From assembly GCA_003599365.1 (NCBI GenBank), contig QZJR01000064.1:1-36612 (forward strand): DNA of 36,612 nucleotides. The letters run 5' to 3'. A model generated the notes under the pieces. The model had not been told where the DNA came from. It did no database searches and was given only the letters and a program-made list of their open reading frames with translations. Below, in pieces: positions 1 to 36,612 of this stretch. Every line of letters starts with the position of its first letter. Position 1 is the stretch's first letter. Made by a program: the position numbers and the translations under genes. This stretch comes from Deltaproteobacteria bacterium. Its GTDB lineage: Bacteria; Desulfobacterota; UBA8473.

Positions 1-251
1 AACGGCTTGACCTCATTTTATTGCAGTGATAGTACCATAAGTCTGCCATCTAATAAAGTAATTATTGGAGAAATCCAGGCTTTTTCTACAGGCTCAACGC
101 GAAGCGTCGGGCCATCGCAAAGCTAACCCGAAGTGGCCCGATAGGGCCACGATCAGGTTCAGCGACCCGTTCGGCGACCCCCTTTTCTGTTTATGGGCGG
201 TGATGCCTCTTTTCTCATCCGGCTCAACATGGGCATGCCCAGTAAGGCGCT
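1..251. other. Left-edge region without a supported gene
   Basis: No convincing gene is seen. Positions 65-250 read GC-richer than the first 60 bases and are open in more than one frame, but no ribosome binding site or family motif supports a protein. A 7-bp perfect stem (GTGGCCC at 133-139, GGGCCAC at 144-150) lies downstream of the minus-strand methyltransferase stop and could help end its transcript, although no T-run follows it. Confidence 0.4.
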
Positions 252-1025
252 CTAGTCCGCCAGTAATGTGCCATATCCCCCCTTCTTGAACATATAAATC
301 GCCCACCCCAACGTTTCTCGTCCCCACCTCAGGTACGCTCTCCTGCTCTCAGACACTCGCTTCAGCACGGTCTCCACATCGGGATCATCCCGATGGTCAC
401 TCGCCCAGGTTTCTGCAGCATACCATTGCAACCCCTCATACTTATCCCAGTCATCCTGGCTGCTTACAAGTGTGTAGACCGCCTCCAATCCGTACTCTTG
501 CCCAGCTTCTACATTCTCATAATGTGTTCCGTAGTTGTTACGTGTCTCTCCGAGCGCCTCTAAATATTCTCTTTCTGGTTCATGCCGCCAGTACGGCTCG
601 CCCACGACGATCCAACTTTCTGGTGCTGCCATCTTGCATAACGCGTTCAACGTCCCTCGATGCCCGCCGTAAATCCAACTTGCGCCGATGCAGGCCACCA
701 GATCAAAGCTCTCTAAGGTTTCTGGGACATACTTAGCCCCATCCATCTCCAAGAAATGGAGTTGGGCATCTGGAACACGTGCTTGGTGCTTTTTGTGGAC
801 ATCTGCAATGCAGTAGGGAGAGAAATCAACCCCCGTCCCTGTCATTTGTCGGTACCGCTCTGCAAGCCTGATGAGGAACTCGCCCTTTCCAGTGGCGATA
901 TCAAGCACCCGTGCGCCAGGTTTCAGACGCAGAAGCGTGATAAGCTGGTCAAATTTCTCAAGACTCATCGGATTGCAGAGGATGTGCTCCCGATGCGTTA
1001 TGTTAAAGAACTTCCACATGTCCAT
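252..1025 (-). CDS. Class I SAM-dependent methyltransferase
   Basis: This 257-aa protein is a probable class I SAM-dependent methyltransferase of unknown substrate. The glycine-rich SAM loop VLDIATGKGEF is at about residues 40-50 and is followed by an acidic strand end (GVDFS, D67) that would hold the ribose. A second Rossmann-like strand (FDLVACIGASW) lies near residue 105. The C-terminal half is rich in Trp and Tyr, which suggests a small-molecule acceptor, but this is inference. The ATG is preceded by a strong GAGGAGG site, fixing the start. The gene is monocistronic here; the next minus-strand gene upstream, truA, ends about 200 bp away. No neighbour points to the substrate. Confidence is high for the fold and low for the role. 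Confidence 0.85.
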   Translation of the reverse strand: MDMWKFFNITHREHILCNPMSLEKFDQLITLLRLKPGARVLDIATGKGEFLIRLAERYRQMTGTGVDFSPYCIADVHKKHQARVPDAQLHFLEMDGAKYVPETLESFDLVACIGASWIYGGHRGTLNALCKMAAPESWIVVGEPYWRHEPEREYLEALGETRNNYGTHYENVEAGQEYGLEAVYTLVSSQDDWDKYEGLQWYAAETWASDHRDDPDVETVLKRVSESRRAYLRWGRETLGWAIYMFKKGGYGTLLAD

Positions 1026-1135
1026 GAATATACCTCCTCTATCAATGCCAGCCGAACAAGGTTATCAAGCGACAAAACGAGTGTAGCAGAAATAGGCTTT
1101 TTTATGAAATAAAATGGGCATAACCCATTAATATA

Positions 1136-1165
1136 ATTATACTCACTTGTCGGTTAACACCGCAA
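1136..1165 (-). promoter_or_regulatory. Candidate promoter of the methyltransferase gene
   Basis: On the minus strand a perfect -10 TATAAT (1141-1136) lies 18 bp from a weak -35 TTGCGG (1165-1160), about 110 nt upstream of the methyltransferase start at 1025. Confidence 0.4.
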
Positions 1166-1229
1166 ACGGAAGGAATACACACAAGGCTCTCTAAGAAACC
1201 TGTTGTAAAAGTATTTATGGAGTGGTCCA

Positions 1230-1967
1230 CTAGTATTTGATCTTCGCCAGGAACAACCCCTGTGGAGGGGCTGTTATACCGGCCTTTTTTCTGTCTTTAG
1301 CTCTAAGTATCTCTTCAAATTCACTTACCCCAATCTTACCCTTGCCCACATCTGTCAGCGTTCCTACAATATTCCTTACCATCTGCTTTAAAAAGGCATT
1401 GGCTTCAATCTCAAAGATTATGAATCCCTTGGTGTCTTTATCAACGGATATGCCGTAAACCTCTCTGATAGGGTTATGGCTGTTGCAGCCTGATGCCTTA
1501 AAGGAAGAGAAATCGTGTTCCCCGACGAGGCATTGCACGGCATTTTTCATTTCTTTAATGTCCAATTTGAAAGGTATAAACCAGGAAAAATTGCGGTATA
1601 GAGGAGAAGGGAATCTCCGGTTCAGGATGACATATCTGTATATCTTGCTTTTGGCGCTGTATCGGGCATGGAAGTCTTGTTCTGCCTCACTTATCTCTTT
1701 AATGGCAATATCAGGGGGAAGCAGACTGTTTAGTCCCCTCTGGATGTTGTTTATATCCAATCGAGACTTGGTAGAAAAGTTTGCCACCTGTTCTATAGCA
1801 TGAACACCTGCGTCCGTCCTTCCTGCTGCGATCAGCCTGATCTCTTCCTGGGTGATTTTCTGTAACCTGTTCTCGATGGTCTCCTGGATACTCGTTGCAT
1901 TGGGCTGAATCTGCCAGCCGTGATAGTTGGTGCCATCGTATTCGATTAAAAGCTTGATGTTTCGCAT
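1230..1967 (-). CDS. truA: tRNA pseudouridine(38-40) synthase TruA
   Basis: TruA converts uridines 38-40 in the anticodon stem-loop of tRNAs to pseudouridine in the cytoplasm. The 245-aa length is normal for the family. The catalytic motif GRTDAGVHA is at about residues 49-57, with Asp52 as the expected nucleophile. The N-terminal strand (LIEYDGTNYHGWQ) and the C-terminal FLKQMVRNIVGTL block are also typical. The gene starts 5 nt after the stop of the OYE-type reductase on the same strand, so the two are probably co-transcribed. The pairing looks incidental rather than functional. No key residue is missing, and the identification is secure. Confidence 0.96.
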   Translation of the reverse strand: MRNIKLLIEYDGTNYHGWQIQPNATSIQETIENRLQKITQEEIRLIAAGRTDAGVHAIEQVANFSTKSRLDINNIQRGLNSLLPPDIAIKEISEAEQDFHARYSAKSKIYRYVILNRRFPSPLYRNFSWFIPFKLDIKEMKNAVQCLVGEHDFSSFKASGCNSHNPIREVYGISVDKDTKGFIIFEIEANAFLKQMVRNIVGTLTDVGKGKIGVSEFEEILRAKDRKKAGITAPPQGLFLAKIKY

Positions 1968-1972
1968 CTGCT

Positions 1973-3085
1973 TTAATCTTCCCCAGGATGTTTGATTCTC
2001 TCATTCACACAGTATATACCCTCTCCGGCCCTGGCCGGTCTGAAACACTGATTGTCGGATATGCAGGCAGCTTTTCGAATATCCCCTGCCTGCCAACGAT
2101 TGATCAATGATGGTTCCCGGATAAAGGGACGGCTCATGGATATATAATCAGCCGCACCCTCATCTACGAGTCCTTTGGCTACATGATAGGATCGTATTCC
2201 CCCTACGAGAATCAGGGGAACCTGGATTTTTTCCTTAAAGGCATGGGCCTCATCTCGAAAATACGCCTCTTTTTCTTCTGATTTAATCCCCATCCTGCTA
2301 GGACCCAGCTTAATAGCAGTAGGAAGACCTCCACTCAACTCGATGGCATCGATCCCCTCCTTGGCAAGCATACTCCCTGCCTGAACGGAATCCTTCAATG
2401 TTAAACCATTTTCCACGAAATCTTGGACATTTATTTTTGCCATGATTGGGTAATCCAGCCCAACTTCCATCCGAATTGCCTGAAGCACTTCCAAAAGGGC
2501 CCTTGCACGATTCCGGATATTACCACCATACGCATCGTTACGATGATTGTATAAAGGGGATAGAAACTGACTGAGGAGGTATCCATGAGCAGAGTGGATT
2601 TGAACACCGTCAAACCCGGCTTTTTTAGCTCTCACCGCCGCCTGAGCAAAGGCCTGAGTGGTCTCCTTAATATCCTGGATAGTCATCTCCTTTTGTGGTA
2701 ATTTTGACTCGGTCTCTACCGCTGAAGGAGCTATTGAGGGTTGTCCTGTCAACTCCCATATGGCACGGAACCCGGCATGAGCAAGCTGCATAACTATTTT
2801 GCCGTTTTGTTCATGGACCGTACGGGTCATCTCCTCAAGGCCGGGGATTAGCTCGTCTTTGTAAACGCCAAGCTGTTGAGGACTTGCCTGCCCATCGCAA
2901 CGGACATAGGCATGGCCGGTAATAATCAGCCCCACCCCTCCCTTCGCAAGGGTAGCCATCAAATCAACCAGCCCGGGAGTACATGCCCCATCTTCTTCTG
3001 CCATTCCCTCCCAGGTGGCAGACCTGACAAATCGGTTTTTTAGTACCATGCCGTTAATTGTATCTGGTTCAAATAGTTTGTTCAT
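1973..3085 (-). CDS. OYE-family NADH:flavin oxidoreductase
   Basis: This 370-aa protein is an FMN-binding TIM-barrel reductase of the old yellow enzyme family, which reduces activated C=C bonds or related substrates with NAD(P)H. Visible motifs are QLAHAG (about 100-105), the substrate-anion pair in HSAHGYLLSQFLSP (H164 and H167), the following YGG, and the phosphate-binding LVGGIRS near residue 295. Unlike the large 2,4-dienoyl-CoA reductases it has no C-terminal 4Fe-4S and FAD/NAD domains, so it is a stand-alone barrel. A GAGGAGC site about 10 nt upstream supports the ATG. It lies directly upstream of truA (5-nt gap). Its leader overlaps the remains of a transposase gene. The physiological substrate cannot be read from the sequence. 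Confidence 0.88.
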   Translation of the reverse strand: MNKLFEPDTINGMVLKNRFVRSATWEGMAEEDGACTPGLVDLMATLAKGGVGLIITGHAYVRCDGQASPQQLGVYKDELIPGLEEMTRTVHEQNGKIVMQLAHAGFRAIWELTGQPSIAPSAVETESKLPQKEMTIQDIKETTQAFAQAAVRAKKAGFDGVQIHSAHGYLLSQFLSPLYNHRNDAYGGNIRNRARALLEVLQAIRMEVGLDYPIMAKINVQDFVENGLTLKDSVQAGSMLAKEGIDAIELSGGLPTAIKLGPSRMGIKSEEKEAYFRDEAHAFKEKIQVPLILVGGIRSYHVAKGLVDEGAADYISMSRPFIREPSLINRWQAGDIRKAACISDNQCFRPARAGEGIYCVNERIKHPGED

Positions 3086-3439
3086 TTATATGAAGCTCCT
3101 CTGATTTTTGCATGGTCAGTTCAATAATGAAGGGCAACACTTGGGAAATCGGAAAGGAAAACGCTATCTCAGCCGACGAAAGGCCAAGCTCATCTCTGAT
3201 CGCGTATCGCTCACCTTCCGGCGCTTGCCGCCACCTTTCAATTCCAGGGGGCTTATGCCCCGCTTTAGGCATTCTTCTTCGATGAGCTTTTCGATGGTCT
3301 TGCCGGATTGTTTAGCTTTAAGCTGCCGCAGGTGGTTTTTCTCGGTTTGTTTCAGGATGTTATTGCAGAGTGCTAGAAATATCCAATCGTGCTTGTCGCG
3401 GCATGATACGATTCTATAGAAAAACCAACTGCCTGTCAA
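3069..3439 (-). pseudogene. Frameshifted C-terminal remnant of a REP-associated (Y1) transposase
   Basis: Two overlapping minus-strand frames read as one broken protein. The first, from about 3439 to 3200, includes QSGKTIEKLIEEECLKRG and the basic GGGKRRKVSDTRS. It then shifts frame into YAIRDELGLSSAEIAFSF, continuing to 3069. This order (linker, short helical domain, GGxxRKV, then a DnaA-like helix-turn-helix) is the C-terminal layout of REP-associated tyrosine transposases. The N-terminal HUH catalytic domain is not seen upstream. The remnant runs into the start of the OYE gene, so the piece now forms that gene's leader. The family assignment is by recognition only. Confidence 0.6.
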
Positions 3440-3440
3440 A
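3412..3440 (-). promoter_or_regulatory. Strong candidate promoter reading toward the OYE-truA operon
   Basis: On the minus strand there is a perfect -35 TTGACA (3440-3435), exactly 17 bp of spacer, and TAGAAT as -10 (3417-3412). It lies at the upstream edge of the transposase remnant, so transcription would cross about 320 nt of transposase debris before reaching the OYE start at 3085. Confidence 0.5.
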
Positions 3441-3503
3441 TAATTTATTGATTAGAAGCAATGTCCCTGACTACTATCGAGTCCATAAAATTCATCTTGC
3501 CCA

Positions 3504-3642
3504 AAAATTATGTAACTACTCAGGCACAAAGTGGCAAAGGCACATAGGCACAAAGCAGAGCAAGGTCGTTTCGTTGTTTTTCCCTACTTTGTGCCTTTGG
3601 TGCTCTGTGCCTTTGTGCCTACCTGAATAGTTACAAAATTAT
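3504..3642. mobile_element. 123-bp MITE (copy 1) with 8-bp target duplication
   Basis: The element spans 3512-3634. It begins GTAACTACTCAG and ends CTGAATAGTTAC, which are inverted repeats matching at 11 of 12 positions. The interior is an imperfect palindrome built of GGCACAAAG-like units on one side and their complement on the other. It is flanked on both sides by a perfect 8-bp direct repeat AAAATTAT (3504-3511 and 3635-3642), the mark of a transpositional insertion. A second copy sits at 9636-9759. The GTAA ends and 8-bp duplication match what is known of IS66-family elements, so an IS66-type transposase acting in trans is the likely mover (inference). Confidence 0.88.
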
Positions 3643-3827
3643 TGCAAAAAAGTCAAATTGCCCTATATGTTGCCAGCAGTTCAGGGGGGCTACCTGCGCT
3701 GGAGAAGAAAATTGATATCCTCAATAAAGATGGCTATAGGAAATTTTACTTAAGAAAAAGACATAGTATGCCGATAAAAGATTATGGAAATTTTAACAAG
3801 ACTTATATCAAATAAACGGAGGAAGAA
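3643..3827. other. Upstream region of the PilZ gene
   Basis: This is an AT-rich leader with no ORF of note. A weak TTGCAA (3642-3647), 16-bp spacer, TATATG (3664-3669) could be a plus-strand promoter overlapping the end of the MITE. A CGGAGGAAG site just before 3828 is the ribosome binding site of the PilZ gene. Confidence 0.3.
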
Positions 3828-4178
3828 ATGGAAAAAAGAGAAGAAAAAAGGGTATATAACAGGAAAGATTGTGAAATTACAGTAAAATTGACAACCGACA
3901 AAAGGGAATATCTTATAGAAAATGGTATTAGTAATATTAGTGAACACGGTCTCTTTGTTAAAACCTTTGCCCCTTTACCTATTGGCACTAAATTGGACAT
4001 AGAGTTTGGTATTCCAGAAGCCAATAAGGTTATTGGCTGTAAAGGCAAGGTTATGTGGGGATACAAGGCAGATCCATTGAGGGGTGGTAGAGATGTGCCT
4101 GGGATGGGAATAAAGACAGAGAATCTAAACCAACAAGATATGGGCTTAATTTCAAACTTTGTTAATAACCTCAATTAG
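3828..4178 (+). CDS. PilZ-domain protein (probable c-di-GMP receptor)
   Basis: This is a single-domain PilZ protein of 116 aa. PilZ domains bind cyclic di-GMP and relay it to motility, adhesion or polysaccharide machinery. The two ligand motifs are visible: RxxxR as R8-VYN-R12 near the N-terminus, and (D/N)xSxxG as NISEHG at residues 36-41. Both look intact, so ligand binding is plausible. No output domain is attached, so it probably acts through a partner protein. A strong GGAGG site precedes the ATG. Its 3' end overlaps a possible 34-codon ORF on the opposite strand. No flagellar, pilus or diguanylate cyclase gene is in the window to indicate its target. Confidence 0.88.
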   Translation: MEKREEKRVYNRKDCEITVKLTTDKREYLIENGISNISEHGLFVKTFAPLPIGTKLDIEFGIPEANKVIGCKGKVMWGYKADPLRGGRDVPGMGIKTENLNQQDMGLISNFVNNLN

Positions 4179-4279
4179 TTCAGCTTGAAAAATTCCCTTT
4201 TCGGCTTTTTGAAGATTTGCTTCTCCAATAGGGTTCCCCCAAATCCTGTTTGCATTTCTCTAACGGAAACTTTTTCCAT
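4175..4279 (-). CDS. Possible 34-aa small protein
   Basis: This short ORF has a good Shine-Dalgarno (GAGGAG, 5 nt before the ATG at 4279). It starts 29 nt after the stop of the dehydrogenase-like gene on the same strand, so it may be the last cistron of that operon. The product is basic in its second half (KKPKREFFK) and has no recognised domain. Its 3' end overlaps the 3' end of the convergent PilZ gene by 4 nt. It could be a real small protein or the remains of a longer gene. Confidence 0.4.
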   Translation of the reverse strand: MEKVSVREMQTGFGGTLLEKQIFKKPKREFFKLN

Positions 4280-4308
4280 TCTGACTCCTCAAGTTTGTTG
4301 CAAAGCAA

Positions 4309-5568
4309 TTAAGCTGGGCAAGAGTATTTGTTCTTAAACACCTCTACAGCCCTAAATAACTGTTCATCATCCCTATACGCTCTAAAATTTTCGATGGAGT
4401 CCAAATCTATTTCTTCTATGCCATTTTTACTTATAAAGAGAGGGACTCCAAGGCATATTTGATTTTCTCCTATGCATGTCTTCTTAGTCAGAGTTATAAC
4501 TGTACGGATATTGCTCTGAAATGCTTTTATGATGGCTATTACGGCAATTCCAACAGGAAAATCCGCCCTTTCTCCACAGTAGTATTCAATAAGGGGTTTA
4601 ATAGATAACCGTGTGGGTATAGGATAGCCGTTTATATAATTAAAGACCCCTTCGCTTCCTCTCTGGACCATCTCATAAGCCTTGTTGTATACCTCATCCA
4701 CATCCGGATTTTTCTTAAGGGTAGGAGAGACATTTTCCAATATTTGGCCCGTTGGTGGTTTGCAGTTTATCCGAAGCATACTCTTATAAATTGCCATACC
4801 TTTCAATTCATGATTGCCACCAACCAGACCATCTACAGAGATTTCTACGGGCAAATTTAACTCGTCCCTGATTTCCCTCTGAAACCTCATAGAATCCAAC
4901 ACAGGTCCTATGGCAACAACCCTCTTGAAATACTTGGAAAAGACCCACGCACTCAACTCGTTTGGATTGCTTACCACTATTACCATTTCAGGGGTATGGG
5001 AAGGGTTTTCTTTGATGGATTTAGCACAATTCTCAAAAATAGCCTTGTTCTCATGCATCAGGGTTGTTCTATCGGAAGCCTTACCTGCACCTTTTGGAAT
5101 GGTCTTTCCCGCACACATTATTAGGAGTTCTCCATCAACTCTGTCATAAGAATCGACAAATTCGATATTCGGTAAAACACCACCCATCCCGTCTTTTAAC
5201 TTTTCAATCAAGGCGTAATAAAAGTTCTTGTCTTTCCCTTGAGAGGCCTTCTTCGGTCTGCCGAATAGCTGGATCTTTTTGCAGTCTGGTAATGCTTGTT
5301 CCCTCAGGATAAGCTTGAGAATTTCGCTTCCCATTGTTCCGCTTACACCAATAATGGTTACAGTCTTAAATCTGCCTATAGCACCATAAGGGTCTTTTTG
5401 GTACTTTAGCTTCCTGGAAAAGTAATTCCTATCTCTTAAGAGATTTTTTTTCTCCTTATGTGTTGAATACCATCTGGACAAATATTTAAAGGTGACCCCC
5501 ATCTCTTTTGGATTTTCTAATTTTCTTCCTGTCTCGAATTCTATACAAGGACTATGTATTTCTTGCAC
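4309..5568 (-). CDS. Malate/lactate dehydrogenase-like protein with N-terminal extension
   Basis: This 419-aa protein belongs to the NAD-dependent malate/lactate dehydrogenase superfamily. A Rossmann nucleotide-binding motif (TIIGVSGTMGSEI) is at about residues 70-82, later than usual because of a roughly 65-aa charged N-terminal extension. Further family features are VSNPNE, the AIGPVLDSMRFQREI segment resembling the LDH/MDH VLDSARFR helix, and GGNHELKG at the position of the catalytic His loop. The sequence diverges enough that the substrate is uncertain. It begins with GTG abutting the metG stop (TAAGTG), with GAGGGGT 5 nt upstream; the next in-frame ATG is codon 23. Linkage to metG and the siroheme-decarboxylase-like gene gives no obvious pathway. 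Confidence 0.75.
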   Translation of the reverse strand: MQEIHSPCIEFETGRKLENPKEMGVTFKYLSRWYSTHKEKKNLLRDRNYFSRKLKYQKDPYGAIGRFKTVTIIGVSGTMGSEILKLILREQALPDCKKIQLFGRPKKASQGKDKNFYYALIEKLKDGMGGVLPNIEFVDSYDRVDGELLIMCAGKTIPKGAGKASDRTTLMHENKAIFENCAKSIKENPSHTPEMVIVVSNPNELSAWVFSKYFKRVVAIGPVLDSMRFQREIRDELNLPVEISVDGLVGGNHELKGMAIYKSMLRINCKPPTGQILENVSPTLKKNPDVDEVYNKAYEMVQRGSEGVFNYINGYPIPTRLSIKPLIEYYCGERADFPVGIAVIAIIKAFQSNIRTVITLTKKTCIGENQICLGVPLFISKNGIEEIDLDSIENFRAYRDDEQLFRAVEVFKNKYSCPA

Positions 5569-7104
5569 TTACCCCTCAACCCTCGGAAAGATAGGTTCAA
5601 TCTTTGAGACGGTAATGTTCTCTCCTATTTTACCCCATTTGGCTATGTCATCCAATCTCTGAGTGCGCAGGTTCTCCTTTATCCCCAAAGATGCCCATAT
5701 CTTCTCCGAAGTTGTCGGCATAAATGGAAAGAGAAGAACAGTAATAACCCTAAGGGCTTCTACGATATTGTACAATACGGCATTCAATCTTTCTGTTTGA
5801 TTTTCTTCCTTTGCCAGTATCCAGGGTGAAGTCTCGTCTATGTATTTATTCACAGCGGCTATGAATCCCCAGATGGCAATTAATGCCTTGTTAAATGCCA
5901 GTTGCGCCATCTGATTAATTACATCTTTAACAGTCGTTGAAGCATCATTTCTCAATCTCTCATCAACCTCCAGGTGTCCGGTTGGTTTATGAAGGACCCC
6001 CTTGAAATATTTAATAACCATTGCCAGGCTGCGACTCGCCAAATTCCCAAGATCATTTGCCAAATCAGAATTCAACCTGTTAACTAAAGCACTCTCACTG
6101 AAATTGGCATCCAATCCAAAGACCATCTCTCGCATAAGAAAATACCGAAAGGCATCGAGGCCATACTTGTCTTTTAAACTAAGGGGGTTGATGATATTCC
6201 CAAGACTCTTGGATATCTTGTTTTTATCTATGTTCCAGTAGCCGTGAACATTTAAATGCTGATATGGTTCAATGCCGGAAGCCTTTAGGATGGTTGGCCA
6301 GTAAATACCGTGGGGTTTTAGTATATCCTTCGCGATCAGGTGTTGGGTTGATGGCCAGAATTTGTGATAAAGATCAGAGTCAGGATAACCAACAGCAGTT
6401 AGATAATTGATAAGGGCATCAAACCAAACATAGGTGACATAGTCTCTATCAAATGGCAGAGTTATTCCCCAATCCAGCCTTGATTTTGGACGCGAAATAC
6501 ACAGGTCTTCTAAAGGATCTCTCAAAAAGGCCAATACCTCATTGCTATATCTTTCAGGACGAATAAAACCAGGGTGGGACTTGATGTACTCTATCAACCA
6601 ATTCTGATACTTGCTCATTCTAAAGAAATAGTTCTTTTCTTTTATAAACTCAGGGGCAACCTTATGATCAGGGCATTTGCCATCCGCAAGTTCCTTTTCA
6701 TAGTAAAAACGTTCGCATCCAAAACAATAATATCCCCCATATTCACCAAAGTAAATATCCCCTGCGTCGTATACTTTCTGAAGAATCAACTGAACAACTT
6801 TCTTATGGTCTTCATCGGTTGTTCTGATAAAGTAATCATTAGAAATGGAAAGCTCCGGCCAGATATTTCGGAATAGCATGCTTATCCTATCAGCATATTC
6901 TTTTGGGTTTTCCCCGGCAGCCTCGGCAGCTCTAACAACCTTATCCCCGTGTTCATCCGTTCCTGTAACGAAAAAGGTTTCCCTCCCATACAGTATGTTG
7001 AAACGGTTGAGAACATCTGCGGCTATAGTAGTGTAGGCATGTCCCAGATGGGGTTCAGCATTTACATAGTATATAGGAGTAGTTACATATAATGTTTTAC
7101 TCAT
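5569..7104 (-). CDS. metG: Methionyl-tRNA synthetase
   Basis: MetG charges tRNA-Met with methionine using ATP. The 511-aa protein shows the class I signature HLGH at residues 19-22 and the KMSKS-type loop as KISKS near residue 297. A zinc knuckle-like insertion has C127, C130, C144 and H147. The length corresponds to the short form that lacks the C-terminal EMAP/Trbp dimerisation domain. The gene overlaps the upstream siroheme-decarboxylase-like gene by 4 nt (ATGA), and its stop abuts the GTG of the dehydrogenase-like gene. The three genes are therefore probably translated from one mRNA. No defects are seen. Confidence 0.96.
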   Translation of the reverse strand: MSKTLYVTTPIYYVNAEPHLGHAYTTIAADVLNRFNILYGRETFFVTGTDEHGDKVVRAAEAAGENPKEYADRISMLFRNIWPELSISNDYFIRTTDEDHKKVVQLILQKVYDAGDIYFGEYGGYYCFGCERFYYEKELADGKCPDHKVAPEFIKEKNYFFRMSKYQNWLIEYIKSHPGFIRPERYSNEVLAFLRDPLEDLCISRPKSRLDWGITLPFDRDYVTYVWFDALINYLTAVGYPDSDLYHKFWPSTQHLIAKDILKPHGIYWPTILKASGIEPYQHLNVHGYWNIDKNKISKSLGNIINPLSLKDKYGLDAFRYFLMREMVFGLDANFSESALVNRLNSDLANDLGNLASRSLAMVIKYFKGVLHKPTGHLEVDERLRNDASTTVKDVINQMAQLAFNKALIAIWGFIAAVNKYIDETSPWILAKEENQTERLNAVLYNIVEALRVITVLLFPFMPTTSEKIWASLGIKENLRTQRLDDIAKWGKIGENITVSKIEPIFPRVEG

Positions 7105-7547
7105 GTTTCAAACTCAACATTTACCTTAAAGATTTTTTTGGCAGGGAGATTGAGGATGTCTTTAATGGCTGTTTTTTTTGATATATCAGCGAGACTATCC
7201 CTAATCTCCTCTTTGGATTCACCAATAAAAGTAAACCATACATTATACTCATGTTCTCTTTTGTAGTTATGTGTTATGCCCTGGTATGAATGTAGTACTT
7301 TAACAAAATCTTGAATCTTTTCAGGGGGGACCCTGGCCGCACACAGTGTGCTTGTAAAACCCAGTTTCTTTGAGTCAAAGGAAGCACCGAGGCGTCGAAT
7401 ATAGCCTTTATGTATCAATTGCTTAACCCTCTCTATCATATTGTCTTCAGAGATATTTAATTCCTCTCCCAGCACTTTAAATGGTCTGGAACTGATGGGG
7501 AACTTAGACTGAATCCTATTCAATATTTCCCTATCTAACCTGTCCAT
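7101..7547 (-). CDS. Siroheme decarboxylase-like (AhbA/AhbB/NirD-type) Lrp/AsnC-fold protein
   Basis: This 148-aa protein has the winged-helix plus RAM-like layout of Lrp/AsnC regulators, but matches the siroheme decarboxylase branch. Those enzymes remove the acetate carboxyls of siroheme to give 12,18-didecarboxysiroheme in the alternative heme (Ahb) or heme d1 pathway. Typical features are YIRRLGASFDSKKLGF (about 49-64) and HNYKREHEYNVWFT (93-106), which holds the His and Tyr residues expected near the substrate. AhbA and AhbB usually occur as a pair. Only one copy is present here and no ahbC or ahbD is in the window, so a regulatory role remains possible. It heads the metG operon. Confidence 0.72.
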   Translation of the reverse strand: MDRLDREILNRIQSKFPISSRPFKVLGEELNISEDNMIERVKQLIHKGYIRRLGASFDSKKLGFTSTLCAARVPPEKIQDFVKVLHSYQGITHNYKREHEYNVWFTFIGESKEEIRDSLADISKKTAIKDILNLPAKKIFKVNVEFET

Positions 7548-7572
7548 GTCAGTTTACCGTGTACCTGTTCGC

Positions 7573-7738
7573 CGTTCACCGGTTCAGGGTTCAGATGTTC
7601 AAGGTTGCTTTTTCGTTGACCTTGCTCAAATCGTTCTATTTTCATGCCTTCTCCAGTCAGAGCTGATTAATTCCCGCTGAGGCGGGATTCAGATTTGTGA
7701 GGTGAATCCAGAACCTCTGAACCCTGAACCGGTGAACG
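7573..7738. repeat. 166-bp long inverted-repeat element
   Basis: Arms of 28 bp (7573-7600 and 7711-7738), starting CGTTCACCGGTTCAGGGTTC, match at all but one position. The loop of about 110 bp contains a second small hairpin (TCCCGC/GCGGGA, 7672-7687). It lies in the divergent region between the minus-strand metG operon and the plus-strand ade gene, within the likely leader of the former. No clear target duplication was found. It is unrelated in sequence to the two MITEs. Confidence 0.75.
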
Positions 7739-7795
7739 ATTAAACATGTTTTATAAGCCTATACCATAAAAGAAATTCTTTCAAGCTAAAAATTT

Positions 7796-7824
7796 TTGAC
7801 AAAAGGAGACTATGGTGATAGATT
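7796..7824 (+). promoter_or_regulatory. Candidate ade promoter
   Basis: TTGACA (7796-7801), a 17-bp spacer and TAGATT (7819-7824) lie about 60 nt upstream of the adenine deaminase ATG. The -35 is perfect and the -10 matches 4 of 6. Confidence 0.5.
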
Positions 7825-7883
7825 AAATAGTTATTGGTCTTGATTAATCTAACGACTAAAACTGTCTCTACTTTTGGAAAAGC

Positions 7884-9611
7884 ATGAGAATATTTAAGAT
7901 GGAAGATCAATTGAAAAACATGATTAGAGTTGCTTGTGGAAAAGAAAAGGCAGACCTTTTGATCAAAAATGCCAGAGTTGTAAATGTATTTTCAGGCAGC
8001 ATTTTTTCTGCCGATGTGGCAATCCACGGCTCAATAATAATAGGTTTTGGAGATTATAATGCCAGGGAAATTATAGACCTAAAGGGAAGGTTTCTCTGTC
8101 CGGGTTTTATTGATGGTCATATCCATGTGGAAAGTTCAATGGTTTCAGTATCTGAATTTGCAAAGGCTGTTGTTCCTCTGGGGACTACTTCAATAGTAGC
8201 TGATCCCCATGAAATAGCCAACGTTATGGGGTTAGAAGGCATTAAATACATAGCTGAATCAGGCAGATTAACCCCCCTGGACGTATACATCATGCTGCCA
8301 TCCTGTGTGCCTGCTACAGATATGGAAACATCTGGAGCAAGATTGTCTGCTTCAGACTTTTTAAAGCTAGTTCATAAAGAATGGGTACTGGGGCTCGGTG
8401 AGGTTATGAACTTTCCAGGGGTAATAGACGGAGACCCTGAGATTTTGAGAAAGATAGAAATAGCTAAGGAAAAAAGGATTGATGGGCATGCACCTATGAT
8501 GGCTGGAAATGATCTCAATGCTTATATATCTGTGGGTATAGGTTCGGATCATGAGTGTACAACTCTTAAAGAGGCAAAAGAAAAACTCCAAAAAGGGATG
8601 TACATAATGATCCGGGAGGGAACGGTAGCAAAAAACATGAATACCCTTTTACCATTAGTAACACCCACTAATTCAAGGAGGTGCCTCTTTGTTACCGATG
8701 ACAAACATCCCCTCGACTTGTTTGAAGAAGGACATATGGATTTCCTGATAAGGAAGGCTGTTAAGCAGGGATTGGATCCCATTATTGCTGTACAGATGGC
8801 CACGTTGAACCCTGCAGAGTATTTCCGTTTGCATAGGTTGGGTGCTATAGCGCCGGGGTACAAAGCTGACATTGCCGTATTCAAAACGTTAAAAGATGTA
8901 AGAGTCGAAATGGTGTTTAAAGGCGGTAAATTGGTGGCAAAGGATGGTCGGCTTTTGGAACTACCACTAAAAGGGAAAAAACCAACCCTCAGGAACTCCA
9001 TTATAATAAAAAAGATGGACATTGATAGATTGAAAATAAAGGCATTTTCAGAGAATGCCAGGATAATAGAATTGGTCCCGAATCAGATAACGACAAAGAA
9101 GATAATTGAGAAGGTAAGAATTGTTAATGACCATGCATTGGCTGATATCGAAAGGGATATTCTTAAGATAGCGGTAATAGAAAGACATACCGGATCGGGC
9201 AATGTTGGATTGGGGTTCGTAAGGGGTTTTGGGCTGAAAACCGGCGCTATAGGATCTTCGGTTGCCCACGATTCTCATAATATAATAGTAGTGGGAACCA
9301 ATGACGATGATATGTTGAAAGCGGTAATGGAAATAGAAAAGATAGGTGGGGGACAATTGGTTGCGGCAAACGGGAATATATTGGCTTCTCTACCTTTGCC
9401 AATTGCCGGATTGATGTCCCATAGACCGCTTTTGGAAGTAGCTGATGGAATCAAAAGACTTCTTGCATCAGCAAAGACCCTTGGATGCCATGTTAGAGAT
9501 CCCTTTATGGCTTTATCTTTTCTTGCCTTGCCCGTTATCCCCGAATTAAAGATTACAGACAAAGGCATAGTGGATGTAAGTGAATTTAGGATAGTTCCCC
9601 TATTTGAATAG
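7884..9611 (+). CDS. ade: Adenine deaminase
   Basis: Adenine deaminase (Ade/AdeC type) hydrolyses adenine to hypoxanthine and ammonia for purine salvage in the cytoplasm. This 575-aa protein is full length for the family. The metal-binding motif GFIDGHIHVESSM is at residues 74-86, with H79 and H81 as ligands. It is followed by TTSIVADPHEIANV (101-114), and a serine/glycine-rich C-terminal domain includes VAHDSHNIIVVGTND. These features separate it from dihydroorotases and imidazolonepropionases of the same superfamily. The first ATG is preferred because GGAAAAGC precedes it; a second ATG is five codons later. It is probably monocistronic, driven by the promoter at 7796-7824. Confidence 0.95.
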   Translation: MRIFKMEDQLKNMIRVACGKEKADLLIKNARVVNVFSGSIFSADVAIHGSIIIGFGDYNAREIIDLKGRFLCPGFIDGHIHVESSMVSVSEFAKAVVPLGTTSIVADPHEIANVMGLEGIKYIAESGRLTPLDVYIMLPSCVPATDMETSGARLSASDFLKLVHKEWVLGLGEVMNFPGVIDGDPEILRKIEIAKEKRIDGHAPMMAGNDLNAYISVGIGSDHECTTLKEAKEKLQKGMYIMIREGTVAKNMNTLLPLVTPTNSRRCLFVTDDKHPLDLFEEGHMDFLIRKAVKQGLDPIIAVQMATLNPAEYFRLHRLGAIAPGYKADIAVFKTLKDVRVEMVFKGGKLVAKDGRLLELPLKGKKPTLRNSIIIKKMDIDRLKIKAFSENARIIELVPNQITTKKIIEKVRIVNDHALADIERDILKIAVIERHTGSGNVGLGFVRGFGLKTGAIGSSVAHDSHNIIVVGTNDDDMLKAVMEIEKIGGGQLVAANGNILASLPLPIAGLMSHRPLLEVADGIKRLLASAKTLGCHVRDPFMALSFLALPVIPELKITDKGIVDVSEFRIVPLFE

Positions 9612-9627
9612 GAGAGTTGGAAACCTT

Positions 9628-9767
9628 TAATAGTGGTAACTATTCAGCCACAGATTCACACAGATGAACTCAGATAGGTTTAAATACAAAGAAACTACAA
9701 ATATTATAAAAGAAAAAATATCAGTGATGATCAGCGTAGATCGGTAGCTGAGTAGTTACTAATAGTG
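9628..9767. mobile_element. 124-bp MITE (copy 2) with 8-bp target duplication
   Basis: The element spans 9636-9759. It begins GTAACTATTCAG and ends CTGAGTAGTTAC, the same terminal inverted repeat and almost the same length as the copy at 3512-3634. It is flanked by a perfect 8-bp duplication TAATAGTG (9628-9635 and 9760-9767). The internal arms are complementary but degenerate (CACAGATTCACACAGAT against ATCAGCGTAGATCGGTAG). The interior differs strongly from copy 1, so the family is defined by ends, size and palindromic design rather than by internal identity. The right duplication abuts the ribosome binding region of the next gene. Confidence 0.88.
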
Positions 9768-9778
9768 AGGATTAATGA

Positions 9779-10051
9779 ATGAAAAAAACAAGTTTATCAA
9801 ATCGAATGACAGACGAGAGAAAAGAAAACCTGTGGGGTAAATATGTAGAGATAAAGCTTAAAGATAGCAGGACAGCAAGAGGGCTTGTTATTACCCAGGC
9901 AGGTGATTCTATTAGCATATCCGACGAGTTTAAAAATCTGGAAGAATACCAAAACTATAAACCTGAAATAATGGGAAGCTGTGGTGTAGTCTATCCACAT
10001 ACAGAGGGCTATAAATGGAGTGAAATAGATAGGATAGAGGTTGTCCTGTGA
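9779..10051 (+). CDS. Small unknown protein (90 aa), possibly Sm/SH3-like
   Basis: I do not recognise this family. The product is 90 aa with a charged N-terminus and a core (NLWGKYVEIKLKDSRTARG) followed by alternating strand-like segments and a C-terminal EIDRIEVVL. This pattern is compatible with a small Sm-like or SH3-like beta barrel, which is a guess. GTGAGG lies about 8 nt before the ATG. An ATG 4 nt earlier opens a different frame that stops after 21 codons, and an internal Met (codon 10) is an alternative start. The MITE insertion just upstream has probably replaced its original promoter region. Confidence 0.6.
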   Translation: MKKTSLSNRMTDERKENLWGKYVEIKLKDSRTARGLVITQAGDSISISDEFKNLEEYQNYKPEIMGSCGVVYPHTEGYKWSEIDRIEVVL

Positions 10052-10080
10052 TTTGAAAAAAGAATTAGTTTATTTTTTTG

Positions 10081-10109
10081 TTGACTTTTTTGCCAAATTT
10101 TTTTAATTT
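10081..10109 (+). promoter_or_regulatory. Candidate promoter of the TetR-chelatase operon
   Basis: TTGACT (10081-10086), a 17-bp spacer and TAATTT (10104-10109) lie in a T-rich stretch upstream of the TetR gene. The palindrome at 10122-10138 follows immediately. Confidence 0.4.
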
Positions 10110-10121
10110 AGATTTAGAAAG

Positions 10122-10138
10122 TGAATGGTCTTCATTTA
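10122..10138. promoter_or_regulatory. Candidate TetR operator
   Basis: TGAATGGTCTTCATTTA is an imperfect 17-bp palindrome (outer half-sites TGAATG and CATTTA). It sits between the candidate -10 and the TetR start. Its half-site resembles the TGAATG/CATTCA sites bound by FadR-type TetR proteins, so autoregulation of the operon is plausible. Confidence 0.35.
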
Positions 10139-10163
10139 GTTAATATAATTTAAAGGAATTTAA

Positions 10164-10790
10164 ATGGGTATTCCTGAAAGGAAAGAAAAAGAAAAGATAA
10201 AGAGGCGGAAAGATATCCTTTGGGCAGCAAAAAATAGTTTTTCGAAAAAGGGTTTCATGAATGCCACAATAGAGGAAATTGCCCAGGAGTCTGAACTAAG
10301 TACGGGCACTATCTATCTTTACTTCTCGGGAAAAGAAGAATTGTACGTTTCTCTGATAGTCGAAACCTATGATATTCTTATCGAAGAACTTGGAGAAGTG
10401 CTAAAACAAGATGTGGCGCCTGATGAGTTATTGGTAAGTATAGCTACTACCTACTACGACTTTTGTGAAAATCATCCGGATCATTATAGGATTTTAAACT
10501 TCATTGTTAACGAGCATCTAAATTTAAAGCTGACACCTGAATTGACAGAGAAGATTGATGATAAAACCGATATTATCTTTAAAATGCTTAGTGAAGTGAT
10601 TAAACATGGGATTGGGATAGGCATATTCAAACAAATAGATGTCTGGGACGTTACCAGCCTTTTTTGGAGTAATATACATGGTATAATACAGACACAAACT
10701 ACCATAGATTATTTGAAAGGCAGAACTACTGATATTGAGTCTTTAATTAGAAAAAACATAGAACTGATGTTTTTAGCCATTAAGGTCTAA
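10164..10790 (+). CDS. TetR/AcrR-family transcriptional regulator
   Basis: This 208-aa one-component repressor has a TetR helix-turn-helix at about residues 34-56 (ATIEEIAQESELSTGTIYLYF) and a divergent all-helical ligand domain. The ligand domain contains YYDFCENHPDHYRIL, a pattern common in TetR proteins that respond to acyl-CoA or similar hydrophobic ligands. AAAGGA precedes the ATG. The gene ends 27 nt before the 277-aa unknown, which has its own AGGAGG site, so the regulator probably sits at the head of the chelatase-like operon. A palindrome between promoter and start suggests it controls itself and the genes that follow. The ligand is unknown. Confidence 0.88.
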   Translation: MGIPERKEKEKIKRRKDILWAAKNSFSKKGFMNATIEEIAQESELSTGTIYLYFSGKEELYVSLIVETYDILIEELGEVLKQDVAPDELLVSIATTYYDFCENHPDHYRILNFIVNEHLNLKLTPELTEKIDDKTDIIFKMLSEVIKHGIGIGIFKQIDVWDVTSLFWSNIHGIIQTQTTIDYLKGRTTDIESLIRKNIELMFLAIKV

Positions 10791-10817
10791 ATATTATATT
10801 TTCAGGAGGCTTTACCT

Positions 10818-11651
10818 ATGGCGACAGTAAGGGAGGTAAACGAGGCTTTTTTGGAGAAGGGGTTGGAGATAGAGCTTCCATTTCCGGATGATTGGTTAGT
10901 GAAGAAGGTTGACATATTGGAGAAGAGGGACAGTTCAGACAAGGTTGGAGTTCTTTTAGCTTTGAAGTTAATAGATGACATGGGCAGAGAGATATCAGAG
11001 CTTTATTATGGGGAGAGTTTAGTAAAGAGGGAGCGCAAAGTTCGGGAGGCAAAGATAGAGGTGCCTTCCAAGACTGAATTACTTCCTTTGAGGTCTAAGA
11101 TGGATTTTGACAGTGATGAAGAGGCGTGGAGCTACATAAAGGGGGCATTTATCCATTTATTAAAAGACAAGGGATACAGTATATGGGGGGATAATATTTC
11201 TAGTGGTATAGATTCATCAGTCCTTTCCCTTTTAGAAAAGGGGGAGTTGGACATATATGCGGAGAAGGATAGCAGGGGATTTCTCATAAGAGTAGCCTTA
11301 CGGTCTACAAAGGAGGATGCTTATAAGAAGGCCATTGGTTTAGTGGAGCTAAGGAAGGATTACGGGAGCCTATACGACTATGGTTTAGTAATACCTGCAT
11401 TTCAGGATTCATTAGGGGTAAAGTGGCGGGATCAGGAGTTTTGGCTTACAGTGAACAGCGAGTATTTATCAATACATCGTATAGGGTTATTTGCCGTTGA
11501 CAACCTGGATCCCAATCGGGTATATCCTCACACAGTATACGCCAAAGAGCGGGAGATATTCAGGTACATGGTGAATTCCAGCAGGCAGTGGTCAGTAGTA
11601 AGGGGGAGGTATTTACAGCAGAGAGCAAGCAGAGTTGTCAGTTCAAAGTAA
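10818..11651 (+). CDS. Unknown protein (277 aa) heading the chelatase-like operon
   Basis: I do not recognise this family. There is no signal peptide, membrane segment or cysteine cluster. The N-terminal 100 residues are charged and mixed alpha/beta. The middle (about 130-200) holds LLEKGELDIYAEKDSRGFL, then RVALRS and YGLVIPA. That succession of Asp, Lys and core strands is loosely like a PD-(D/E)xK fold, but I could not find a convincing catalytic set. The C-terminus is basic. AGGAGG precedes the ATG. The gene is 27 nt after the TetR gene and 23 nt before the BchI-like ATPase, so it is an integral member of the operon. It may be a substrate adaptor or scaffold (inference). Confidence 0.8.
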   Translation: MATVREVNEAFLEKGLEIELPFPDDWLVKKVDILEKRDSSDKVGVLLALKLIDDMGREISELYYGESLVKRERKVREAKIEVPSKTELLPLRSKMDFDSDEEAWSYIKGAFIHLLKDKGYSIWGDNISSGIDSSVLSLLEKGELDIYAEKDSRGFLIRVALRSTKEDAYKKAIGLVELRKDYGSLYDYGLVIPAFQDSLGVKWRDQEFWLTVNSEYLSIHRIGLFAVDNLDPNRVYPHTVYAKEREIFRYMVNSSRQWSVVRGRYLQQRASRVVSSK

Positions 11652-11674
11652 ATTAATACAAAGGAGGGGTTTTA

Positions 11675-12706
11675 ATGATAATAGAAGGATTAAAAGAAAC
11701 GATTTTGGGTTGTGTTGACAGTGGTAAAGATCCGTTGGATGTTATATTTGGTCAGGAGGATGCCAAAGAGAAGATATTGGCGTCCATACTGGCAGATCAT
11801 CACGTATTGATAGAGGGGCCTCCTGGAGTAGGCAAGACCACATTGGCCAAGTATCTTGCATCCATATTGCCGCCTGTTAATGCAGTAAAGGGGTGTCCAT
11901 TTCACTGTGATCCCAGCAAACTGGTTTGTCCTTTATGCATAACCAAATCCAAAGAAGGCAACCTAGAGGTAGAGAAAGTAGAGGGTTCCAGGAGATTTGT
12001 CAGGATACAGGGCAGTCCTGATTTAACCGCAGAGGATCTTTTAGGAGACATAGATCCTACCAAGGCATTCAAATTTGGGCCTCATGATTATAGGGCATTC
12101 ACCCCTGGGAAGCTTTTAAAGGGCAATCGTGGTATAGTTTTCTTTGATGAGTTGAACAGAGTGCCGGAGAAATTGCAGAATGCCTTACTTCAGGTATTAG
12201 AAGAGAGAATAGCAACCATAGGGCCGTATGATGTGGACTATGCCTCCAACTTCATCATGTTAGCCACCATGAATCCCAGAGAGCATGCGGGAGTCGAAGA
12301 GCTATCAGACGTCTTACTTGACAGATTTGACATAGTTAGGATGGGGTATCCGGAGACACCGGAGAGAGAGAGGCAGATACTGGTAAAGTATGGATTAAAG
12401 ACAGAGGGTATAGAGATACCTGACGAAGTAATAGACTCAATAGTCAAGTTAGTCAGAGCCACCAGAGAAGAGCCCTGGGACAAAGAGTTGGACCAGGGGG
12501 CCAGTGCCAGGGCAGGGCTATCCTTATACGAGAAAGTACAGACCATAGCCTTACTTCAGAAGCGCAAAACCGCTACCATAGATGATGTAAGGAGCATGGC
12601 AGTGTCGTCTATGGGCAGCAGAATAAAGCCTTCACCTGAGTCCAAGTTTTATGATGATCCCCTTGGATTGATACAGGAGATATCGGAAGGCATATTAGGG
12701 GGGTAG
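11675..12706 (+). CDS. BchI/ChlI-like AAA+ ATPase with four-cysteine insertion
   Basis: This 343-aa AAA+ ATPase is of the magnesium/cobalt-chelatase I-subunit type. Walker A GPPGVGKT is at residues 48-55 and Walker B FFDE at 156-159 with the catalytic E159. Sensor 1 is ATMN (N200) and the arginine finger is in DRF (R217). Between Walker A and B is the cysteine set CPFHCDPSKLVCPLC (C74, C78, C85, C88), a probable zinc or Fe-S site. A similar CPFxCDP motif is known from chelatase I-like subunits of archaea and anaerobes. All catalytic positions look intact, so this would be the working ATPase. It probably forms a ring with the BchD-like protein encoded two genes on. GGAGGGG precedes the ATG; the stop directly abuts the CooC start. 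Confidence 0.85.
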   Translation: MIIEGLKETILGCVDSGKDPLDVIFGQEDAKEKILASILADHHVLIEGPPGVGKTTLAKYLASILPPVNAVKGCPFHCDPSKLVCPLCITKSKEGNLEVEKVEGSRRFVRIQGSPDLTAEDLLGDIDPTKAFKFGPHDYRAFTPGKLLKGNRGIVFFDELNRVPEKLQNALLQVLEERIATIGPYDVDYASNFIMLATMNPREHAGVEELSDVLLDRFDIVRMGYPETPERERQILVKYGLKTEGIEIPDEVIDSIVKLVRATREEPWDKELDQGASARAGLSLYEKVQTIALLQKRKTATIDDVRSMAVSSMGSRIKPSPESKFYDDPLGLIQEISEGILGG

Positions 12707-13507
12707 ATGGATATGAGAGCAAGGGCAACAACCATTGCCATCTCTGGAAAAGGAGGGACTGGCAAAACCATGCTATCATCACTTCTGGTCAGGTATTTCT
12801 CCAGATATGGCAGTGTCTTTGCCATAGATGCGGATCCTGACTCAAACCTGCCGGAAGCCTTAGGGGTAAAGATCAAGAAAGACGTGGGGGCAGTAAGGGA
12901 AGACATACTGGACATCAGAGCCGACAAGGTATCCCCATCCATGACCAAGAAAGACCTATTTGAGATGGAGCTTTTACAGATCATAGAAGAAGGCAAAGCC
13001 TTTGACCTACTGGTCATGGGCAGGTCAGAAGGAGCGGGGTGTTATTGTACCATAAACCACATACTAAGAGAAGTAATAGACACCAAATCAAAAAACTACG
13101 ACACAGTGATAATAGACTGCGAAGCTGGTCTAGAGCACCTGAGCAGGAGGACCACCAGAGGTGCTGACATAATGATAGTAGTGACCGATGCCACCAAGAA
13201 GGGCATACTCACAGCCAGGAGAGTAAAAGAGCTATCTTTGGAGGTAGACATAGAATTTGACAGAATAGTTGTAATAGCCAACAAAGTCACCCCTGAGACC
13301 AGGCATATAATGGAGGAATTGGGTAGAGAAAACGGATTAGACATAATTGGATACGTACCTTTTGATCCATTAATTTCTCAGTATGATGCTATGGGGAGGT
13401 CCCTTTTGGAGTTACCTGAGGAAGCCCCTTCTGTTTCATCGGCCTATGAGATATTTGGCAGGATAAGGCAAGAAGCGGAGGAAAAGTACAGGAAGAGGGG
13501 AGGGTAA
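12707..13507 (+). CDS. CooC/AcsF-like nickel-binding P-loop ATPase
   Basis: This 266-aa MinD/ParA-class ATPase is of the CooC type. CooC proteins bind Ni(II) and use ATP to insert it into carbon monoxide dehydrogenase or acetyl-CoA synthase. The deviant Walker A GKGGTGKT is at 14-21, with DADPDSNLPEALG at 41-53. A CxC motif, GCYC (C112 and C114), sits where CooC proteins bind metal at their dimer interface, and the switch-like IDCEAGLEHLSRRT is at 136-149. All signatures are intact. No cooS, acsB or other CODH gene is in the window, and the gene lies between the two chelatase-like subunits with 0-nt and 1-nt junctions. It therefore probably supplies or gates metal for that machine. The start follows GGGGGG. 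Confidence 0.9.
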   Translation: MDMRARATTIAISGKGGTGKTMLSSLLVRYFSRYGSVFAIDADPDSNLPEALGVKIKKDVGAVREDILDIRADKVSPSMTKKDLFEMELLQIIEEGKAFDLLVMGRSEGAGCYCTINHILREVIDTKSKNYDTVIIDCEAGLEHLSRRTTRGADIMIVVTDATKKGILTARRVKELSLEVDIEFDRIVVIANKVTPETRHIMEELGRENGLDIIGYVPFDPLISQYDAMGRSLLELPEEAPSVSSAYEIFGRIRQEAEEKYRKRGG

Positions 13508-13508
13508 A

Positions 13509-15701
13509 GTGTTAAGGAGAGAGATTCGGGAGCGTATAGAGAGTAACACCCTGGAGCATAACAAGGAACTATTATTTGAAGGATTTCAGATAGACGAAGC
13601 CAGGCAGGAAGACATAATATCCACCCTTCATACAGGGCATCATCTTTTAATACTGGGGCCTCCTGGATGTGGGAAGACCGTATTGGCCGAGAAGCTTGGC
13701 AGAATATTGGGAGACACAGAAGTAATAAAGGGATGTCCTGTGAACTGTGCCCCTTCTCATCCTGATTGTCCCTGGTGTTTATCAAGGGGCAACGGTTCCA
13801 AGACAGAGACAGAGATAATCCCTGGCAGAGACAGAATAAAGAGAGTACAGGGCAGTCCCGAGCTGGTGCCTGAGGACCTGATAGGGGCATTGGATCCTGA
13901 TTCTGCGGCATTTGAGTATGGCATACACGACATACGGTCATTCACCCCTGGCAAGCTATTAAGGGCCAATCGTGGTATACTCATACTCGACTTCATAGAC
14001 AGAATGCCGGAGCGGGTATTAAACGTTCTACTTTATGCCTTAGAGGGAGACACGGTAACCATAGGCAGCTACGAAGAGAAAATACCCCTTGACATCCTCA
14101 TCATTGCCACAGGAGGAGACAGAGTACTAAAGACCCTTTCCCTTGACATGATAGACCACTTTGACATAATAAAAATGGGCTACATAGCAGAAGAGGAAAA
14201 AGAGAGAGCCATAATCATGGACAGAGAGGGATGGAAGGGAGAGGAATTTGACAAGGCACTGAGAATAGTAAGAATGACCAGAGAGCATACAGACCTTCAT
14301 AGGGGAGTAAGCACCAGAGGCGGGATAAAATTTGCCGAACTCATACCCATCCACAAGAGGCTCAAAATAGAAGACACTGACGACATCCTAAAGAGAGCCT
14401 CAGTAGTATCCCTTCCCCACAGGATAGAAGTAGCGCCCCATGCAGAGGCAGTAAGGAGACCTGAAGAGATAATAGAAGAAATAGTACAAGAAGTAATAGC
14501 AGGAGAAGAGAAAAGAGAAGAGCTGGTCACCCTGTCCAAAGACGACATACTCAACCTGGTAGAAGAGATAGCCAGAGAAGACAAACTCAGAAAACCCTTA
14601 AAGCTGGGATTCTTTGACATCCTTCTAAAGAGAGTACAGCGTTTTCCTGAGACCAGATTGGCCAAGCTTCACAAAGAGATGATGAGCCAGATGGAGGACA
14701 TCTATATAGAGCGGCATCTCAAAGACAACATAACCCAGGAGATACTCGAAGACATAGAAGAGAGGCGGAAATATCGAGACAAGCTTCTGGCCGACTACAA
14801 AAAGAGCCTAGAGCAAGAGGCATTAAAAGAAACCTTAGCCCTTTTAGAGAGAAAGAGCATCTTAGAGCGGGACAAGACAGGGTGGAACCTGAGCAGAAAG
14901 GGCATAACCTTTCTCCTAGAGAAACTATCTCCGAGACTATGGGAGAACGTCAACATCTCAGGAGAGGGGAAGCACAAGACAGGCAAAAAGCTAGCCACAG
15001 GAGAGGGCAGAATAGTAGGAGTGCGCAAGTACAGATTAGGAGACAGGTACAAAGACGTCTCCTTAAAAGACACCATAAGAGAAGTCATCAAAAATCGCAG
15101 AGAGACAGTAACCAAAGAAGACATCATGGTAACCAAGAAAGACATCAGGACCAAGATGGACATCATCCTAGTAGTTGATCTATCTGGCACCATGTCACAG
15201 TTGGAGAAGCTTTGGTATGCGAAAGAGAGCGCCATAGCCTTATCCATGGCCAGCACCAAATACAAAGACAGATTAGGGGTAGTATCCTTTTCCAACCTGG
15301 CAGATGTAGTAGTAGAGATAACAGACAGTCCTTACAGAGTGACCGAGAAAATACTCGACTTAAACCTTCACGAGAATGCCTTTACCAACATAGGGTATGG
15401 GTTATTAAAGGCTCGGTCGGTATTTATGCGTCAGCGTCGGGGAGATGCCAACCAGCACATAATCTTAATATCAGACGGGGATGCGACAGCGCCGCATCCT
15501 TCACCAGAGAAGTATGCTATAAGAGAGGCTATAAAGACAGCCAGGAAGGGGATAACGATCTCCTGTGTATGCATCAATGAGAAGTCAGCCAATCCGGAGC
15601 TTATGAAGAAGATATCCCGGATAGGCAAGGGCAGAATATACATGATAGGCGAAGCAGGAGACATAACCTCCGCACTTATGGAAGAAAGAAGCAGGATGTA
15701 G
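13509..15701 (+). CDS. BchD/ChlD-like AAA+ and VWA-domain protein
   Basis: This 730-aa protein has the D-subunit layout of metal chelatases: AAA+ domain (about 20-330), a long charged linker with winged-helix-like segments (330-540), and a C-terminal von Willebrand A domain (about 550-725). Walker A GPPGCGKT (50-57) is intact, but Walker B reads ILDF (Glu replaced by Phe162), the sensor Asn is missing (ATGGD), and the arginine finger is His217. The AAA+ part is thus probably ATP-binding but inactive, as in BchD/ChlD. A four-Cys insertion (C76, C80, C87, C90) mirrors the I-subunit. The metal-ion-dependent adhesion motif is DLSGT (D557, S559, T561). It starts with GTG, 1 nt after the CooC stop. 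Confidence 0.87.
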   Translation: MLRREIRERIESNTLEHNKELLFEGFQIDEARQEDIISTLHTGHHLLILGPPGCGKTVLAEKLGRILGDTEVIKGCPVNCAPSHPDCPWCLSRGNGSKTETEIIPGRDRIKRVQGSPELVPEDLIGALDPDSAAFEYGIHDIRSFTPGKLLRANRGILILDFIDRMPERVLNVLLYALEGDTVTIGSYEEKIPLDILIIATGGDRVLKTLSLDMIDHFDIIKMGYIAEEEKERAIIMDREGWKGEEFDKALRIVRMTREHTDLHRGVSTRGGIKFAELIPIHKRLKIEDTDDILKRASVVSLPHRIEVAPHAEAVRRPEEIIEEIVQEVIAGEEKREELVTLSKDDILNLVEEIAREDKLRKPLKLGFFDILLKRVQRFPETRLAKLHKEMMSQMEDIYIERHLKDNITQEILEDIEERRKYRDKLLADYKKSLEQEALKETLALLERKSILERDKTGWNLSRKGITFLLEKLSPRLWENVNISGEGKHKTGKKLATGEGRIVGVRKYRLGDRYKDVSLKDTIREVIKNRRETVTKEDIMVTKKDIRTKMDIILVVDLSGTMSQLEKLWYAKESAIALSMASTKYKDRLGVVSFSNLADVVVEITDSPYRVTEKILDLNLHENAFTNIGYGLLKARSVFMRQRRGDANQHIILISDGDATAPHPSPEKYAIREAIKTARKGITISCVCINEKSANPELMKKISRIGKGRIYMIGEAGDITSALMEERSRM

Positions 15702-15791
15702 CTACATACAGATGGAGGTATTTTTATGAATTAGCTTTCAGGGATACTTTTACAAAGCTCTCAAAGAGATTATCACTGAAGGGAGGATGCC

Positions 15792-16067
15792 ATGATAATC
15801 AACTATGGGTATACAGATGGCAGTGGAGAGTATTATATTGTAATAGACACTGACAAGTGTGACGGCTGTGGGGAATGTGTTCCCGCCTGTCCCCAAAATG
15901 TACTGGAACTTGCCGAGGATGATTACGGGGATATAGTTGTAAAGGTAAGAGATGAAGTAAAGAGCAAGGTTAGCTATGTATGCTTGGGTTTTAACCCGGG
16001 GTGTAGTAAAAATGAGGCGAATTGCCGAAGTGTGTGTAAACATGACGTAATCTCCCATACATGGTAG
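15792..16067 (+). CDS. Ferredoxin-like protein with one canonical and one atypical Cys4 motif
   Basis: This 91-aa soluble protein has a classic 4Fe-4S motif CxxCxxCxxxCP (C23, C26, C29, C33). A second group of four cysteines (C64, C71, C78, C82) has the unusual spacing C-x6-C-x6-C-x3-C. It probably carries two Fe-S clusters and moves single electrons. A GGGAGG site precedes the ATG. It lies 90 bp after the BchD-like gene on the same strand, so it may be part of that operon and supply electrons to its product or target. The gap contains a short non-coding stretch with AT-rich segments, and a separate promoter there is possible. No enzyme partner is fused or adjacent. Confidence 0.85.
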   Translation: MIINYGYTDGSGEYYIVIDTDKCDGCGECVPACPQNVLELAEDDYGDIVVKVRDEVKSKVSYVCLGFNPGCSKNEANCRSVCKHDVISHTW

Positions 16068-16117
16068 TGCCTTGGGGCTGAGGATTTGTGAATGCTTAAA
16101 CTCTGGGGGGACTTGAC

Positions 16118-16399
16118 ATGGAAGAGAAAGATATAAATCTGGATTTCTTTAAGAAATTTGATAATGCAAAAGATATCTTTTCTAAGATACTCAGGAAGGC
16201 AAAAAAAGAGATTATATTACAGGACAGGGAAGAATTCGTAGAGTCCATGGCTGACCAGATAATGGAGGATCACGGTCTAACTGAAGATGATGCCAATAAG
16301 TATGCAGACCTTGTATATCAAATATGGGAAGAGAGATGCGGTTGCAGCATTACCGCCCTTGACCAGGAAATATCAGCCATTAAGAAAAAGATTTTTTAG
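16118..16399 (+). CDS. Unknown 93-aa helical protein with a CxC motif
   Basis: I do not recognise this family. The 93-aa product is predicted mostly helical and acidic, with a lone CxC (C74 and C76 in RCGCSIT) near the C-terminus followed by an amphipathic helix. CxC pairs often bind metals, and the CooC-like protein of the same locus also uses one, which makes a small metal-handling or adaptor role attractive (inference). A strong GGGGGG site precedes the ATG. It follows the ferredoxin gene by 50 nt and appears to be the last gene of the operon, because a new promoter-like sequence and the cobU gene come next. Confidence 0.7.
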   Translation: MEEKDINLDFFKKFDNAKDIFSKILRKAKKEIILQDREEFVESMADQIMEDHGLTEDDANKYADLVYQIWEERCGCSITALDQEISAIKKKIF

Positions 16400-16527
16400 A
16401 TAGTCACCCCAAAAATCCCGCTAACGTTTGTTCCAGAAGATAGTTATCAATTCCCAGTAACAACTCAGTATATATTCTTATACATCCCACATATTTTGTC
16501 TTACTGATTAGCGCGCCTAAAAAAACA

Positions 16528-16556
16528 TTGACAAAAGCAATAGCCTATTATAGACC
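16528..16556 (+). promoter_or_regulatory. Possible cobU promoter
   Basis: A perfect TTGACA (16528-16533) is followed after 17 bp by a weak TAGACC (16551-16556). It is very close to the cobU ATG at 16568, so the transcript would be leaderless or nearly so. No cobalamin riboswitch box was found in the 168-bp gap. Confidence 0.25.
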
Positions 16557-16567
16557 TTCTTATTAAT

Positions 16568-17095
16568 ATGAGCCATGAAATAATCTTTGTAACAGGTGGA
16601 GCACGGAGCGGTAAGAGTACCTTTGCCTACAATCTCGCCAACTCAATGAGCAGCCCCCGAGCTTATATCGCTACTGCTGAGCCTCTGGATGAGGAGATGA
16701 GGGAAAGAATAAAGAGGCATCAAGAAGAAAGGGGGGCAGGTTGGTATACCATAGAGGAACCCATTGATCTACCAGGGATTTTTAACAGGATAAGGGGGAA
16801 GTACATAGTAGTCCTGGTAGACTGTGTAACTCTTTGGATATCTAATCTCTTACATCTATACAAAAATGATGAAAAGAATGTAATGGATGATGTTGAGAAA
16901 TTAATAAGTGTGTGTACCGAAATTGACTCTCGTCTTATTGTTGTCTCCAACGAGGTAGGGATGGGTATAGTTCCAGAAAACAGAATGGCACGGTTATTTA
17001 GGGATATCTCTGGCAAGACAAATCAAAGGTTAGGGAATATAGCCAGTTCCGTTTATTTGATAATATCGGGGTTACCTGTAAAAATAAAGGGATAG
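16568..17095 (+). CDS. cobU: Adenosylcobinamide kinase / guanylyltransferase CobU
   Basis: CobU phosphorylates adenosylcobinamide and then transfers GMP from GTP to give AdoCbi-GDP, in the nucleotide-loop assembly branch of cobalamin synthesis. The 175-aa length is normal. The P-loop GGARSGKS is at residues 10-17. RIKRHQEER with a following WYTIEEP carries the guanylylation His, and VDCVTLWISNLL and SNEVGMGIVPENR are family hallmarks. It is followed by a remnant of cobT and by cobS, the usual nucleotide-loop gene set. The ATG follows the candidate promoter by only about 11 nt, and no good Shine-Dalgarno is seen. Confidence 0.95.
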   Translation: MSHEIIFVTGGARSGKSTFAYNLANSMSSPRAYIATAEPLDEEMRERIKRHQEERGAGWYTIEEPIDLPGIFNRIRGKYIVVLVDCVTLWISNLLHLYKNDEKNVMDDVEKLISVCTEIDSRLIVVSNEVGMGIVPENRMARLFRDISGKTNQRLGNIASSVYLIISGLPVKIKG

Positions 17096-17108
17096 AGGGA
17101 GATTTAGT

Positions 17109-17195
17109 ATGCTTATAGCAGGGGGTGCTGGGGGAAAGATCCTGACCGAGATGGCTACCTTTGGGGATGCCGATGTTGAAGAAGCCATAAGATAA
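17109..17195 (+). pseudogene. cobT: 28-codon remnant of cobT
   Basis: Between cobU and cobS is a mini-ORF with its own GAGGGAG site. Its product, MLIAGGAGGKILTEMATFGD and a short acidic tail, resembles the extreme C-terminus of CobT (a Gly-rich loop followed by EMATF). The stop overlaps the cobS start (TAATG), the coupling expected of an intact cobUTS operon. Almost the whole 350-residue catalytic part of CobT is missing, so this looks like an internal deletion that kept the start signals and the tail. The identification rests on a short match. Confidence 0.55.
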
Positions 17196-17941
17196 TGAAA
17201 CGGTTCATAATTGCTCTGCAATTTCTAACAATTGTTCGTATTTCCAGAAATATTCAATTAGAACCTAAAGAACTGGGAAGATCAATGGGATACTTTCCTA
17301 TGGTTGGATTGGTTCTTGGGTTTATCCTAGTCTTATTTAATACATTCTCCTTGCGTATCTTACCTGCTCCTGTAGTAGATGCTATCTTGATAATTATACT
17401 GATAATCTCTACCGGTGCGTTGCATCTGGATGGTCTTGCTGATACTATAGACGGTTTAGCCGGGGGAAATTCTAGAGAAGAGATTCTTCAAATAATGCGC
17501 GACAGTAATACAGGTGCCATTGGAGCTGTTGGTTTAACGATGACACTATTATTGAAATATACTGCTCTCATGAGTATCCCGCATGAAACTAAGAATCAGG
17601 TTTTGCTCGCTATGCCAATGATCGGCAGGTGGTCTATGGTAGAGCTTTCTCTCTTCTCTAAGTATGCAAGGTCAACAGAGGGTATTGGATTACCCTTTAC
17701 CGCTTATCTAAGGAAAAGGGAATTCTTATTTGCCTCGGCCACTGCCATTTTAGCATCCTTTGCGCTCTTGGGGATAAAAGGGATAATTATAATGATTGTT
17801 ATTGGCCTATTTGCCTGGGGTTCAGCCAAATTTCTAAAGGGTAAAATTGGAGGTATTACAGGAGACACCTTTGGCGCTGTCAATGAGATAAGTGAGGTTT
17901 TAGCGCTTATCTTAGTGTTGGTCCTTCTGAAAAATTTTTAA
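17195..17941 (+). CDS. cobS: Adenosylcobinamide-GDP ribazoletransferase (cobalamin synthase) CobS
   Basis: CobS is an integral membrane enzyme that joins AdoCbi-GDP and alpha-ribazole (or its phosphate) to form adenosylcobalamin (phosphate). This 248-aa protein has the conserved acidic motif HLDGLADTIDGLAGG at residues 77-91 and MRDSNTGAIGA at 101-111. Several hydrophobic membrane spans are visible, including about 36-50, 60-75, 180-205 and the C-terminal end. The ATG overlaps the stop of the cobT remnant, so translation is still coupled to it. It ends only 16 bp from the convergent helicase gene of the defence island; no clear terminator hairpin is seen there. Confidence 0.95.
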   Translation: MKRFIIALQFLTIVRISRNIQLEPKELGRSMGYFPMVGLVLGFILVLFNTFSLRILPAPVVDAILIIILIISTGALHLDGLADTIDGLAGGNSREEILQIMRDSNTGAIGAVGLTMTLLLKYTALMSIPHETKNQVLLAMPMIGRWSMVELSLFSKYARSTEGIGLPFTAYLRKREFLFASATAILASFALLGIKGIIIMIVIGLFAWGSAKFLKGKIGGITGDTFGAVNEISEVLALILVLVLLKNF

Positions 17942-17957
17942 TCCTCCCTGATTATAT

Positions 17958-20900
17958 TTAGATTAAGCCCTCGCTACAGATGATCTTCGGTATGGTTTGG
18001 TCTTCGGATTTCCGGTTTCGTCGGTCTGACCAATCGCGCATACCGTGTTGATGATAGAGGTCTGTCAACACCCGCATTAGATCTTCTCCCATCATTCCGT
18101 TCCGGCGGATGCGGTTGAGTTCCTTATTGATAGCCGACGTCATCGGCCTGCGAAAAGCCTTTTCAAGTATGTTGATCTGAACTTTCGCATCGTCATCAGT
18201 ACTCAGTCCGAACATTACCCGCAATTCTCGCAGTGCATAACGCTGTCCCTGGGATAGTGACAGGGTATGTTCCAATTCCGATTGTCGTTGTTTGACCGTC
18301 TCTGCAAACCGGCGCTTGACCCGCATGACGGCTTCATTGTATCCGGACGAAAAACCGAGTGCCTCAAGTTCATGTCCACATTTGATAACTCCGAGGATAC
18401 GCGGGATGTCTCTGGATACAATCTCCCCCTTTTCGTTCAATAGAAACAACTGCTGATATCGACCGGCCTGACAGAACACATAAAGCCCTTTTGTTGCCGA
18501 TGGTTTCACGCTACGGATACCGTCCCGCAGATCGGCGATACGGTCATATTCCGCAGGGTTGTCACGACGCAATTGCCGGAGGAGTTCCTCCGCCTCATTG
18601 ATATCCAGAAACTCCTCTTCCTCATCCTCGAACAGGGAAAGCTGGCCGCCCTTCTTTTCGTAAATGGCGTACATGGCTTCCTCGTTAAGCTGTTCAGAGC
18701 GGTCGAGGATAGCCGAATCTTCCCCGATGGTATCGTGGATTTCCTGGATACGGTTGTGGAGTTTCTGACGAAGACCGAGATGCTTGTCAATTCCTGTTTC
18801 GGGAAGAAAGTTAAATCCATACACCACATCGTGCTCGGAGCCTATCCGGTCAATGCGGCCAAACCGTTGAATCAATCGGACCGGATTCCAGTGCAGGTCA
18901 TAGTTGATGATCTTGTCACAGTCCTGAAGGTTCAACCCTTCGGCCAAAACGTCCGTGGCAATGACCATCATCAACTCCTGCTCCCCGGCGGTGAAGCGGT
19001 ATTCCGGGTTTGCCTTTGGCGCGAAACGGCCTACAACCCTGGCCTTGCTCTTGTCTCCGCTGAAGATTACATCAATATCCCGTCGCGTTCCACGTGGGTT
19101 CAGGTTGTCAAACAGGTAGCGAGCCGTATCAGCGTACTGGGTAAAAATCAGCTTCTTGCCGTCCTGAAGCGGCTTTTCGGCAAGTCTTCCGATCAGGGTC
19201 TGAAGCTTGGCATCCCGGTCCGGTGTGACGGGCTCGATTAGCTCCAGCATCCTTTCCAGCAATCGGATATCGTGGGCGATGTGTTCCTTCAGTCTTGGCA
19301 GGTCAAAATCAGCGACGTTGTATTTTCCGGAAACCTGCCTCAGGGCATCCATTAAATCCTGTTCTTCTCCTTGATTCGGTTCGTACAGAATGGCCTGGGC
19401 GTCTTCCCCGGCAGGAACGATCCCCTGTGAGAGGGCTTCCAAGAAATGTCCGTGAACACCCAGCAAACGTCGAACCGTTTCCCGGAAGGCATAAACGCTT
19501 GATTCAAACCGCTTGAAGAGCAGAATCCTAATCAGGCCGCGCAGGTTGGATCCGGCCCGGTGGAGACTGGTGTAAGGCTCCTTTTTTTGCTTCTCCTTCA
19601 TGACATAATGCCACAGACCATACCTGGCATAGGTCAGTTCATTTGGAGGAGGCTTGACCGGTTGTCCTTTGCGTGCCTTTCCAAGATGCTCTCGCAGTTC
19701 ATGATAGAGACCCTGATACGTTTCTTCGATGCTGTATTCAACCGTTCCCAGTTCCCGCTTTGGGAAGAACTGGTGACGCCCTCCCACCATGACGTAGGCC
19801 CGGCGGCGGCCATCCTGATAATCTCTGAACCGAGAGGGATCAATCTGCCGGTGGGTTTCGGAATCAAAACCGTACCACCGCAGGATATGATTTCGTGTCC
19901 GGCGGATCAGCAGGTTCGACAAGAGATCAGGAAGATTCTTTTCCCCTTTTTCAATCATGCGGAAATATTCTTTCAGATTCGGCGGATCGATGGGCAGATC
20001 CGTCTTGTCATCCTGATGGAAGAGCTTCATTTGATAATAGACGTCCCAGGCGCTTTTATTACGGGGAGTGGCGGTGATGAAGCAGCACTTCTTCCCCGTT
20101 TCCAGGAAGGCCTCCACCATCTTGTAACGCTGGGTGTCCGCATAACGGAAATTGTGGCTTTCATCGACAAGCAGAAAGTTTCGATCCCGATAGATAACGT
20201 CTTCTTTCAGAAACTGTGCAGGCCGGTCATCCCGCTCCCTGAGGTATCCCATAGACAGTACCCGGGCATTGAGTTGATACACCTCATTATAACGCTCCCA
20301 CATCTCGACCAGCGTAGCGGGACAGATAATCAGGGGGCGTGCGTGCTCCACTCGTTCGAAGTGTTTGACAATGGCAGCGCCGATATAGGATTTCCCGAGA
20401 CCCACCACATCGGAGACAAAGGCGCCCCCGAAGTCCCGTATGATCTGAACGGCCTGCTTCACGGCAACCTTCTGGAAATCGGCCAGCCTCCGGGTGATCT
20501 CGTCATCCCAGAGGATATCCTGATCCTCACCGCCTTCGATCCGGTCTTTGACCAAGGCGTAGAGGGTCTTCATATAAACGTCATAGGGTCGGACAGGTGC
20601 GATTGCCCAGGATGCCTTCATCTCCTGCATCAGGCTTTCATCGAAATCCTGGGCTTCCTTCCAGAGGTCTTCAAACCACCGGACAAGCTCGGCATGGTTG
20701 TCGTTACCCTGAACAATAACATTGAGTTCCGTGTTGTGAGTGACGCCGGAGAGGGTCAGGTTGGATGAGCCGACAACGGCAATTCCTTCTTCGTGGCGAT
20801 CTACGGAGTTACCGTTCCGATCGTAAACCGTGCCGTAATCGAAGATATAGGCCTTCGCATGGAGACGCCCCCGTGTATAAACCCGCACCCTGAGGCGTTT

Positions 20901-21293
20901 TTCCTCAATCATCTGCACGAGGGATCTGACCAGACTTTCCCCTTCATCGGTCTGGTCCATCAGTTCCATACCGGCCCGGATGCTCCCCGTTGTCTCCGTG
21001 GACATCTGCCTGATGTCGCTCCGTTTCGGATATTGCTCCGCTTCGGCCGCTTCGACGACCATCTCCAGCCGGTGATAGCCTTCGGCCAACTGTTCCAGGG
21101 TTTCCAGGTTGGTCGTATTGCCGATGAGAAGCCGCAATTCCTTGACACGGGAGAGTTTTTCGGAAATAGCCGTCAGGCCGGACAGGAAAAAATAACCTAC
21201 GGCAAAGCGCGCCGCATCGCTGGAATCGAGAATCCGGTTGATGTGATCCACCAGTTTTTCACGACGGTTGTCTATGATGTCATGGGCAGGCAT
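17958..21293 (-). CDS. PLD-nuclease/SNF2-helicase fusion (defence-type)
   Basis: This 1111-aa protein has an N-terminal phospholipase D-like domain with one HKD motif (H145, K147, then GSSNLTLSG at 175-183). A superfamily 2 SNF2-type helicase follows: Walker A DVVGLGKS at 295-302, DESH at 377-380, TATP at 407-410, and a C-terminal lobe with EGLNLQDC and QRFGRIDRIGS near residue 830. The C-terminal 250 residues have an acidic stretch and charged helices of unknown role. Such PLD-helicase fusions are known from anti-phage islands. It is the last gene of a minus-strand series, 14 nt after the RelE-like gene. A functional pairing with the methyltransferase at 25960-29364 is inferred from class and strand, not proven. 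Confidence 0.85.
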   Translation of the reverse strand: MPAHDIIDNRREKLVDHINRILDSSDAARFAVGYFFLSGLTAISEKLSRVKELRLLIGNTTNLETLEQLAEGYHRLEMVVEAAEAEQYPKRSDIRQMSTETTGSIRAGMELMDQTDEGESLVRSLVQMIEEKRLRVRVYTRGRLHAKAYIFDYGTVYDRNGNSVDRHEEGIAVVGSSNLTLSGVTHNTELNVIVQGNDNHAELVRWFEDLWKEAQDFDESLMQEMKASWAIAPVRPYDVYMKTLYALVKDRIEGGEDQDILWDDEITRRLADFQKVAVKQAVQIIRDFGGAFVSDVVGLGKSYIGAAIVKHFERVEHARPLIICPATLVEMWERYNEVYQLNARVLSMGYLRERDDRPAQFLKEDVIYRDRNFLLVDESHNFRYADTQRYKMVEAFLETGKKCCFITATPRNKSAWDVYYQMKLFHQDDKTDLPIDPPNLKEYFRMIEKGEKNLPDLLSNLLIRRTRNHILRWYGFDSETHRQIDPSRFRDYQDGRRRAYVMVGGRHQFFPKRELGTVEYSIEETYQGLYHELREHLGKARKGQPVKPPPNELTYARYGLWHYVMKEKQKKEPYTSLHRAGSNLRGLIRILLFKRFESSVYAFRETVRRLLGVHGHFLEALSQGIVPAGEDAQAILYEPNQGEEQDLMDALRQVSGKYNVADFDLPRLKEHIAHDIRLLERMLELIEPVTPDRDAKLQTLIGRLAEKPLQDGKKLIFTQYADTARYLFDNLNPRGTRRDIDVIFSGDKSKARVVGRFAPKANPEYRFTAGEQELMMVIATDVLAEGLNLQDCDKIINYDLHWNPVRLIQRFGRIDRIGSEHDVVYGFNFLPETGIDKHLGLRQKLHNRIQEIHDTIGEDSAILDRSEQLNEEAMYAIYEKKGGQLSLFEDEEEEFLDINEAEELLRQLRRDNPAEYDRIADLRDGIRSVKPSATKGLYVFCQAGRYQQLFLLNEKGEIVSRDIPRILGVIKCGHELEALGFSSGYNEAVMRVKRRFAETVKQRQSELEHTLSLSQGQRYALRELRVMFGLSTDDDAKVQINILEKAFRRPMTSAINKELNRIRRNGMMGEDLMRVLTDLYHQHGMRDWSDRRNRKSEDQTIPKIICSEGLI

Positions 21294-21307
21294 AGATCAT
21301 CCCTTCC

Positions 21308-21622
21308 TCACTCCGTCAGCCGAAGGCGGAGAAGTTTTTTGGCCAGGGCGTAGATGTCTTTTTTTGCCCCTTCTTTACGAAGGCCGACAGCTACCACGAT
21401 AACGATCACCTTCGCTTTTTCGACCTTGTAGATAATGCGATACCGCTGACCGACGGCACGAACACTCCGGTATCCCGCAAGCTCGCCCAACAGAGCTTTT
21501 CCCTGCTTTTCCGGTTCCTGCCGGAGACGGTCAATGACATCCCTGACCTTTCCTCGGACCCGCCCGTCCGGAATAGCCTGAAGCATCCGTTGCGCCGTCG
21601 GCGTGATGAAAACAGGCCACAT
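21308..21622 (-). CDS. RelE/ParE-family toxin
   Basis: This 104-aa product has the RelE/YoeB fold signature, with basic helices followed by YRSVRAVGQRYRIIYKV (about 51-67), a core strand and a basic C-terminus. Toxins of this family cleave mRNA at the ribosome or, in the ParE branch, poison gyrase; which applies is not clear. The start at 21622 is chosen because its ATG overlaps the antitoxin stop by 1 nt (TGATG). A longer frame upstream is only the antitoxin gene read out of frame. It precedes the helicase gene by 14 nt, so helicase expression may be tied to the toxin-antitoxin promoter. Confidence 0.85.
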   Translation of the reverse strand: MWPVFITPTAQRMLQAIPDGRVRGKVRDVIDRLRQEPEKQGKALLGELAGYRSVRAVGQRYRIIYKVEKAKVIVIVVAVGLRKEGAKKDIYALAKKLLRLRLTE

Positions 21623-21897
21623 CACCGCCCCGCCCCGGCACCGGTTTCTTCCCACGGGATAAGCTGTCCTACTTTCAGCTCCTCTATGCTTTCCCGGAGT
21701 TGCATCATCAATGCCTCGTCCCCCAAAATCTCCAGGGTTTCTTCCAGTGCTTCGTAAAGCTCCCAAGGCATAATGGCCATGACCGGTTTTCCCCGCCTGG
21801 TGACGGCAACAACGTCCAAGTCCGCCTCCTGCTCAAAAAGTTCCGGAATATTCGTCAGTTTTTTTCTTGCTTCAATAATGGATAGGCTTTTCGGCAT
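21622..21897 (-). CDS. Phd/YefM-family antitoxin
   Basis: This 91-aa antitoxin opens with SLSIIEARKKLTNIPELFEQ and continues with VVAVTRRGKPVMAIMPWELYEAL, the usual Phd/YefM DNA-binding fold (about 5-60). An acidic C-terminal tail would wrap the toxin. It would neutralise the RelE-like toxin encoded immediately downstream (1-nt overlap) and repress the operon. GAGGAGG sits just before the ATG. Upstream are a good promoter and a dyad overlapping its -10, as expected for autoregulation. Confidence 0.88.
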   Translation of the reverse strand: MPKSLSIIEARKKLTNIPELFEQEADLDVVAVTRRGKPVMAIMPWELYEALEETLEILGDEALMMQLRESIEELKVGQLIPWEETGAGAGR

Positions 21898-21914
21898 AAA
21901 TCCTCCTCAATCTG

Positions 21915-21953
21915 TACTTTAATAAGTATCTCTTTTCGTACATTCCTTGTCAA
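21915..21953 (-). promoter_or_regulatory. Toxin-antitoxin promoter with overlapping operator dyad
   Basis: On the minus strand, TTGACA (21953-21948), a 17-bp spacer and GATACT (21930-21925) form a promoter. A dyad TACTT-TAAT-AAGTA (21915-21928) overlaps the -10, where a Phd-type antitoxin would be expected to bind. Confidence 0.55.
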
Positions 21954-21995
21954 GGTTTATTTCCTTTTCCGCCGCAATACTAATCCCACCATCCA

Positions 21996-23129
21996 TTAGC
22001 CGGTACAGTTGCAAAACGGTCCTTTTTCCTCCAAACCAACGGTCTTCCAAACCTGCGGCATCTCCTTGCAAAGCGCAATCCGAACCTTACTGTTGCAACG
22101 GCGAATTTCGTCCACAATCGCGCGGAACATCTCGATCCTGTATTCCCTTGGGTATCGCAATTTTCCCGCCTCGGCAATCAGCGAGCCATTCACCTTCAGC
22201 AGGGGTGATTCCGGAAAGCGCGTTTTGATGTGGCTTGAGAGTCCTTCTGCGGGTCGATACTCGCCAATCGTGATCCTCGAAGGCTCGACGTGATCGAAAA
22301 TCATCTCCGTAAGCCTGCGATAATCTTTTTCCCATGTTGAATATCGGACCACGGGATCGATTCGCAAACGTATCTCGTACCCGGCATCTTGAACCTTGCG
22401 TGCCGCTTTTAGCCGGTCCGTTGGTGACGGCGTCCGGTGCTCCAGATGCTGCCATACCGTGTCTGTGTTGACGCTGAACGAAACGATCGTCTGTCCGCCA
22501 TGTTCAATCTCCAGGAGAGTTTTTACGCAGTCGCTCTTGGTCAGGAACAGCAGCTTCGTGTGAGGCGCATGTGCAGGCATAAACGGAACCAATTGCTCCG
22601 ATAATCCGGTGACATCATCCACGGCCAGCGGATCGCCAAGTTCGCCAAGATTCAAAACGCGAAGGGCATCGGGAATCTCTTGCCTGTCAAACTTCTCTAT
22701 GTCTTTAAACATCCTGTCGTAGTTCACAAAGTGCGTTGACACCGGGCAAGTACGAAACGTCAGGTACAGATAACAATACTCGCACCAGAAATTGCAGTTG
22801 TTGTAAGCCGTCAGCTTATAGAACTTCGCGCACCGTCCCAGCGGATGTTGAAACTGTTCGATGAACGGGCTCTTGCGGTCGCGAAGCAACAGGACATTCC
22901 GCTCCTCCATGAGCTTATCCATACCCCGGTCTCCATTGATTTTCGGCAGCGAGGAAAGCCATTTGACCGGCAGTCCCGATCTTTCGGCTATTCGCTGAAC
23001 ATGAGACCGATCCGACTGCCCCTCTACAGCCCACAGTTCCCGCACCAAGGCATGATCCTGCGACATACCTACCGCCGCATACGCCGCCTGCTGTTCACGA
23101 ACCGTATTTTTTGAAATGTTCAGCTTCAC
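21996..23129 (-). CDS. SPL-like radical SAM protein, TcmP partner
   Basis: This 377-aa radical SAM protein resembles spore photoproduct lyases and DNA-repair photolyase-like proteins. The cluster-binding cysteines are C112, C116 and C119 in NCNFWCEYCYLYLTF (CxxxCxxC). The C-terminus has ALCKEMPQVWKTVGL and ends FCNC, both SPL-like. The N-terminal 80 residues are an additional charged region. It starts with GTG overlapping the TcmP stop (GTGA), so the two proteins are translationally coupled and probably act together. The organism need not form spores. Location in a defence island argues for nucleic-acid modification or repair rather than spore UV repair. Substrate unknown. Confidence 0.8.
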   Translation of the reverse strand: MKLNISKNTVREQQAAYAAVGMSQDHALVRELWAVEGQSDRSHVQRIAERSGLPVKWLSSLPKINGDRGMDKLMEERNVLLLRDRKSPFIEQFQHPLGRCAKFYKLTAYNNCNFWCEYCYLYLTFRTCPVSTHFVNYDRMFKDIEKFDRQEIPDALRVLNLGELGDPLAVDDVTGLSEQLVPFMPAHAPHTKLLFLTKSDCVKTLLEIEHGGQTIVSFSVNTDTVWQHLEHRTPSPTDRLKAARKVQDAGYEIRLRIDPVVRYSTWEKDYRRLTEMIFDHVEPSRITIGEYRPAEGLSSHIKTRFPESPLLKVNGSLIAEAGKLRYPREYRIEMFRAIVDEIRRCNSKVRIALCKEMPQVWKTVGLEEKGPFCNCTG

Positions 23130-23986
23130 ATCATTTTCCTGTACTTCTTGAAGATGTCCAATACAACCTTTTGCGCTACCGATTGATGGGAAGCAAAGTA
23201 GAGAAAATACAGGGGGCCTCCTTTGCTGTTTTGCATCAGTATCGGTTCTGGAACAAACTTGAAACCTGCGACCGTCTCGAGTCTATTGCGAAACCACTCG
23301 GCAATTGTTCGATTGTTTCCGATTTTTCCCATTTCACCAAAAAGATCCGGCTGATACATGAGGTCTTTCCAATCTTCCGTGCCGCAGAATTCACTGAATG
23401 CAGCAACATCTGCATCATCTGCATTTGCTAAGTCCTTCCTTAGGGTATTCCGATTGATGTCCATAAGCGGAAAATTAATAAAAATATCTACGGTCCGAAG
23501 ATCGGCCAAATGTTTGATCGTTTGCCAACGAAGCGGCTTGCCGTGTATTCCATAAGGGTCCAATACACACAATCCGCGCCAGTAGGACGAATAAGTAAGA
23601 GAAGGCGCGACTTTATCATAAAGAACTTCGTTGCAGTCCCCAGGCAAAATTTCAACTCGCTTATCGTTCCCGCACAGTGTCTTTAACGATTCAACCTTCT
23701 CCGCATCAATGTCAATCAGAACTATACGATCAAATCGCGGTTCGACGAGAAGAGCATTCAATGGCGACCCCGGCACCATTTCCCGGGTTGTTTTCGAGAA
23801 GTGCATACCAGCCCCGGCAAATGCATCCACATAACAACATCCTCTGCACCATGCTTTTGTTTTAAGAATCCTGGTAAATGCACAGGCATATTCACGCAAA
23901 ATGGCTATTTTGATTTCTGACCAAATTCCGATCTCGTCCAATTTAGCATTGGCTAACTCAGGATATTGATTATCCATTTCTCTCAT
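23126..23986 (-). CDS. tcmP: Three-Cys-motif partner protein (TcmP)
   Basis: This 286-aa protein matches the three-Cys-motif partner family, named for its linkage to a radical-SAM-like CxxxCxxC protein. It has a Rossmann methyltransferase-like order: YVDAFAGAG (52-60), GSPLNAL (73-79), the acidic strand end LIDIDAEK (90-97), GDCNEVL (116-122) and VLDPYG (141-146). NFPLMDINRN follows. A nucleotide- or SAM-binding fold is likely, although the reaction is unknown. The C-terminal 60 residues end in a basic helix. The gene overlaps the downstream radical SAM gene by 4 nt, which is the expected partner. It starts 66 nt after the Shedu gene. Confidence 0.8.
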   Translation of the reverse strand: MREMDNQYPELANAKLDEIGIWSEIKIAILREYACAFTRILKTKAWCRGCCYVDAFAGAGMHFSKTTREMVPGSPLNALLVEPRFDRIVLIDIDAEKVESLKTLCGNDKRVEILPGDCNEVLYDKVAPSLTYSSYWRGLCVLDPYGIHGKPLRWQTIKHLADLRTVDIFINFPLMDINRNTLRKDLANADDADVAAFSEFCGTEDWKDLMYQPDLFGEMGKIGNNRTIAEWFRNRLETVAGFKFVPEPILMQNSKGGPLYFLYFASHQSVAQKVVLDIFKKYRKMM

Positions 23987-24052
23987 TTCCAGCCACCCTC
24001 TAATTGATTCGCAATAAGGCTTCAGGAAAACATACCCGTCCCCTTCTTCCCG

Positions 24053-25279
24053 TTATTGTTCAAGCAATCCCAAGAGTAATTGTATTTTTGAAAATAGCTC
24101 ATCGAAGGTAATGATTTCCACGTTCTTTAGTTCTGATCTGAATATCTCAAAGGATTTTTTTTGGGTATCATTGAGTTGCTCATTTTCAAAGCTTCCAGCT
24201 ATGAGTAAGCATCTTGGATTTATGACCTCGTATTTACATGTTGATGTTGAAGATAAAGCAAGGAAGTTTTTCTCTATTTCTTCTCTGTAGTTAAGAACCT
24301 GATTTATTGAACCTGTCAATTCGGTTGAGATGGAGAATACATTATTCCTATATATAGAAGACAAAAGTTTGGTTGTTGGCGTCTTTATTTCTACAAGCTT
24401 CACATGGGTAGTGATCTGATTCTTGTACAAAAAGTCAACTATGTTACCCCCAGTGTTATCTATAGCCTTGCCGCCTACATAGGCTTTGTCGGTAATAATC
24501 ACGACCGGGTACGAGAAAACCTGCGAAATCACCCACGGATTGGATGTCAATAGATTTTGCCAATATTCCTCTGAGCTGTTTTTCTTCTCGCGATCCCACA
24601 ACTCTATTATCCTTCTAAGATTTATGACCCCAAATACTGAGGAAATCTTGTTCAGATCATCAATACCCAGTTCCATTATTTTTGATAGTACTGGTTCGAC
24701 AAAACCTGTTTCAGCAAGCCATTTTAATAGAGCAACAGCACTGTCTAAATTGACACTAATGTGTGTTTTGTTCTCCACATCCTCAGAAACTGTATCCATC
24801 AATTCAACCAATTGCTTTAATTGAAGCCCTCGTTCAATTGCGCCACTTGCCCATCTACCGACCATTTCTATGGAGAGGCCGCTCTCTATTATTTGAGTAA
24901 CTAACTCTGGATTGTCCATGAAATCTTTAGCAATTGAGCTTTTTGTTAGTGGAATCTGGCATGCACTGGCAAAATAATTCGCAGAGGGATCAAAACTGGG
25001 ATTGTTGAGATAATCTTTGATTTTTACAACCACTGCATAATGAGTTTCTGTCTCGATCGGCATGACCTTTGCGTCATCACGAATGGTTAGAATAAGCGAG
25101 GGCTCTTTTCCTTTTGGGCACTCACTTTTAACACGCTTAGCCAAACATTTTCCATTAGGAAAGGTGGATCTATTATGATTAAAAACTTGCTCCCAATCAA
25201 AGTCAAAATAAACATTAATATAGGCAAGTCTGTCACCGCCGATGAAATTAGAAAGTTCATTATGAAAATTTTCAAACAT
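24053..25279 (-). CDS. sduA: Shedu-family nuclease (DUF4263)
   Basis: This 408-aa protein is a probable SduA-type single-gene anti-phage nuclease. The C-terminal DUF4263 domain (about 235-400) has the PD-(D/E)xK-like set GGNIVDF (D282), VEIKTP (E297, K299) and GSINQVLNYR (Q327), followed by a strand RCLLIAGS. The N-terminal 230 residues are not recognised and probably act as the sensor domain. The gene is clearly more AT-rich than the genes on either side, which suggests it arrived separately. It may be a complete one-gene system inserted among other defence genes. Confidence is good for the domain and moderate for the defence role. Confidence 0.8.
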   Translation of the reverse strand: MFENFHNELSNFIGGDRLAYINVYFDFDWEQVFNHNRSTFPNGKCLAKRVKSECPKGKEPSLILTIRDDAKVMPIETETHYAVVVKIKDYLNNPSFDPSANYFASACQIPLTKSSIAKDFMDNPELVTQIIESGLSIEMVGRWASGAIERGLQLKQLVELMDTVSEDVENKTHISVNLDSAVALLKWLAETGFVEPVLSKIMELGIDDLNKISSVFGVINLRRIIELWDREKKNSSEEYWQNLLTSNPWVISQVFSYPVVIITDKAYVGGKAIDNTGGNIVDFLYKNQITTHVKLVEIKTPTTKLLSSIYRNNVFSISTELTGSINQVLNYREEIEKNFLALSSTSTCKYEVINPRCLLIAGSFENEQLNDTQKKSFEIFRSELKNVEIITFDELFSKIQLLLGLLEQ

Positions 25280-25412
25280 CTGCCTCTCCCTTTCTTGATC
25301 TTTATCGCAAGAAAATAGAAGCTATGAACAACGCCCCCAATTCTCATTGAAATTCAATGGAACAGTTCACGATTATTCCCCGCGTCATGGCACGCTCATT
25401 GATCCACAATTC

Positions 25413-25553
25413 CTATTTCGAGGATGATGCACCCTCTACAATCTCAATTTCATCTTCCGTCAGCCCGTAAAGCTCATACACCAACCGGTAGCTATCCTTC
25501 TCCGGCGATGACGTGTCCACAGATTTGGCCACAATAGCTCTGAGCCGTGTCAT
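25413..25553 (-). pseudogene. Detached C-terminal tail of an Eco57I-type methyltransferase
   Basis: A 46-codon minus-strand frame ends with YRLVYELYGLTEDEIEIVEG and a short serine tail. It is a close relative of the last residues of the intact methyltransferase downstream in this window (IYQLYGLTEEEIAIVED). It lies beyond the DUF2283 gene from that methyltransferase. The rest of the protein is absent, so this is the remnant of a second methyltransferase copy, or of a duplication and deletion around the DUF2283 gene. Confidence 0.7.
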
Positions 25554-25576
25554 TTGCCGAATGCAACATCCTCAAT

Positions 25577-25861
25577 TCACGTCCGCGATTTTCTCTTGGC
25601 GCCATACCGGGTCACCTTTTCACGCACAGCCAGAGGCAGTTTCTGACGCTGCCCCAGTGATTCGTTGATGACAATCAGATTGCCGTCGTCCTCCGCTTCA
25701 AGTTGCGCGTTCGCGTTCAACAATTCAATGCCGTATACGGTTCCATCGGGAGCGATGTCCACGTTCATTTCGTCACTCACCCGAATCGTGTCCACCTGCC
25801 CTTTCTTCTCATGCAACCGCAAATAGGCGATGTTGTGTCCCGGATCGTATGTTAGTTTCAT
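25577..25861 (-). CDS. DUF2283-family small protein
   Basis: This 94-aa protein begins KLTYDPGHNIAYLRL and contains VDIAPDGTVYGIELLNA, the hallmark of DUF2283. That family of small beta-rich proteins often sits beside toxin-antitoxin or DUF4258-type genes, and its function is unknown. The final 25 residues are basic. It lies 98 bp after the methyltransferase gene on the same strand and directly upstream of the detached methyltransferase tail. No toxin-like partner is adjacent, and no strong ribosome binding site is seen. Confidence 0.75.
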   Translation of the reverse strand: MKLTYDPGHNIAYLRLHEKKGQVDTIRVSDEMNVDIAPDGTVYGIELLNANAQLEAEDDGNLIVINESLGQRQKLPLAVREKVTRYGAKRKSRT

Positions 25862-25959
25862 AACGACTTATTTCTATTCCGTCGCCCCGCGCTCGGCTCC
25901 GCGCTCCTCTGGATGTTGATGCAGCCGTACATTCATTCGCTGCCCTCTCCGCCCCTCAG

Positions 25960-28900
25960 TTACGATGAATCTTCCACAATCGCAATCTCCTCCTCCGTCA
26001 GCCCGTAAAGCTGGTAGATAACTGTATTAAGTTCCGCAATCAACTCAGATAGTCGGCTCTCATCCCTCTGCTTGTTAGCCAGAGCGCACATCTCAGCGAT
26101 TTGGCGCAGTTCTAGCCTCGCCTCCTTCCTGATGGCTGGCAACCGTATGGCAGACACCATGTCCTTGGAGAAGTTGATGCCACCATCGATCCCCAAACTG
26201 CTGAATGCAGCCCGAAGCAGAAACATGATTAGTCGAGAGTTCATGATTGCACAAATCCACCAGAGATTTCCCACGTCGTCCGACGGATCGAACGCGATAA
26301 TCGTAGATTTTCCGGCAATATAGGAACCATCCGTATCAACGAAGCTGTCAAAATATCGAATGCCCTTGATGATAACCTTCGGTCGCTCGGCCTGCTTTGC
26401 TCGGCGAGGCATGGCTTCTGTGAAGGCGCTCTTGCTTACTACCGGTTTGTCATAATGTGACTTCAGATAGGTCGTCTGTCGTAAACCCCAAAGCGAACCG
26501 AACTTCGCTATTGTACCGGTGTTCGTGAATTTATAGGATTTTCGATGTTGTGAGGACTGACTCTCGTCAAGAAGCGGCGTGAGCTCATAGGCCTCCGTGG
26601 TCGAAAATGGATTCTCGACACTGAAGAGATCTCCAACAGAGTTCGGCATCTTGCCGATCTTATCGAGCAGAGCAATGTGTGGGGACAGCAGATGTCCCCA
26701 GTTCTCATCAGACAGCGCAGATACGCCAACAGAAGCAGAGTGATGGACGTTATAGTTTGCCCAAAACCGGTCGATTTCGACAATGTCCACGAGATCTTTG
26801 GAAATGATGGACACGACGGGTGTGTTTCCTGCCTCAAATACATCAACGCGCGAGCAATCGGCAATAACCTTTAGGTGCCCGCGCAGGAACATTCGCAATG
26901 CCTTACCATATGGTGCCGAGAGCCATTTGTTTGGTGTTATGAATGACAGGAAACCACGAGCACAAAGAAGCATGAAGCTAAGCTCTGTGAACGCAACGTA
27001 GATGTCCCAATTCCCCTTTGTTGTTTCCATTCTCTCTCGAAGGTAGTCACGGAACTCGGGGCAATTACGTTTCATAAGTTCAGAATCAACATACGGCGGA
27101 TTACCAATCACCACATCGAATCCCTCCCGCACGCCGAACATCCACTCCGGGTCGAAGAAAGGGGCGGAGGCGTTCTGGTCGTAGGGGTCCCAGGCGGCGA
27201 GTCGTTTTGCCGTGATGTCACCCCAGCCATCGTGCTTGAGCAGTTCCGCAATTTCGGCACGGAGTTTTTTGTCCAGTTCTCGGCACTTGGCTTTACTGGC
27301 CGGGGTCCTGGCATTGAAGTGCTTCTCCCGCACCTTGCGCAGTTCCGCCTCTTTGGCATCAATATCCGGGTTGCGGAACATCATCTGTTTGGGCTTTTCA
27401 ATACCTATCAGTGTATTAGCGGCGACGAACTTGGTTTCCAGGTTGGGCAGCGGCCTCACGCCGAGGTTTGTTGTGTCCGGGTCCACCCGCTGGTCAACGA
27501 TCAGCGAGATGAAGAACCGCATCTTGGCGATCTGGACGGCAATGGACTGAATGTCAACGCCATAGAGGCAGTTTTCGATCAGGTAGAGCTTGCGTCCGTA
27601 ATCCAGTTCGTTGCGCTCGAACGCCTCCTCGATGCCGACAATTTGTTGCTCCAGTTCCCTGACCGTCCGCTCACGGATGGCAGCATCTTCGATCTTCTCT
27701 GCCGTGACAATGGCGTCGCACACACGCTGGATCTGCCGTTGCTCCCATTGCTCATTACCCGGATCGAGCTTGCCCAGGATGAACACCAGCTTGTGCAAGA
27801 TGCCCATCGGAAAAGCTCCTGACCCCACCGCTGGATCCAACGCCTTCAGTCCGTCAATCGCGGCGATCAGCGCTCCGGTTTCCCGGTTGTCAAAATCGTG
27901 GCCGCTCTCCTCCCACGACACCAGCCGCCGGAGTCTCTTCTCCGCGGCCTCTGCGTTCTCTGTGGAAAAACTTCCCTTCAGGAATGCTATCAATGCCTCG
28001 TCCACCATGTAATCCACGATCTCGCGCGGGGTGTAGAACGAGCCGGTCTGTTTGCGGGCCGTGGCGCCGGTTTCGGGGTTGTAGGCGGCAAGCAGGTTCT
28101 CGAATACCTTGCCGGAGAGCTCCGGATCGAGGGCGACTTCCTGCTCGATGGGCGTGTTTTCCTCAATCGTGAAGCGGTATCGGTGAAGGGTGTGGATGAG
28201 CCCGCGCACCCGGACATTCCTGAATTTCTTGTTACCATAGTCCGCACTGAGGTCTTCCTCGCGCTCAGGTCCGAAGAACAGGAAATCCGGCACAACCGGT
28301 TGGCTGTCCGGCCGTCGGGAGAATCCGTCAATGCGTACATAACGCGGCTTGGCGTTTTCGCCCAAATCCTTGTCCAGACACTCGAATAAGCCGCCGTTGA
28401 GGAACGGGATGTTTTTAAACAGCGCCAGCGCCTCGCCGGGCTTCTTGAATAAATCGCGGTGGCGATAAAGACTGTGCGCCATGAAGTTCTGCTCGTCCTT
28501 TGCCCAGCCGCGCTTCTCCATCTCGGTGTTCAACGTGGCAAAGAAAAGATTCTGCAGGATTGCCTTATAGAAGACGGAATCCTTCCCGGCATTATTGTCC
28601 GGCGCGAACCCGTCGAGCAGTTCATTCAGGCGGCGCTGATTAAACAGCACTTCGGGAATCAGGCCTTTTTCCTTCACGAACCAGCAGAAGATCAACCGTG
28701 TGATCATGCGAATCACACCGATGTGGTCGTGCCCGTCAGCCTCCTTGGGTGCATCCTTGGGGAAGTGAACATGCTTCAGCGCCCAGAAGTACCAGTTGGC
28801 AAGTTCCTTGTAGAACGCCTTGGTGACCGATTCGACATCGAAGGCGTCGTCGTGGCGTTTTTGAATCTCCAGGGCGGGAATGCCGAGCAGCTCTTTCCCG

Positions 28901-29364
28901 AACGACGCAAGATCAAGCATCTGCAGTCGCTCGGCGGCCGTGCGCAAACCGCCGCCGGTCCGCACGGTAATCCGGCGGAACAGCCGCCGCTTCTCAGCCT
29001 TCTCGTCATACTTGATGTTCAGAAAATGCCAGGCGGATTGAGTTATGTCGGAGAAAACAAACAGGCAGTAAGGATGTTCGCGGATCAACTGATCAACGAT
29101 GGGCCGTTCAAGATTTCTCTGAAGGTTTTCTGAGGCCAGGCGGCAATACACCACATGAAACGCATGTTCTTCGCCGCCGCTCGCAAACAGGATGGGATCA
29201 TCGAGCAACGCGTTTCTGGCGGAATCCGGCCAGCCGCGCACGCTGAGCGGCTTGTTTTCGCGCTCGTAATTCAGCTCTGTCCAGAACAATTCTTTCAGGG
29301 CGTTCACGCCCCGCAATTGCTCCAGCAGCTTCAACACAGTCTGCTTGCGGTCAAGAACAGACAT
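25960..29364 (-). CDS. Eco57I-type adenine-specific DNA methyltransferase (restriction-modification)
   Basis: This 1134-aa protein is of the large Eco57I/type IIG-like methyltransferase group. SAM motif I is LDPAVGSGAF (about residue 510), preceded by TGSFYTPREIVDYMVDEA; the catalytic motif IV is NPPY in VVIGNPPYVDS (about 753). These give N6-adenine methylation. The C-terminal third (about 860-1110) would be the target-recognition region. The N-terminal 450 residues resemble the accessory part of such enzymes found beside helicases. I could not identify a nuclease active site there, so cleavage may need a partner such as the PLD-SNF2 helicase. It is the first gene of the minus-strand island. 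Confidence 0.87.
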   Translation of the reverse strand: MSVLDRKQTVLKLLEQLRGVNALKELFWTELNYERENKPLSVRGWPDSARNALLDDPILFASGGEEHAFHVVYCRLASENLQRNLERPIVDQLIREHPYCLFVFSDITQSAWHFLNIKYDEKAEKRRLFRRITVRTGGGLRTAAERLQMLDLASFGKELLGIPALEIQKRHDDAFDVESVTKAFYKELANWYFWALKHVHFPKDAPKEADGHDHIGVIRMITRLIFCWFVKEKGLIPEVLFNQRRLNELLDGFAPDNNAGKDSVFYKAILQNLFFATLNTEMEKRGWAKDEQNFMAHSLYRHRDLFKKPGEALALFKNIPFLNGGLFECLDKDLGENAKPRYVRIDGFSRRPDSQPVVPDFLFFGPEREEDLSADYGNKKFRNVRVRGLIHTLHRYRFTIEENTPIEQEVALDPELSGKVFENLLAAYNPETGATARKQTGSFYTPREIVDYMVDEALIAFLKGSFSTENAEAAEKRLRRLVSWEESGHDFDNRETGALIAAIDGLKALDPAVGSGAFPMGILHKLVFILGKLDPGNEQWEQRQIQRVCDAIVTAEKIEDAAIRERTVRELEQQIVGIEEAFERNELDYGRKLYLIENCLYGVDIQSIAVQIAKMRFFISLIVDQRVDPDTTNLGVRPLPNLETKFVAANTLIGIEKPKQMMFRNPDIDAKEAELRKVREKHFNARTPASKAKCRELDKKLRAEIAELLKHDGWGDITAKRLAAWDPYDQNASAPFFDPEWMFGVREGFDVVIGNPPYVDSELMKRNCPEFRDYLRERMETTKGNWDIYVAFTELSFMLLCARGFLSFITPNKWLSAPYGKALRMFLRGHLKVIADCSRVDVFEAGNTPVVSIISKDLVDIVEIDRFWANYNVHHSASVGVSALSDENWGHLLSPHIALLDKIGKMPNSVGDLFSVENPFSTTEAYELTPLLDESQSSQHRKSYKFTNTGTIAKFGSLWGLRQTTYLKSHYDKPVVSKSAFTEAMPRRAKQAERPKVIIKGIRYFDSFVDTDGSYIAGKSTIIAFDPSDDVGNLWWICAIMNSRLIMFLLRAAFSSLGIDGGINFSKDMVSAIRLPAIRKEARLELRQIAEMCALANKQRDESRLSELIAELNTVIYQLYGLTEEEIAIVEDSS

Positions 29365-29442
29365 TACAACCCTCTCACGGCCGGATCAGGATGGGTTTAT
29401 ATCATCAATTTAACTGCTGACATTACATATGTATTTATTATC

Positions 29443-29470
29443 ACTATACTTTAGAAATCTACTATGTAAA
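29443..29470 (-). promoter_or_regulatory. Candidate promoter of the defence island
   Basis: On the minus strand, TTTACA (29470-29465), a 16-bp spacer and TATAGT (29448-29443) match consensus at 5 of 6 bases each. They lie about 80 nt before the methyltransferase start at 29364. Confidence 0.45.
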
Positions 29471-29515
29471 GAGGAATTTAATAGTCAAGACTTTCTGGAA
29501 GAAAGAGAGTTTTCG

Positions 29516-29629
29516 CTAGTATTCAAAAACCGGGTCATCCTTCATCTCTTCCTTTCTTCGTAAGTCGTCGCTTTCCAGAGAAGCCTTCGTTTCAGCCACA
29601 AAGTAGATTCTCCTGTCGGCATTATGATA
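29516..29629 (-). pseudogene. C-terminal remnant of a type III restriction (Res) subunit
   Basis: A minus-strand open segment reads NADRRIYFVAETKASLESDD and then LRRKEEMKDD before a stop. The IYFVAETK...DLR..E pattern is the conserved C-terminal nuclease region of type III Res subunits (usually YFVVETKG followed by DLR). A stop codon lies directly upstream in frame and no other Res or Mod sequence is seen. It is a decayed restriction gene at the upstream edge of the island. Confidence 0.6.
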
Positions 29630-29872
29630 TCACCTGAAACCAGGGAATAACCGAGAAGTTTTTACACTAATACAAGTTATTTCCCTGATGGCAGTACGTC
29701 TGTCTCAGCGGTGGATGCGCCCAAAGCAATTAAATAACGGAGACGGTTGAAAAAGGGCCTGTTTAACGTTTCTCCCGACTTGATTTCAGATTAAGCAGTT
29801 GTCCCATGCTCTCAAATTGAATTTTATAATTTTAATCCGCACACAACCAGGTTGGTAAGATATTTCTTTTAA
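29630..29872. other. Non-coding stretch between island and oxidoreductase operon
   Basis: No gene is seen. A stem-loop with near-complementary 11-12 bp arms (CAGGGAATAAC at 29641-29651, GTTATTTCCCTG at 29676-29687) could be a transcription end or a leftover repeat. The remainder has no recognisable structure. Confidence 0.35.
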
Positions 29873-29986
29873 GTGGGTAAGGATGGCCCGTATCGATTGA
29901 TGAGAGATGCCAAAGGGACTCAGATTGCCGACGGAACCAATGAGATTCAGAGGATAATCGTTTTTAGATATTTGCTGCTATCTTAA
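29873..29986 (+). pseudogene. C-terminal remnant of an acyl-CoA dehydrogenase
   Basis: A plus-strand open segment reads YRLMRDAKGTQIADGTNEIQ followed by RIIVFRYL and a stop at 29984-29986. This is the conserved C-terminal block of acyl-CoA dehydrogenases (LMRDAK..QIYEGTNEIQR). A stop codon lies just upstream in frame, so only about 37 codons remain. It overlaps the 3' end of the oxidoreductase gamma gene on the other strand. Its sequence (DGTNEIQR) differs from the two intact dehydrogenases at 33045-35344, so it comes from another member of the family. Confidence 0.75.
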
Positions 29987-30521
29987 TCCCTTCTCTGAAG
30001 GCTGCTAGATTAAGTTCCTGTAATTTATTATTGTTTTGAAACCTTTTGCTGATCTCTTCCTCTATCAATTCGGCTGGAATGGGCCTTACTTTTTCTATAT
30101 ACGCTCCTAGTAGGACCATATTTCGAGCCAGGGCATTGCCCAGCCTTGCAGCGGTTTCAACACCAGAGATTTCTAATGTTTTGATATCGTTTCTCCCCAC
30201 ATCTCCATTTTTTCCGATGCTCTCCATAATAATCAAGCCATCAGGCAGTACCCTGTCTTCAAAGACCTTAATGCGAGACGATTCTGTCATAACTATGGTC
30301 TGTGCCCCAAAAAGGAGAGGCGAGGCAATCTCATTATCAGAGAGAATAACTGTGCAATCAGCCGCAGCTCCTCTTCTTGCAGTGGTCATACTGGGGTTCC
30401 ACAGTACATGTGCATATTGGGAGACAGCCGCAGAAGCGAGAATCTGCCCTATTATCATTGACCCTGTTCCACCAATCCCAGCTATTATTACATCGTGTCT
30501 TTTGGATAATCCTTCTTTCAT
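29964..30521 (-). CDS. 2-oxoacid:ferredoxin oxidoreductase, gamma subunit
   Basis: This is the gamma-type subunit (185 aa) of a POR/VOR/KOR-family enzyme, which oxidatively decarboxylates a 2-oxoacid with CoA and reduces ferredoxin. It opens with the nucleotide-like loop GIGGTGS (15-21). NPSMTTARRGAAADCTVI is the usual gamma-domain segment, and the C-terminal helix with MVLLGAYIEK is typical. AGGAGG precedes the ATG, which lies 8 nt after the beta-subunit stop. It is the last gene of a delta-alpha-beta-gamma operon. Its 3' end overlaps a decayed acyl-CoA dehydrogenase on the opposite strand, though the subunit itself looks complete. Confidence 0.9.
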   Translation of the reverse strand: MKEGLSKRHDVIIAGIGGTGSMIIGQILASAAVSQYAHVLWNPSMTTARRGAAADCTVILSDNEIASPLLFGAQTIVMTESSRIKVFEDRVLPDGLIIMESIGKNGDVGRNDIKTLEISGVETAARLGNALARNMVLLGAYIEKVRPIPAELIEEEISKRFQNNNKLQELNLAAFREGIKIAANI

Positions 30522-30529
30522 AGAACCTC

Positions 30530-31288
30530 CTATTCAATCTTGTCAACGTCTTTGAATTCCCCTAGAGGAAATTCAGGTATTACTTCTTCCTCTATTCTCT
30601 TTAAGCTCTCTTTAGGGGATAGGTGCCAGTTGGCAGGACAGGTAGAGAGGATCTCTACAAAGCTATATCCTACACCATCTATCTGCTTCTCCAGTGCTTT
30701 TTTCATATATTTTTTAGTTTTTTTATAATTGGCTGGGCTGGTAAATGCACCCCTGGCAGAGTAGGCTACCCCTTTTAAACTGCCTATGAATTCGGTTGCC
30801 TGTATTGGGTATCCCTGATCTTGATTCCTTCCAAAGGGTGTTGTAGTAGTTACCTGTCCCATTACTGTGGTAGGGGCTAATTGTCCTCCGGTGGTTCCAT
30901 AGTTACCGTTATTGATCATAAAGGTAGTTATCTTTTCACTTCTGGCTGCTGCATGGATTGTTGGTTCGCAACCTATAGCCAGGGCATCTCCGTCTCCCTG
31001 CCAGGTTATGACTATGGTATCCTTGCCAAGGATACGTTTCATAGCAGAGGCCACATCACCTGGCCTGCCGTGGGCAACCATTATTGAATCTACGTTTACC
31101 AATACAGACGCCATTGTATAACAGCCTACACCAACTACTAAAACCGAATTTCCCTCTATCCCCAGTTCATCTATTACCTCACATAGTGCCTTCACAGCAG
31201 TACCATGCTGGCAGCCAGGACAGAAAGGTATGATCAGCGGAATGTCCCTCCATAACCTGGGTGTTCCCGTAATCCATTTTTCTTCCAT
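30530..31288 (-). CDS. 2-oxoacid:ferredoxin oxidoreductase, beta (TPP-binding) subunit
   Basis: This 252-aa subunit binds thiamine diphosphate: the GDGD (98-101) to NN (126-127) motif is complete, running through ALAIGCEPTIHAAARSEKI and NNGNYGTTGGQ. CPGCQHG (23-29) is the usual N-terminal motif that helps hold cofactor in the KOR/VOR type. The length fits separate-subunit enzymes rather than the fused single-chain POR. It follows the alpha gene with a 14-nt gap. Substrate choice between 2-ketoisovalerate and 2-oxoglutarate is not fixed by the motifs seen; the nearby acyl-CoA dehydrogenases would suit a branched-chain 2-oxoacid. Confidence 0.92.
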   Translation of the reverse strand: MEEKWITGTPRLWRDIPLIIPFCPGCQHGTAVKALCEVIDELGIEGNSVLVVGVGCYTMASVLVNVDSIMVAHGRPGDVASAMKRILGKDTIVITWQGDGDALAIGCEPTIHAAARSEKITTFMINNGNYGTTGGQLAPTTVMGQVTTTTPFGRNQDQGYPIQATEFIGSLKGVAYSARGAFTSPANYKKTKKYMKKALEKQIDGVGYSFVEILSTCPANWHLSPKESLKRIEEEVIPEFPLGEFKDVDKIE

Positions 31289-31302
31289 TAGAGCCCCCTT
31301 TC

Positions 31303-32385
31303 TTAAATAAATTCTTCTATTTTTTCCAGGACTTTCCGAGGATAGATCGCCCCTTCTTCTGTCGGTAAATGCCTTTCCATGGAACTTACCAGATAAACCT
31401 CAGTACGACCTTGTGCAGCCAGCTTAACGTCCTCGATCATTTGACCCATATTGTCCTCTACTACTAAGAACTTGGCTCCTTGAATGGCCTTTTCTTCAAT
31501 TATCTTCTCAGGGAAAGGCCAAAGCGTAATCGGTCGTATCATACCAACCTTTAAGCCTTTTTTCCTGGCTCTGTATAGTGCTTCTTGAGATACCCGTGCC
31601 ACATAACCAAATGCCACCAATATCAACTCGGCATCATCCACCTGACAGGTTTCATATCTGGCTTCATTTTCCTTTATAGTATCGAGCTTTTTTTTGTAAT
31701 CATCCCAGAATGCACAGAGGTTTGGGTGTTTTGGAGTGGGTAACATACCCTGGGCTATGGACGAAAAGCGTCTGTTCCCGTCTTTATGATTTGCTTTACC
31801 TGTAATTGCCCAATCTTTTCCAGGAAGCGGTTCAAAATCCAGAGTTCGAAGTTCAACGGATTCCATCATCTGGCCAAGAATTGCGTCACTGAGGACTACG
31901 ACCGGGGTTCTGTACTTGTCTCCGAGATAGAAGGCAAGCTGAACAAAATCATAGAGTTCCTGGGCTGATTTTGGCGCAAGGACTATGGTTTTATATCCTC
32001 CATATCCACCACCCTGGGTTGCAGAGGTATAATCCGTTTGTGCATGCCGTGTAGTATTCCATCCCCTTTGCACAAGGACAATAACACAGGGTAGTTCGGC
32101 ATTGGCCAGATTGGACATGCCCTCCTGCATGAGTGCCCATCCAGGGCTGGATGTTGAGGTAATTACTCTGACACCGGTAGCGGCACCTCCATGAAGCATG
32201 TTTATTGACCCTGTTTCAGAGGCAGACTGGATAAAGACCCTCCCCCTTTTTGGAAACTCCCTTGCAAACCACTCTATGATTTCATTCTGGGGTGTTATGG
32301 GATAACCAAAGAAAGCCCTGCAATCTGCTGCCAAGGCACCCCATCCAACAGCTTCGTTCCCCTGGATTAAGATTCTTTCCGTCAT
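31303..32385 (-). CDS. 2-oxoacid:ferredoxin oxidoreductase, alpha subunit (VorB/KorA-like)
   Basis: This 360-aa alpha subunit has the pyrimidine-binding domain of the family. GNEAVGWGALAADCRAFFGY precedes PITP near the N-terminus, followed by ETGSINMLHGGAATGVRVIT and TSSPGWALMQEGMSNLANAE. The transketolase C-domain-like end carries MIRPITLWPFP. The size and motifs match VorB/KorA proteins of anaerobes. It sits between the delta ferredoxin gene (12-nt gap) and beta (14-nt gap). Together with beta it forms the active site; product acyl-CoA could feed the dehydrogenases encoded just beyond. Exact substrate unknown. Confidence 0.92.
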   Translation of the reverse strand: MTERILIQGNEAVGWGALAADCRAFFGYPITPQNEIIEWFAREFPKRGRVFIQSASETGSINMLHGGAATGVRVITSTSSPGWALMQEGMSNLANAELPCVIVLVQRGWNTTRHAQTDYTSATQGGGYGGYKTIVLAPKSAQELYDFVQLAFYLGDKYRTPVVVLSDAILGQMMESVELRTLDFEPLPGKDWAITGKANHKDGNRRFSSIAQGMLPTPKHPNLCAFWDDYKKKLDTIKENEARYETCQVDDAELILVAFGYVARVSQEALYRARKKGLKVGMIRPITLWPFPEKIIEEKAIQGAKFLVVEDNMGQMIEDVKLAAQGRTEVYLVSSMERHLPTEEGAIYPRKVLEKIEEFI

Positions 32386-32397
32386 TTTAGTCCCCCT

Positions 32398-32637
32398 TTA
32401 GTTTGAAGTAGAAGGAGATTTCTCCAGATATTTGTAAACCTCAATAGCAACATGGGGACACATCCATGCACACATGCCACAAGCACTGCAATCCTCAGGA
32501 TTGCTGAAGTCGGGTAAGGGCAACCCAAATTGCGAAACCCTCTCCGTCATATTGATGCATCCCTTATTACAAAACATTTCACAAAAACCACAACCCATAC
32601 AGCGGTTCTCCTCGATTTGAATAACCCCTTTAGCCAT
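32398..32637 (-). CDS. 2-oxoacid:ferredoxin oxidoreductase, delta (2x4Fe-4S) subunit
   Basis: This 79-aa ferredoxin-type subunit has two 4Fe-4S motifs: C13, C16, C19, C23 (with an extra C27) and C50, C53, C56, C60 followed by Pro. In the first motif the usual Pro after the fourth Cys is replaced (CNKGC). It would carry electrons from the TPP site to external ferredoxin. It is the first gene of the operon, with a very good AAGGAGGT site before its ATG. No clear promoter was found directly upstream; the most suggestive is a TTGACA on the minus strand near 32797 without a good -10. Confidence 0.92.
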   Translation of the reverse strand: MAKGVIQIEENRCMGCGFCEMFCNKGCINMTERVSQFGLPLPDFSNPEDCSACGMCAWMCPHVAIEVYKYLEKSPSTSN

Positions 32638-33044
32638 TTTACCTCCTTATAGAATATAGTCAAAAATCAAAAGTCGAAAATCAGGAAAAGTAATTCAGAA
32701 GTTGTTAAATACGAGTAAATACGAATAAAGAGAAAAACCCGTTCCAAATTTACCAAATATCGATTAATCTACTAGTTAACAAATTGGTAACAATGTGTCA
32801 AATAATTTAAACAGTTTATCCTGAAAAGTAAAATTTTTGTGCTACCACACAGGGTATCCAGTGTTGTTTCTTTATGAAAATTTTTTTCTTGAAAAAGGCA
32901 TATTTATGGGGTAGTGTTTTTGAAATGGTGTTTTCGCTAACTGTTTTGCTGACAAACAAAAAATATCCAATTCATAGACAGATTTAAGGGGCAGCCTTGT
33001 CCCTTTATCTTCATTGAAAGAAATTAACTTGAAAGGAAGATACT
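32638..33044. promoter_or_regulatory. Divergent intergenic region (oxidoreductase operon / dehydrogenases)
   Basis: This AT-rich 407-bp region separates two divergent metabolic operons and has no ORF of note. Short 10-bp tandem repeats TAAATACGAG and TAAATACGAA occupy 32706-32725. A weak plus-strand promoter, TTGAAA (32889-32894), 17-bp spacer, TAGTGT (32912-32917), would serve the dehydrogenases. A shared regulator site is plausible here but not identified. Confidence 0.35.
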
Positions 33045-34193
33045 ATGCAAGCACGGTTCTACAAAGAAGAGCACCAAATTTTTCGTAAGGCTTTCAGGGA
33101 TTTTGTCAATAAGGAAATTAAACCTAATGCTGAAAAGTGGGAGCATGAAAAGGGAATTCCCAGGGATTTATGGCATAAGGTGGGTGAACAAGGGTATTTA
33201 TGCCCATGGGTTGATGAGAAATACGGAGGTTCCGGGGTCGGGTTTGAATACTCGGTGATTATCCACGAAGAGCTGTGCCGGTCTGAGAACACAGGTGTGC
33301 TGGGAATGGGTGTGCATAGCGACATTGTTGTTCCGTACATTGATCACCATGGAGATGAAAGACAAAAAGAGAAGTATCTCCCCGGATGCGCCAACGGGGA
33401 TATTATCACCTCTGTGGCAATGAGCGAACCGGAGGCCGGTTCTGACCTTGTCAGAATACAAACCAAGGCAATCAGGGACGGCAATGACTACATCGTTAAC
33501 GGACAGAAGGTTTTTATTACCAATGGTATCCACTGCGATCTGGCGATAGTGGCCGTAAAAACAGACCCAAAGGCGGACCCTCTTCACAAAGGCATTAGCA
33601 TACTTCTTGTTGAAAACGGGACCCCCGGGTTTTCCAAAGGCCGCAGTCTCGAAAAGACGGGCGCTCACAGTCAGGATACCGGAGAGCTATTCTTCGAGGA
33701 TTGTCGAGTGCCTCAGGAAAATCTGCTTGGTGAAGAAGGTGAAGGGTTCAAGTATCTGATGTACAACCTGCAACAGGAGCGTCTGGTCATGACGATGGAT
33801 GCCCAGGCTGTCGCGGAATACGTTCTGGAAAAAACCATCGAATATTGTAAGGTGCGGAATGTCTTTGGGCGTCCCGTTAGCAGATTTCAGCACAACACGT
33901 TTAAGATTGTTGAAATGGCTACCGAGGTCGAAATGGGTAGAGTCTTCTTCAATTCCCTCGTCGAAGATTTTATTAACGGAGTAGACATTACCCTGAAGGT
34001 GTCAATGGCCAAGTGGTGGATAACCGAGATGGCAAATCGCATTGCTTACCAGTGTACCCAGCTCCATGGAGGGTACGGGTGCATGAAAGAGTACTATGTT
34101 GCCAGGGCGTCGGGAGATGTCCGCTCTATGACCATCGCTGCCGGCACGAGTGAAATAATGAAGATTGTCATAGGAAGAATGATGGGGTTGTAG
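33045..34193 (+). CDS. Acyl-CoA dehydrogenase, tandem copy 1
   Basis: This 382-aa FAD enzyme oxidises an acyl-CoA to the 2,3-enoyl-CoA and passes electrons to ETF or an equivalent. AMSEPEAGSDL (125-135) is the flavin/substrate signature; HGGYGCMKEYYVAR (341-354) and GTSEIMK (367-373) are C-terminal family motifs. The Glu used by medium- and short-chain enzymes (YEGT) is replaced by Ala (AAGT). A Glu is present in QQERL (E245), the position used by isovaleryl-CoA and long-chain dehydrogenases, so it is probably active and of that class. AAAGGAAG precedes the ATG. It is followed 2 nt later by a near-identical copy. Confidence 0.92.
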   Translation: MQARFYKEEHQIFRKAFRDFVNKEIKPNAEKWEHEKGIPRDLWHKVGEQGYLCPWVDEKYGGSGVGFEYSVIIHEELCRSENTGVLGMGVHSDIVVPYIDHHGDERQKEKYLPGCANGDIITSVAMSEPEAGSDLVRIQTKAIRDGNDYIVNGQKVFITNGIHCDLAIVAVKTDPKADPLHKGISILLVENGTPGFSKGRSLEKTGAHSQDTGELFFEDCRVPQENLLGEEGEGFKYLMYNLQQERLVMTMDAQAVAEYVLEKTIEYCKVRNVFGRPVSRFQHNTFKIVEMATEVEMGRVFFNSLVEDFINGVDITLKVSMAKWWITEMANRIAYQCTQLHGGYGCMKEYYVARASGDVRSMTIAAGTSEIMKIVIGRMMGL

Positions 34194-34195
34194 GG

Positions 34196-35344
34196 ATGGA
34201 AGCACGATTTTACAAGGAAGAGCACCACATCTTCCGTAAGGCTTTTAGGGATTTTGTCCATAAGGAAATCAAACCCTACGCGGAAAAGTGGGATGACGAG
34301 AAGAAAATCCCCAGGGAAATATGGCATAAGATGGGTAACCAAGGGTATCTATGTCCATGGCTCGATGAGAAGTACGGCGGTTCCGGGGTCGGGTTTGAAT
34401 ACTCGGTGATTATCCACGAAGAGCTGTGCCGTTCTGAGAACACAGGTGTGCTGGGGATGGGTGTCCATAGCGACATTATTGTTCCGTACATTGATCACCA
34501 TGGAGATCAAAGACAAAAAGAGAAATATCTCCCAGGATGCGCCAACGGGGAGATCATTACCTCTATCGTCATGAGCGAACCAGGGGCCGGATCTGACCTT
34601 GCCGCTATCCGTACCAAGGCTATCAGGGACGGCAATGACTATATTGTGAATGGCCAGAAGGTTTTCATTACCAATGGTATCAGCTGTGACCTGGCCATAG
34701 TGGCCGTAAAAACAGACCCAAAAGCGGATCCTCCATACAAGGGGATCAGCATACTTCTCATTGAAGACGGTACCCCTGGGTTTTCCAAAGGCCGCAGTCT
34801 CGAAAAGACGGGTACCCACAGTCAGGATACAGGGGAGCTGTTCTTTGAGGATTGTCGGGTACCTCAAGAGAACCTGCTGGGCGAGGAAGGTGAGGGGTTT
34901 CGGTACCTCATGTACAACCTGCAGCAAGAGCGTTTAGCCCTCACCATCGACGCCCAGGCTACAGCCGAATATGCTCTAGAGAAAACTATCGAGTATTGTA
35001 AGACAAGAAATGTATTTGGACGTTGTGTGAGCGAGTTTCAACACAATACATTCAAGATCGTGGAGATGGCTACTGAGGTCGAAATTGGTAGGGTTTTTCT
35101 TAATTCCCTCATCAAAGATTTTATTGATGGGAAAGATATTACCCTGAAGGTATCGATGGCCAAGTGGTGGATACCGGAGATGGCCAATCGGCTTGCCTAT
35201 CACTGTACACAACTCCACGGAGGATACGGATGCATGAAGGAGTATTATGTTGCAAGGGTGCCAGGAGATCTCCGTTCCCTGGCTATTGCCGGCGGCGCCA
35301 CTGAAGTGATGAAGGTTGTCATAGGAAGGATGATGGGCTTGTGA
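34196..35344 (+). CDS. Acyl-CoA dehydrogenase, tandem copy 2
   Basis: This is a second 382-aa acyl-CoA dehydrogenase, same length and roughly 85% identical to copy 1 by eye, with no insertions or deletions. It keeps E245 in QQERL and HGGYGCMKEYY. It differs in the C-terminal block (GGATEVMK against AGTSEIMK) and the flavin signature (MSEPGAGSDL). These changes could alter chain length or make the pair a heteromer. The ATG is 2 nt after the stop of copy 1, so they are co-translated. The stop is 15 nt from the convergent MBL gene. An isovaleryl/branched-chain role is inferred from the VOR-type operon nearby. Confidence 0.92.
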   Translation: MEARFYKEEHHIFRKAFRDFVHKEIKPYAEKWDDEKKIPREIWHKMGNQGYLCPWLDEKYGGSGVGFEYSVIIHEELCRSENTGVLGMGVHSDIIVPYIDHHGDQRQKEKYLPGCANGEIITSIVMSEPGAGSDLAAIRTKAIRDGNDYIVNGQKVFITNGISCDLAIVAVKTDPKADPPYKGISILLIEDGTPGFSKGRSLEKTGTHSQDTGELFFEDCRVPQENLLGEEGEGFRYLMYNLQQERLALTIDAQATAEYALEKTIEYCKTRNVFGRCVSEFQHNTFKIVEMATEVEIGRVFLNSLIKDFIDGKDITLKVSMAKWWIPEMANRLAYHCTQLHGGYGCMKEYYVARVPGDLRSLAIAGGATEVMKVVIGRMMGL

Positions 35345-35359
35345 GATTCCTAAGGCGTG

Positions 35360-36265
35360 CTATGTTGTCGTTCGGTTAATATACCCAACATACCCCTTTA
35401 TACTGTTCTTAATAAAATACTTCTCCCTTTCTCTAATATCATCATCAAGATGATTAAATGATGCAAAGGATTTATCTACTGTAAGGAGTTTTGACATACA
35501 GTCTTCAATTAAGCTTTCGTTTTTTGATGACCTTTTAACCTGATCGGCTATTACTTCCTTCCATAGAAACAATTGCTTCCTGTGTCTTTCAAGTATCACT
35601 TTGGAATCTTTATGGATTCCAAAGTGTCCAAAGCAGATCTGTTTTTTGCCCAGATCAAGAAGCTTATCTACGCTTTCTATCGCTTCTTCAAGATGTAATT
35701 TAGGTGGAGTGGCAGGTCGTTGGTAGGTTTCGTTCTTAAAAGAATGAAATACACCTCCTGCCTCTCCGGCAAATAGGTATCTATCACAGGTATAACTTAC
35801 ATGATGCACAGCATGGCCTGGTGTATTTATAGCCTCAATGCCATCTATCTGGAACTCAAAAGAGGGGATTATTTTTTTTCCTGAGACAGGCTTCATCTCT
35901 CCATAGGCCATGGCTATATCCCCCAGTGTCTTTTTTGTCGCTTCCCATAGATTTTGAGGTTTTGCCAGATGCTCAACAGCACGTTCATGGCATACAACTT
36001 TTGCCTCAGGGAATCGCTCTATAAGTTCTCCAATGCTACCGGCATGGTCCAGATGGATATGGGTTAAAAGAACATAGTCCAATCTTTTAATCCCTAAGTT
36101 TATCAAAGACTTTACAAGCTCTTCCACTGTAGCAGAGGGACCCACATCGACCAGAAAGGTATAATCGCCAATGTATACCCAGGAACCTATGAAGTTCCTG
36201 AATCCCTTAACCTTCTGCTCTAAGTCTATCAGATACAAATTCTGACTAATCTTTAAGATGCTCAT
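35360..36265 (-). CDS. MBL-fold metallo-hydrolase
   Basis: This 301-aa metallo-beta-lactamase-fold hydrolase has the metal-binding motif THIHLDHAG (H69, H71, D73, H74), a third-site His in TPGHAVHH (about 148-155) and a C-terminal GHFG. The bridging acid is Glu in FAGEAGG rather than the usual Asp. Such proteins hydrolyse thioesters, lactones or phosphodiesters. With acyl-CoA dehydrogenases next door a thioesterase-like role is possible, but the genes are convergent and the link is weak. The C-terminal 90 residues form a charged helical region. No iron-flavoprotein domain is attached. Confidence 0.88.
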   Translation of the reverse strand: MSILKISQNLYLIDLEQKVKGFRNFIGSWVYIGDYTFLVDVGPSATVEELVKSLINLGIKRLDYVLLTHIHLDHAGSIGELIERFPEAKVVCHERAVEHLAKPQNLWEATKKTLGDIAMAYGEMKPVSGKKIIPSFEFQIDGIEAINTPGHAVHHVSYTCDRYLFAGEAGGVFHSFKNETYQRPATPPKLHLEEAIESVDKLLDLGKKQICFGHFGIHKDSKVILERHRKQLFLWKEVIADQVKRSSKNESLIEDCMSKLLTVDKSFASFNHLDDDIREREKYFIKNSIKGYVGYINRTTT

Positions 36266-36299
36266 TTAAAAACCTTTAAGTCTCCCTTCCCGCTCCGCA

Positions 36300-36325
36300 C
36301 AACAGCGCACTTGAGTGCGCTGTTG
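36300..36325. promoter_or_regulatory. Perfect 12-bp dyad upstream of the MBL gene
   Basis: CAACAGCGCACT and AGTGCGCTGTTG (36300-36311 and 36314-36325) are perfect inverted repeats separated by 2 nt. They lie 35-60 nt upstream of the MBL start. This could be a repressor operator or, read rightward with the following TTTTGG, a weak terminator. Confidence 0.4.
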
Positions 36326-36612
36326 TTTTGGTCTGAAAATCATCTTAGTATTTAGCAGTTATGTATGCCTAAATCAAGACGAAAAATCTTGACAGACAAT
36401 TATATATCTGGATAGACTGAAATAACAGAAACGGAAAACGGTGAACCGTTACTAACTTTTAAGTCTATTAAAGGATGATGAAGTCGTAAAAAGTCAAAAA
36501 TCAGACGGCACACTAAAAAGCTCCAGATGCAAGGCGCGCAAGCCTCGACAAACGAACTCGTAGGGGCAGACCCATGTGTCTGCCCAATTATTGGGCGAAC
36601 ACACAGGTTCGC
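36326..36612. repeat. Repeat-like right-edge region
   Basis: No gene is seen. Positions 36470-36541 (GATGATGAAGTCGTAAAAAG and onward through CAAGGCGCGCAAG) look like the left part of a palindromic intergenic repeat common in deltaproteobacterial genomes; the matching right arm is not present. Hairpins follow: GGGGCAGAC/GTCTGCCC at about 36563-36585, then GGGCGAACACACAGG to the window end. A plus-strand TTGACA (36389-36394) lacks a good -10. Confidence 0.4.

Follow-up and report, generated by a model that had tools for sequence, protein, structure and literature searches.

The window, i.e. the whole stretch of 36,612 nucleotides that was analysed, carries on its reverse strand an intact adenine methyltransferase (MTase) gene of the Eco57I family (25960-29364, 1134 aa), which is type IIG/PglX-like as judged from Pfam (Eco57I, E = 4.6e-34) and PADLOC. 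Downstream of this gene and on the same strand follow a DUF4258 remnant (25877-25936, MNVRLHQHPEERGAERGATE), an intact DUF2283 gene (25577-25861; Pfam PF10049, E = 3.6e-11), an open reading frame of 46 aa (25413-25553, MTRLRAIVAKSVDTSSPEKDSYRLVYELYGLTEDEIEIVEGASSSK) and, directly beyond it, a Shedu SduA gene (24053-25279). The DUF2283 gene is thus enclosed by the short frame and the MTase gene. The DUF4258/DUF2283 module is incomplete in the window, i.e. DUF2283 is intact and DUF4258 is cut to its first 20 codons with ~215 bp deleted; in another relative, G002, DUF2283 is kept as well and the DUF4258 gene has its full length (82 aa). DUF4258 is probably the toxin of this cassette, and the pairing of the two genes makes DUF2283 its probable antitoxin partner.

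The region downstream of the MTase gene (17958-25279) is a dense defence neighbourhood with Shedu SduA, a TcmP-like protein, an SPL-like radical SAM protein, Phd with RelE/ParE and a PLD-Snf2 helicase, and its gene content between MTase and SPL is different in each of the four genomes compared. Elsewhere in the window, at 32763-35342, two adjoining stretches may have arisen by tandem duplication, as both align to a single acyl-CoA dehydrogenase-like gene of G002 (at 94% and 82%).

The original prediction held that the short frame repeats the C-terminus of the MTase on the other side of the DUF2283 gene, and this is well supported. The two proteins are 65% identical over 20 aligned residues with a local score of 71 (shuffled maximum 49, n = 1000), and the DNA aligns over 49 bp with 82% identity and a score of 58 (shuffled maximum 29, n = 500), an identical 19-bp run, AGCTTTACGGGCTGACGGA, being common to the fragment and the MTase end. 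For the protein similarity, tblastn within the window gives E = 6e-6, and chance similarity was rejected by the shuffles. The proposed comparison with Eco57I-type enzymes gave a match as well, as residues 10-44 of the fragment correspond to the last 30-35 positions of the PADLOC REase_MTase_IIG profiles (E = 1.5e-5), so that the upstream half of the fragment belongs to the MTase-tail family, too. A hidden Markov model (HMM) of the tail finds exactly two tails in the window (scores 55 and 31), whereas three shuffled windows contain none; we refer to the MTase end as tail 1 and to the fragment as tail 2 or orphan tail. A likeness by eye between the orphan tail and an out-of-frame stretch of the Shedu gene at ~24540-24585 was taken as chance, and the tail HMM has no match there.

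The frame of the window's orphan tail is free of stops. Homologous fragments in other genomes often carry in-frame stops (e.g. G003:C87:31406, G132:C1:232080, G126:C130:2745), and as these are so many the window's orphan tail need not be translated. It is conceivable that orphan tails are kept as small expressed proteins, e.g. as peptide competitors of the MTase C-terminus for a partner, since many of them, the window's included, keep an open frame; yet these stops, the finding that some orphans are only half a tail, and a mosaic pattern that follows the neighbouring cassettes (see below) render this idea highly improbable.

The origin of the fragment emerges from genomes of the same genus, the assemblies of which are fragmentary metagenome-assembled genomes. 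In G001 and G003 the same locus is found with an MTase gene, variable genes and the SPL-like gene (in G003 the helicase is visible, too), but the MTase has a single tail and there is no DUF4258-DUF2283 pair. G002 shares the block 25432-26012 with the window in two pieces of 92% and 90% DNA identity (92% for the DUF2283 gene), and identity stops inside both tails, i.e. at 26012 in tail 1. The DUF4258-DUF2283 cassette of G002, 90-92% identical to the window's, is located inside the MTase tail: in a six-way alignment, tail 1 of G002 is native in its 5' half and cassette-derived in its 3' half (GAAGATTCATCG...). In tail 2 it is the 5' half that comes from the cassette, whereas the 3' half and the flank beyond it (GAGAGAATGAAATTTTACAAATATG...) are native; this stretch is 91% identical to G003 over 120 bp. 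The G002 fragment thus bears the 3' flank that is native to the MTase where it is single-copy (G001 and G003). The cassette therefore entered the tail, and the orphan is the displaced native end of one gene. Moreover, the arrangement amounts to a long direct repeat of the target around an insert, with the site occupied in G002 and empty in G001 and G003.

Tail 2 of G002 is the counterpart of the orphan tail in the window, which occupies the same place. Thus, the 3' half and stop codon of the window's tail 1 (25960-26012) would be derived from the cassette, and in tail 2 the 5' part would come from the cassette, with the 3' part lying where the displaced native MTase end is expected. The native MTase 3' flank was looked for elsewhere in the window and is absent, so that for the window the insertion is deduced through G002. 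As the 3' half of the window's tail 2 is of another type than the native one, at least one further exchange would have followed the insertion, possibly tied to the arrival of Shedu and TcmP; at this position the Shedu gene replaces other genes that are found there in G001, G002 and G003. A search on whether Shedu might itself be a further tail-bounded cassette yielded no informative relatives. At the level of sequence, the comparison demonstrates empty (G001, G003) and occupied (G002) sites, a reciprocal exchange of tail halves in G002 and the same cassette in the window. Taken together, we consider it very probable that the orphan tail is the right-hand half-site that remained when a cassette inserted into the coding sequence at the 3' end of the MTase gene.

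The fragment is not an isolated case. A search of 148 relatives with the orphan-tail fragment yielded many short frames with the same tail, often several per contig and downstream of a full MTase, and a profile search agreed with this across 394 genomes of the phylum. Beyond the phylum, 80 loci from many phyla, obtained in one genome-collection scan, were sorted by the tail HMM; several tails lie near contig ends, and those flagged for this were left out of the orphan count. Furthermore, 58 full-length MTases from many phyla were cut into 45-residue windows, the recurrence of which was scored downstream and by strand. For 14 of the 58, the C-terminal window is found again downstream in the same orientation, a fraction that is no estimate of prevalence, the seed loci having been chosen by tail conservation and related loci not being independent. 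Every other window recurs 0 or 1 times on the same strand, recurrence on the opposite strand is 0, and for other genes of ≥300 aa at the same loci the C-terminus is repeated downstream in 1 of 303 cases. According to protein alignments the repeat mostly comprises the last 23-71 residues, usually up to or near the stop codon, with two longer alignments of 132 and 140 residues, and most orphan tails stand after unrelated cargo genes. Orphan tails downstream of such MTases are hence a class that spans many phyla.

These data also bear on the source that was originally proposed for the fragment, namely a second full-length MTase that once lay beyond DUF2283 and is now deleted. The homology of the fragment to MTase C-termini and the exchange of MTase bodies at the window locus (see below) would be in line with such debris, and at locus L034 (5572-9028) an intact MTase with a divergent tail overlaps with its end, by ~16 bp, an orphan tail of the common type, as if the whole MTase had been replaced and the old tail left behind; whole-gene replacement can thus leave a tail. 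However, parts of the MTase other than the last 45 residues essentially never recur downstream, the repeat usually ends at the stop codon and most orphans follow unrelated cargo, and random decay of whole copies would not leave only C-termini. Likewise, G001 and G003 are single-tailed and the orphan of G002 carries the native flank of a single-copy gene. With empty sites at hand as well, we regard a deleted second MTase as improbable and favour the displacement of the end of one gene by a cassette.

The suggestion that specificity alleles were exchanged by recombination, by contrast, is borne out by the MTase body. In every block of 50 residues up to about residue 750, the MTase of the window has 90-100% identity to that of G003 (~95% over these 750 residues; 92% at the DNA level up to about codon 759), whereas the specificity half beyond is unrelated up to the tail, with 10-36% identity per block and 44% in the last, tail-containing block. 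The right-hand joint of this exchange lies in the tail as well, because everything beyond the tail matches G002 instead.

Arrays of tails occur in Pseudanabaena, where tails are present in 17 of 26 genomes. In one array (L151, of Pseudanabaena sp. FACHB-1998) the cargo between the tails comprises antitoxin and PIN, DUF433, antitoxin and RelE, nucleotidyltransferase and HEPN, and similar genes. Eight aligned tails of this array show their two halves in all four combinations, and in a four-gamete test 414 of 1035 site pairs are incompatible (Rm = 7). Altogether, 15 tail-punctuated arrays contain 53 cassettes, mostly toxin-antitoxin, from 10 families and in varying order, i.e. they consist of small co-oriented cassettes that have been reshuffled and are separated by one repeated site. 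In these related arrays, the cassettes of which are not fully independent, the cassette family predicts the 3'-half type of the preceding tail in 50 of 52 cases (expected 35.9; reached in 0 of 5000 shuffles). It does not predict the type of the following tail (35 of 46; expected 33.3; 1023 of 5000 shuffles). Columns 1-28 of the tail alignment show linkage mainly with the preceding cassette, the 43 columns that follow with essentially neither neighbour, and nearly all columns after this 43-bp zone with the following cassette. Therefore, the mobile unit runs from tail core to tail core, with the crossover zone inside the coding end of the MTase. As several of the arrays are on contigs of 4-5 Mb, they are not explained by assembly edges.

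Across the loci, Pfam and PADLOC identify PIN, RelE, HigB, Gp49, BrnT, HEPN/nucleotidyltransferase, Fic, AbiH and AbiJ among the cargo, and further SIR2, TIR/ThsB, AAA-15/21, RhuM, DUF1016 and DUF4238. The cargo thus appears rich in toxin-antitoxin and defence genes, and some of it carries no identification. No recombinase or integrase, and thus no element-encoded integrase between duplicated MTase ends, was recognised among the scanned cargo proteins (25 of 55 Pfam families listed; most larger proteins scanned singly), and Rfam gave no match on four array loci. A phage or plasmid vehicle was considered and rejected (0 phage records, 3 plasmid records and 15 viral contigs).

Several known systems resemble the MTase-tail cassettes. 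Integron arrays, including the CALINs, i.e. clusters of attC sites that lack an integrase, are built of units that run from site core to site core. The MTase-tail arrays have in common with them small co-oriented cassettes, many of them toxin-antitoxin, with a repeated recombination site in between, a cassette order that varies between genomes and a unit that extends from core to core. However, the place of attC is taken by the 3' end of an MTase coding sequence, the tails lack a consistent hairpin, and there is no integron integrase at the arrays, several carriers having none over the cut-off at all. In E. coli, the prophage e14 restores the 3' end of its target icd upon insertion and leaves the old end as the orphan icdC. 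The MTase cassette likewise restores the 3' end of its target and orphans the old one, but neither a prophage nor an integrase or att site was seen in the cassettes, whose units are stacked and comprise one gene or a few. Insertion with long target duplication was described in Helicobacter pylori (Nobusato et al. 2000, via PMC1643837 and PMC3031569), restriction-modification genes being reported as the insert. It resembles the present case in its long direct target repeats, the comparison with empty sites and the link to restriction-modification; unlike there, the MTase 3' end is a recurrent target, the insert is toxin-antitoxin or defence cargo rather than restriction-modification genes, and insertions are stacked and shuffled. 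Finally, orphan cdiA-CT/cdiI and rhs-CT modules have a variable toxin with its immunity gene as the displaced 3' end (PMC4927057). In both cases, 3' ends displaced from a large gene are found downstream of it in unchanged orientation, as tandem arrays that can recombine with the parent; the displaced MTase piece, however, is a conserved tail instead of a toxin domain with an immunity gene, with cargo between the tails that does not depend on the MTase. Each of these systems shares part of the anatomy and fails in at least one of the features tested. No description of MTase-tail cassettes was found among the open-access papers searched.

Based on our findings we propose that a small defence cassette, here the toxin-antitoxin-like DUF4258-DUF2283 pair, which bears MTase-tail sequence at both ends, would insert into the 3' coding end of an MTase gene by recombining within the short conserved tail. 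The MTase would receive a new 3' half and stop codon from the cassette, keeping the gene open, and its old 3' half would be displaced downstream as an orphan, i.e. the right-hand half-site. The agent may be ordinary homologous recombination, either as a double crossover with tail-flanked donor DNA or as the insertion of a one-tail circle. Insertion at the tail would be tolerated because the MTase is regenerated, which is probably the reason why selection made the tail the site, and the cargo would provide addiction or phage defence.

We infer homologous recombination between tails rather than a dedicated recombinase because the crossovers are spread over 43 bp, because the array carriers G408, G417, G420 and G132 have no integron integrase over the cut-off and because the tails lack consistent attC-like folding. 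A site-specific recombinase acting in trans, e.g. an integron integrase that inserts cassettes at the tail and makes the arrays unusual integrons, has some appeal in view of their one-orientation runs of small toxin-antitoxin cassettes, of integron integrase genes over the cut-off in G000, G003, G004, G430 and G435, on other contigs or far away, and of hairpin repeats beside the tails of L033 and L035. Nevertheless, we deem it unlikely: the exchange zone spans 43 bp instead of a single point, no recombinase was recognised in the scanned cargo, and G002, like the four carriers named above, lacks an integrase over the cut-off, with the reservation that drafts may be incomplete. On the array contigs, TIGR02249 has no match over the cut-off except on G430:C1, ~490 kb from its array. 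Moreover, folding of eight tails is not unusual and not consistently attC-like (folding z-scores from -2.6 to +1.9). The hairpin repeat is a paired one of ~110 bp (AACAGACAGCTTCAGCTGTCTGT ... CAATGGGCTAAAGCCCATTG), found in G003 and G004 behind several tails and cargo genes. It was noted at L033 and L035, of the same genus as the window, as well as at G000:C49 and G002:C190, with copies confined to one contig per genome, and in L033/L035 it might be the true recombination element.

There is little explanation so far of how defence islands build up their anti-phage and toxin-antitoxin modules. A conserved coding end with a second role as recombination joint offers a concrete and testable route for their growth, as cargo can be added at the tail without killing the MTase and the same joint permits specificity exchange. 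The window fragment looks like a displaced gene end in a widespread cassette system. We would give roughly even chances to the general notion that, in many bacterial phyla, type IIG-like MTase loci serve as natural platforms for cassettes and do so without a dedicated integrase. The conserved 3' coding end would then be the exchange site for the capture, stacking and shuffling of toxin-antitoxin and anti-phage cassettes as well as for the swapping of MTase specificity halves. MTase tails outside of MTase genes may thus serve as a search key for defence cassettes, including uncharacterised genes between tails.

Tails also occur in a few other arrangements. In L032 (G002:C13, 5121-5349) the first codons of the G002 MTase are joined to a tail; nearly the whole gene appears to have been deleted internally, although this could be an assembly effect. 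L085 (9318-9692) has three tandem tails with a spacing of 123 bp and no cargo, the unit being bounded by an inverted repeat, TAATTTCGAC...GTCGAAATTA, that is perhaps a terminator. In L111 (6282-7289) an orphan tail follows a short piece of a specificity domain and adjoins a serine recombinase-like gene on the opposite strand, and this is possibly a phase-variable locus of another kind.
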